In this document: in pieces, positions 1 through 64,000 of the stretch
Numbering within the stretch: position 1 is the first letter of the stretch
Layout: every line of letters begins with the position of its first letter
Assembly (NCBI RefSeq): GCF_003268885.1
Contig: NZ_QLSX01000002.1
Location: 336,280 to 400,279 of the forward strand
Origin: Onishia taeanensis
Lineage (GTDB): Bacteria > Pseudomonadota > Gammaproteobacteria > Pseudomonadales > Halomonadaceae
Direction: 5' to 3'
DNA: 64,000 bases
The notes under the pieces: generated by a model
The model's input: the letters and a program-made list of their open reading frames with translations, nothing else
The model's database searches: none
Told to the model about the DNA's origin: nothing
Made by a program: the position numbers and the translations under genes

Positions 1-2541
1 GAGGTGCTGCTGTTCTATCGGATGGGGGACTTCTATGAGCTGTTCTTCGACGACGCCAAGCGCGCCGCCGCCCTGCTCGACATTACCCTGACCCAGCGCG
101 GCCAGTCGGCGGGCAAGCCCATTCCCATGGCCGGTGTGCCCTACCACAGCGCCGAGGGCTACCTGGCGCGGCTGGTCAAGGCCGGCGAGTCGGTGGCGAT
201 CTGCGAGCAAATCGGCGATCCGGCCACCAGCAAGGGTCCGGTGGAGCGAAAAGTGGTGCGCATCGTCACCCCCGGCACCCTCTATGACGAGGCGCTGCTC
301 GATGCCAACCGCGACAACCTGGTGCTGGCCGCCTATCCGCGGGGCGAGACCTGGGGCATGGCCTGGCTGGAGCTTTCCAGCGGGCGCTTCAGTGTACTGG
401 AGGTCGAGGGCGAGGCCGAGATGCTCGCCGAGGTGCAGCGCCTCGACCCCGCCGAACTGCTGATTGCCGATAGCCAGGACCTTCCACCCTCGATTGCCGA
501 GCGCCGAGGCTTGCGCCGCCAGAGCGACTGGCTGTTCGATCTCGAATCCGCGACCCGCACTCTGTGCGACCAGTTCGCGGTACAGGACCTGCGCGGCTTC
601 GGCTGCGCCCACCTCGAGGCCGCCATGACCGCCGCGGGGGTGCTGATCGACTATGCCCGTGACACTCAGCGCTCCCAGCTGCCCCACGTGACCGCCATCG
701 GCGTCGAGAACCGGGACGACGCCGTGGTCATCGACGCCGCCAGCCGGCGCAACCTGGAGATCGACACCAACCTGGGCGGCAGCGGCGACAACACCCTGGC
801 CAGCGTGCTCGACACCACCGCCACCGCCATGGGCTCGCGGCTGATGAAGCGCTGGTTGAACCGGCCGCTGCACGACCGCCCGCGGGTGCTGGCCCGCCAG
901 GCCTCCGTGGCGCTGCTGCTCGACGACGAGGCCTTCGTGGCCCTGCGCGAAGACCTGAAGGCCATCGGCGACGTCGAGCGCATCCTGGCCCGGGTGGCGT
1001 TGCGCAGCGCGCGCCCCCGGGATCTGGCGCGGTTACGCGACGCCCTCAATGCCCTGCCCGGCCTCGAGGCGAGCCTCTCGGGCTTCGACGAGGGCACCGC
1101 GCTCGATGAGCTCAAGCGCCATATCCGCCCCTACCCTTCCCTTGCCGAGACGCTGACCCGGGCACTGGTCGAGAATCCGCCGGTGGTGATCCGCGATGGT
1201 GGCGTGATCGCCACCGGATATGACGAGGAGCTCGACGAGCAGCGGGGCCTGGCCGAAAACGCCGGTGACTACCTGATCCAATTGGAGGCTCGCGAGCGCG
1301 AGCGCACCGGCCTTGCCGGCCTCAAGGTCGGCTATAACCGCGTACACGGCTACTATATCGAGATTCCCCGCGCTCAGGCCCGAGAGGCACCGGCGGACTA
1401 TATCCGCCGCCAGACGCTGAAGAACGCCGAGCGCTTTATCATTCCCGAGCTCAAGGAGTTCGAGGACAAGGCGCTGTCGGCCAAGTCCCGAGCGCTGGGT
1501 CGCGAGAAATTGCTTTATGAAGCACTGCTCGACACCCTAGGCGCCGAGCTCGACGCCCTGCAGCAGTCCGGCAGGGCGCTGGCCAGCCTCGACGTGCTGG
1601 CAAGCTTCGCCGAGCGCGCCCAGGCGCTGGACTTCGTGCGCCCGACCCTCACCGAGGCACCGGGCATCAATATTCAGGGCGGACGCCATCCGGTGGTCGA
1701 ACATGTCAGCGAGGCGCCCTTCGTGCCCAACGACCTGGCCCTCGACGACAGCCGACGCATGCTGGTGATCACCGGCCCCAACATGGGCGGTAAGTCGACC
1801 TACATGCGTCAGGCCGCGCTGATCACCCTGCTGGCCCATACCGGCAGCTTCGTGCCCGCCGATGCGGCCGAGATCGGCCCGGTGGATCGCATCTTCACCC
1901 GCATCGGCTCCTCGGATGATCTGGCCGGTGGCCGCTCGACCTTCATGGTCGAGATGACCGAGACGGCCAACATCCTGCACAACGCCAGCGACAAGAGCCT
2001 GGTGCTGATGGACGAGATCGGTCGCGGCACCTCGACCTTCGACGGTCTGTCGCTGGCCTGGGCCAGCGCCGAGCACCTGACCCGCTCGCGAGCCTTCACG
2101 CTCTTTGCCACCCACTATTTCGAGATGACCGCCCTGCCCGATCAGGCGCCGGGCGTCGCCAACGTGCACCTGACCGCCGCCGAGCACAAGGACGGCATCG
2201 TCTTCATGCACCGGGTGGAAGATGGCCCGGCGAGCCAGAGCTATGGCCTGCAGGTGGCCCAACTGGCCGGGGTGCCCCAGCACGTGATCGCCCGGGCCCG
2301 CGAGAAGCTCGCCCTACTCGAACAGCAGGAAGTCGACCAGGGCCAGCGCCAGACGCCCCTGGCCGAGCCGGCAGCGGATAACGGTGCGAGTGTGGCGCCT
2401 TCGGCACCGGCGCCGCGCCAGGATGACCTGTTCGCCAGCACGCCGCACCCACTGCTCGACGAACTGGCCGGCCTGGATGTCGACGGTCTGAGCCCACGCC
2501 AGGCCCTGGAACTGCTTTATAGATGGCGCGAGAAGGTCTAG
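1..2541 (+). CDS. mutS: DNA mismatch repair ATPase MutS (5' end cut off by window)
   Basis: MutS recognises mismatches and small loops in newly replicated DNA and recruits MutL. The reading frame is open from base 1 and begins just before the [13 protein letters not shown] motif of the mismatch-binding domain I, so only the first 15-25 residues are missing. The Walker A motif GPNMGGKST lies near base 1775 and the Walker B/signature [12 protein letters not shown] near 2010-2045. The C-terminal linker is low in complexity, and the end (LLYRWREKV) matches the MutS dimerisation tail. The remaining 846 residues fit the usual length of about 855. The downstream ferredoxin gene is the usual neighbour in Pseudomonas-like genomes. 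Confidence 0.97.
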
Positions 2542-2867
2542 GGGCCTGGGCAGAGGCGCCCCAGGCGTGCACCGACCAAGGCACCAGGTCGATGATCCAG
2601 ACAAGCCGACGGTCAGTTGAACGGGCCGACACGATCAACGGGTAAAGTGCCCGGAACGCAGCTCAACGGGCATGGATTAATGCCGAAACGTTCTGCCCGC
2701 CGGCCGCTGCGATGACTTGCTGGCCCTGCACGCCACGACTAGAATATTCGCCCATTAGAATGGCGGCTTCTAATGATCAAGCCGCTTATAACTAGACTAG
2801 TCAAACGACTCACTCAGAGGCCCGGCGAGTCATCGAGCCCCTGACAGCTAACGATCGAGGAAGCCCC
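2542..2867. other. Intergenic region mutS-fdxA
   Basis: No open reading frame here looks real. A 7-bp hairpin (2544-2550 with 2560-2566) directly follows the mutS stop but has no T-run, so it is at best a weak terminator. The second half is AT-richer and holds the dyad and putative -10 element described separately. Confidence 0.5.
2753..2792 (+). promoter_or_regulatory. Perfect 8-bp dyad and putative -10 element upstream of fdxA
   Basis: CATTAGAA and TTCTAATG form a perfect inverted repeat (2753-2760 and 2768-2775) with a 7-base spacer. A TATAAC hexamer follows at 2787-2792, and the dyad covers the place of the -35 element, where no good hexamer is seen. This arrangement would fit an operator or activator site controlling fdxA. 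The regulator is not identifiable from sequence alone. Confidence 0.35.
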
Positions 2868-3191
2868 ATGACATTCGTCGTCACCGAAAACTGCATCAAG
2901 TGCAAGTACACCGACTGCGTGGAGGTCTGCCCGGTAGACTGCTTCTACGAAGGTCCCAACTTCCTGGTCATCCACCCCGACGAGTGCATCGATTGCGCTC
3001 TCTGTGAGCCGGAATGTCCTGCTGAGGCCATCTTCTCCGAGGACGAGCTCCCTGAGGGCCAGCAGGAGTTCATCGAGCTCAACGCCGAGCTGGCCGAGGT
3101 CTGGCCGAACATCGCCGAGAAGACAGACCCGCTGCCCGACGCCGAGGAGTGGGATGGCAAAAGCGGCAAGAAGGAACTGCTCGAGCGCTGA
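2868..3191 (+). CDS. fdxA: 7Fe ferredoxin FdxA ([3Fe-4S][4Fe-4S])
   Basis: This is a small soluble electron carrier of the Azotobacter FdI / FdxA family with 107 residues, the normal length. Cysteines 9, 17, 21 and 50 would bind the 3Fe-4S cluster, and 40, 43, 46 and 25 the 4Fe-4S cluster. The two CP motifs (Cys21-Pro22 and Cys50-Pro51) are intact. The acidic C-terminal half is typical of the family. GAGGAAG stands before the ATG as ribosome binding site. The gene is followed by a strong intrinsic terminator, so it is probably monocistronic. Its physiological partner cannot be told from the sequence. Confidence 0.96.
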
Positions 3192-3218
3192 GACAGTGCC
3201 GTCAAGGCATGCTTCACG

Positions 3219-3252
3219 AAAAAGGGCCGGCGAGAAATCGCCGGCCCTTTTT
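3219..3252 (+). terminator. Intrinsic terminator of fdxA
   Basis: A 15-base perfect inverted repeat (3219-3233 with 3238-3252) has a GAAA loop and a GC-rich core. It is flanked by an A-run on the left and a T-run on the right, so it could also stop transcription in the opposite direction. Confidence 0.9.
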
Positions 3253-3410
3253 CATGCTGCCCCGTCCCGAATAGCGCGGAGGGTGCAGGTGATTGGCGCA
3301 TGCGCGTCTAAAAACACGGCTGCCGCGCCACCAGAAATCGGTTCGAGTCGTCAGCTGCTTGACTGGCACGCCTCAATTTGCGTGCAGACAAACGTATAAA
3401 AAACGGACAC

Positions 3411-3434
3411 AAAAAAGGCGACCCGAAGGTCGCC
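3411..3434 (-). terminator. Intrinsic terminator of the CsrB-like RNA
   Basis: On the minus strand a perfect 7-bp stem (3428-3434 with 3417-3423) with a 4-base loop is followed by six T residues. It fixes the 3' end of the small RNA. Confidence 0.9.
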
Positions 3435-3653
3435 CGCTCCTAGCCGTTCCTTGAGCATGTCCCTATGCTCGACTCCTGAGGTGACTTCCTTGCCCGGGAA
3501 CGACCTCCTGTCGTACCAGGCGCACCCGACTACCATCCCGTTGCATCCTGCCGGGAAAGCATCCTGCTTTCCCACATCCCACGCACAGTGTGGCCGCTAT
3601 GGCAGGGTTCTCAAGTCGGCCAATGGAGGAGAAGACACCCTGCTCCTTATGCA
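3411..3653 (-). ncRNA. CsrB/RsmZ-family CsrA-sequestering small RNA
   Basis: The minus strand carries 11 GGA motifs within about 240 bases (variants of CAGGAUG, AGGGAC and AAGGAAC). Several sit in hairpin loops. 3553-3573 forms an 8-bp stem with loop AGGAU; 3500-3514 a 5-bp stem with loop AGGAG; 3453-3470 a 6-bp stem with loop AGGGAC. The transcript would end at an intrinsic terminator (3411-3434). No protein frame is convincing. Multiple loop-presented GGA motifs are the hallmark of RNAs that titrate the translational regulator CsrA/RsmA. In Pseudomonas, rsmZ also lies next to fdxA, which supports the call. The 5' end is inferred from a putative -10, so it is approximate. The exact Rfam family is not decided. 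Confidence 0.82.
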
Positions 3654-3659
3654 TCAGTC

Positions 3660-3665
3660 ATCTAA
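3660..3665 (-). promoter_or_regulatory. Putative -10 element of the CsrB-like RNA
   Basis: TTAGAT on the minus strand would place the start site near 3653. No good -35 hexamer stands 17 bases upstream, as expected for an activator-dependent promoter. The upstream stretch to about 3735 is markedly AT-rich compared with the surrounding genome. Confidence 0.4.
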
Positions 3666-3753
3666 AAGATCATTAATTTCAAAATCTTAAATAAAAACAA
3701 GCGTTTCAAGAGCGATCATTTATTGATCAAAGTCATGTATATCGGGGGCAAGT

Positions 3754-3771
3754 TGTCGGTAATCTCTTACA
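3754..3771 (-). promoter_or_regulatory. Candidate GacA/UvrY upstream activating site
   Basis: Minus-strand sequence TGTAAG-N6-CCGACA compares with the known GacA site TGTAAG-N6-CTTACA. The first half is perfect and the second keeps four of six bases. It lies about 110 bases upstream of the inferred start of the CsrB-like RNA, separated from it by an AT-rich linker, as in Gac-controlled rsm genes. Confidence 0.5.
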
Positions 3772-3823
3772 CGCAATGAGGACATGAGGCGCACTCGCTA
3801 TAGCGCATAGCATCGCCAGACAC

Positions 3824-3851
3824 AAAAAAAAGGCGCCCACGGGCGCCTTTT
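3824..3851 (-). terminator. Intrinsic terminator of the pyrG-kdsA-eno unit
   Basis: The inverted repeat GGCGCCC / GGGCGCC (3832-3838 with 3841-3847) is followed on the minus strand by eight T residues, 40 bases after the eno stop codon. The four T residues on the other side make it potentially bidirectional. Confidence 0.88.
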
Positions 3852-3890
3852 CGTCTTACCTTTCATGTCATGTCACTGAGCGTAGCGAGC

Positions 3891-5240
<1,350 letters not shown>

Positions 5241-5369
5241 TCACGGCTCCGCTCGTAAAGGGTCTATCGACCACCATCTTGTCGAAAACAGACGTCTATC
5301 GGGAACTGCATGCAAGAGCGGATAGACGACCCGCCGGAACGCCGGACCGCCGGACCGCCTTTGCTTGGC

Positions 5370-9654
<4,285 letters not shown>

Positions 9655-9720
9655 TCAGGGCGGGGCCGCTTGGCGCCCCCGCCGGGACGCGGCCCTTATT
9701 CAGGGCCGCCGGGACTCGGC

Positions 9721-14172
<4,452 letters not shown>

Positions 14173-14705
14173 GGGCGCGCCTCATCAATATTCAGTAGTC
14201 TTGTGTCCAGACGGCATTAACGATATATTTATCGGTTTTTCGTTATTTGCATATCGTTGCCAAGTGCCGTTTTCTGGCGCCGAAAAAGGCTAACCAGCAT
14301 AGCCAGCCCCCTCTTCCGGCGCAATTCCCCACCCGCCTCGACGCCTAAAAAACCGCCGCAAAACGGCACCTTAGCGCATCTTTTGGGCAAAAAACCCTGA
14401 CAGGTCAACCACTTGGCCCCAGTCCGCACGACAAGCTCATCAACATAGACTTTGGTCGCAAAAAGCCGCACAAGGGCATGCCAATCATGCATAAGGCATG
14501 CGAGTTACTTTCTGCTTGTCGACAGTCTGTCATCGTTGGAGCGGTACTCCAGGCCGTTCACTGCCCAAGCCTTGCCGATCATTTTTGTCGCCGATACAGC
14601 ACAGGTCCAGCTACGAGCCCAGCCACAAAAAAGGCGCCCGTGAAACACGGACGCCTGATCATCAGCGTGGCGATAGACGCCCGCAGCCTCTGGCAGCGGC
14701 ACCCC
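14173..14705. other. Intergenic region gltB-aroB
   Basis: This 533-base gene-free stretch must hold the gltB promoter. It contains several short inverted repeats, including CGATA-N4-TATCG at 14221-14234 and GCATGCC/GGCATGC at 14476-14482 and 14495-14501. The aroB terminator is at its right end. AT content is raised around 14205-14250. No promoter hexamer pair is clear enough to name, and no convincing protein or RNA gene is seen. Confidence 0.5.
14627..14655 (-). terminator. Intrinsic terminator of the pil-aroKB unit
   Basis: On the minus strand a 10-position stem with one mismatch (14646-14655 with 14633-14642) and loop TTT is followed by six T residues, 50 bases after the aroB stop. Confidence 0.85.
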
Positions 14706-15809
14706 CTAGCGACGGGGGAAGTCCGCCAGCAGCCTCTCGAGCATCTCGGCCGGGGTCGCATCGTGCAGGCAGGCATCACCGAGGCTTCGCAACAGCACCA
14801 GACGAAGCCGGGCGTCGATGTTCTTCTTGTCCAGTCGCATCACGGCCAGGAAGTCCTCCACGCCCATGTCCTCGGGCGCCGCCAGCGGAAGGCCGGCAGC
14901 GGCGATGACCGCCGCCGCCCTCTCCACTTCGTCCTGGGTTAACCAGCCCAGACGCTGCGAGAGCTCGGCGGCCATCAGCATGCCGGTACCCACCGCCTCG
15001 CCGTGCAGCCAGGCGCCATAACCCTGGTGCGCCTCGATAGCATGGCCGAAGGTGTGCCCCAAATTGAGCAGCGCTCGGGCGCCCTGCTCGGTCTCATCAG
15101 CAGCCACCACCTCGGCCTTGATGGCGCAGCTTCTATAGATCGCTTCGCGCAGTGCGCCGCCGTCAAGGCCACGCAGCGCATCCATCCGCGCCTCGAGCCA
15201 GGCCAGGAACTCGAGATCGCGAATCAGGCCGTACTTGATCACCTCGGCGAGCCCCGCCGAGAGTTCCCGGGATGGCAGGGTAGCGAGAGTATCGGTATCG
15301 ATCAGCACCGCCTTGGGCTGCCAAAAGGCGCCGATCATGTTCTTGCCTCGAGGGTGGTTCACCCCGGTCTTGCCCCCGACCGAGGAATCGACCTGAGAGA
15401 GCAGCGTCGTCGGGACCTGAATGAAGGCGACGCCGCGCTGATAGCAGGCCGCGGCATAGCCCGTCATGTCGCCGATCACACCGCCCCCCAGGGCAATCAG
15501 GGTGCAGCGACGGTTGAAGCCGGCGGCCAGCAGGGCATCCCAGATGCGGGCCACCGACTCCAGGGTCTTGGTGTGTTCACCGTCCGGCAGTATCACCTCA
15601 TCGACCTCGAGATCCTCGGGCAGTCCCCGCTTGAAGGCCTCGAGATAGAGCGGTGCGACCGTCTCGTTGGTGACGATCATCACCTGGCGACCGGCGAGAT
15701 AAGGGGTGAGGGCATCGGGGCGACCCAGCAGGCCGGGGCCGATATGGATCGGGTAACTGCGCTCGTCGAGCGCCACGCTGAGGGTGCGAATAGCGGCGGA
15801 TTGGGGCAT
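14706..15809 (-). CDS. aroB: 3-dehydroquinate synthase
   Basis: AroB converts DAHP to 3-dehydroquinate, the second step of the shikimate pathway, using NAD and a divalent metal. The 367-residue protein shows the [28 protein letters not shown] and [21 protein letters not shown] segments that form the NAD and substrate sites. Its length is typical. It follows aroK by 37 bases and ends in a strong terminator. The coupling of aroKB to the pilMNOPQ genes is conserved in gammaproteobacteria. Confidence 0.98.
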
Positions 15810-15846
15810 GGAAAAGACTCGGTTAAGAGGTGCAGCAAGGGCCCCG

Positions 15847-16395
15847 TCAGGCCTTGCAGGACATCAGCGGGTCGAGCTGGCGACTCACGCGGCGCACGAT
15901 TTCGCCAACCACCGCCTTGGGGCCGCGGCGATCGGTGCGCACCACCAGATCAGCGGTCGCCCGATACAGCGGGTCGCGGCGGGTGAACAGGGTGCGTAGC
16001 ACCTCTTCGCGATCGTCTCGCTGCAACAGCGGCCGATTGCGGTCGCGCGCGGTGCGCTTCAACTGCTGCTCGACGGTCGTATAGAGATAGATCACCGTGC
16101 CACGCTCGCGCAGCGCGCGGCGATTGGCCTCGCGCATCACCGCGCCGCCACCGGTGGCCATGACCACACCGCGATACTGTGTCAGCTCACCGATCACCTG
16201 CTGCTCACGCTCGCGAAAGCCGGCTTCACCTTCCACATCGAAGATCCAGGGGATATCGGCACCGCAGCGGGCCTGAATCTCGTGGTCGCTATCGAAGAAC
16301 TCACGGCGCAGCTCGGCCGCCAGCAGGCGGCCGATGGTGCTTTTACCGGCCCCCATGGGGCCGATCAGAAAGAAGTTGGGGAGATCGTCCTGCAT
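15847..16395 (-). CDS. aroK: Shikimate kinase
   Basis: AroK phosphorylates shikimate to shikimate 3-phosphate with ATP. The 182-residue NMP-kinase-fold protein has the Walker A motif GPMGAGKST near its N-terminus and the substrate-binding DSDHEIQ and FREREQQVI segments. Its ATG shares one base with the pilQ stop codon (TGATG), which indicates translational coupling to pilQ. Confidence 0.97.
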
Positions 16396-18449
16396 CAGCG
16401 AAGGGCCAGCCTGTCCTCGAGAATCCTTGGAGTAATGAATACCAGCAACTCTACCTTCTCGTTCTGCTCTTGGGTATAGCGGAACAGCTGGCCGAGCACC
16501 GGCAGATCACCCAGGAAAGGGGTCTTGGCCAGACTGCGCAGCTCCTCGGTGGTGAGGATGCCGCCCAGCACCACCGTTTCGCCGTTATCGACCAGCACCT
16601 GAGTCTCGATCTGGTTGGTATCGATAGCCGGCGCACCGTCATAGCTCTGATCGGAGACGGTATCGTTGTTGATGGCCAGATCCATGATCACACGATTGTC
16701 CGGAGTGATCTGCGGCGTGACCTCAAGTGACAGCACCGCCTCCTTGAACTCGGTGTTGGTGGCGCCGCTGGAGGTCGCCTCCTGATAGGGGATCTCCTGA
16801 CCCTGCTTGATGATCGCGGTGCGCTGATTGGCGGTGATCACCCGTGGCTGGGAGATGGTCTGGCTCTTGTTCTCGGTTTCCAGCGCATTGAGCTCTAGAT
16901 CGAGCAGCACGTCACCGGACAGGTAGCCAAAGGAGAAGCTGGTCGAGGCGGTATTGGTGCTGCCCATATCGACCGCCAGGCCACCGTTGCTGGCGACGCC
17001 GGTAGAGGCCCCGCTCAGGTTGGCGCTGCTGCCGTTGCCGAGCACGCCATTGATGCTATCGGTCGACGACATTCCCCAGTTGACGCCCAACTCCTGGGTG
17101 ACGCCATCCCTCGCGATGACGATTCGCGCTTCGATCTGGACCTGGCGCACGGCGACGTCCAGCTTCTCGACGGTGCGCAGGATCTCGCGGATCTGTTCGG
17201 CGGTGTCTTGGATCAGCAGGGTATTGGTGCGCGCATCGACGCTGACGCGGCCACGCTCGGTGAGCAGGCCGAAGCCTTCGCCGCCACGTAGCAACTTGGC
17301 CAGATCGGCGGCCTTGGCGTACTTAACCTCCACGTATTCCGTGGTCAGCGGGGCGAGCACCTGCATCTGCTTTCGGGCCTCGATCTCCTGGCGCTCGATG
17401 TTGGCAAGCTCACTGGCGGGTGCCACCACGATCACATTGCCCTCGCGACGACTGGCGAGACCATGGCTCTTGAGCACCAGCTCAAGAGCCTGGTCCCAGG
17501 GCACATCATCGAGATTGAGGGTGACCCGGCCGCTGACGCTGTCGCTTGCCACCAGATTGAGACCACTGACATCGGAGATGATGGCCAACACGGCGCGCAC
17601 TTCGATGTCCTGGAAGTTCAGGCTGATACGCTCGCCCTGATAGCTGGTACGCGCCTCTTCGCGACCCGCCTGCTCCTCTCGCGTGACGGGACGCGCTTCG
17701 ACGATCAACTGGCGGCCCTGGAGCGTCGAGAACATCGCATAATTGCCCCGCGTGTCGATCGCCAGGCGCACGCCATTGGCGACCCGGCTCGGCACGACAC
17801 GCGTCATCGGCGTGCCGAAATCAGTGACATCGAGCACCTGATCCTGAGCCTCAGGCAAGTCGACATCGGGAAGCTCGGCAATGATGCTATTACCCGACTC
17901 ACGCACCTGGGAGGCAACCCCGGCCCGATCGAAGTTGACCACCAGTCTTCCTGCACCTTCGACGCCGCGTTGGAAGTCGAAGCTGGAGATTTGCGGCTCA
18001 CTGCTGACATCGTCAGACGCAGAGGCCGATGAGGCTTGTTCATTCGCCGCGGCGGCCGCTGGCGAGGCATCACCGCCGATCACCAACTCGAGACGATTCC
18101 CGACCTGTCGGGTGCGATAGGCCAGCGGCGCGTCGAGATCGAACACCAGCCGCGTACGCGAACCTGCCTCCAGCGTGATCAGCCGATCGACGCCGGCCAG
18201 ACCGATCTCACGACGGCGCTCGGCGAGGCCATTGGCGGTCTCGACCAGATCGATGCTCAACCGGGGGGGCGAGTCGAGTCGATAGCCGCGCACCTGGGGC
18301 ACGTCGCCATCGAAGCGCATGTCGACTTCCAGCTCACCGGCACTGCCCTGGCGAACCTCGAGCCCGGTCAGCGTCGACGCGGCCATAGCCGTGGCCGGAA
18401 GCCCCCAGGCCAGCATGAATGCCAGCAATACGCGCATCATGATTTGCAT
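16395..18449 (-). CDS. pilQ: Type IV pilus secretin PilQ
   Basis: PilQ forms the outer-membrane channel through which the type IV pilus passes, and it also serves DNA uptake in competent species. The 684-residue protein begins with a Sec signal peptide ending around ATAMAAS. Two AMIN domains follow (about residues 27-250), then a secretin/TonB short N-terminal domain, an NHN repeat and the C-terminal secretin pore domain. This last contains the conserved segment with [11 protein letters not shown]-like residues ([16 protein letters not shown]). It is the last pil gene of pilMNOPQ. Confidence 0.97.
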
Positions 18450-18497
18450 CGTCGTGTCCCTTGTTTCCTGCGTGGCACGGTCGTGTCTTCAGCCGGC

Positions 18498-19220
18498 CTA
18501 TTTCGTTGTAGGATCATCCAGCGTTAACTGACGCGTATGTTCGATCCAGCTGCCGCGCCCATTGTTGACGACTTCGACAAGCTGCACGGTACGCTCGGTG
18601 ATACTGACGATGCGGCCATAATCGGTGCCCATATGATCGCCGTTGGTCAGCCGGTGCACTTCACCACCGGGAGCCCGCACCAGCGCCGAGGGCCGGTTAC
18701 CCACACTCAAGGTACCCACCAAGCTCAGCTTGTCGAGCGGATAGGCCTCCAGTGGCTCCAGGGGGCGATCCGAATCAGGCGCCAGATCGATGGAACCTTC
18801 GGGTGCCGCCTCGGGCGCCGGCTGGCGAGCGAGGAAGGGACTTCGGCGGCTCGACTGATCGTAGTCTACGGTGTCGTAATGAGGCAGATCGGGCACTGGC
18901 GGCAACTCAAGCCCACTGGGGTCAGCTCGCAGGTCGCCCAGTTTGTTATCCAGCCCGGAGAGGTCGGGTTCGCCACACCCCGTCAACGACAAGCCGAGAG
19001 CCAGCGACACCGCGAAAGCCCGAGGCTTGAAAGCTCGGAGCATGAAAGCCCGGGATGCCAAAGCCCGAGGAAAACATTCTCGCAACAACAGGCCCGCCCC
19101 TGAACGCTGCTGCCCACACCGCTGCGACCGCCTCAGCACTGCTCGCCCCTGCTGAAAGGATAAACGGTGAAAGAGGGCGCGAAAGAAGGAAGTGGCATCA
19201 ATATCCATGCATTGGCTCAT
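18498..19220 (-). CDS. pilP: Type IV pilus lipoprotein PilP (long N-terminal extension)
   Basis: PilP is the inner-membrane lipoprotein that joins the PilN/PilO complex to PilQ. The family core is clear: a lipobox LTGC, a disordered linker, then the beta-domain from about LDKLSLVGTL to the end. The start is unusual. The ATG at 19220 overlaps the pilO stop (ATGA) and has a perfect AAGGAGG 7 bases upstream, giving 240 residues. The signal peptide, however, only begins at Met60 (19043), which would give 181 residues, the normal family length, but with a poor ribosome site. The extra 59 residues are arginine-rich, resemble no known domain, and end in 5-residue repeats made by a 15-bp minisatellite. 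I use the upstream start on ribosome-site evidence. Confidence 0.88.
   Translation of the reverse strand: MSQCMDIDATSFFRALFHRLSFQQGRAVLRRSQRCGQQRSGAGLLLRECFPRALASRAFMLRAFKPRAFAVSLALGLSLTGCGEPDLSGLDNKLGDLRADPSGLELPPVPDLPHYDTVDYDQSSRRSPFLARQPAPEAAPEGSIDLAPDSDRPLEPLEAYPLDKLSLVGTLSVGNRPSALVRAPGGEVHRLTNGDHMGTDYGRIVSITERTVQLVEVVNNGRGSWIEHTRQLTLDDPTTK
19014..19073. repeat. 15-bp tandem repeat, four copies, in the 5' part of pilP
   Basis: Four consecutive 15-base units at 19014, 19029, 19044 and 19059 share the core AAAGCcCGgG. On the coding strand they encode five-residue units with RAF/RAL. They straddle the internal Met60 start and the beginning of the lipoprotein signal peptide. The unit is a multiple of three, so copy-number change would keep the frame. 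Confidence 0.8.
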
Positions 19221-19852
19221 TGCGCCGCCTCCTTGTCACTCGCGTTTGCGTTAGGCGCATAGCTGTAGGTGCGGGCCAGCATCGATAGCTCCAGCTGCTC
19301 GCCACCGTCGACCGGTGACAGGCTGAAGTCATGCAGCGTGACGATACGTGGCAGTGCCGCCACCCCGGCCAGGAAAGCGCCGATGCGGTGATACTCACCG
19401 CGCACGCGAATGTCGAAGGGTCGCTCGATGTAGTGCTCCTTGGGCACCGGCTCACGAAGGCGAATCGCCTCGATGGAGAGCTGATTGTCCAAGGCGGTCT
19501 TGCTGATATCGTCGATCAGCGCAGGAATCTCGGCACCGCTGGGCAGCATTTCCAGCAGGCTATCGAGACGGGCATTGAGGGTGGCCACCTGCTCTTCCAT
19601 GGCCGGCAGCCTCGCCGCTTGCGCGGCCTCTCGACCATAGGCAGTCAGCAGCTGCGTCTCTTCACGACGCGCTTGCTCAAGAGCCTCCACCTTGGGAGCC
19701 GCCAGATACCAGTCCATGGCAAAGCAGGTCACCCCCAACACCAACAGGCAGCAGGCCAGCTGCAGTGACCAGGGCCAGCCACCCGCTTCCTTTATATCCA
19801 GCTCGCGCCAATCCAGCTCACGCAGGCGACGCCATTCGGCTGACAGGTTCAT
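19217..19852 (-). CDS. pilO: Type IV pilus inner-membrane protein PilO
   Basis: PilO pairs with PilN in the periplasmic alignment complex of the type IV pilus. The 211-residue protein has a short cytoplasmic N-terminus, one transmembrane helix (about residues 28-48), a coiled coil (about 50-95) and a ferredoxin-like C-terminal domain. Its start overlaps the pilN stop and its stop overlaps the pilP start, both as ATGA, so the whole pilMNOP run is translationally coupled. Confidence 0.95.
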   Translation of the reverse strand: MNLSAEWRRLRELDWRELDIKEAGGWPWSLQLACCLLVLGVTCFAMDWYLAAPKVEALEQARREETQLLTAYGREAAQAARLPAMEEQVATLNARLDSLLEMLPSGAEIPALIDDISKTALDNQLSIEAIRLREPVPKEHYIERPFDIRVRGEYHRIGAFLAGVAALPRIVTLHDFSLSPVDGGEQLELSMLARTYSYAPNANASDKEAAQ

Positions 19853-20406
19853 GGCGCCTCCTCGACCGCCGCGGGCAAGCGCTGATCCACACTCAGCGAA
19901 AAGCGCCGGCTTCCCTGCTCATCGCCCTCGACCTGCGACAGCACCGGCACGCCCAGCACCGGCGCGGCCTCCAGGGCGCGCAGTTGATCGGAAACCTGGT
20001 AGTTATCCTCGGCCACGCCATTCAGGCTAAGCCGCTGCCCGGCACGGGACAGTTTCGAGTAGTACACACCTTTCTGGAGACTGGCGCTGAGGGCATTGAA
20101 GACACGCACGGTCTGGCCGCGCCCCTGTTGGAGCTGACTGAAGACATCGATCTTGTCCCGTATGATGTCACGGCTTTCTTCGTCATCGTGCATGTCCTGA
20201 ATATCCTGCTTGAGCAGTACAGACTCAGAGCGGATATGTTCATTGCGCTGCTGCTGCACGGCCAGCTGGTGATCGTAGTAGAACGTCATCACATAGCCGC
20301 CGCCCAGTCCAAGGACCGCCATCAGCCCCAATGCCAGATTGAAACGCTTGCCGCGGCGTTCACGCTGCGCCTGACGCCAGGGCAGCAGGTTGATTTCGAT
20401 CCCCAT
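19849..20406 (-). CDS. pilN: Type IV pilus inner-membrane protein PilN
   Basis: PilN links cytoplasmic PilM with periplasmic PilO. The 185-residue protein starts with the conserved EINLLPWR motif (residues 4-11) that docks into PilM. A transmembrane helix (about 23-43), a coiled coil and a ferredoxin-like periplasmic domain follow. Its ATG shares one base with the pilM stop (TGATG). Confidence 0.96.
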   Translation of the reverse strand: MGIEINLLPWRQAQRERRGKRFNLALGLMAVLGLGGGYVMTFYYDHQLAVQQQRNEHIRSESVLLKQDIQDMHDDEESRDIIRDKIDVFSQLQQGRGQTVRVFNALSASLQKGVYYSKLSRAGQRLSLNGVAEDNYQVSDQLRALEAAPVLGVPVLSQVEGDEQGSRRFSLSVDQRLPAAVEEAP

Positions 20407-21464
20407 CAGCGCCCCCTCATGGCAAGCCCACAGGCGGTCAGCATGGCCGGTGCATCATTGGCCAGCGTCTGGGCATTGATGCGTGGGTTGACCTGCATGC
20501 GCCGAAACGGGTTGGCGTTCAGCACCTCCATGCCGGTTTCCTCGACTAGACGCTCCTTGAGTCCAGGAATCACGCTGGACCCACCGGCCAGCATCAAGCG
20601 ATGCACTTTTTCCTTGCGCCCCGCGGTATAATAAAGCTGCAGAGAGCGCCCGACCTGCTGGACCAGCGTCTCGATGAAGGGCATCAAGACGCTCCCGGCG
20701 TAATCCTCGGGCAATCCGCCGCGCTTCTTGGCAAGCCCCGCTTCTTCTAGGGTAAGCTCGTAGCGGCTGGCAATCTCATCGGTCAGACGCCGGCCGCCGA
20801 AGACGGTGTCACGGCTATAGACGATGCGCCCGCCCTTGAGCACATGGAAGGCGTTCATGTTGGCCCCGATATCGACCAGCGCCACGCACTCCTCGTCGCT
20901 GCTCGCCACCATTTGCTGCTGGAGCTCGCTAAAGGCGCGCTCCATGGCGAAGGTCTCGACATCGACCGCTGCGGGAGTCAGGCCGGCTTGAAGCAGCGCC
21001 TCGGTCAACTGGTTGACGTCTCGGTTGCGACAGGCCACCAGCAGCACGTCCTGCTGATCGGTATAGCGCTCATTGATGCCCAGGCGCTGAAAGTCGAAGG
21101 AGACCTCGCTGAACGGAAAGGGGATATGCTTGTCAGACTCGAGTTCGATGCGGGCCTCGACTTCCTCATCATTGAGGGAGGCAGGCAGGATCAGTGTCTT
21201 GGTGATGGCGGCGCTGGCAGGCACGGCGACGCAGGCGTCACGCGTGCCAGGCTGAGCCTGGACGACGGCGCGCTGCAGCGCTTCGGCGACGGCACCCATG
21301 TCACGAATGCGCCGCTCGACCACGGTGCCCTCACGCAAAGGCCGCACCGCATAACTTTCCACCCGGCGCTGACCGCGGACGTGCTTGAGCTCAATCAGCT
21401 TTACGGTCGCCGAGGAAATATCCACCCCGATCAACCCTTTTCCGGACTTTTTGAGCCTTTTCAA
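20406..21464 (-). CDS. pilM: Type IV pilus actin-like ATPase PilM
   Basis: PilM is a cytoplasmic FtsA/actin-like protein that anchors the alignment complex through PilN. The 352 residues carry the phosphate-binding segment GVDISSATVKLIEL near the start, ALVDIGANMNAFHVL in the middle and the LAGGSSVIPGL adenosine motif near the C-terminus. The start appears to be TTG at 21464 (LKRLKKSG), with a G-rich ribosome site (GGGGGT) 6 bases upstream. It is the first gene of the pilMNOPQ-aroKB run and divergent from ponA, the usual arrangement. Confidence 0.95.
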   Translation of the reverse strand: MKRLKKSGKGLIGVDISSATVKLIELKHVRGQRRVESYAVRPLREGTVVERRIRDMGAVAEALQRAVVQAQPGTRDACVAVPASAAITKTLILPASLNDEEVEARIELESDKHIPFPFSEVSFDFQRLGINERYTDQQDVLLVACRNRDVNQLTEALLQAGLTPAAVDVETFAMERAFSELQQQMVASSDEECVALVDIGANMNAFHVLKGGRIVYSRDTVFGGRRLTDEIASRYELTLEEAGLAKKRGGLPEDYAGSVLMPFIETLVQQVGRSLQLYYTAGRKEKVHRLMLAGGSSVIPGLKERLVEETGMEVLNANPFRRMQVNPRINAQTLANDAPAMLTACGLAMRGR

Positions 21465-21612
21465 GGCCTCACCCCCAACTCAAGCCTACGTTGTCATCGT
21501 ACCCATGCATTAGTTGACTGCGCTGCACTTAGGTTAAAAAGCTCATACAGGCCAGACTACATGATTCTGCGAATGCTAACACTTTAGGCGTCGTTCCAGG
21601 CCTTCAACGCTG

Positions 21613-21639
21613 GTGACCTGACGCCCGGGTTCCTATAAT
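21613..21639 (+). promoter_or_regulatory. Promoter of ponA
   Basis: A perfect TATAAT lies at 21634-21639, with GTGACC upstream at a short spacing of 15 bases. The start site would be near 21646, about 65 bases before the ponA ATG. The -10 is convincing and the -35 weak. Confidence 0.5.
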
Positions 21640-21710
21640 ACTGCCCTCCATGGAAGTCTCGCTCTCAGCACCATCGCCCAGCCACCGTTCATCATGAGTA
21701 CTACGTTTTC

Positions 21711-24224
21711 ATGAAGCTATTCAAAACGCTTGCCGCATCGGCGATATGGATCACGCTATCCCTGAGCGTATCCGGCGTCCTGGCCTTGGTCGGCGCCGCC
21801 CTGTATTTCGCCCCTGGCCTTCCCGACGTGCGCCAATTGCAGGACTTCGAACTGCAGACCCCTCTGCGTATCTACACTCGCGACGACAAGCTGATCGGCG
21901 AGTTCGGCGAGGAACGTCGTCTGCCAGTGAGCTATGACGAAATACCCAAGGACATGATCGATGCCCTGCTCTCCGCAGAAGATGCCGGGTTCTTCGAGCA
22001 TCCCGGCGTCGATCCCAAGGGCCTGCTGCGCGCCGCCACCGAGCTGGTCGCCAGCGGCGGCGACATTCAGTCCGGCGGTAGCACCATCACCATGCAGGTG
22101 GCCCGCAACTATCTGCTGACCCTTGATCGGACCTTTACCCGCAAGATCCGCGAGATCCTGCTGGCTCTGCAGATGGAACAGGTGCTGAGCAAGGAAGAGA
22201 TCCTCACCCTCTACGTCAACAAGATCTTCCTCGGCCACCGCTCCTACGGCATCGGTGCCGCCGCCGAGACGTACTATGGCAAGCCGCTCTCCGAGCTGAG
22301 CCTGGCCCAGACCGCGATGATTGCCGGCCTGCCCAAGGCGCCCTCGAACTTCAACCCGCTGACCAACCCCGAGCGCTCGCTGATCCGCCGCAACTGGATC
22401 CTCTATCGCATGCGCGAGCTTGGCCACATCGATGCCGAGCGCTACGAGGCCGCCGTAAAGGCGCCGATCACTGCTCGTCGCTTCGCCACTCAGCTCGATG
22501 TCGACGCCGACTACGTGGCTGAAATGGCCCGCCAGTTCGTCGTCGATCACTATGACGACGCCTATACCGGCGGCTACAAGGTCACCACGACCCTCGACAG
22601 CCAACTGCAGCCGCTGGCCCGTCAGGCGCTGACCCAGGGACTGATCGAATACGATACCCGCCACGGCTGGCGAGGTGCCGAGGAAACCGACATCCCGGCA
22701 AGCCTGGTCGAAGCCCAGAATCGCACCCAGCGCAGCGGCCTCGAGGAAGAGTTATCTGAATCCGAGGTGCGCGAGACAGCTCGCCAAGCCGCCGAACGCA
22801 GTCAGACTCAGGTCAGCGGTATCGACGGCGACGTCAGCAACTGGCTGCGAGTCCTCGAGCGCACGCCGGCCTATGGGCCTTTGGAACCGGCCATCGTGGT
22901 CAAGAGTGAGGACCGCGAGATGCGCGTGCTCAGCCGCGACGGCAAGGCCATCACCCTGCCCTGGAGTGGCCTCGAGTGGGCAGACCCCTACCTGAGCCCC
23001 TACAGCCGCGGTCAGCCGCCGAGCTCAGCAGGCGATATTGCCGATCGCGGCTCACTGGTCCGCATCCTCGAGCAGGACGATGGCAGCTGGCGTCTCTCTC
23101 AGCTTCCCGCCGCCGAGGGATCGATCATCGTTCAGGACCCTGACAGCGGCGCCGTACTGGCCCTGCAAGGCGGCTTCAGCTTTGCCTCCAGCAAGTTCAA
23201 CCGTGCCACTCAGGCCAAGCGCCAGCCTGGCTCAACCTTCAAGCCGTTCATCTACCTGGCTGCCCTGCAGCAGGGCGGCATGACGCCAGCCACGGTGATC
23301 AACGACGCCCCGGTGGTCATGGAGTCCAATGACGGCCTGTGGCGGCCGGCCAACTCCGGCGGCGAGTTCCGCGGCCCCACCCGGCTACGCGAAGCGCTGG
23401 CGCAGTCACGCAACCTAGTGACCATCCGCATCCTGCGCACCATGGGGCTCGATAGCACCATCGATTTTCTGACCGGCTTCGGCTTCACCAAGGACCAGCT
23501 GCCCAACGGGCTGTCACTGGCGCTGGGCAGCGCCAGCCTGACCCCCTTGACCATGACCAACGCCTATTCGACGCTAGCCAATGGTGGTTTCCAGGTCTCG
23601 CCCTGGTTCATCAAGGAAGTCACCCGCGATGGCAAGGTCATCGAGAAGGCCGAACCGGCGGTTGCATGCCGCGACTGCTCGCCAGACGCCGAGCACGTCG
23701 AACGCGACGGCGAGAGCTATCCGCTGGCGCAGCGCGTCGCCGAGGAAAGCTCTGTCTATCTGCTGCGCAGCATATTGCGTGACGTCATCGAGCACGGCAC
23801 CGGCCGCCGCGCCCTGGCCCTCAACCGCGGCGATATCGTCGGCAAGACCGGCACCACCAACGACCGCCGCGATGCCTGGTTCGCCGGTTTCAATGACGAG
23901 CTGGTGACCACCGTCTGGGTCGGCAAGGACAACTACGACACCATCGCCGAGTATGGCGGCCAGGCCGCCCTGCCCATCTGGATGGATTTCATGGGCCAGG
24001 CCCTGGATGGCCACGCCGAGAAGCAGCCCGAGCGCCCGGATAACATCGTGACCGCGCGCATCGACCCTGCCACCGGCCAGCGGCTTCGCGACGACCAGTC
24101 CGGCGGCATCCAGGAGATGTTCGTGGCCGGCAAGCTGCCGACGCTTGCGCCACGCAGCATCGACCAGGAGCTCGAATCACAGAGCGGCTCTCAGGGCACC
24201 GGCTCCTTCGACGCCATTTTCTGA
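21711..24224 (+). CDS. ponA: Penicillin-binding protein 1A (class A PBP)
   Basis: PBP1A is a bifunctional glycosyltransferase/transpeptidase that polymerises and crosslinks peptidoglycan. The 837-residue protein has an N-terminal membrane anchor (about residues 9-33) and a GT51 domain with the catalytic glutamate in AEDAGFFEHPGVD and the GGSTITMQVARN segment. An OB-like insertion follows, then the transpeptidase domain with nucleophile Ser508 (STFK), SRN and the K712-TGT motif. Divergence from pilM is conserved in Pseudomonas and relatives (there called ponA; mrcA in E. coli). Confidence 0.97.
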   Translation: MKLFKTLAASAIWITLSLSVSGVLALVGAALYFAPGLPDVRQLQDFELQTPLRIYTRDDKLIGEFGEERRLPVSYDEIPKDMIDALLSAEDAGFFEHPGVDPKGLLRAATELVASGGDIQSGGSTITMQVARNYLLTLDRTFTRKIREILLALQMEQVLSKEEILTLYVNKIFLGHRSYGIGAAAETYYGKPLSELSLAQTAMIAGLPKAPSNFNPLTNPERSLIRRNWILYRMRELGHIDAERYEAAVKAPITARRFATQLDVDADYVAEMARQFVVDHYDDAYTGGYKVTTTLDSQLQPLARQALTQGLIEYDTRHGWRGAEETDIPASLVEAQNRTQRSGLEEELSESEVRETARQAAERSQTQVSGIDGDVSNWLRVLERTPAYGPLEPAIVVKSEDREMRVLSRDGKAITLPWSGLEWADPYLSPYSRGQPPSSAGDIADRGSLVRILEQDDGSWRLSQLPAAEGSIIVQDPDSGAVLALQGGFSFASSKFNRATQAKRQPGSTFKPFIYLAALQQGGMTPATVINDAPVVMESNDGLWRPANSGGEFRGPTRLREALAQSRNLVTIRILRTMGLDSTIDFLTGFGFTKDQLPNGLSLALGSASLTPLTMTNAYSTLANGGFQVSPWFIKEVTRDGKVIEKAEPAVACRDCSPDAEHVERDGESYPLAQRVAEESSVYLLRSILRDVIEHGTGRRALALNRGDIVGKTGTTNDRRDAWFAGFNDELVTTVWVGKDNYDTIAEYGGQAALPIWMDFMGQALDGHAEKQPERPDNIVTARIDPATGQRLRDDQSGGIQEMFVAGKLPTLAPRSIDQELESQSGSQGTGSFDAIF

Positions 24225-24234
24225 CCTCCAGCGA

Positions 24235-24255
24235 CCCGGGGCGCCCCGCCCCGGG
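24235..24255. other. 9-bp GC-rich hairpin between ponA and the DUF481 gene
   Basis: CCCGGGGCG and its exact complement (24235-24243 and 24247-24255) are separated by three bases, ten bases after the ponA stop and 11 bases before the next ATG. There is no T-run. It may slow transcription or protect the upstream mRNA rather than end it. Confidence 0.5.
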
Positions 24256-24266
24256 CATCGAGCATC

Positions 24267-25127
24267 ATGATTCCGCACTTCCCCCACAGCGACCGGCATT
24301 GCCCGGACGGTCAAGCCCCGCGCCGCGCCGGTCAGCCAGCGGGCGCAATACAGGAGCTGGCTGCGTCGCGGCCGTCCCGCCTACTGCAGCTCGTCCTGCT
24401 GGCCGGCACCCTGGGAGCCGCTATCGCCAGCAGTCCTGTCATGGCTTATCCCTTTTACGCGCCGCCGAAAGCCAAGCCGGATGCACCGACCCTCAGCGGC
24501 GATGCTGAACTGGGCTATACGCGCCTGAGCGGCAACACCAACAGCCAAACGCTGATCGCCAAGACACGGCTGGCCTGGCTCACCGACGACTGGTTGCACA
24601 CCCTTCGCCTGGAGGCCCGCACCGTCAGCGAAGACGAGGAAACCGAAGATGAGCACTACCTGGCCTCGTGGCGCGAACGCTACGACCTTAGCGGACCGCA
24701 CTACCTGTTCGGCTTCACCCGCTGGGAGCGAGAGCGCGACAGCGGCTATGACCGTCAGCTGACCGCCATCGGCGGCTATGGGCGCCAGCTGCTCGATGAC
24801 CCCGCTCATCAGCTGTCCCTGGAAGCCGGCCCCGGCTATCGCGATGACCGCGTCGAGGATCAGGCAAGCCAGCAGCTGCCGGTAGCCTATGGCGCCATGG
24901 ACTATCGCTTCACCCTGTCAGACACCGGCTACTTTGAGCAGCAGATGTCGGTGGAAACCACCAGCGAGAACACCACCGTGCGCTCGCTGAGCGCCATCAC
25001 CAGCAAGCTCACCTCACGCCTGGCACTGCGCCTGTCCCACGAGATCAAGCACAACTCCCAGCCGCCGGATAGCGCAGAAACACGCACCGACACCACCACC
25101 AGCGCCTCGCTGCAGCTGAGCTGGTAG
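24267..25127 (+). CDS. DUF481 (YdiY-like) outer-membrane beta-barrel protein
   Basis: This is a DUF481-family protein of unknown role, predicted to be an outer-membrane barrel. The mature part starts with a DAELGYTRLSGNTNSQTLIAKTR-type strand, shows alternating beta strands throughout and ends in LQLSW, a typical terminal aromatic for Bam-dependent insertion. A signal peptide core (LLQLVLLAGTLGAAIASSPVMA) is preceded by about 38 residues rich in His, Pro and Arg. The ATG at 24267 may therefore be too far upstream, but no better ATG/GTG/TTG with a ribosome site lies closer. It follows ponA by 42 bases. Confidence 0.85.
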   Translation: MIPHFPHSDRHCPDGQAPRRAGQPAGAIQELAASRPSRLLQLVLLAGTLGAAIASSPVMAYPFYAPPKAKPDAPTLSGDAELGYTRLSGNTNSQTLIAKTRLAWLTDDWLHTLRLEARTVSEDEETEDEHYLASWRERYDLSGPHYLFGFTRWERERDSGYDRQLTAIGGYGRQLLDDPAHQLSLEAGPGYRDDRVEDQASQQLPVAYGAMDYRFTLSDTGYFEQQMSVETTSENTTVRSLSAITSKLTSRLALRLSHEIKHNSQPPDSAETRTDTTTSASLQLSW

Positions 25128-25163
25128 TCGCTTTTTCCACGACCTCATCCCCCCCAAACGCAA

Positions 25164-25187
25164 CACGCCGGCCCAAGGGCCGGCGTG
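25164..25187. terminator. Terminator hairpin between convergent DUF481 and maeB genes
   Basis: A perfect 11-bp stem (25164-25174 with 25177-25187) with a 2-base loop lies between two convergent genes and could serve both. T-runs are poor on either side, so termination strength is uncertain. Confidence 0.65.
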
Positions 25188-25212
25188 TGGTGAGCAGGGC
25201 GCGTCCTGTCAA

Positions 25213-26481
25213 TCAGTCGCCGTAGACGCCTTCCACGCTGGTCAGCGGATAGTGCGCCGGGTAGGGCTTACGCGCCACGCCGGTATCCACCGCCGCCTGA
25301 GCGACCGCCGAAGACACCCGGTCCAGCAGACGAGAATCCATCGGCGTGGGGATGATGTAGCCGCGACCGAACTCAAGGTGATCGATGTCGTAAGCCTTGA
25401 GCACCTCCTCGGTGACCGGCTCCCGGGCCAGGTCCTTGAGAGCGTGAACCGCCGCGACCTTCATTTCCTCGTTGATCCCGGTGGCACGCACGTCGAGGGC
25501 GCCGCGGAAAATGAACGGGAAGCCCAGCACGTTGTTGACCTGGTTCGGGAAATCCGAGCGACCGGTGGCAATAATCACATCGTCGCGGGCGGCCTTGGCG
25601 TCTGCAGGGTGAATTTCCGGATCCGGGTTGGAACAGGCGAAGACCACCGGGTTCGGGGCCATGGTCTTGAGCAGTTCAGGCGACAGCAGGTTGGGGCCGG
25701 ACAGGCCCACGAAGACATCGGCGCCATCGATGGCATCACCCAGGGTGCGACGCTCGGTCTCGGTGGCGAACATCGCCTTGTACTGATTGAGGTCCTCGCG
25801 GCCGCTGTGAATTACGCCCTTGCGGTCGAGCATGAAGATGTTCTCGGCCCGCGCGCCGCAGGCGACCAACAGCTTCATGCAGGCGATAGCCGCCGCACCG
25901 GCGCCCAGGCAGACGATGCGGGCGCTGTCCAGTGACTTGCCGGCGATATCCAGCGCGTTGAGCATGCCCGCGGCCGTGACAATGGCCGTGCCGTGCTGAT
26001 CGTCATGGAATACCGGGATGCTACAGCGCTCGACCAACGCCCGCTCGATCTCAAAGCACTCTGGCGCCTTGATGTCCTCGAGGTTGATACCGCCCCAGGT
26101 ATTGGCGATACGCGCCACGGTATCGATAAAGGCCTGCGGACTTTCGGCATCGACCTCGATATCCACCGAATTGATGCCGGCGAACTTCTTGAACAGTACG
26201 CCCTTGCCTTCCATCACCGGCTTGCTGGCCAGCGGCCCCAGGTTACCCAGGCCGAGAATCGCCGAACCATCGGAGACCACGGCTACCAGGTTGCCCTTAC
26301 CGGTATAGAGGTAGGCGTTTTCCGGATCCTTGGCGATTTCACGACAGGGCTCCGCCACGCCCGGGCTGTAGGCCAGCGCCAGATGCTTCGCCGAGGTCGT
26401 CGGCTTGGTCAGCTCAACGGACAGCTTGCCGGGAATCGGATGGGAGTGGTAATCCAGTGCCGCTTGCTTCGGATCAGTCAT
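25213..26481 (-). CDS. maeB: Malic enzyme, short form (oxaloacetate-decarboxylating)
   Basis: The enzyme decarboxylates malate to pyruvate with NAD(P) reduction and feeds NADPH and pyruvate supply. The protein starts at MTDPKQAALDYH, the family N-terminus, giving 422 residues. An upstream in-frame GTG or ATG would add 24 residues unlike the family. The malic N-domain (YSPGVAEPC; lysine in SVDIEVDAES region) and the NAD-binding domain (LGAGAAAIACMKLL) are complete. The C-terminal phosphotransacetylase-like domain of the approximately 760-residue E. coli MaeB is absent. This matches the short form in Pseudomonas next to ponA. Confidence 0.93.
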   Translation of the reverse strand: MTDPKQAALDYHSHPIPGKLSVELTKPTTSAKHLALAYSPGVAEPCREIAKDPENAYLYTGKGNLVAVVSDGSAILGLGNLGPLASKPVMEGKGVLFKKFAGINSVDIEVDAESPQAFIDTVARIANTWGGINLEDIKAPECFEIERALVERCSIPVFHDDQHGTAIVTAAGMLNALDIAGKSLDSARIVCLGAGAAAIACMKLLVACGARAENIFMLDRKGVIHSGREDLNQYKAMFATETERRTLGDAIDGADVFVGLSGPNLLSPELLKTMAPNPVVFACSNPDPEIHPADAKAARDDVIIATGRSDFPNQVNNVLGFPFIFRGALDVRATGINEEMKVAAVHALKDLAREPVTEEVLKAYDIDHLEFGRGYIIPTPMDSRLLDRVSSAVAQAAVDTGVARKPYPAHYPLTSVEGVYGD

Positions 26482-26516
26482 GTCGCGTCCAGTGATGTCA
26501 TGTGAAGTGGCGCAAG

Positions 26517-26574
26517 AATATAGAAAAACGCCCGCCCCCACAACGCAAACCAAGTTGGCCTATTTTTCCAACTT
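26517..26574 (-). promoter_or_regulatory. Putative maeB promoter -10 and upstream 7-bp dyad
   Basis: On the minus strand TATATT (26522-26517) is a good -10 hexamer about 35 bases before the maeB ATG. Upstream, AAGTTGG and CCAACTT (26552-26558 and 26568-26574) form a perfect dyad with a 9-base spacer. It sits around -45 to -65, a typical activator position. The -35 element is not clear. Confidence 0.35.
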
Positions 26575-26679
26575 TTATTGCGCGTTTGGTGCCAATCCCA
26601 TCCATTTGCTGCAGTTTATACCTGACCTCTTACCCATAATGCACAGCTTATCTTTGACGACCCGCCGGCGACCCGCCAT

Positions 26680-26713
26680 AAAAAAGCCCGCCGCGGGACA
26701 TCCCGGGCGGGCT
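26680..26713 (-). terminator. Intrinsic terminator of rpmE
   Basis: On the minus strand a 7-bp stem (26706-26712 with 26686-26692) encloses a further 5-bp stem (26701-26705 with 26694-26698). It is followed by six T residues, about 50 bases after the rpmE stop. Confidence 0.88.
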
Positions 26714-26762
26714 CTGGTCCAGCTGGCGACCCAAAGGGTCGCCAGCCTGGCGGCGTAAGCGC

Positions 26763-26978
26763 TTAGCCGCGCTTGACGGCAGCACCGAAACGCTTGTTGA
26801 AGCGCTCGACGCGGCCACCAGTGGTCGCCTGCTTCTGCTTGCCGGTGTAGAACGGGTGGCACTGCGAGCAGACGTCCAGAGAGAACTCGTGGTTCGCGGT
26901 GGAGCCCACTTCAAAGGTCGCGCCGCAGCTGCAAGTGGCGGAGACCTTCTTGTAATCGGGATGGATACCTTGTTTCAT
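26763..26978 (-). CDS. rpmE: 50S ribosomal protein L31 (zinc-binding form)
   Basis: L31 bridges the ribosomal subunits. The 71-residue protein keeps the zinc ligands Cys16, Cys18, Cys37 and Cys40 (CSC and CSQC), so it is the C+ primary form that can release zinc and be replaced by a C- paralogue under zinc starvation. GAGG lies 8 bases before the ATG. It is divergent from priA, as in many gammaproteobacteria, and has its own terminator. Confidence 0.97.
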
Positions 26979-27189
26979 CTTGAAGCCTCATTAAACGGTA
27001 TGCCGCCACCTGATCTGCTGCCAGGCACCGCATACGGGTTATGATCGCCCGCGGCCAAGTGGCCACGTCAACGAACCGGAATCCGCCGACTCTCTCACAT
27101 GTCCTGGATCAACCCGCAATGGGTGGACAGGAAACGAGAGCGAGGCTGCGGAGGGCGGTGATTCTAGCAGACCCAATCTCGGAGGCCAA

Positions 27190-29439
27190 TTGTCCGCCAG
27201 TGCTTCGTCGCTTCCCGACGCTCCCCGCGTGCTGGGGGTTGCCGTACCCACCCCGCTGCGCCGCCTGTTTGACTACCTGCCCGGTCCCGAGACACCGCCC
27301 GGCGGCTGGCGGCCCGGCCTGCGCGTCCAGGTCGCCCTGGGGCGACGCTCGGTCGTCGGCATCGTCATCGAATGTCGCGCCACCAGCGAGGTGGCGCTCG
27401 ACCGCCTCAAGCCCATAGAGGCCTGCCTGGATGAAAGCCCGCTGCCCGCTGACTGGCTGTGGCTGACGCGCTTCACCGCCCGCTACTATCAGCATCCGCT
27501 CGGCGATACCCTGCAGCAGGCGCTGCCGGTGCTGCTACGCCAGGGGCGTCCGCTCGAGGCCCGCACCCTGGAGCGCTGGCGGCTAAGCGCACATGGCCAG
27601 GCGACCCAGGCCGCCGACCTTGGCCGGGCGCGACGCCAGGCCGAGCTGCTGGAACTCTTGCGCCAGCACCCCCGGGGCCTGCCCACCGCCGCCGTCACCG
27701 CCCAGCAGTTCAGCCGCGCCCAGCTCACGGCGCTGCGCGACAAGGGGCTCGTCGACTGCCTCGAGGAGCCACGCCTGGCCAGCGAGCCACCGCGCCCGAA
27801 GACCCTGCTCGCCGAACCGGCGCTCAACCTCAACCGCGAGCAGGCGGCGGCCCTTTCGACCCTGCACGACGGCCTCGACCGCTATCACCCCTGCCTGCTG
27901 CATGGCGTCACCGGCAGCGGTAAGACCGAGGTCTATCTACAGCTGATCGAGGCAGTCATCCAGCGTGGCCGCCAGGCCCTGATCCTGGTACCCGAGATTG
28001 GCCTTACCCCCCAGACCCTTGAGCGGTTTCGCCGCCGCTTTCGGGTACCGGTGGTGGCCCTTCACTCAGGCCTCACCGACCACGAGCGCCTGGATGCCTG
28101 GCTGGCCGCCATGAGCGGGCGCGCACCGATCGTCATCGGCACCCGCTCGGCGATCTTCACGCCGCTGGCCGCCCCCGGAGTGATCATTGTCGACGAGGAG
28201 CACGACGGTTCGCTCAAGCAGCAGGAAGGCCTTCGCTACCACGCCCGGGACCTGGCCGTGGCGCGGGCCCACCACCATGGCATCCCGGTGGTGCTGGGCA
28301 CCGCCACTCCGGCACTGGAAAGTCTGGCCCAGGCCAGGAGCGGACGCTATGCGCATCTGCGCCTGACCCAGCGTGCCAGCCGCCATCCGCCGGCCAAGCT
28401 CGAACTGATTGACCTGCGCGGCCGCCCCCGCCAGGGCGGACTGATTCCCTCGGCCATCGACGCCATCCGCCAAACGCTCGCCGCCGGCCACCAGGTGCTG
28501 GTGTTCATCAACCGGCGCGGCTTCGCGCCGACCCTTGCCTGCCATGCCTGCGGCTGGCTCGCCGAATGCGACCACTGTGACGCCCGCATGACGCTGCATC
28601 GTCAGCCGCCGCTGCTGGCCTGCCACCACTGCGAGCGCCAGCAGCCGCTACCGCCGGCCTGCCCGACGTGCAAAAGCGGCGACCTGCGCCCGCTGGGGGC
28701 CGGCACCGAGCGCGCCGAGGAAAGCCTGGCCGCGCTCTTCCCGGAGGTGCCGGTACACCGCATCGACCGCGACAGCACGCGGCGCAAGGATGCCTTCGGC
28801 GAGGTGCTCGCCGAGATCAAACGCGGCGAGCCGAGCCTTTTGGTCGGCACCCAGATGCTCGCCAAGGGTCACCACCTGCCCCACGTCACCCTGGTGGTCG
28901 TAGTCAACGCCGATGCCGGCCTCTATGCCAGCGATTTCCGGGCCCTCGAGCACTCGGCGCAGCTACTGACTCAGGTGGCCGGCCGCGCCGGCCGCGCCGC
29001 CCACCCGGGCCGAGTGCTGGTGCAGACCCTGCACAGCGACGACCCGCACCTGCGCCTGCTCGCCGAACGCGGCTACGATGCCCTGGCCGAGGCGCTGCTA
29101 GAGGAGCGCCGCGGCGCGGCCCTGCCGCCCTTCCGCTTCCTGGCCCTGACGCGTTTCGAGAGTGCCCGAGAGGCCGAGGCCATGGGGCTCGCCAAGGAGG
29201 CCGGGGAGGCGTTGCGCGAGTGGCTGGCGACGCGGGGTAACGCCGTGACGTGCCTGGGCCCCGTGCCGGCTCCCATGGAGCGTCGTCAGAACCGCTATCA
29301 TGTACAGCTGTTGCTCTCTGCCACGCAGCGCAGCCAGTTGCACGAAGCCAGCGCCTGGCTCGTGGCCTGGCTGGAGGCCTGCCGCGACGCCCGGCGGGTG
29401 CGCTGGTCGCTGGATATCGACCCCCAGACCCTGGCCTAG
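27190..29439 (+). CDS. priA: Primosomal protein N' (replication restart helicase PriA)
   Basis: PriA reloads the replisome at stalled forks. The start is best taken as TTG at 27190, because GGAGG stands 4 bases upstream and the N-terminus then matches the family (VLGVAVPTPLRRLFDYLPG). Domains are the 3'DNA-binding domain, winged helix, helicase with Walker A GVTGSGKTE and DEEH box, and a zinc-binding insertion with eight cysteines (from CHACGWLAECDHC to CPTC). A second helicase lobe follows, with the TQMLAKGHH segment. The 749 residues are normal length. Confidence 0.96.
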   Translation: MSASASSLPDAPRVLGVAVPTPLRRLFDYLPGPETPPGGWRPGLRVQVALGRRSVVGIVIECRATSEVALDRLKPIEACLDESPLPADWLWLTRFTARYYQHPLGDTLQQALPVLLRQGRPLEARTLERWRLSAHGQATQAADLGRARRQAELLELLRQHPRGLPTAAVTAQQFSRAQLTALRDKGLVDCLEEPRLASEPPRPKTLLAEPALNLNREQAAALSTLHDGLDRYHPCLLHGVTGSGKTEVYLQLIEAVIQRGRQALILVPEIGLTPQTLERFRRRFRVPVVALHSGLTDHERLDAWLAAMSGRAPIVIGTRSAIFTPLAAPGVIIVDEEHDGSLKQQEGLRYHARDLAVARAHHHGIPVVLGTATPALESLAQARSGRYAHLRLTQRASRHPPAKLELIDLRGRPRQGGLIPSAIDAIRQTLAAGHQVLVFINRRGFAPTLACHACGWLAECDHCDARMTLHRQPPLLACHHCERQQPLPPACPTCKSGDLRPLGAGTERAEESLAALFPEVPVHRIDRDSTRRKDAFGEVLAEIKRGEPSLLVGTQMLAKGHHLPHVTLVVVVNADAGLYASDFRALEHSAQLLTQVAGRAGRAAHPGRVLVQTLHSDDPHLRLLAERGYDALAEALLEERRGAALPPFRFLALTRFESAREAEAMGLAKEAGEALREWLATRGNAVTCLGPVPAPMERRQNRYHVQLLLSATQRSQLHEASAWLVAWLEACRDARRVRWSLDIDPQTLA

Positions 29440-29520
29440 GCCCAGGCTCGGACTGGGTGCTGGGCCAGGGGCGCTGCGGGAATGCGCGCCCTGGTGCAGC
29501 GCTTAATCTGTGAATTCAGG

Positions 29521-29549
29521 TTTAAAGCGCGGCGGCAATTGCCGATAAT
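29521..29549 (+). promoter_or_regulatory. Promoter of argS
   Basis: TTTAAA (29521-29526) and GATAAT (29544-29549) are separated by exactly 17 bases. The start site near 29556 leaves a leader of almost 100 bases before the argS ATG. Confidence 0.5.
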
Positions 29550-29652
29550 GCGCCATCACGCTGAGTTGAGCGACGCTAACTCGCCGGCCGGCGGCACGCT
29601 CCTCGCCGTCATTCACGCCTGCCGGGCCAGGCAACAGGACATCAGGTTTTTC

Positions 29653-31338
29653 ATGAAAGACACCATCATTGCACTGCTCGAAGAGGCTCTGAGCGCCCTT
29701 CAGCAGCAGGGCGAACTGCCCCAGGACATCGCCCCGACCATCAAAGTCGACCCCACCAAGGACAAGGCCCACGGTGACTTCGCCACCAACCTAGCGCTGA
29801 TGCTGGCCAAGCCGGCTGGCAAGAAGCCCCGTGAGCTGGCCGAGGCGCTGGTCGCGGCGCTGCCGGCCTCTCCGGCGGTCAGCAAGACCGAGATCGCCGG
29901 CCCGGGCTTCATCAACTTCTTCGCCGCCACCGACGCCCTCGCCCAGGTGGTGTCGACCATCCTCGACAGCGGCGACGCCTATGGCCGCTGCCTCGACGGC
30001 AAGGGCGAGAAGGTGCAGGTCGAGTTCGTCTCCGCCAACCCGACCGGCCCGCTGCACGTCGGCCACGGCCGTGGCGCGGCGATCGGCGACAGCCTGTGCC
30101 GCCTGCTCGAAGCGACCGGCTACGACGTGACCCGCGAGTTCTACTACAACGATGCCGGCGCCCAGATCAGCAACCTGGCGCGCTCAGTGCAGTCCCGCGC
30201 CAAGGGGCTGACCCCGGACGACCCGAGCTGGCCGGCCGACGGCTACCGCGGCGATTACATCCGCGATGTGGCAGAGAGCTACCTGGCCGGCGAAACCGTG
30301 CACGCCGATGACCGCCACGTCACCGGCGCCGCCGACCCCGACGATCTGGACGCGATCCGCGACTTCGCGGTGGCCTATCTGCGTCGCGAGCAGGACCTGG
30401 ACCTCAAGGCCTTCGGCGTCGCCTTCGACGTCTACTTCCTCGAGTCCTCGCTCTACGAAGAGGCCAAGGTCGAATCCACCGTCAATACGCTGATCGAGGG
30501 CGGCCATACCTACGAGCAGGACGGCGCCCTTTGGCTGCGCACCACCGACTTCGGTGACGACAAGGACCGGGTGATGCGCAAGCAGGACGGCGGCTACACC
30601 TACTTCCTGCCCGACGTCGCCTACCACCTCGACAAGTGGCAGCGCGGCTTCACCCAGGTGATCAACGAGCAGGGCGCCGACCACCACTCCACGGTGACCC
30701 GGGTACGCGCCGGCCTGCAGGCCCTCGAAGCGGGCATTCCCAAGGGCTGGCCGGACTACGTGCTGCACCAGATGGTGCTGGTCACCCGCTCGGGCGTCGA
30801 GGTCAAGCTCTCCAAGCGCGCCGGCAGCTACGTGACCCTGCGCGACCTGATCGACGAAGTCGGCCGTGACGCCACCCGCTACTTCCTGGCCGCGCGGCGT
30901 GCCGACTCTCAGTTGACCTTCGATATCGACCTGGCCCGCTCGCAGTCCAACGACAACCCGGTCTATTACATCCAGTATGCCCACGCCCGGGTATGCAGCG
31001 TGCTGCGCAAGGCCGCCGCCGAAGACCGCGACTTCCAGCACGACCTGGCGCTCGACAACTTGGCCGTGCTCGACACCGATCAGGAAAAGGCGCTGATGAA
31101 CCGCCTGGCCCGCTACCCGGAGGTGGTGCGTATCGCCGCCGGCAATCGCGAGCCGCAGCAGGTCGCCCAATACCTGCAGGACCTGGCCGCCGATTTCCAC
31201 ACCTGCTACAACGCGGTGAAGGTGATGGTCGACGACGATGCCCAGCGCAACGCGCGCCTGGCACTGGGTATCGCGACCCGCCAGGTGATCCGCAACGGCC
31301 TCGACCTGCTGGGCGTCAGCGCCCCCGAGGAGATGTAA
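29653..31338 (+). CDS. argS: Arginyl-tRNA synthetase
   Basis: ArgRS charges tRNA-Arg. The start [20 protein letters not shown] at 29653 gives 561 residues and matches the family; an open frame runs further upstream but the added residues are unrelated. The protein has the Add-1 N-terminal domain and the class I HIGH-type motif [12 protein letters not shown] after SANPTGP. The KMSKS-loop counterpart LSKRAG and the C-terminal DALR anticodon-binding domain follow. Only 3 bases separate it from the following SPOR-domain gene. Confidence 0.97.
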
Positions 31339-31341
31339 GCC

Positions 31342-32028
31342 ATGGCCGCACGCCAAGCCGCTAAACCCGCCAGCCGCAAGGGGGCGACGACCCGCAAGCG
31401 CGCCACACAGGCCAAGCGCCAAGCGCCCCGCGTGCCCGGTTGGCTGTGGGGGCTGGGTGGCCTGGTGGCCGGTTTCTTCCTCTCCCAGTACCTGCAGGAT
31501 TCAGCGCCGGCACCACTGGCCAAGGTATTCAGCCGTCCCGCGGCCGAGCAGGCCGCACCGTCGGCCGACGCATCGAAGGGTGAAACAGGAGGCCAGGCGA
31601 CCGGGGCCAGCGAGCCCCGCATGCCGACCTTCGAGTTCTATACCCTGCTGCCGGAATCCGAGGTCATCGCCCCGGGCGGCGAGTCTCAGGGCAACGCCTC
31701 GGCGGCGGCCAAAGACCCCATCGCCGAGCAGATCTCGCGCCAGCAGGCGCAGAGTGCCGAGAACCGCCGGCCCACCGAGATTGCCGACGACGAGCGCTAC
31801 ATGCTGCAGGCCGCATCGTTTCGCGACGCCTCGGATGCCCAGCGCCTGGCAGGAAAGCTGAGCGACTTCGGGCTGATGGCCAGCATCAGCAAGGTCCAGA
31901 CCGGAGACGGCGCCACCTGGCACCGAGTTCAGGTCGGCCCCTACGGCGACGCCCGCGAGCTCAACCGCGCCCAGGATCTGATGATCACCCAGGGCATTGA
32001 GCCGCTGACCATCCGCCTGCAGAACTGA
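31342..32028 (+). CDS. ftsN: SPOR-domain cell division protein, FtsN-like
   Basis: The protein has 228 residues: a basic cytoplasmic N-terminus, one transmembrane helix (about residues 33-48, WLWGLGGLVAGFFLSQYL) and a low-complexity periplasmic linker. A C-terminal SPOR domain (about 150-228, YMLQAASFRDASDAQRLAGKL) binds denuded septal peptidoglycan. This architecture and the position just before hslVU match FtsN, the late activator of septal synthesis. The essential FtsN helix is not obvious, so the symbol rests mostly on synteny. It follows argS by 3 bases. Confidence 0.85.
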   Translation: MAARQAAKPASRKGATTRKRATQAKRQAPRVPGWLWGLGGLVAGFFLSQYLQDSAPAPLAKVFSRPAAEQAAPSADASKGETGGQATGASEPRMPTFEFYTLLPESEVIAPGGESQGNASAAAKDPIAEQISRQQAQSAENRRPTEIADDERYMLQAASFRDASDAQRLAGKLSDFGLMASISKVQTGDGATWHRVQVGPYGDARELNRAQDLMITQGIEPLTIRLQN

Positions 32029-32062
32029 GCCGATCCGCGCAGCCGCAACGCCGCGCGTGGCC

Positions 32063-32090
32063 GCGGCGGCAGGCATCCACCTGCCGCCGC
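32063..32090 (+). terminator. 11-bp hairpin after ftsN
   Basis: A perfect 11-bp GC-rich stem (32063-32073 with 32080-32090) with a 6-base loop lies 35 bases after the ftsN stop and before the hslV promoter region. The T-run is missing, so termination is likely but may be partial. Confidence 0.5.
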
Positions 32091-32099
32091 CTGGCCAAG

Positions 32100-32126
32100 G
32101 TTGAATTCCCCCTCCCCCGCCCACAC
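32100..32126 (+). promoter_or_regulatory. Possible sigma32 heat-shock promoter of hslVU
   Basis: GTTGAA at 32100-32105 resembles the sigma32 -35 (CTTGAA). GCCCACAC at 32119-32126, after 13 bases, weakly resembles the -10 CCCCATNT. hslVU is a heat-shock operon in relatives, which makes the position sensible, but the match is degenerate. Confidence 0.35.
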
Positions 32127-32239
32127 CTTTCCTTCACGTTACCAACGACAGCTTTCATGGCGTCCGTCCGACCGCTCACCGCATCCCGGACGCCCAAGTC
32201 ACCGGGAGTGTCATCGCTCCCACTACGGAGTCCTTCTCC

Positions 32240-32758
32240 ATGACCACGATCGTATCCGTACGCCGCGGCGACCAGGTCGCCCTGGCCGGTGATGGCCAGG
32301 TCTCACTGGGCAACACCGTCATGAAAGGCAACGCCAGCAAGGTGCGTCGCCTCTATCGCGGCCAGGTGCTGGCCGGTTTCGCCGGCGGCACTGCCGACGC
32401 CTTCACCCTGTTCGAGCGCTTCGAAGCACAGCTCGAGAAATACCAGGGCCACCTCACCAAGGCCGCTGTCGAACTCGCCAAGGAATGGCGCACCGACCGC
32501 GCCCTGCGCCGTCTCGAGGCGCTGCTGGCGGTGGCCGACAAGAACGCTTCGCTGATCATCACCGGCAACGGCGATGTCGTGGAACCCGAGCGCGGCATCA
32601 TTGCCATCGGCTCGGGCGGCAACTATGCACTGTCCTCGGCCCGCGCCCTGCTCGAGAACACCGAGCTGTCGGCCCGTGACATTACCGAGAAGTCCCTGGA
32701 GATCGCCGGCGACATCTGCGTCTTCACCAACCACCACATCACGCTGGAAGAGCTCTGA
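32240..32758 (+). CDS. hslV: ATP-dependent protease HslVU, peptidase subunit HslV
   Basis: HslV is the proteasome-like dodecameric peptidase of the HslVU complex. The protein begins [25 protein letters not shown]. Removal of Met exposes Thr2 as the N-terminal nucleophile, and the catalytic lysine and the [14 protein letters not shown] segment are present. The length of 172 residues is normal. hslU follows after 3 bases. Confidence 0.98.
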
Positions 32759-32761
32759 GCC

Positions 32762-34084
32762 ATGACCCAGATGACCCCCCGCGAGATCGTTCACGCCCTC
32801 GACCAGTTCATCATCGGCCAGCAGGACGCCAAGCGCGCCGTGGCCGTGGCGCTGCGCAACCGCTGGCGCCGCATGCAGCTCGATGAAGAGCTGCGCCAGG
32901 AAGTCACACCCAAGAATATCCTGATGATCGGGCCGACCGGCGTGGGCAAGACCGAAATCGCCCGTCGCCTGGCCAAACTGGCCCGTGCGCCCTTCCTCAA
33001 AGTCGAGGCCACCAAGTTCACCGAAGTGGGCTATGTGGGTCGTGACGTCGAGTCGATCATCCGTGATCTGACCGAGGCGGCGATCAAGATGGTTCGCGAG
33101 CAGGCCAAGGAAGAGGTCGGTCACAAGGCCGACGATGCCGCCGAGGAGCGCATCCTCGACGCCCTGCTGCCGCGGCCGAGGGGCAGCGAGTACGACAGTG
33201 CCCGGGACGACACCTCGACCCGCCAGGTCTTCCGCAAGAAGCTGCGCGAGGGTCAGCTCGATGACAAGGAAATCGACATCGAGATCACCCCGCAGAGCGG
33301 TGGCATGGACTTCAATACCCCGCCGGGCATGGAGGAGATGGCAAGCCAGCTGCAGAGCATGTTCTCCAACATGAACAAGCAGAAGACCGAGACCCAGCGG
33401 GTCGCGGTCAAGGATGCCTGGAAGCTCCTGCGCGACGAGGAAGCCGCCAAGCTGGTCAACGAGGACGACATCAAGCATCGCGCCATCGAGGCGGTGGAGC
33501 AGCACGGCATCGTCTTCCTCGACGAGATCGACAAGGTCGCCAAGGGCCAGCAGGGCAGCGGCGGCGAGGTATCCCGCGAGGGCGTGCAGCGCGACCTGCT
33601 GCCGCTGATCGAGGGCTCGACGGTCTCCACCAAGCACGGCATGGTCAAAACCGACCACATCCTGTTCATCGCCTCCGGCGCCTTCCACCTGGCCAAGCCC
33701 TCGGACCTGATTCCGGAGCTACAGGGCCGACTGCCGATCCGGGTCGAGCTCAACGCCCTGTCACCGGAGGACTTCCAGCGCATCCTCACCGAGCCGTCCG
33801 CCGCCCTGACCAAGCAGTATCAGGCGCTGATGGCCACCGACGGCCTCGAGATCGCCTTTACCGACGATGGCATCAAGCGCATCGCCGAGATTGCCTGGCG
33901 GGTCAACGAAGGCACCGAGAACATCGGCGCCCGTCGCCTGCATACCGTCATGGAGCGCTTGCTCGAAGATGCGTCCTTCAAGGGTGGCGACATGGAAGGC
34001 CCGCTGACCATCGACGCCGCTTACGTCGACTCCCAGCTCGGCGAACTGGCCATGGACGAGGACCTGTCGCGCTACATCCTCTGA
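32762..34084 (+). CDS. hslU: ATP-dependent protease HslVU, ATPase subunit HslU
   Basis: HslU is the AAA+ unfoldase that feeds substrates to HslV. The 440-residue protein has Walker A GPTGVGKT (residues 57-64), an inserted I domain (about 110-240, acidic and variable), Walker [10 protein letters not shown] and sensor arginines in the C-terminal domain. It ends in LSRYIL, the C-terminal tail that inserts into HslV to activate it. Confidence 0.98.
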
Positions 34085-34162
34085 CCTGGCACGCTGGCCG
34101 TGGCCACGCCCTCGCGGCGGGCCGCGGCCAGCCCGCTTTGTGGATTCCTACAGGAGGCCGCC

Positions 34163-34546
34163 ATGAGCGTCCCGATTCCCTCACGCGTTCACTACCACAA
34201 GTCCGCCCGCGAGCTGGAGCTTGGCTACCCGAACGGCGACACCTACCGGTTGTCGATCGAGTATCTGCGCGTCTTCTCGCCCTCCGCCGAGGTGCGCGGC
34301 CACGGCCCCGACACCGCCGTGCTGCAGGTCGGCAAGAAGAACGTGGGCCTTGCCAACATTACCCAGGCCGGGCGCTATGCCCTGAAGCTCTCCTTCGATG
34401 ACGGCCACGACAGCGGCCTCTTCAGCTGGGACTACCTGTACGCCCTGGCGACCAACGCCGAGATCAACTGGGCGGACTATCTCAAGCGACTCGAGGCGGC
34501 CGGCGAGTCCCGCGAGCCGAAGAGCATCCAGTTCAAGGAGCTGTGA
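34163..34546 (+). CDS. DUF971 (GBBH-like N-terminal domain) protein
   Basis: This is a small DUF971 protein of unknown function; the fold is shared with the N-terminal domain of gamma-butyrobetaine hydroxylase. AGGAGG stands 5 bases before the ATG at 34163, giving 127 residues. An upstream in-frame ATG at 34100 has no ribosome site. The conserved LELGYPNGDTYRLSIEYLRVFSPSAEV and SGLFSWDYLYAL segments are present. DUF971 genes regularly follow hslVU in Pseudomonas-like genomes. Some DUF971 proteins are linked to iron-sulfur assembly, but nothing here tests that. Confidence 0.88.
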   Translation: MSVPIPSRVHYHKSARELELGYPNGDTYRLSIEYLRVFSPSAEVRGHGPDTAVLQVGKKNVGLANITQAGRYALKLSFDDGHDSGLFSWDYLYALATNAEINWADYLKRLEAAGESREPKSIQFKEL

Positions 34547-34634
34547 GGCAACCGCCGACCCGCAGCGCCGGTCGGCAGAACACCGTCGCCTATCGGGCAC
34601 CGCTCGAGTCCGTGACGGCAAAGACAAGGCCATC

Positions 34635-34676
34635 GCGGTGACGCTACAATGGCGTCACCGCCGGCCTCTTGCCGGC
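34635..34676. other. Two consecutive hairpins between the DUF971 gene and ubiE
   Basis: A perfect 10-bp stem (34635-34644 with 34652-34661) is followed directly by a second, GCCGGC-CTCTT-GCCGGC (34660-34676), and then by a T-rich stretch. The second may terminate the hslVU-DUF971 transcript. The loop of the first contains TACAAT, a good -10 hexamer, so a ubiE promoter could overlap it. Confidence 0.5.
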
Positions 34677-34740
34677 TCTCTTATTATTGTGCGTGCCGCA
34701 CCACGGGCACGGACTGATGTACTGACTGATAGGGATGCCC

Positions 34741-35487
34741 ATGGACAAGCGCACCACTCACTTCGGCTATCAGGAAGTCCCGGTCGACGAAAAAGCCTCG
34801 CGGGTCGCCGACGTCTTCCACTCGGTGGCGGCGCGCTATGACGTGATGAACGACCTGATGTCCTTCGGCATCCACCGGGTCTGGAAGCGCCTGACCCTGG
34901 AGCGTGCCGGCGTGCGTCCCGGCCACCGGGTGCTCGACATCGCCGGCGGCACCGGTGATCTGACCCTGAAGTTCTCGCGCCAGGTCGGCCCTCGCGGCCA
35001 GGTGATCCTCGCCGACATCAACGCCTCCATGCTGCGGGTCGGCCGCGACAAGCTGCTCGACCATGGCGTCGGCGGCAACGTCGAGTACGTCCAGGCCAAC
35101 GCCGAGTGCCTGCCCTTCCCTGACAACAGCTTCGACTGCATCACCATCGCCTTCGGCCTGCGCAACGTCACCGACAAGGATGCCGCCCTGCGCTCGATGG
35201 CAAGGGTACTCAAGCCCGGCGGTCGCCTTTTGGTGCTGGAGTTCTCCAAGCCCGATAACCCGCTGCTGTCGAAGGCCTACGACGACTACTCCTTCCATCT
35301 GCTGCCGAAGATGGGCCAGTGGGTGGCCGGTGACGCCGACAGCTACCGCTACCTGGCCGAGTCAATTCGCATGCACCCGGACCAGGAGACCCTCAAGGGC
35401 ATGATGGAAGCGGCCGGGCTCGAGCGCGTCGAGTACACCAACCTGACCGGCGGCATCGTCGCCCTGCACCGAGGCATCAAGCTCTGA
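34741..35487 (+). CDS. ubiE: Ubiquinone/menaquinone C-methyltransferase UbiE
   Basis: UbiE methylates the quinone ring (C-5 in ubiquinone synthesis, and demethylmenaquinone where present) using S-adenosylmethionine. The ATG at 34741 has TAGGGA six bases upstream, while an ATG six bases earlier overlaps that site, so the shorter 248-residue form is preferred. Class I methyltransferase motifs are [19 protein letters not shown] and [18 protein letters not shown]. It is the first gene of a tightly coupled ubiE-ubiJ-ubiB run. Confidence 0.96.
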
Positions 35488-36149
35488 TGATGGTCCTCGC
35501 CGGTTTCGAACGCACCCTGAACGCCCTGCTCGCCCGGGACCCTGCAGCGGCCACGCGGTTGGCCTCGCTCGCCGGCTCGCGCCTGCTGGTGCGCCTGGAG
35601 CGCCCGGCCTATGCGCTGCTGGTGACCTTCGATGCACATGGCCTGTCGCTCTCCCGGGGCGAGGGTCTGAGCGATGAAGACGCCGATGTGATCGTCGAGG
35701 CCGACAGCGAGGCCCTGGGTGAGCTGATCGGCGGCGAATCCGCCGAGCGTCTGATGTTCCGAGGACGCCTGGCGGTGCGCGGACGCGCCCAGGTACTCGA
35801 ACAGGCCCGGGACCTGCTGCTCGACCTGGACTTCGACTGGGAGGGCGAGCTCGCCCACTGGCTTGGCGATAGGCCGGCCCACAGCCTGGCCGAGGGCATG
35901 CGCCGCCTGGCCCGCTGGGGCCTGCGCACCCGCCAGGAGCTGACCGCCGACATCGGCGAGTACGTCTTCGAAGAGGCCAAGCTGCTGCCCGGCCGCCATC
36001 AGCTCGAGGTGATGCGCGACCAGCTTACCGCGCTCGAGATCGCAAGCGATCGCCTCGAGGCCCGGCTCGAGCGCCTCAGGCGACGCCTGGAAGCGCGCGG
36101 CCTGCCTGACGACAGGCGCGACGGATCGGCTGAGGAGCCCTGCCCATGA
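35487..36149 (+). CDS. ubiJ: Ubiquinone biosynthesis accessory factor UbiJ (SCP2 domain)
   Basis: UbiJ is a lipid-binding accessory protein that, with UbiK, organises the Ubi enzyme complex. The 220-residue protein has an N-terminal SCP2 sterol-carrier-like domain (about residues 15-115) and a C-terminal coiled coil (about 175-210). Its ATG shares one base with the ubiE stop (TGATG), and its stop overlaps ubiB (ATGA). The position between ubiE and ubiB is diagnostic. Confidence 0.93.
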
Positions 36150-37765
36150 GCCTGCGCCTGGCAAGGATTGGCTGGGTCATCACCCGATATCGCCTCGACA
36201 CCCTGATCCCACGGGAGCGACTGCCCTGGCCGCTGCGGGCGCTGCTCGCCCTCTCGCCGCTGCGGCTCTTCCCGGTGCGCGGCGAGCGCGCCGAGCGGCT
36301 GCGCCTGGCCCTCGAGGCGCTGGGCCCGATATTCGTCAAGTTCGGCCAGATGCTCTCGACCCGCCGCGATCTGCTACCCCCGGATATCGCCGACGAGCTG
36401 AGGCGCCTTCAGGATCAGGTGCCGCCCTTCCCCGGCGATCAGGCCGCGGCCCTGGTCGAGGAGGAGCTCGAGTGCCCGCTCGACGAGGCCTTCGCCCACT
36501 TCGATAAAACGCCGCTGGCGTCGGCCTCGATCGCTCAGGTACATGCCGCCCGGCTGCCCGATGGTCAGGAGGTAGTGGTCAAGATCATCCGCCCCGGCAT
36601 CGAACGGGTCATGCGCCAGGACATGTCATTGCTCTACGCCGCGGCGCGCCTGCTGGCGAAGGTCCCTGAGGCCCGTCGCCTGCGGCCCCGCGAAGTGGTG
36701 GCCGACTACGAAGCCACCCTCTTCGACGAACTGAACCTGCATCGGGAAGCCGCCAACACCTCGCAGCTCAAGCGCAACTTCAAGGACTCGCCGCTTCTCT
36801 ACGTGCCGGCAATCCACTGGCCGCTGACCCGGCGCCGGGTGATGGTCCAGGAGCGCATCCACGGCATTCCGGTGGCCGACATGGCCGCCCTCGAGGCCCA
36901 GGGCACCGATCTCAAGAAGCTCGCCGAACGCGGGGTGGAAATCTTCTTCACCCAGGTATTTCGCGACAACTTCTTCCATGCCGACATGCACCCGGGCAAC
37001 ATCTTCGTCGCCCACGGCAAGCCCCACGATCCTCAGTACATCGCCATCGACTGCGGCATCGTCGGCAGCCTGACCCGCGAGGACCAGGACTACCTGGCAC
37101 GCAACCTGCTGGCCTTCTTCCATCAGGACTACTACGAGGTCGCGGCGCTGCATATCGAATCCGGCTGGGTCGGCGAGGGCACCCGCGCCAACGAGTTCGC
37201 CTCGGCGATCCGCTCGGTCTGCGAGCCCATTCTCGAGAAGCCGCTCAAGGACATCTCCTTCGGCCAGGTGCTGCTGGGGCTCTTCCAGACTGCGCGGCGC
37301 TTCAACATGGAGGTCCAGCCGCAGTTGGTGCTGCTGCAGAAGACCCTGCTCAACATCGAGGGCCTTGGGCGCCAGCTCTATCCGGACCTGGACCTGTGGC
37401 ATACCGCCAAGCCGTATCTGGAGCGCTGGATGAAAGAGCGCGCCGGCCCCCGCGGGCTCTGGGAGTCGCTGCAGCGCCAGGCGCCGGAGCTGTCGCGCCA
37501 GCTGCCAGAACTGCCGGTGCTCGCCCACCAGGCACTTTCCCGGGTCGAGGCCGAACACAAGCAGCGCCACCGCCAGAGCGAGTCGCTCTCAGGCCTGCGC
37601 CGCCATGTGGCCGCCTCTGCCCGCGGCGCCCGGCGGCTGCGCCTAGGCGCGCTGCTGGTGGGCCTGGCCGTTGCCTGGCAGCCGCTGCTCGACTGGGCCG
37701 GCGAACAGCCCTGGCCGGTGCTGGTGGCGGCCGGCCTTGGCGTCCTGCTGCTCGCCTGGCAATAA
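36146..37765 (+). CDS. ubiB: Atypical kinase/ATPase UbiB
   Basis: UbiB is an ABC1/ADCK-family ATPase needed for ubiquinone synthesis. The 539 residues carry the family KxGQ motif ([15 protein letters not shown]), the alanine-rich loop ASIAQVHAA, the catalytic HADMHPGN and the metal-binding IDCG. Two C-terminal transmembrane helices (about 495-539) anchor it in the inner membrane. The start overlaps ubiJ by four bases. Confidence 0.97.
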
Positions 37766-37844
37766 GCCCCGCCGCGGACCAAAAGAGCATCACAGGCCAC
37801 TGAATAATAAGATTTTTCGATCCACTGACCCAGGAATGTCATCG

Positions 37845-38186
37845 ATGAGCGATATTCTCAACCAGCTCGCCGAGGTGCTCGACCAGCGCCGCCAGGCGGA
37901 CCCCGGCACCAGCTATGTGGCCTCACTGCATCACAAGGGGCTCAACAAGATACTCGAGAAAGTTGGCGAGGAAGCCACCGAGACCCTGCTGGCAGCCAAG
38001 GATGCGGCTAATGGCTCAGAGAAGAACCGCGAGGCAGTAGTCGCTGAAACGGCCGACCTGTGGTTTCATAGCCTAGTGATGCTGTCGCATCTCGGGATTG
38101 ACCATCAGGACGTGCTTGATGAACTGGCACGTCGCTTCGGAATATCAGGGCTGGACGAGAAAGCCGCCCGCCCGACGGACGCTTAG
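37845..38186 (+). CDS. hisE: Phosphoribosyl-ATP pyrophosphatase
   Basis: HisE hydrolyses phosphoribosyl-ATP in histidine synthesis. AGGA lies 9 bases before the ATG at 37845, giving 113 residues of the all-alpha MazG-like fold ([17 protein letters not shown] and [17 protein letters not shown]). In Pseudomonas hisI lies directly upstream of hisE. Here there is no hisI between ubiB and hisE, so the cyclohydrolase must be encoded elsewhere. tatA follows after 30 bases. Confidence 0.94.
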
Positions 38187-38216
38187 GCCCAAGGGCCCAT
38201 TGAAGGGAGAGACTCC

Positions 38217-38486
38217 ATGTTAGGTGGCATCAGTATCTGGCAACTCTTGATCGTGCTGGGCATCATCATCCTGGTCTTCGGCACCAAGAAGCTGCGCAAC
38301 GTCGGCGGGGATCTTGGCGGCGCCGTGAAGGGCTTCAAGAAAGCCATGAACGACGGCGAGAAGGGCGAAGACGAGAAAAAGGAACAGGAAGACGCCACTC
38401 AACAGCGCGTCGCCCATGACGAGACCGGCAAGACCTATGACGTCGAAGCCGAGACCAAGACGCAGGAACCGGACGAGCGCAAGTAA
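38217..38486 (+). CDS. tatA: Sec-independent translocase subunit TatA
   Basis: TatA forms the size-variable pore element of the twin-arginine translocase. The 89-residue protein has a short N-terminal helix in the membrane (about residues 6-21), the FGTKKL hinge, an amphipathic helix rich in Gly and Lys, and a charged tail. GGGAGA stands before the ATG. tatB and tatC follow. Confidence 0.96.
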
Positions 38487-38492
38487 CCGCCC

Positions 38493-38956
38493 ATGTTCGA
38501 TATCGGTTTCCTCGAACTGCTGATCATCGGCGTAGTCGGTCTGCTGGTCCTCGGCCCCGAGCGTTTGCCCAGGGCAGCGCGCACCGCGGGCCTGTGGATC
38601 GGCAAGATCAAGCGCACGGTCTCTGGCATGCAGCGAGATATCTCCGCCCAGCTAGAGGCCGAGGAGCTGCGCCAGAAGCTCGACGACCAGCAGAAAAAGC
38701 TCGACGCCAGCCTCAACAAGGTCAAGCAGGATGTCGAGCGTTACGCCGAGCCTGACAGGGTCGACGCTGGCCGCGCCAGTCCTGACAATGCCACGAACAA
38801 TGCCACGGACGACGCCACAGACAAGCCCAAAGGCCAGCAGACCGACGACAGGGCTCGCCTGGACGCCGCCCCGGCTCAACGCCGTGACGAGGCCACAGCG
38901 ACCTCAGAGGCCCCCCGTGAGGCGTCCGCGGACAGCGACAAGGACCAAAGCACCCG

Positions 38957-38960
<4 letters not shown>
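38493..38960 (+). CDS. tatB: Sec-independent translocase subunit TatB
   Basis: TatB works with TatC in the receptor for twin-arginine signal peptides. The 155-residue protein starts MFDIGFLELLIIGVVGLLVL with the typical glutamate in the membrane helix, then GPERLP and a long amphipathic helix. The C-terminal third is disordered, with repeated DNAT/DDAT units (about residues 95-112). Confidence 0.95.
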
Positions 38961-41033
<2,073 letters not shown>

Positions 41034-41076
41034 CAGGAAGGGCGAGAGTGCCCTTCCTTGGCTTCCCGGAGGCAAG

Positions 41077-43284
41077 ATGGAAGACTCTCGCACCCCTGAT
41101 ACCGGCAGCACACTGCCCGAGGCGCCTTTCGACGAGAACAGCTCCGCCGAAGCGCCACCGCTGCGGGTCAACCGGACCCGCACCGGCATTCAGGCCAAGG
41201 TGGTGCCGGACCCCGAGGCCGACCTCAGCGATCCGCGTCTGTACTTCAACCGCGAGCTGTCGCATCTGCAGTTCAACATCCGAGTGCTCGAACAGGCCCT
41301 CGATCCGTCGCACCCGCTGCTCAACCGGGTGATGTTCCTGCTGATCTTCTCGTCCAATATGGACGAGTTCTTCGAGATTCGCGTCGCGGGCCTCAAGCAT
41401 CAGCTGATGCTGGGCAACGACGATACCGGCGCTGACAGCCGCCTGCCCCGCTCGATCCTCGACGAGATTTCTCAGGTCGCCCATGCCCAGGTTGAGCGCC
41501 AGTACCAGATACTCAACGAACAGCTGATCCCGGCGCTGGAAGAAAAAGGCCTGCGTTTCCGTCGCCGAGGCGACTGGAGCGAAGCACAGGCCAACTGGGT
41601 CAAGGACTACTTCGAGGAAGAAATCGTGCCGGTGATCAGTCCGATCGGGCTGGACCCCTCTCACCCCTTCCCGCGACTGGTCAACAAGAGCCTCAACTTC
41701 ATCGTCGAGCTGGAGGGCAAGGATGCCTTCGGTCGCGAGGGAGGGCTCGCCATACTGCCGGCACCGCGCTCGCTGCCGCGCGTGATCGGCCTGCCCGACG
41801 GGCTCTGCGCGGAAGGTTTCAACGAGTATGTTTTTCTTTCCTCGATGATCCACGCCCATGCCCAGGAGGTCTTCCCGGGCATGAAGGTGCGCGGCTGCTA
41901 CCAGTTCCGCCTGACCCGCAACGCCGACCTGGCGGTCGATCCGGAAGAGGTCTCCGACCTGGCCACGGCGCTGCGCGGCGAGCTGCTGGCCCGGCGCTAT
42001 GGCAGTGGCGTGCGCCTGGAAGTCGCCGACAACTGCCCGGATGACCTGGCCGGCTTTCTGCTCAAGCAGTTCGAGCTGGAGGAAGCCGACCTGTATCGGG
42101 TCAACGGTCCGGTCAACCTGACTCGCATGATGGCGGTGCTGAGTGATATCGATCGTCCCGAGCTCAGCTATCGCCCCTTCACACCCGGCGTGCCCAAGCC
42201 CCTCAACAAGAGCGGTAGCCTGTTCGACGCTATTCGCGAGCAGGACATTCTGCTTCACCACCCCTTCCAGTCCTTCAAGCCGATCGAAGACCTGCTCGCC
42301 GAGGCCGCCCGGGACTCGGCGGTACTGGCCATCAAGCAGACCCTTTATCGCACCGGCGCCGACTCACCGGTGGTCAGCGCTCTAGTCGAGGCGGCGCGCA
42401 ACGGCAAAGAGGTCACGGTGGTCATCGAGCTGCGGGCCCGTTTCGACGAGGCCGATAACCTGACCCTGGCCTCAAGGCTGCAGGAGGCCGGCGCCATCGT
42501 CATCTACGGCGTGATGGCCTACAAGACCCACGCCAAGATGATTCACATCGTGCGCCGCGAGAAGGGCGATCTTCGCTACTACGCGCACCTGGGGACCGGC
42601 AACTATCACTCCAAGACCGCCAAGCTCTACACCGACTACAGCCTGCTGACCGCCAACCCGACGCTCTGCGAGGACGTGCACAAGGTCTTCCAGCAGCTCT
42701 CCGGCATGGGGCAAGCTCGAAAGATCGAGACGCTACTGCACGCGCCCTTCACCCTGCATCCCAAAATGGTGGAGATGATCGACCGGGAAGCCAAGAACGC
42801 CGAGAAAGGCAAGCGCGGCCACCTGATCATCAAGTGCAACTCGCTGACCGAGCCGCAGCTGATCCGCGCGCTCTACCGCGCCTCACAAGCAGGCGTCGAG
42901 TGCGACCTGATCATCCGCGGCATGTGCTGCCTGCGCCCCGGCATTCCGGGTATTTCCGACAACATCCGGGTCCGCTCGGTGATCGGACGCTTCCTCGAGC
43001 ACACCCGAGTGTTCTACTTCCACAACGGTGGTAAGCCAGAGGTATGGGGCTCGAGCGCAGACTTCATGGCCCGCAACATGTTCCACCGTGTCGAGACCTG
43101 CTTCCCCTTCCTCGACAAGAAGATTGCTGCCCGAGTGCGCAAGGATCTGGAGACCTACCTGGTCGACAACTGCCAGAGCTGGCTGTTGCAGTCAGACGGC
43201 AGCTACATCAAGCAGGAAGTCGGCGACAGCGCTCCGATCAGCGTCCAGGAGACCCTGCTCTACGCCTACGCGACCAAAGCGTAA
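41077..43284 (+). CDS. ppk1: Polyphosphate kinase 1
   Basis: PPK1 reversibly makes inorganic polyphosphate from ATP. The 735-residue protein has an acidic, disordered N-terminus of about 45 residues. The N domain ([15 protein letters not shown]), head domain and two phospholipase D-like C domains follow. The autophosphorylated histidine should be in [14 protein letters not shown], followed by [18 protein letters not shown]. It is probably cotranscribed with hemB. The exopolyphosphatase gene ppx, usually adjacent, lies 7 kb further on. Confidence 0.97.
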
Positions 43285-43334
43285 CCAACGCAAACGAGCA
43301 TCACGACAAGGCAGATGCCTTTCACTGATACAGC

Positions 43335-43358
43335 GACGCCGGGCCCTGGCCCGGCGTC
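43335..43358. terminator. Terminator hairpin between convergent ppk1 and aroG
   Basis: A perfect 11-bp stem (43335-43345 with 43348-43358) with a 2-base loop lies between convergent genes and could serve both directions. No strong T-run follows on either strand. Confidence 0.65.
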
Positions 43359-43407
43359 GTGGTATCTGCCATCCCATCACCGTATTACGTCAGCACGGTG
43401 AGGTGAC

Positions 43408-44559
43408 TCAAGCGTCCCGCAGTCGCTCGGCGGCGGTCGCCAGCAAGTGTTCGGTGGTATCCCAGCCCAGGCAGGCATCGGTGACCGAGACGCCATAGCG
43501 CAGCGCGCCAGGCTTCAACGGCTGCTTGCCCTCGTAAAGGTGGCTCTCGAGCATCACCCCGACCAGACCGGTATCCCCGGCCAGGCGCTGGCCCAGCACA
43601 TCGAGCAGCACCTCGCCCTGACGCCGGTGATCCTTGCGCGAATTGGCATGACTGCAGTCGACCATGATCCGTGGCGCCAGCCCCGCCTCCTGAAGCGCCC
43701 GGCGACAGGCCGCCACTTCCGGCGCCCGGAAGTTGGGCTCGCCATGACCGCCGCGCAACACCACGTGGGTGTGGGGGTTACCCGGCGTGCGGCGCATCAC
43801 CGGCCGGCCGTCGGCGGCGATGGCCGGATGATGATGAGGGTGGGCACTGGCGCGAATGGCATCGATGGCCACCTGAACGCCGCCGTCGGTGCCGTTCTTG
43901 AAGCCGACCACGGCGCCCAGGCCGCTGGCCAGTTCACGGTGGATCTGGGATTCGGTGGTGCGCGCGCCGATCGCTGTCCAGGCCAGCAGATCATCGAGGT
44001 AAGGCGCGACCATCGGCTGCAGGAGCTCAGTCGCGACCGGCAGGCCCAGTTCCACGATCTCACGCATCAACGAGCGGGACAGGGTCAGGCCGGTGGCCAT
44101 GTCATCGGCACCCTCGAGGCCAGGATCGTAGGCGAGCCCCTTCCAGCCCACCGTCGTGCGAGGCTTCTCGACATAGACCCGCATCACCAACAGCAGCCGG
44201 TCTTCGACCTGATGGGCCAACGCCGCGAGGCGCTCGGCGTAGTCACGGGCGGCCTTGGGATCATGGATCGAACAGGGGCCCACCACGACCAGCAGACGAT
44301 CGTCGCGGCCATCGAGAATGGCGCGAATGGCCTCGCGCTGCCCCTCGACCCGCTCGGCCAAGGCCTGCGACAGCGGCAGCTCACGACGCAGCTCGTCGGG
44401 GGTCGGCAGGGGGCTCTCTTCAAGCGTCAGGGCCGTGGCGGCATCGCCTTGGGTAGCAGTGTCCTGAGCACTGTCAGAAGTACCGTCAGCGACACTTTGG
44501 CAACTAGCTTCAGCACGACGTTCGGCAACAGGGTCAAGGGCAGAAAGACTGGCATTCAT
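43408..44559 (-). CDS. aroG: 3-deoxy-7-phosphoheptulonate (DAHP) synthase, class I
   Basis: DAHP synthase joins phosphoenolpyruvate and erythrose 4-phosphate as the first step of aromatic synthesis. The 383-residue protein is of the AroF/G/H type: LLVVVGPCSIHDP, EKPRTTVGWKGL, GFKNGTDG and MVDCSHANSRK are all present. It has about 30 extra low-complexity residues at the N-terminus compared with E. coli enzymes. Which amino acid inhibits it cannot be read off, so the G symbol is only a family label. Its ATG overlaps the stop of an upstream leader ORF (ATGA), and further upstream lies an attenuator-like region. Confidence 0.93.
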   Translation of the reverse strand: MNASLSALDPVAERRAEASCQSVADGTSDSAQDTATQGDAATALTLEESPLPTPDELRRELPLSQALAERVEGQREAIRAILDGRDDRLLVVVGPCSIHDPKAARDYAERLAALAHQVEDRLLLVMRVYVEKPRTTVGWKGLAYDPGLEGADDMATGLTLSRSLMREIVELGLPVATELLQPMVAPYLDDLLAWTAIGARTTESQIHRELASGLGAVVGFKNGTDGGVQVAIDAIRASAHPHHHPAIAADGRPVMRRTPGNPHTHVVLRGGHGEPNFRAPEVAACRRALQEAGLAPRIMVDCSHANSRKDHRRQGEVLLDVLGQRLAGDTGLVGVMLESHLYEGKQPLKPGALRYGVSVTDACLGWDTTEHLLATAAERLRDA

Positions 44560-44729
44560 GGGGTAAGGCTCCGGCTAGGCGATTGGCGTCGAGTCGTATG
44601 GCCACCAAGAGCATGCCGGCCGGAGGTGGCGAATTGTGCCGACCGGGCGTCGCTAAATCGCCAATAGCCATACGCGCTCGCGTAGCGGGGCGATAGGGTC
44701 ATGGCAAAAGCTGCGTGGCGGTCGAACAT
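44556..44729 (-). CDS. Putative leader ORF 2 of aroG (57 codons, aromatic-codon cluster)
   Basis: This short frame begins with ATG after AAGGAAGA, spaced 7 bases, and its TGA overlaps the aroG ATG (ATGA), so it would be translationally coupled to aroG. The product contains a cluster Y-A-S-A-Y-G-Y-W-R-F (residues 16-25). The Tyr/Trp codons lie in two segments (44667-44674 and 44659-44665) that are complementary to 44595-44602 and 44582-44588, just upstream of the aroG ribosome site. The rest of the peptide resembles nothing known. A regulatory leader is inferred, not shown. Confidence 0.45.
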   Translation of the reverse strand: MFDRHAAFAMTLSPRYASAYGYWRFSDARSAQFATSGRHALGGHTTRRQSPSRSLTP

Positions 44730-44786
44730 CGCGTGTCTTCCTTGTGGGCCTGAGGCCCGATGTATGAGTGACAAAGCGTCCAGAAA

Positions 44787-44820
44787 CGAAAACCCCCGGT
44801 CGGGTTGCCGACCGGGGGTT
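44787..44820 (-). terminator. Attenuator-type terminator in the aroG leader
   Basis: A perfect 13-bp stem (44808-44820 with 44791-44803) with a 4-base loop is followed on the minus strand by TTTTCGTTT, about 230 bases before aroG. Part of its 5' arm and loop (44802-44809) is exactly complementary to 44834-44841. Formation of that alternative pairing would break the terminator, as in amino-acid attenuators. Confidence 0.75.
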
Positions 44821-44868
44821 TCAAGACATCGGAGGCAACCCTGAGTGGGGCGTACCTCGCGGCGCGGG

Positions 44869-45030
44869 TCAGTGAGACCAGGCCGCCGGCACGCCGGCGC
44901 TAAACCAATAGCTCCAGAACCGTTGCCAACCGGCTGTTTCAATGCCTGCCTCGGTCTTGCACGCCAAGCACCGCACATCGCCTGAGAAGGCGAAGCGGGC
45001 AGTGTTGGAAGCAAGCGAGAGATGGGTCAT
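44869..45030 (-). CDS. Putative Trp-rich leader peptide of aroG (leader ORF 1)
   Basis: This is a 53-codon frame whose C-terminal part reads G-W-Q-R-F-W-S-Y-W-F (residues 34-43), with a fourth Trp at 51. It ends 48 bases before the terminator stem. The Trp35 codon lies in a segment (44922-44927) complementary to part of 44834-44841, which can instead pair with the terminator arm. This gives the classical 1:2 / 2:3 / 3:4 choice of a ribosome-stalling attenuator. The ATG at 45030 has a poor ribosome site; an in-frame GTG at residue 19 is an alternative start. Confidence 0.5.
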   Translation of the reverse strand: MTHLSLASNTARFAFSGDVRCLACKTEAGIETAGWQRFWSYWFSAGVPAAWSH

Positions 45031-45080
45031 GGTTATTCGGCTGTCTGTTGAGAGTTCTGATCAACGTGTCTAGTGAGCAC

Positions 45081-45110
45081 GTTTCTAATGACTGAGTTTC
45101 TAATGACTGA
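45081..45110. repeat. Two perfect 15-bp tandem repeats upstream of the aroG leader
   Basis: GTTTCTAATGACTGA occurs twice in tandem, and a degenerate third copy (GCTTCAATGACT) follows. The repeats lie 50-80 bases upstream of leader ORF 1, at the place expected for promoter or operator sequences. Confidence 0.8.
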
Positions 45111-45138
45111 GCTTCAATGACTTGCTTCATCCTACACA

Positions 45139-45167
45139 CCCTGACGGGCTTGGCAAGCCCGTCAGGG
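45139..45167. other. Perfect 13-bp hairpin
   Basis: CCCTGACGGGCTT and its exact complement (45139-45151 and 45155-45167) are separated by GGC. It has no T-run on either strand. It may end the minus-strand transcript of the folM side before the aroG promoter. Confidence 0.6.
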
Positions 45168-45282
45168 CGGGATACAGGCCTTGGTCACTCGCCTTAGTTA
45201 TTTGCCCCTTAGCCATTACGCTGTGCCGCTGGCCTGAGCCACTCGTCTAGCCAGCTGAGCCTGGATGCCTGGCGTCAGTGCT

Positions 45283-45362
45283 TAGCCAACATAGTGCATA
45301 GCCAAAATAGTGCTTAGCCAGAATAGTACGTAGCTTAAATAGCGCTTAGCCAAAATACTGAA
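45283..45362. repeat. 16-bp tandem repeat, five copies
   Basis: Five 16-base units start at 45283, 45299, 45315, 45331 and 45347 with consensus TAGCCAAAATAGTGCT and a few substitutions. The last unit is inside the 3' end of the 41-residue ORF, whose stop codon lies in the overlap between units. The array looks like an expansion of that gene's terminal sequence. Confidence 0.88.
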
Positions 45363-45471
45363 CCCAGCCAATGGTCGCCGGCAGGCCGGCCATGCCGACC
45401 AGCACAACGACTCCGAGGAACAGGGTCAGAAACCCCGACTCGTCTTTGAAGTTAGGATCATGCTCAGCCAT
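45346..45471 (-). CDS. Small single-span membrane protein, 41 residues
   Basis: The frame starts with ATG at 45471 after GAGGT (spacing 6) and ends TAA. The product has a hydrophilic N-terminus (about residues 2-13) and one hydrophobic segment from F14 to about W34 (FLTLFLGVVVLVGMAGLPATIG), ending WVQYFG. It lies 41 bases downstream of folM on the same strand, so it may be cotranscribed. I do not recognise a family. The good ribosome site and membrane-like composition make it more likely real than chance. Confidence 0.6.
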   Translation of the reverse strand: MAEHDPNFKDESGFLTLFLGVVVLVGMAGLPATIGWVQYFG

Positions 45472-45512
45472 GAGTGACCTCACGGGATAGGGCGTCAGCC
45501 GATAGACAGAGT

Positions 45513-46226
45513 CTAGCGCAGGTGTCGCCCGCCATCGACCGGCAGGGTCACACCGGTCACAAAGCGGTTGTCGAGCAGGTAGCGCAGGCTCTCGTAGATC
45601 ACCCCCGGCCCGGGGATCATCTGCATCGCCGACTTGGCTCGGGCCTTCTCGGCGTAGGCCTCATCGTCGCCCTCGTTGAGCATGATCATCGCCGGCGCGA
45701 TACCGTTGACTTGGATGCGCGGCGCGTACATGGCGGCGAATGACAGCGTCAGGTTGTCGAGCCCGGCCTTGGTCGCCGCATAGGCGGCGTGCTTCTTCGA
45801 GCCCTTGACCGCCACATAGTCGGTCATGTGCACGATATCGGCGAGCGGCTCGTCGCCGGCCTCAAGCAGGGCCTGAGCATGCAGGTTGAGCAGGTAAGGC
45901 GCCTGCATGTGTACCCGGAACAGGCGCTCGAAGTTGGCACCGGCATCGTCGCCGCGGCTGTCCGGGGCCCAGTCGCTGGCGTTGTGGACGATCGCCCGCA
46001 GCGCAGGCGTCGTTGCCTTGAGCCGTGAGATGAAATCGAGGATACCGGCTTCGCTCGAAAAGTCTGCCGCCAGTGTGACGATGCCCTTCTCGCGCAGGGC
46101 CTCGAGCTCGGGGCGCTCACGCCGATAGCTGATGATGACGGGGTGACCGTCATCGATCAGTCGCTCGGCACAGTGGCGCCCCAGCCGCTGGGCGCCACCG
46201 GTGATCAGGATCGGGGCCGCACTCAT
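45513..46226 (-). CDS. folM: Dihydromonapterin reductase FolM (short-chain dehydrogenase)
   Basis: FolM reduces dihydromonapterin to tetrahydromonapterin and has some dihydrofolate reductase activity. The 237-residue SDR has the cofactor motif ITGGAQRLG, HNASDW in place of NNAG, the YAATKAG active-site pair and the C-terminal TLPVDGGRHLR shared with E. coli FolM. The start overlaps the stop of the flavin reductase gene (ATGA), so the two are translated together. Confidence 0.88.
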   Translation of the reverse strand: MSAAPILITGGAQRLGRHCAERLIDDGHPVIISYRRERPELEALREKGIVTLAADFSSEAGILDFISRLKATTPALRAIVHNASDWAPDSRGDDAGANFERLFRVHMQAPYLLNLHAQALLEAGDEPLADIVHMTDYVAVKGSKKHAAYAATKAGLDNLTLSFAAMYAPRIQVNGIAPAMIMLNEGDDEAYAEKARAKSAMQMIPGPGVIYESLRYLLDNRFVTGVTLPVDGGRHLR

Positions 46227-47008
46227 GTCTCGCCAGCCCTCACCAGGCTGCCCACGGTGGGCACCAGAGGATCACGCGGCGCATAGGCGAAGACATCAGA
46301 GAACACCCGCGAGGGCTCGAGCCCCAGCGAGGCCAGCACATCGACGCAGGCATAAACCATGCCCGGCGAGCCGGACAGGTAAACGTCGTGGCCTGAGACG
46401 TCGACATCGTCCAGCGCCTCACCCAGTGCGGCGTCGATGCGACCGACATGTCCCTGGATACGCGGGGCCGCAAAGTCGTCGCTCATGCCCTGCTCGCTGA
46501 CCCCGTGGAAGGTCACGTTAGGGTGCCGGGTGACCCACTCCCGGGCCTGACTCTCAAGATAGAACTCGCGGCGCTCCTTGGCCGCCCACCACAGGTCGAT
46601 CTCGCGCCCGGGGTCGGCGTGCAGCGCCGCCTCGACGATTGCCTTCATCTGAGCGAAGCCGGTGCCGGCGGCAACCAGCAGCAAAGGACGGCTGCTGTCG
46701 GGATCAAGCACACAGTCACCACCCGGCAGGCGCAGAGTCAGTTGGGCGGCGTGCTGCATGAGCTCACGCAGGCGCGCCGAATTGGAGCGCTCGGGCCAGT
46801 GTTGGATATGCAGCTCGAGGGAGCCGTCATCGACATGGGCATTGGCGATCGAGAACGGCACCCAGGTGTCGTCGTCCAGCTCAAGCTCCAGGTACTGGCC
46901 CGGGGCATGTGCCATGGCCTCGGGGCGCCCTTCCAGGCGTACCCGGAAGACATCGGGATTGAGATCCTCCACCGCCGTTACTTGGCAGGTCAGGGTCCTT
47001 GCGGTCAT
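46223..47008 (-). CDS. fre: NAD(P)H-flavin reductase (Fre-like)
   Basis: This is a ferredoxin-NADP reductase-superfamily protein that reduces free flavins. The 261 residues include the flavin-binding APGQYLELEL and PFSIAN segments and the nucleotide-binding LLLVAAGTGFAQMKAIVE. There is no 2Fe-2S domain. It lies directly downstream of ubiD, as in E. coli, where Fre may supply reduced FMN for prenyl-FMN formation. The C-terminal 25 residues extend beyond typical Fre. Confidence 0.88.
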   Translation of the reverse strand: MTARTLTCQVTAVEDLNPDVFRVRLEGRPEAMAHAPGQYLELELDDDTWVPFSIANAHVDDGSLELHIQHWPERSNSARLRELMQHAAQLTLRLPGGDCVLDPDSSRPLLLVAAGTGFAQMKAIVEAALHADPGREIDLWWAAKERREFYLESQAREWVTRHPNVTFHGVSEQGMSDDFAAPRIQGHVGRIDAALGEALDDVDVSGHDVYLSGSPGMVYACVDVLASLGLEPSRVFSDVFAYAPRDPLVPTVGSLVRAGET

Positions 47009-47072
47009 AAGCGCCTCTCGTGGTCAGGAGCATAAGTCAGGAGCGTGGGCGTAGTCAGCAGCTTGGAAGAAG

Positions 47073-48566
47073 TCAGGAGCGTGGGGCGGGGCCCGCCGGC
47101 AGGGTGATCCCGAGCTCGGCCCAGCGATCATCGACCCGCGACTTGACGGCCTCGTCCATGACAATCGGCTCACCCCACTCGCGGTCGGTCTCGCCCGGCC
47201 ACTTGTTGGTGGCATCCATGCCCATCTTGGAGCCAAGCCCGGCGGTGGGCGAGGCAAAGTCCAGGTAGTCGATGGGCGTGTTCTCGACCATTACCGTATC
47301 ACGGGCCGGGTCCATGCGAGTGGTGATGGCCCAGATCACGTCTTCCCAGTTGCGGGCATCGATGTCGTCATCGAGCACCACCACAAACTTGGTGTACATG
47401 AACTGGCGCAGGAAGCTCCACACGCCCATCATCACCCGCTTGGCATGGCCCGGGTACTGCTTCTTCATCGTCACCACCGCCATGCGGTAGGAACAGCCCT
47501 CGGGCGGCAGATAGAAGTCGACGATTTCCGGGAACTGCTTGCGCAGGATCGGCACGAAGACCTCGTTGAGGGCCAGGCCGAGGATCGCCGGCTCGTCGGG
47601 CGGCCGGCCAGTGTAGGTCGAGTGGTAGATAGGGTCGCGGCGATGGGTAATGCGCTCGACGGTGAATACCGGGAAGTGCTCGACTTCGTTGTAATAGCCG
47701 GTGTGATCGCCGTAGGGGCCCTCGGGCGCCATGTCGTCGGGGTAGATGAAGCCCTCGAGGATGATCTCGCTGGAGGCCGGCACCTCGAGATCGGCATGGC
47801 CACACTTGACGAGTTCGGTGCGCGAGCCCCGCAGCAGACCGGCGAAGGCATACTCGGAGAGGGTATCCGGCACCGGCGTCACCGCGCCCAGGATGGTGGC
47901 CGGGTCGGCGCCCAGCGCCACCGCGACCGGGAAGGGTTCGCCGGGATGGGCGGCCTGCCACTCCTTGAAGTCCAGCGCCCCGCCACGATGAGAGAGCCAG
48001 CGCATGATCAGGCGGTTCTTGCCCAGCTTTTGCTGACGATAGATGCCGAGATTCTGGCGCTCCTTGTGGGGCCCCTTGGTGACCACCAGCGCCCAGGTGA
48101 CCAGCGGCGCGGCATCGCCAGGCCAGCAGTGCTGGATGGGAATGCGATCGAGATCCACCGCCTCGCCTTCGAGCACCACCTCCTGCACCGGCGCCTTGCG
48201 GAGCACCTTAGGCCCCATGCTCATCACCTGCTTGAAGATCGGCAGCTTCTCCCAGGCATCACGAAAGCCCTTGGGCGGATCGGGTTCCTTGAGGAAGGCC
48301 AGTAGCTTGCCAACCTCGCGCAGGGCACTCACCGACTCCTGCCCCATGCCCAGCGCTACACGCCGCGGGGTGCCGAATAGATTGCCCAGCAGCGGCATGT
48401 CATGGCCCTTGACGTTCTCGAACAGGAGCGCCGGACCGCCGGCCTTGAGGGTGCGATCACAGATCTCGGTGATCTCGAGGTAGGGGTCCACCTCGGCAGT
48501 CACCCGCTGGAGTTCTCCCTGCGCCTCCAGGGCGGCGATAAACTCACGCAAGTCCTTATACTTCAT
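47073..48566 (-). CDS. ubiD: 3-octaprenyl-4-hydroxybenzoate decarboxylase UbiD
   Basis: UbiD decarboxylates the prenylated 4-hydroxybenzoate in ubiquinone synthesis with prenylated FMN. The start [19 protein letters not shown] at 48566 gives 497 residues. The upstream in-frame ATG at 48605 lies inside the rho terminator and is rejected. Family segments include [46 protein letters not shown] and [14 protein letters not shown]. It sits 26 bases downstream of the rho terminator, so its own promoter or read-through is needed. Confidence 0.96.
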
Positions 48567-48591
48567 GCGGTTGTTGCGCTCCCAACACGAC

Positions 48592-48620
48592 AAAAGGGGC
48601 AGCATAGCATGCCGCCCCTT
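48592..48620 (-). terminator. Intrinsic terminator of rho
   Basis: On the minus strand a 12-position stem with one G-T pair (48609-48620 with 48594-48605) is followed by TTTTGTCG, about 50 bases after the rho stop and 26 bases before the ubiD start. Confidence 0.85.
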
Positions 48621-48669
48621 GGACTGATTAACGGATCATGCCCGATTCACGTCGAGCGCAGCGGCAGAA

Positions 48670-49929
<1,260 letters not shown>

Positions 49930-50395
49930 CGGTTTGATCAGAAATAGCTCGTGTCAGCGTGGCAACGAAGCCGGAAAACGACAGGAGGCGGTGACGATGC
50001 GCCGCGTGGTGCGTTCAGAGCCCTGGGACATCCACTCTCGAGATATGATCAGCCGACCGCTGCTTGCGGGGAAGCCATGGACGATATCGAACTAAGAGGG
50101 AAGCGCTGTTCATGTAGCCGTATTCGTATCGCCTGAATAGCTAGTCATGATGGCGAAGCGTCATCGTAAGGAATCAGCGGGCTGACTGACGACTTGGAGT
50201 CTGACCGCGGCGTGAGATGCCGTTTAGCGGTCACCGTGAAGCAGTCGGGAAGTATTCGGAACAGGCGAACGACTCGATGGTAGTCAAGCGAATCGGCAAA
50301 CGCAAGCCCCAGTAGCGCTTCGCCGCGATGGCGGCGATTGACAACCCCCAGGGCGGGCCGCAACCTTGGGGCCAAGTGACATCAGGGGATCTTTC
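49930..50395. other. Divergent intergenic region rho-ppx
   Basis: This 466-base region must hold the promoters and leaders of rho and ppx. Neither promoter shows convincing hexamers. A 32-codon plus-strand frame at 49997-50095 follows AGGAGG at 8 bases spacing but has no recognisable product. No RNA gene is evident. Confidence 0.5.
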
Positions 50396-51952
50396 ATGAT
50401 CAACCATCCGGGCTTCAGCGACACGCCTGACGACGCACCAGCGCCGCAGCGCCTGGCAGCCATCGATCTGGGCTCCAACAGCTTCCATCTCCTGGTCGCC
50501 AATAACGTCAGCGGCCAGCTGCAGGTCGTGGCCAAGCTCGGTGAGAAGGTCCAACTGGGCGCCGGCCTCGATGACGAAGGCGCCCTGACCGAAGACGCCA
50601 TGCAGCGCGCGCTGGACTGCCTGGCCCGCTTCGCCCCTTTTCTCGAAGAAACGCCCAACGCTCAGCTCAGAGTGGTAGGCACTAACGCGCTTCGCGCGGC
50701 GACCAACAGCCAGGTGCTGATCGAGCGCGCCGAGGCACTGCTCGGCCATGAGATCGAGATCATCGCCGGACGCGAGGAAGCCCGCCTGATTTATCTGGGC
50801 GCGGCCCATGCCCTGGCCGAAGTTCACGGCAGGCGCCTGATCGTCGACATCGGCGGCGGCTCCACGGAGCTCATCATCGGTGAGAACTTCGAACCCCTGG
50901 CGCTCGAAAGCCTGGAAATGGGCTGCGTGACCTTCACCAAGCGCTTCTTCGCCGATGGCGATATCTCCGAAAAACGCTTTCGCAAGGCAGAACTCGCCGC
51001 CCTTTCGGAGCTGGCCAACATCCGCCGCCCCTTCGAGGAGCTCGGCTGGGCCGACCCGGTGGGCTCCAGCGGCACCATCAAGGCCGCTGCGTCGGTGCTG
51101 GCCGCCAGTGGCCAGGCGCCCGATGGCATCATCGACCGCAAGGGCCTGGCCACCCTACGCAAGCGTCTGATCAAGATGAAGCGGCTCGACAAGGTCGCCA
51201 TGGACGGCCTCAAGGAAGACCGCGCCAGCGTCTTCCCCGCAGGCATCGCGGTATTGTCGGCGGTCTTCGAGGCCTTCGGCCTCGAACAGATGCGCTATTC
51301 CGACGGCGCCCTGCGCGAGGGCGTGCTCTACGACATGATCGGACGCAACACCGCCGAGGACTCTCGCCTGCAAACCCTAGAAGGATTGCGTCGCCGCTAC
51401 CAGATTGATCCGCGCCAAGCCGATCAGGTTGCCGCCAGCGCCCGGCAGTGCCTGACACAGGTGGGGACTGCTTGGCAGCTTAGCGCTAGCAACGCCCAGT
51501 TCCTCGACTGGGCGGCCCAACTGCACGAGATCGGCCTTGTCATCTCGCACAGCCAGTTCCATCGCCACGGCGCCTACCTGCTGGCCAACTCCGACCTCGC
51601 CGGGCTGTCACGCCCCGAGCAGCAGGCCCTGGCCTTCCTGGTGCGCGCCCACCGGCGCAAGTTTCCGCTCAAGGAACTCGATGCTCTGCCCGCCGCGGTG
51701 CGACCGACGCTTGGGCGCCTGGCCCGACTGCTGCGGCTAGCGGTGATCCTCAACCACTCCCGCCCAGAGCACCCGCCGACGGCCTTCCGCCTCGACGCCG
51801 ATGGCGAACAGCTATCGCTGTCGCTGAGTGATGAACTCGCCGAGCAGGCGCTGCTGGTCAATGACCTAGAACAGGAAAAGGAATATCAGCGCGCCGCCGG
51901 TTTTACGCTGGCGATCGAAACGCTGGACACCGCCACCGTTTCGGCGCGCTAG
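50396..51952 (+). CDS. ppx: Exopolyphosphatase (Ppx/GppA family)
   Basis: Ppx releases phosphate from the ends of polyphosphate, opposing Ppk1. AGGGGA lies 6-7 bases before the ATG at 50396, giving 518 residues. The sugar-kinase/actin fold shows AAIDLGSNSFHLLVAN near the start, GTNALRAATN and LIVDIGGGSTELIIG. The C-terminal half is an HD-like domain (LHEIGLVISHSQFHRHGAYLL). Its stop codon shares a CTAG palindrome with that of tilS on the other strand. Confidence 0.96.
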   Translation: MINHPGFSDTPDDAPAPQRLAAIDLGSNSFHLLVANNVSGQLQVVAKLGEKVQLGAGLDDEGALTEDAMQRALDCLARFAPFLEETPNAQLRVVGTNALRAATNSQVLIERAEALLGHEIEIIAGREEARLIYLGAAHALAEVHGRRLIVDIGGGSTELIIGENFEPLALESLEMGCVTFTKRFFADGDISEKRFRKAELAALSELANIRRPFEELGWADPVGSSGTIKAAASVLAASGQAPDGIIDRKGLATLRKRLIKMKRLDKVAMDGLKEDRASVFPAGIAVLSAVFEAFGLEQMRYSDGALREGVLYDMIGRNTAEDSRLQTLEGLRRRYQIDPRQADQVAASARQCLTQVGTAWQLSASNAQFLDWAAQLHEIGLVISHSQFHRHGAYLLANSDLAGLSRPEQQALAFLVRAHRRKFPLKELDALPAAVRPTLGRLARLLRLAVILNHSRPEHPPTAFRLDADGEQLSLSLSDELAEQALLVNDLEQEKEYQRAAGFTLAIETLDTATVSAR

Positions 51953-53349
51953 TCGATGCCGGCACCGTCTTCGGCACAAGAGCCCTCAGCGCCCTCTTCG
52001 GCACAAGAGCCCTCAGCGCCCTCTTCGGCATAAGGGCCCTCAGCGCCACAAACCCGATCTTCGGCCCAGTAGCCCGCTGAACAGGCCAGCACGGCCTCCT
52101 CTAGCGGATCGAAGACCGCCGCCACCACCTCGCCGTCCCACACCACCAGCAGGGCCTGTCGCCGCCAGGGCGGCAGGCCCGCTTCCTGCAAGAGCCGCTT
52201 GAGGTCCCGCCGGCCGCGTCCGGCCAGCCGCAATACCTCGCCGCCCTGACGCGCACGCACCCGGTAGCCACCCCTCTTTCCAGAACGACCGCCCTCAAGG
52301 CGCCTCTCAAGCTGCATCGAACGCCACCCTAGCGGCGTTTCAAGTACCGCCCGGCCATCCCAGGCGACCTGCCAGTCTGCCGGCAGGTCGGCCAAAGGGC
52401 GCTGCAGATAGAGCCCCTCACGCCAGCACCGCGCCTCTGCGCCTGGCCAGGCTACCTGGACCTGGGCATCGCTTCGGGCATGGAGCTGCTCATCGAGAGC
52501 CGACAGGCGCGCTGTCGGGGGTGTAGGCAACCCAAGACACTGGCAGGCGTAGCGGATCAGCAGGCGCCGACGCGGTGCACTCAAGGCCTTGAGGGCCGGT
52601 AGCGCCAGCCGGCCGGGGTCGCCGCCGCAGGCGGTCAGATCAAGCGCCGCCAGCTCACCCAGGAGCCCGTCCGCCTCACCGGCAAGCGCCGCACTGCGGG
52701 CCAAGCTCGCCTCGGCGCGGGGCCAGCGAGACTCGAGCAGCGGCAGCACACGGTGACGCAGAAAGTTACGATCAAGCATCTCGTCGACGTTGCTTGGATC
52801 CTCGACCCAGCCAAGCCCAATCGCCTCGGCTTCACGCTCTATGCGCGTCCGGGGCAACTCCCGCAGGGGGCGGACGACACGACTGCCTGCCCAGTCACGC
52901 TCCCTCGGCATGCCAGCCAGCCCGCGCATCCCACTGCCGCGCAGGGCGGCCAGCAGCCAGGTCTCGGCCTGATCGCGACGATGCTGGGCAAGCCACAGGG
53001 TGTCACCCGCGCTCAGCCGGGCGGCGAAGGCGGCGTAGCGAGCCTCCCGGGCGGCGCCCTCGAGCCCGCGACCGGCCGTGACGTCGACACTCACCCGCTC
53101 GATGAACAGCGGCACGCCAAGACGGTCGCAGAGCCGGTGACAGTGGCGAATAAACTCAGCTGATGCCGCCTGCAGGCCGTGGTCGACGTGCAAGGCATAC
53201 AGCGGGCGGGGATGACGGTGAGCCGCCCGGGCGGCGAGCGTCAGCAGCAGGCTCGAGTCGAGCCCGCCGGAGAGCGCCACCCAAACGCGACGCCCCGGCG
53301 GGGTCTCCGCCAGGGCGTCGTCGATCAACCTTTGCACATCCTCGATCAT
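51949..53349 (-). CDS. tilS: tRNA(Ile) lysidine synthetase TilS
   Basis: TilS converts C34 of tRNA-Ile(CAU) to lysidine so that it reads AUA. The 466-residue protein has the PP-loop ATPase motif ALSGGLDSSLLL near residue 25, the HVDHGLQ and QHRRDQAETWLLAALRGSG segments, the central TilS domain and a C-terminal domain. The last 35 or so residues are an added tail of nine-residue A-E-G-S-C-A-E-E-G units made by a 27-bp tandem repeat. Without it the length is normal. Confidence 0.96.
   Translation of the reverse strand: MIEDVQRLIDDALAETPPGRRVWVALSGGLDSSLLLTLAARAAHRHPRPLYALHVDHGLQAASAEFIRHCHRLCDRLGVPLFIERVSVDVTAGRGLEGAAREARYAAFAARLSAGDTLWLAQHRRDQAETWLLAALRGSGMRGLAGMPRERDWAGSRVVRPLRELPRTRIEREAEAIGLGWVEDPSNVDEMLDRNFLRHRVLPLLESRWPRAEASLARSAALAGEADGLLGELAALDLTACGGDPGRLALPALKALSAPRRRLLIRYACQCLGLPTPPTARLSALDEQLHARSDAQVQVAWPGAEARCWREGLYLQRPLADLPADWQVAWDGRAVLETPLGWRSMQLERRLEGGRSGKRGGYRVRARQGGEVLRLAGRGRRDLKRLLQEAGLPPWRRQALLVVWDGEVVAAVFDPLEEAVLACSAGYWAEDRVCGAEGPYAEEGAEGSCAEEGAEGSCAEDGAGID
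51967..52047. repeat. 27-bp tandem repeat, three copies, in the 3' end of tilS
   Basis: Units at 51967, 51994 and 52021 are almost identical (the third has three changes), and a degenerate fourth follows. Each encodes a nine-residue acidic unit at the TilS C-terminus. Confidence 0.9.
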
Positions 53350-53440
53350 AAGGATTCCACCGCGCTGACGGGGCCGATTCTAGCGCAGCTAGACACCTGG
53401 CCGGGATAGAGGCGCCGCGAGCGCAGCAGCCTCTGACCGA

Positions 53441-54394
<954 letters not shown>

Positions 54395-54469
54395 AGGCTT
54401 CAGCTTGTTAGCAATCGGGGCAGCCTGGAGGCCACGGCTGTCGCGGGAACGTTCAAAAGGAACTATTGA

Positions 54470-54500
54470 AATATAGCTGCTCATTATCGCAGCTTGTCAG
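54470..54500 (-). promoter_or_regulatory. Possible promoter of accA
   Basis: Minus-strand CTGACA (54500-54495) and TATATT (54475-54470) are good hexamers but 19 bases apart. An overlapping GATAAT at 54488-54483 is an alternative -10. They lie in the 160-base gap between dnaE and accA. Confidence 0.35.
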
Positions 54501-54554
54501 CCCGGCGCAAGGCACCTCCTCGCCTTGCGCCGACGGCGGCGCCTGCCAGGCGAG

Positions 54555-57500
54555 TCAGCGTCGGTACTTGAGGCGCACGCCGTCCTGGCCCTGCACGTCG
54601 CGCAGGGCGATCATCAGCTCGTCGGAGGGGGCCACCTTCCAGTCCTCGGCCAGCTCCAGCCAGCCGGAGGCCTCGGCATTGCGGTACTTGAGGCGCACCG
54701 GCAGGCCATTGGCATCGCGGTAAGGCATCAGGCTGTCCCGCAGGCTATCGACCAGCCGCCCGTTGACCTGGGCGCCATCGACGGCGAGCTCAACGGCCTG
54801 CCCGAAGCGGGCGCGGGCCTCGACCATCGGCGTGACGTCCTTGCCGCGCAGGCGCAGGCCGCCGGAATAATCATCGCTCGAGACTTCGCCCTCGACGATC
54901 ATCACCTGATCGGCCTCCAGTCGGCCCCGCAGGCGCTCGTAGAGCTCGCCAAACAGAGAGGCCTCGATACGCCCGGTGCGGTCATCCAGGGTCACGAAGG
55001 CCATGGTGTCGCCGCGCTTGGACTTCATGGTGCGCATCGCCACCACCAGGCCGGCCACGCGCTGGGGCTCACGGGACGGCCGGAGTTCGCTGATACGGGT
55101 CGAGACGAAGCGCGCAAGCTCCTGCTCGTACTCATCGATCGGGTGCCCGGTAAGGTAGAGCCCCAGCGTGTCCTTCTCGCCGGCCAGCCGTTCCTTGTCG
55201 CTCCAGTCGCGCACGGCGCTGTAATCGGCATAGACGTCGCCCGCTTCCGGTTCGCTGAAGGCTTCGCCGAACATGTCCATCATGCCCTGGTTCTGGTTGG
55301 CCAGGTTCTGGGAGGCGGCCTTCAAGGCCGCTTCCATGGAGGCGGTGAGCACCGCACGAGCCGCGCCCAGGTTATCCAGCGCCCCGGAGCGGATCAGCGC
55401 CTCGAGGGTGCGCTTGTTCATGCGTTTGGGGTCGACCCGACGGCAGAAGTCGAATAGATCGCTGAAGGCGCCGCCCTCGTTGCGGGCCTCGACGATGGCA
55501 CCGATCGGGCCCTCGCCGACGCCGCGGATGGCGCCGAGGCCGTAGACGACCCGGCCTTCGGCATCGACGGTGAACTTGTAGCCGCCGACATTGACGTCCG
55601 GCGGAGTCACGGTCAGCCCCTGGTGGCGACACTCCTCGATCAGCGGTACCACCTTGTCGAGGTTGTCCATTTCGGTGGACATCACCGCGGCCATGAAGGG
55701 CCCCGGATAGTGCGCCTTGAGCCAGGCGGTCTGATAGGAGACCAGGGCGTAGGCCGCGGAGTGCGACTTGTTGAAGCCGTAACCGGCGAACTTCTCCACC
55801 AGGTCGAAGATGTTGCCGGCGAGATCCTTGTCGATGCCGTTGTCCGCACAGCCTTCCATGAAGCCCGCGCGCTGCTTGGCCATCTCCTCGGGCTTCTTCT
55901 TGCCCATGGCACGGCGCAGCATGTCGGCCTGGCCCAGGGAATAGCCGGCCATCACCTGGGCAATCTGCATCACCTGTTCCTGGTAGAGGATGATGCCATA
56001 GGTGGGCCCGAGTACCGGCTTGAGCAGCTCGTGCTGATAGTCCGGGTGCGGATAGGATATCTCGGCCCGGCCATGCTTGCGGTTGATGAAGTCATCCACC
56101 ATCCCCGACTGCAGCGGGCCGGGGCGGAACAGCGCCACCAGGGCGATCATGTCCTCGAGGGAGTCCGGCAGCAGGCGCTTGATCAGTTCCTTCATGCCCC
56201 GGGATTCGAGCTGGAAGACCGCCGTGGTCTCGGCCTTCTTAAGCATGTCGAAGGTCGGCACGTCGTCCAGCGGAATGGTGTCGATGTTCAGCGGGCCCTG
56301 CCCTTCCACGGCTCGCACCTTGTCGACCATCTCCAACGCCCAGTCGATGATGGTCAGGGTACGCAGGCCCAGGAAGTCGAACTTGACCAGCCCGGCTTCC
56401 TCGATGTCGTTCTTGTCGAACTGCACCACCAGGCCGTTGCCATCCTCATCGCATAGCAGCGGCGAGAAGTCGGTGAGTTTGGTCGGGGCGATCACCACAC
56501 CGCCGGCGTGCTTGCCGGTACCGCGGGTGATGCCTTCGAGCCGCTGGGCCATCTCCCAGATCTCGGCGGCCTCCTCGTCGGCCTCGAGGTACTCGCGCAG
56601 CGGCTCCTCCTGCTCATGCGCCTTCTCGAGGGTCATGCCGACCTCGAAGGGAATCAGCTTGGAGAGCTTGTCGCCCAGCGAGTAGGGCTTGCCCTGGGCG
56701 CGGGCCACGTCGCGCACCACCGCCTTGGCGGCCATGGTGCCGAAGGTGACGATCTGCGAAACGGCATCGCGGCCGTAGCGTTCGGCCACGTACTCGATCA
56801 CCCGGTCGCGCTTCTCCATGCAGAAATCGACGTCAAAGTCGGGCATCGAGACACGCTCAGGGTTCAGGAAGCGCTCGAACAGCAGGTCGTACTGAATGGG
56901 ATCGAGATCGGTGATCTTCTGGGCATAGGCCACCAGCGAGCCGGCACCGGAACCACGGCCTGGCCCCACCGGCACGTTGTTGTCCTTGGCCCACTGAATG
57001 AAGTCCATGACGATCAGGAAGTAGCCGGGGAAGCCCATCTGCAGAATGATGTTGAGCTCGAAATCGAGCCGCTCCCGGTAGCGCTGATCGATGGGCGCCC
57101 AGTCGGCGCCGTCGCGAGGATAGCGGTCCCGCGGATAGAGCGACTCCAGCCGTTCGGTAAGGCCATCATGGGAGACCTTGCGGAAGAAATCTTCCTGGGT
57201 CATGCCCTCGGGAATTTCGAACTCGGGCAGGAAGATCTCGCCCAGGCGCACATCGACATTGCAGCGCGCAGCGATCATCACGCTGTTCTCGAGCGCCTCG
57301 GGGATGTCCGCGAACAGCTCGGCCATCTCCTTAGGCGTCTTAAGGTACTGCTCCTCGCTGTAGCGACGCTCGCGGCGCGGGTCATCCAGCGCCTTGCCCT
57401 CACCGATGGCAACCCGCGTCTCATGAGCCCAGAAGTCCTCGCGGGCCAGGAAGCGCACGTCGTTGGTGGCGACCACCGGGGTGTTGGTCTCGCCGGCCAG

Positions 57501-58058
57501 CGCAACCGAGAGGTGCAGGCACTCTTCCTCGAAGGGCCGCGAAGTGCGATTGAGCTCGAGGTAGAAGCGTCCCGGAAAGTGTTGATTCCACTCCTCGAGC
57601 AGCGAGCGGGCCGTATCGCCGTGTTCGCTGAGCAGATGGCGACCAATCTCGCCGTCGCGACCGCCGGAAAGCGCGATCAGCCCTTCGCTCTGCGCAAATA
57701 TCCAGGCCTTGTCGAGAATCGCCTTACCCTGACGCTGACCTTCCATCCACCCTTTCGAGATCAATTCCGTGAGGTTGCGATAGCCGTCGCTGTCCATGGC
57801 CAGCAGGGTCAGCCGGTAGGGGTGCGCCTCGTCATGAGGATTATGAAGCCATAGGTCGGCGCCGATGATTGGCTTGAGCCCGGCGCCCTGAGCCGCCCGA
57901 TAGCCCTTCACCAGGCCGAACAGGTTGGCCTCGTCGGTCATCGCCAGGGCTGGCATGCCCGCCTGAGACGTCTGCTTGACCAGCGGCTTGAGGCGCACCA
58001 GGCCGTCGACGAGGGAATACTCGGTATGCACGCGAAGGTGAACGAAAGAAGGGGTCAT
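54555..58058 (-). CDS. dnaE: DNA polymerase III subunit alpha
   Basis: DnaE is the replicative polymerase. The 1167-residue protein starts with the PHP domain (FVHLRVHTEYSLVDG). Its polymerase palm has the catalytic aspartates in SMPDFDVDFCMEKRDR. The GRGSGAGSLVAYAQKITDLDP segment, helix-hairpin-helix region, beta-clamp-binding region and OB domain (RVAGLVVAMRTMKSKRGDTMAFVTLDD) follow. Length and order are normal. It lies between rnhB and accA, as in E. coli. Confidence 0.98.
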   Translation of the reverse strand: MTPSFVHLRVHTEYSLVDGLVRLKPLVKQTSQAGMPALAMTDEANLFGLVKGYRAAQGAGLKPIIGADLWLHNPHDEAHPYRLTLLAMDSDGYRNLTELISKGWMEGQRQGKAILDKAWIFAQSEGLIALSGGRDGEIGRHLLSEHGDTARSLLEEWNQHFPGRFYLELNRTSRPFEEECLHLSVALAGETNTPVVATNDVRFLAREDFWAHETRVAIGEGKALDDPRRERRYSEEQYLKTPKEMAELFADIPEALENSVMIAARCNVDVRLGEIFLPEFEIPEGMTQEDFFRKVSHDGLTERLESLYPRDRYPRDGADWAPIDQRYRERLDFELNIILQMGFPGYFLIVMDFIQWAKDNNVPVGPGRGSGAGSLVAYAQKITDLDPIQYDLLFERFLNPERVSMPDFDVDFCMEKRDRVIEYVAERYGRDAVSQIVTFGTMAAKAVVRDVARAQGKPYSLGDKLSKLIPFEVGMTLEKAHEQEEPLREYLEADEEAAEIWEMAQRLEGITRGTGKHAGGVVIAPTKLTDFSPLLCDEDGNGLVVQFDKNDIEEAGLVKFDFLGLRTLTIIDWALEMVDKVRAVEGQGPLNIDTIPLDDVPTFDMLKKAETTAVFQLESRGMKELIKRLLPDSLEDMIALVALFRPGPLQSGMVDDFINRKHGRAEISYPHPDYQHELLKPVLGPTYGIILYQEQVMQIAQVMAGYSLGQADMLRRAMGKKKPEEMAKQRAGFMEGCADNGIDKDLAGNIFDLVEKFAGYGFNKSHSAAYALVSYQTAWLKAHYPGPFMAAVMSTEMDNLDKVVPLIEECRHQGLTVTPPDVNVGGYKFTVDAEGRVVYGLGAIRGVGEGPIGAIVEARNEGGAFSDLFDFCRRVDPKRMNKRTLEALIRSGALDNLGAARAVLTASMEAALKAASQNLANQNQGMMDMFGEAFSEPEAGDVYADYSAVRDWSDKERLAGEKDTLGLYLTGHPIDEYEQELARFVSTRISELRPSREPQRVAGLVVAMRTMKSKRGDTMAFVTLDDRTGRIEASLFGELYERLRGRLEADQVMIVEGEVSSDDYSGGLRLRGKDVTPMVEARARFGQAVELAVDGAQVNGRLVDSLRDSLMPYRDANGLPVRLKYRNAEASGWLELAEDWKVAPSDELMIALRDVQGQDGVRLKYRR

Positions 58059-58086
58059 GGCGAACTCGTGGCTTGGCTAGTTCAAG

Positions 58087-58134
58087 GGCGGTGTCGAGGA
58101 CGGTATCAAGAGCGGTGTCGAGGGTAGCGTCGAC
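58087..58134. repeat. 12-bp degenerate tandem repeat, four copies, between rnhB and dnaE
   Basis: Units at 58087, 58099, 58111 and 58123 share the pattern (G/A)(G/A)CGGTGTCGAG with substitutions. They fill part of the 133-base rnhB-dnaE spacer. Confidence 0.65.
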
Positions 58135-58191
58135 GGGCGATATAGGGACACCGGACCGACGCGCAATGGCTGAAACAGCAGCGGCCGTCGG

Positions 58192-58803
58192 CTAGAGAAG
58201 GTCGAGCTGCTTCTTGACCGGCGCGAAGGAGCGGCGGTGCTCGGGCAACGGCCCCAGGCGTTCCAGTGCTGCCAGGTGCTCCTTGGTCGGGTAGCCCTTG
58301 TGGCGGGCGAAGCCGTAGTCAGGATGCCGGGCATCCAGGGCCACCATCTGGGCATCCCGAGCCACCTTGGCCAGTATCGAGGCGGCGGCGATGGCCGGAT
58401 GGCGGGCATCGCCCTTGACCACGGGCTGGCCGGGAAGATGATGCCCCGGCAGGCGGTTGCCGTCTACCAGCAGGTATTCGGCTTCTGGCGCCAGGCCATC
58501 GATGGCGCGGCGCATCGCCAGGTGGGTGGCATGGTAGATGTTGAGTCGATCGACTTCCAGCGGCGAGGCTTCGGCCACGCAGAAGGCCAGGGCCCTGTCG
58601 CGAATCTCGGTGTCCAGAGCCTCTCGACGCCGCGCGGTCAGCGTCTTGGAATCGTTCAGGCCCTCGATGGGTCGGGCCGGATCGAGGATCACCGCCGCCG
58701 CGACGACCGCGCCGACCAGCGGACCGCGACCGACCTCATCGACACCGGCCAGCCGCTCGCCCTGATAGTCGATATGCGGCGGGGGCAGGAATTTGGCACT
58801 CAT
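58192..58803 (-). CDS. rnhB: Ribonuclease HII
   Basis: RNase HII removes single ribonucleotides and RNA primers from DNA duplexes. The 203-residue protein has [13 protein letters not shown] with the first catalytic Asp/Glu pair, LNDSKTL, YLLVDGN and [21 protein letters not shown]. Its ATG overlaps the lpxB stop (ATGA). Confidence 0.97.
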
Positions 58804-60101
58804 GACGTCTTTCCCGAACCGGAGCCCGAACCGACTCCCGAACCAGTGCCCGAACCGGATGACGCATCATCCTGATCCTGGCCCTGCTCCAGGTGAATGA
58901 CGGCCGCCTCGGGTGCCACACTCGCCGGTAGCGCCCGCCCCGCGATCAATGCCTCGACGGCTGCGGCAGCCCGTTCGCTGGCGCCGCGCTGCAATCCCGC
59001 GTGCATCGCCGCGAAGCGAGTCTCCAGCGCCTGACGCATGGAAGCGTCGTCCAGCATGTCCGTCAGCTGTTCGGCTATCACCTCAGGGCTGGCGGCCTCC
59101 TGGATCAACTCCGGCACCAGCGCCTCGCGGGCGATCAGGTTGGGAAGCGAGATCCACTCGGTCTTGACCAGGCGCTTGGCGAGCCAGTGGGTGGCCGGCG
59201 CCATCTTGTAGGCCACCAGCATCGGGCGATGGCAGAGCATGGCTTCAAGCGCCGCGGTGCCCGAGGCCAGCAGCACGACATCTGCCGCAACCATCGCCTC
59301 CCGGGCCTGGCCGTCGAGCAGCGTGACGCGCCCCGCCAGGGTCGGGTAGCCGGCCAACAGCGCTTCGAGCTCTTCCCGCCGGGCCGGGGTCGCCGCGGGA
59401 ATCACCACCTGAAGATCGGGGCGCGCCTGACACATCCGCTCCGCGGCCATGATAAAGGTCGCGCCCAGAAAACGGATCTCGTTGGCCCGGGAGCCGGGCA
59501 GCAGGGCCAACACCTCGGCGCCGTTGGCCAGCCCCAGGGACTGCCGAGTGCCGGCGCGGTCGTTGTGAAGCGGCAGCTCGTCGGCCAGCGGATGGCCAAC
59601 GAAGGCCACCGGCACTCCGTGACGCTCGTAGAAGGCGGCCTCGAAAGGCAGGAAGGTGAGAATGGCATCCACCGACTTGGCGATCCCCTTCACCCGCCCC
59701 TGGCGCCAGGCCCACACGGAAGGGCTGACATAGTGGGCGGTGGTCAGACCTGACTCACGGAGCTGACGCTCGAGGCCCAGGGTGAAGTCAGGGGCATCGA
59801 TGCCGATCATGATATCCGGGGCCCAGGCCAGGGCGTCGCGCTTCAGCGCCCGGCGCACCTTGATCAGCTCGGGCAGATGCTTCACCACCTCGACCAGCCC
59901 CATCACCGACAGGGTTTCCAGCGGGTAGCGGCTGTCGATGCCCTGAGCAAGCATACGCGGGCCGCCGATTCCACGGAACTCGACCTCGCCCAGGCGGGCG
60001 CGCAGCGCCTGCATCAGGCCCGAGCCGAGTATGTCGCCTGACAGCTCACCGGCGACCAGATAGACCCGCACCGGGCGCTGCTCCTGAGGGGCGTCTGACA
60101 T
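58800..60101 (-). CDS. lpxB: Lipid-A-disaccharide synthase
   Basis: LpxB joins UDP-2,3-diacylglucosamine and lipid X to the lipid A disaccharide. The family GT19 core is complete: [14 protein letters not shown] at the N-terminus, then [33 protein letters not shown] and [11 protein letters not shown]. The 433 residues exceed the usual 380-390. The excess is a C-terminal tail beginning after the final helix, acidic and then Ser-Gly rich (repeated S/T/V-G-S-G), made by a 12-bp tandem repeat. Confidence 0.96.
58813..58860. repeat. 12-bp tandem repeat, four copies, in the 3' end of lpxB
   Basis: Units of the type CCCGAACCGGAG start at 58813, 58825, 58837 and 58849; only the last three or four bases vary. 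They encode the Gly-Ser tail of LpxB. Confidence 0.88.
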
Positions 60102-60104
60102 GAT

Positions 60105-60872
60105 CTAGCGCAGGATGCCGCGAGTGGAAATGCGGATAGAATCGGCGAAGACCTTGGTTTCGGGCAGCGCGTATTCGGCATCGATTTCGGCGAGCGCCTG
60201 CTCGACGGTCAGCCCCTTGCGATAGACCATCTTGTAGGACTCGGTAAGCGCCCTGATCGCCTCTCGGGAGACGCCGCGACGCTTGAGACCCACCAGGTTG
60301 AGACCATGCGGCTGAGCCGGGTTGCCATTGATCATCACATAGGCCGGCGTGTCCTTAGTGATGATCGAGCCGCCGCCTGCCATGGCTTGAGTGCCGAAAT
60401 GGCAGAACTGGTGAATCGCCGACAGCCCGCCGATGATCGCGGAATCGCCCAGCGTGACGTGACCGGCCAGGGTCACCTGATTGGCCAGGATGCAGTCGTT
60501 GCCGACCACGCAGTCGTGGCCGACATGCACATAGGCCATGAACAGGTTACGGCTGCCGATGGTGGTCTCGCCGCGGTCCTGAACGGTACCGCGATGCAGG
60601 GTCACGCCCTCGCGAATGACGTTGTCGTCACCCATTACCAGGCGCGTGGGCTCGCCGGCGTACTTCTTGTCCTGGCAGTCCTCGCCGACCGATGCGAACT
60701 GGAAGATCCGCGTACGCTCACCGAGCACCGTCGGCCCTTTGACCACCACGTGCGGGCCAATCACGCTGCCGGCGCCGATGTCGACGTCGGGGCCAATCAC
60801 GCTGAACGGGCCTACTTCGACGTCCTCGGCGAGGCGCGCCTTTGGATCAACGATAGCAGTGGGATGTATCAA
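60105..60872 (-). CDS. lpxA: UDP-N-acetylglucosamine acyltransferase
   Basis: LpxA transfers the first hydroxyacyl chain in lipid A synthesis. The 255-residue left-handed beta-helix protein shows hexapeptide repeats from residue 3, and the catalytic histidine in VHVGHDCV (His119). The segment [18 protein letters not shown] and the C-terminal helical domain are also present. Its start overlaps fabZ (ATGA), and only three bases separate it from lpxB. Confidence 0.98.
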
Positions 60873-61312
60873 GCGACCTTCCTCTCGGCACAGATGATCT
60901 CGGCCTCGCAGGCCACCTCGCCGTCAACGCTGGCGGTACATTGAAACTTCCAGATACCGCGCTTCGTGCGAATCACGTTGGCTTCGAGGCGCAGCTGGTC
61001 GCCGGGCATGACCGGGCGCTTGAAGCGCACGTTATCGCTGCCCACCAGATAGTAGACATAGCCGTCGGCGGGCAGCTTGTTGACGGTCTTGAAACCCAGG
61101 ATCCCGCAGGCCTGAGCCAGCGCCTCGATGACCAGCACGCCCGGCATGATCGGGTGATGGGGGAAGTGACCATTGAAGAACGGCTCGTTGATGCTGACGT
61201 TCTTGTTGGCCACGATGCGCGCACCGTGCTCGAGCTCCATGACCCGGTCGACCAGCAGGAAGGGATAGCGGTGGGGGAGATACTCACGGATCTCGTTGAT
61301 GTCCATTACCAT
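60869..61312 (-). CDS. fabZ: 3-hydroxyacyl-[ACP] dehydratase FabZ
   Basis: FabZ dehydrates 3-hydroxyacyl-ACP in fatty acid elongation and competes with LpxA/LpxD for hydroxyacyl chains. AGAGGT lies 7 bases before the ATG at 61312 ([24 protein letters not shown]), giving 147 residues. The longer open frame upstream has no homology. The hot-dog active site [21 protein letters not shown] is intact. Confidence 0.97.
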
Positions 61313-61433
61313 CGATGCGACCTCTGAAATGACAAAATGCTCGACCGGAGGCGAGCATGCTGGGGCGGCAGGGCCGCCGCCATGATTAGGGTGGGCGGAG
61401 TATAGCGCTCGCCGAGGGCGACTCAACGCCTGG

Positions 61434-62462
61434 TTACTGCTTTTCCAGGCGGGTCACCCGCTTGGCGAGCTCATCCAGCTGCTTGAAGCGCACCGCATTC
61501 TTGCGCCACTGGGCGTTGCGCATCGAACCGGTACCGGAAGAGTAGACCCCGGGCTCTTGAATCGAATTGGTGACAAGGCTCATGCCGGTGACCTGCACCC
61601 CATCACAGAGGGTCAGGTGACCGGAAAGCCCGACGCCGCCACCGAGCATGCAGTGGCGGCCCACCTTGGTGGAACCGGCGATGCCCACGCAGCCGGCCAG
61701 GGCGCTATGATCGCCGATCTGCACATTATGAGCGATCTGCACCTGACTATCGATCTTGACGTCGTTGCCGATCACGGTGTCGCCGAGCGCGCCACGATCG
61801 ATGCTGGAACAGCTGCCGACCTCGACATCGTCGCCCAGCACCACGCCGCCCAACTGGGCGATCTTGTGCCAGCGGCTGCCGTCGTGGGCGAAGCCGAAGC
61901 CATCACCACCGATCACGCAGTGACTATTGAGCACCACCCGCTCGCCGATCACCACGCCATGACAAACGCTGACATGCGCATGCAGACGCGAGCCGGCACC
62001 AATCACGCTGTCGGCCCCGACCACGCTGCCCGGGCCGATGACCACGTCATCGCCGATCACCGCGCCGTCCTCGATCACCACCTGCGGGCCGACCTCGACG
62101 TTGGCACCAAGCTTGGCGCTCTCGGCGACGACCGCCGAGGCGTGCACCCCCGGGCGATATCTCGCGGCCAGCGGATCGAACAGCCGTGATAGCTCGGCAT
62201 ACCCCAGATAGGGGTTCTCCAGGGCGAGGCAGGCCGTGGGGCTCTCCTCGGCATGATCCGGGTGCAGAAGCACCGCCGCCGCCCTCGTCTCAGGCAGATA
62301 CTTCAGATAGGCCCGATTGGCGAGGAAGGTCAACTCGTGAGGACCGGCTTCGCTCAGCGTCGCCAACCCGCTCACGGTGCGCTGGCCATCGCCGATCACA
62401 CGAGCTTTGAGGCGCTCGGCGAGCTCATCGAGGGTATAAGTGGGGTATTGGGCGATTGTCAT
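61434..62462 (-). CDS. lpxD: UDP-3-O-(3-hydroxyacyl)glucosamine N-acyltransferase
   Basis: LpxD adds the N-linked hydroxyacyl chain in lipid A synthesis. The 342-residue protein has an N-terminal uridine-binding domain ([13 protein letters not shown]), a long run of hexapeptide repeats, the [20 protein letters not shown] catalytic region with His, and a C-terminal helix. Its length matches the family. The gap of about 120 bases to fabZ is the longest inside the lpx cluster. Confidence 0.97.
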
Positions 62463-62507
62463 GGACGCGGGTCATCGCGGACGGCACGCCAGGGCGCGCC
62501 GCCGGCC

Positions 62508-63014
62508 TCAGTTGGACGAATTGAGAATCTCGGTGACCTCGTCGGTCACGTCGAGGAGGTCGCCTTTGGCCTGGATGACCCCGTTGCGGTCCACCAGCAC
62601 CTCGATGTCATGACGCTCGATGATCTGGTCCACGGCACGCTCGAGCCTGGGCTGAGCCTGCTGCATGAACTGCTGTTCGGACTGCTTGCGCGCCTGAACC
62701 ACCTGGCGGCGAAGCTGCTGGAAGCGGCCGCCCTTTTCCTGAAGCTCCTGCACGGCCGCCTGGCGCTGCGACTCGGACATGGTCGCCCCATCGCGCTGCA
62801 GGCGCTGCTGAAGCTGCTGGACTTCCTGACCCAGGGCCTCGGCCTCTTGCTGCTGGCTGCCGATCTGATTTTGCAGCTCGCTCATCGACTGCTGGGCGTC
62901 ATCGCTTTCCAGCAGGGCCTGACGCCAATCCAGCACGGCGATATCGGCGGCCAGGGCAGGTGTACTCATGGCCGCGAACAGGCCGAGGCACAGGGCTCCG
63001 GTCAACTTGCGCAT
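62508..63014 (-). CDS. skp: Periplasmic chaperone Skp/OmpH
   Basis: Skp carries unfolded outer-membrane proteins across the periplasm to the Bam complex. The 168-residue protein has a signal peptide ending at ALA-ADIAV. A long glutamine-rich coiled coil (about residues 40-120) forms the tentacles, and a C-terminal strand follows. The position between bamA and lpxD is conserved. Confidence 0.95.
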   Translation of the reverse strand: MRKLTGALCLGLFAAMSTPALAADIAVLDWRQALLESDDAQQSMSELQNQIGSQQQEAEALGQEVQQLQQRLQRDGATMSESQRQAAVQELQEKGGRFQQLRRQVVQARKQSEQQFMQQAQPRLERAVDQIIERHDIEVLVDRNGVIQAKGDLLDVTDEVTEILNSSN

Positions 63015-63060
63015 CTTGTTAAACTCCTCGAGATCGGTGGTCTGGCATCCGTCCGCGAAC

Positions 63061-64000
63061 CTAGAACGTCTGGCCCAGCGAGAACTGGAAGAACTGGGTG
63101 TCGTCGCCTTGCTCGTCGTTGAGCGGCTCGGCCACGCTGAAGGTCAGCGGCCCTACCGGCGTCAACCAGGAAAGGCCCAGGCCCACACTGTAACGTAGAT
63201 CGGCCAGATCGACACCCGAGCTGCAACTCGAAGGCCTATCAGCGGGCTGTACGGCATAGCACTCGGTAAGGAAGGTGTTGCCGCCATCGAGGAACAGCGA
63301 CGACTGCACGCTGCGCTGATCCTCAACGAAGGGCATCGGGAACAGCAGTTCCGCTGAACCGCTGACCAGCACGTTACCGCCCAGGGTCTGGTCGTCGCCA
63401 TTGCCACGGGCCGTGGTGGCCGGACCAAGCGTGCTGCCAGTGAAGCCTCGCACCGAGCCCAAGCCGCCGGTCAGGAAGTTCTCGTAGAACGGATAGGGAT
63501 CGTTACCCGGGGTATCGGCGTAGCCCAGGTTGGTGCCGAACTTCAATGACCAGGCATCGTTGAGGGCAAACAGCTGCTGACCCTTGTAGCGCACCTTGTA
63601 GTAGATGGCATCGCTGCCCGGTGCCGCCGTCTCGAGCGACACCCGCTGATAGTTGCCCGCCGTGGGCATGACGCCGCGGTTGAGCTTGTTGCGGGTCCAG
63701 CTGGCCGTCAGCTTGAGGCTCTGAGCATCTTCGCCCTGATCATCGACGTACTGGACGATCTCCGACGGCGTGTCGGTATAGGTCTGCACTTGCAGCTCTT
63801 CGATGCCGACCCCGAAGTTGAGGCGCGTGACCTCGTCGATCGGGTAGCCGAAGTTGATGCTGCCGCCTACCGAGTCGGTGGAGTAGGTCGAGATGTCGGA
63901 GTCTTCGTAGTCCGTCTCGCGGTAGAAGAGATTATACCCACGCGAGATGCCGTCCAGTGTCCAGTAGGGATCGGTAAAGCCAAAGTTGAGGCTGGTATAG
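63061..64000 (-). CDS. bamA: Outer-membrane assembly factor BamA (3' part only)
   Basis: BamA is the Omp85 barrel that inserts outer-membrane proteins. The frame is open to the right window edge, and the visible 312 residues are the beta-barrel. They include SLNFGFTDPYWTLDGISRG at the edge, the loop-6 motif VRGFTGSTLGP (VRGF), which is diagnostic, and the C-terminal FQFSLGQTF with terminal Phe. The POTRA domains lie outside the window. Confidence 0.97.
   Translation of the reverse strand, partial: YTSLNFGFTDPYWTLDGISRGYNLFYRETDYEDSDISTYSTDSVGGSINFGYPIDEVTRLNFGVGIEELQVQTYTDTPSEIVQYVDDQGEDAQSLKLTASWTRNKLNRGVMPTAGNYQRVSLETAAPGSDAIYYKVRYKGQQLFALNDAWSLKFGTNLGYADTPGNDPYPFYENFLTGGLGSVRGFTGSTLGPATTARGNGDDQTLGGNVLVSGSAELLFPMPFVEDQRSVQSSLFLDGGNTFLTECYAVQPADRPSSCSSGVDLADLRYSVGLGLSWLTPVGPLTFSVAEPLNDEQGDDTQFFQFSLGQTF

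Follow-up and report, generated by a model that had tools for sequence, protein, structure and literature searches.

A predicted RsmZ-type CsrA sponge beside fdxA in Halomonadaceae and its expanded form in Cobetia

The minus strand from about 3581 to 3411 of the window (the whole stretch of DNA analysed, 64,000 nucleotides) is very probably an rsmZ orthologue, an RNA activated by GacA that sequesters CsrA. It is an ordinary-sized new sponge of the RsmZ type; the expanded form found in Cobetia is a newly described variant and the more interesting result. In the proposed mechanism, phosphorylated GacA at a palindrome ~190 nt ahead of the start would activate a dedicated promoter, from which a 171-nt non-coding RNA would be transcribed as far as an intrinsic terminator. 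CsrA dimers, the product of a single csrA 10 kb away, would bind the 11 GGA motifs of the RNA, several of which lie in conserved hairpin loops, and bound CsrA would be taken off its target mRNAs.

The fdxA–eno locus and the proposed CsrA/GacA circuit

Features of the locus, in window coordinates, are as follows.
4–2541, plus strand: mutS, upstream of fdxA.
2868–3191, plus strand: fdxA (ferredoxin), convergent neighbour of the RNA, as beside rsmZ.
3411–3581, minus strand: predicted sponge RNA, 171 nt with 11 GGA, its 5′ end placed from the promoter and its 3′ end from the terminator.
3416–3435, minus strand: intrinsic terminator, corresponding to helix 9 in the alignment of 16 sequences, where 99.2% of cells pair.
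3453–3470, minus strand: hairpin GAGCAT-AGGGAC-ATGCTC, GGA in the loop (helix 7), 5 of 6 pairs changing on both sides in relatives.
3500–3514, minus strand: hairpin ACGAC-AGGAG-GTCGT, GGA in the loop, inner part of helix 6.
3553–3573, minus strand: hairpin GGGAAAGC-AGGAT-GCTTTCCC, GGA in the loop, stem region covarying among relatives (helices 1–2).
3587–3592, minus strand: predicted −10 element CACACT, CACAAT in many relatives.
3609–3614, minus strand: predicted −35 element TTGAGA, 16-nt spacer to the −10.
3754–3771, minus strand: GacA-type palindrome TGTAAGAGATTACCGACA, degenerate in its second half and placed 157 nt upstream of the −35, likened to the rsmY/rsmZ upstream activating sequence (excerpt of PMC4353343).
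3827–3852, minus strand: terminator-like site after the end of eno and ahead of the control region of the RNA.
3891–5186, minus strand: eno (enolase), upstream neighbour, on the same strand as the RNA.

The initial annotation described 3411–3653 as an otherwise empty stretch, and fdxA (ending at 3191) and eno (ending at 3891) indeed do not reach into it. All three hairpins that it listed with GGA in the loop are present in the sequence, as is the intrinsic terminator at the end (3435–3416, minus strand). Its count of 11 GGA in about 240 bases holds for the predicted 171-nt RNA, between promoter and terminator; the minus strand of 3411–3653 carries 12 by direct count, the twelfth lying upstream of the promoter at 3646–3644, where the surrounding 35-nt stretch holds any GGA in only 6 of 16 loci. 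The length of about 240 bases was too great, the 5′ third being promoter region and the RNA about 171 nt.

Eleven GGA per 171 nt compares with a shuffle mean of 6.1 (0.34% of 5000 dinucleotide shuffles reach 11), and the RNA has the highest GGA density of all 171-nt segments on both strands of the 64 kb, two other places reaching 10. Density by itself is weak evidence, being only moderately unusual, so the case for the RNA is carried by conservation and covariation. Several results from the window genome count against the assignment. Folding of the single sequence was unexceptional (256 nt, z −1.17, with 22 of 200 shuffles folding equally well); a generic promoter scan returned no promoter at the locus, where CACACT makes a poor −10; the second half of the palindrome reads CCGACA, which is degenerate (as throughout the genus of the window, the half being near-perfect in other genera); and the degenerate pattern TGTARGN6CYTACA had no match in the genome. 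With one mismatch, TGTAAGN6CTTACA occurred at a single place in the genome, followed by at most 4 GGA per 171 nt, and no second sponge was therefore found by way of the palindrome, although diverged sponges may exist.

Both protein partners of the proposed circuit are encoded in the genome. The gene csrA gave one match, of 66 aa and ~10 kb from the RNA, and the frames between csrA (L179) and the RNA read as lysC, alaS, recX, recA, cinA, mutS and fdxA, the first five names coming from reading of the translations. NF007018 (PRK09483), which we take to be UvrY/GacA, had a single match above the cut-off of 280, at 286 bits. This match is followed by frames read as uvrC and pgsA. GacS, GacA and LadS are present in Halomonas, and in Halomonas anticariensis quorum sensing, exopolysaccharide and biofilm are under the control of the Gac system (excerpt of PMC7366521). 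The mimic sRNA (sponge) of H. anticariensis was entered as 'Unknown' in a table of the same review, and the RNA reported here provides a concrete, testable candidate gene for most of Halomonadaceae. No prior report of an RNA between fdxA and eno was found in the literature on CsrA, GacA and sRNAs of Halomonas and Halomonadaceae; Kulkarni 2006 may hold predictions.

Conservation, strand and competing explanations

A DNA search of 58 relatives gave matches in 24 genomes (28 rows). The order mutS, fdxA, RNA, eno was identical in 16 of the 28 rows, the window included; two further rows, from Cobetia, kept mutS, fdxA and eno as neighbours with a much larger gap, and the remaining ten were pieces of 23–37 bases, nine of them at the terminator. 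Of the 16 loci in which a pattern search located both the palindrome and the −35 (two from Cobetia included), 15 had them 155–159 nt apart. At L014 the distance was 178 nt and the promoter is doubtful; at L006 the palindrome has a one-letter change, and at L016 the promoter was not found by pattern.

This arrangement bears on whether the stretch could instead belong to the eno transcript, as its 3′ untranslated region or as an sRNA cut from it. Such an origin would agree with the position of eno, upstream on the strand of the RNA, and with the proposal elsewhere of a sponge from an mRNA leader (CsrR1 from the hfq 5′ UTR; excerpt of PMC9788540). We regard it as very improbable: a terminator-like site follows eno at 3852–3827, the conserved promoter and palindrome with their fixed spacing lie between that site and the RNA, and in genome G009 (L103) GGA-dense RNAs are predicted beside fdxA with eno absent from the 1500 bases read.

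For covariation, the 16 sequences were aligned (alignment A2), giving a consensus fold of 46 pairs. Of its 735 cells, 95.6% pair, against 32–56% when partners were slid by 1–3 columns, a control that favours the structure since the fold was derived from the same alignment. Eighteen of the 46 pairs change on both sides, compared with 7.9 by shuffle (0 of 500 shuffles reach 18; this control ignores the relatedness of the sequences). An alignment of this locus across Halomonadaceae was the check for conserved GGA-loop hairpins that the initial annotation had suggested. The strand of the RNA is fixed by G-U cells, 76 on the minus strand of the window versus 10 read on the opposite strand, and by paired cells, 95.6% versus 86.7%; the number of both-side pair changes, 18 versus 17, does not separate the strands and counts against.

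GGA triplets of the window RNA were conserved on average in 13.4 of 16 rows, compared with 9.5 for the remaining triplets ahead of the terminator. Eight of the 11 are present in 15 or all 16 rows and a ninth in 13; the two near the variable first hairpin are present in 4 and 6. GGA was predicted to be more unpaired than other G-rich triplets in all 18 core RNAs studied, two of which are from Cobetia. These repeated GGA, several of them in conserved hairpin loops, support an RNA of the CsrA-sequestering type, as originally proposed.

The same alignment bears on two further readings. A small protein might be encoded by one of the frames (63, 74 and 79 aa) that overlap the RNA stretch; these come from a mechanical list of open reading frames, alignment indels are not multiples of three, and the compensatory changes in stems speak against coding, which makes this extremely unlikely. 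Alternatively, the transcript could act by base pairing, as an sRNA or as an antisense RNA against the fdxA 3′ end, its GGA richness being incidental, as would suit its convergence with fdxA and the suggestion that Alcanivorax CsrR2, in a similar place, pairs with fdx mRNA (excerpt of PMC9788540). The predicted RNA stops at 3411, ~220 nt short of the fdxA reading frame, and what is kept is the GGA and the hairpin stems while the stem letters change, which favours protein binding over base pairing; a pairing RNA of this kind is therefore judged highly improbable. A double function, as sponge and by base pairing, is possible.

Relation to RsmZ, CsrB and other sponges

The initial annotation had named Rfam models CsrB and RsmZ as a check, and neither recognized the RNA. 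At gathering thresholds Rfam had no match to it, which counts against the assignment. RF00166 gave 14.3 bits (E 2.3) against a cut-off of 44, below membership, and its three matches in a search of the whole window genome all lay away from the locus, which also counts against. RF00018 had no match in this genome, while the E. coli positive control was detected. CsrB carries CAGGAUG-type repeats. Relatives scored higher with RF00166, at 39 (L103, g5), 26.3 (L092) and 24.8 (L101) bits, and one relative (L005) matched CsrC (RF00084) over its full length but weakly, at 28.8 bits with a cut-off of 61. A CsrC-like match in the window (32.6 bits) fell on the opposite strand, at the terminator of fdxA, and is not the RNA; at E up to 10, the best matches near the locus, to MIR8001, the CsrC 3′ end and STnc40 were set aside, all being at terminators outside the RNA.

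For the synteny, which the initial annotation had invoked, RF00166 was run on 24 genomes. It scored above cut-off at 9 places in 8 genomes, all of family f21 of the same order, which is probably Pseudomonadaceae. Seven of the 9 loci adjoin mutS and fdxA, and in those 7 the GGA-rich strand runs toward fdxA, convergent with it, so that this part of the claim is supported. A perfect GacA-type palindrome lies upstream in 4 of the 7 syntenic loci, 161–175 nt from the match (173 in the window); that it is found in only 4 of 7 slightly lowers confidence in the proposed explanation. The window RNA is likewise beside fdxA, downstream of mutS and directed toward fdxA, with a palindrome of the form TGTAAGN6CTTACA ~160–190 nt upstream whose second half is degenerate. 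On locus, orientation and control element it is taken as an rsmZ orthologue; by Rfam score it is not a member. The result points to an origin of rsmZ before Pseudomonas, and to distant rsmZ members that the Rfam model misses.

In Pseudomonas, rsmZ has fdxA, mutS, nlpD and rpoS as neighbours and the palindrome TGTAAGCATTCGCTTACT, and RsmZ has 8 GGA in 133 nt (excerpt of PMC4353343) or, in another report, 10 GGA (excerpt of PMC7911923). The window RNA resembles RsmZ/PrrB (RF00166) in its mutS–fdxA setting, convergence with fdxA, upstream palindrome and intrinsic terminator, and also in size class and GGA number (171 nt, 11 GGA). It differs in having eno on the far side, where Pseudomonas has rpoS and nlpD among the neighbours given in that excerpt, and in lying out of reach of RF00166. 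With CsrB of E. coli, which is under BarA/UvrY control (excerpt of PMC7366521), it shares the possession of many GGA. Unlike CsrB it has no RF00018 match in its own genome, and excerpted counts give CsrB 22 GGA and CsrC 14 (PMC11882849). The initial annotation had judged motif density and length closer to CsrB, perhaps marking an intermediate form. Size and motif number near those of RsmZ, the mutS–fdxA neighbours, the convergent orientation and the palindrome argue instead that the RNA is not an intermediate between RsmZ and CsrB; strong expansion occurs in Cobetia, not in the window genome.

Alcanivorax dieselolei CsrR2, an independent transcript by dRNA-seq with six unpaired GGA, has been proposed as a CsrA sponge (excerpt of PMC9788540). 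It resembles the window RNA in its place beside an fdx gene, to which it is divergent in that species; this likeness is by published description.

Distribution in Halomonadaceae and the expanded form in Cobetia

A model built for the RNA (R1) matched 247 of 275 family genomes at E ≤ 0.001. Across 390 genomes of the order the best non-family score was 32.3 bits among the matches listed; the tally at E ≤ 0.001 is thus inflated, and only matches at E ≤ 1e-14 were counted, in 231 of 275 family genomes. The 231 are matches anywhere in the genome, placement beside fdxA being confirmed for a minority. Sixteen weak genomes were dropped from the tally (G021, G137, G012, G007, G175, G179, G184, G194, G195, G196, G032, G009, G197, G201, G204 and G026). 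By the same non-family score, among the matches listed, R1 fails to reach Pseudomonas.

Where they were read, three g4 genomes, G184 (g19) and G012 (g8) lacked the RNA at the locus, with fdxA–eno gaps of 82–297 bp holding 0–3 GGA, so the RNA is not indispensable in the family. In g3, g13, g17, g22 and g24, neither eno nor a GGA-dense stretch with a palindrome lay within the 1500 bases read at fdxA. Two g16 genomes read were positive with R1 and did not have eno beside fdxA; the match there must sit elsewhere or further off. The gap in G022 (g18) is 685 bp with 6 GGA. In that genome (L099) a long tandem array of 7-base CCACCTG-type units, then one of CCAACAG type, stands between eno and fdxA.

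GacA palindromes were present in 18 of 25 genomes without a strong R1 match, including 13 of 15 from g4, with 1–3 per positive g4 genome; a reversed control pattern gave 0 in the same 15 genomes. All g4 palindrome sites were read: 10 GGA per 171 nt follow at L170, 9 at L160 and L174, and at most 7 at the others. Since most g4 palindromes are not trailed by GGA-rich DNA, GacA may have other targets in g4. The three palindrome sites of G184 are followed by at most 3 GGA per 171 nt. At L170 (G201), which is without the RNA between fdxA and eno, the palindrome precedes a GGA-rich stretch with a terminator-like end, possibly a different sponge.

Among g5 genomes, G009 (L163) has two tandem GGA-dense, sponge-like genes beside fdxA, each with its own palindrome and 13–15 GGA per 171 nt; the copy farther from fdxA scores 39 bits with RF00166 (cut-off 44). 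Stretches with 10–16 GGA per 171 nt also follow palindromes at L144 (G194), L146 (G032) and L165 (G196), all g5, and end in a common GGGCGGC-AGGCCGCCC terminator.

The long form was matched in 6 of 6 genomes of genus g7 (L068, L069, L070, L071, L072 and L177; in G068 in two pieces). Genus g7 is identified as Cobetia, a member of Halomonadaceae, by sequences that match C. amphilecti N-80 and C. crustatorum JO1 exactly. In the five measured directly the RNA is 705–724 nt with 34–40 GGA, the palindrome lies 157–159 nt from the −35, the sole run of at least 5 T closes the RNA, and stop-free stretches reach a maximum of 74 to 156 codons depending on the sequence; the sixth genome (G068) has 724 nt and 37 GGA. 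The Cobetia form is presumably one uncleaved transcript. To our knowledge, it would be the largest dedicated CsrA sponge. The CsrA-antagonising sRNAs Pf1–Pf3 of marine Pseudoalteromonas fuliginea have fewer GGA, 25, 21 and 9 (excerpt of PMC11882849). No sponge with more than the 25 GGA of Pf1 was found in published counts, drawn largely from open-access literature, and no literature was found on CsrA of Cobetia.

In the Cobetia form (five sequences) two terminal blocks, 55 nt at the 5′ end and 118 nt at the 3′ end, are similar to the short RNA; the insert measures 532–551 nt and carries 23–29 GGA. Block likeness was assessed by local comparison of 3 short with 2 Cobetia RNAs, global alignment with cheap gaps being smeared. 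The 5′ block beat all 500 shuffles in 6 of 6 comparisons with the short RNA, the 3′ block without its terminator beat shuffles in 3 of 6, and the middle in 0 of 6. The sponge linked to fdxA probably behaves as an accordion, with fixed ends (promoter, first GGA hairpins, last GGA hairpins and terminator) between which arrays of GGA hairpins are gained, the Cobetia insert taking a 171-nt-like RNA to 705–724 nt and 34–40 GGA. Cobetia contrasts here with the one g5 genome that has two tandem sponge-like genes and with the three g4 genomes that have none at the locus. The natural series from 171 to ~720 nt, and from 11 to 40 sites, makes CsrA titration against site number measurable.

Alignment of the six Cobetia sequences (A3) gave a consensus fold of 179 pairs with 97.5% of cells paired, versus 30–45% when slid, and 28 pairs changing on both sides, versus 1–7. 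G-U cells numbered 103 against 5 on the other strand. Twenty-four GGA positions are common to all six RNAs, and of 20 consensus hairpin loops 13 have a GGA in each of the six. Many of these loop GGA are in a CAGGA(U/C/A)G setting, near the SELEX consensus RUACARGGAUGU (excerpt of PMC7652899).
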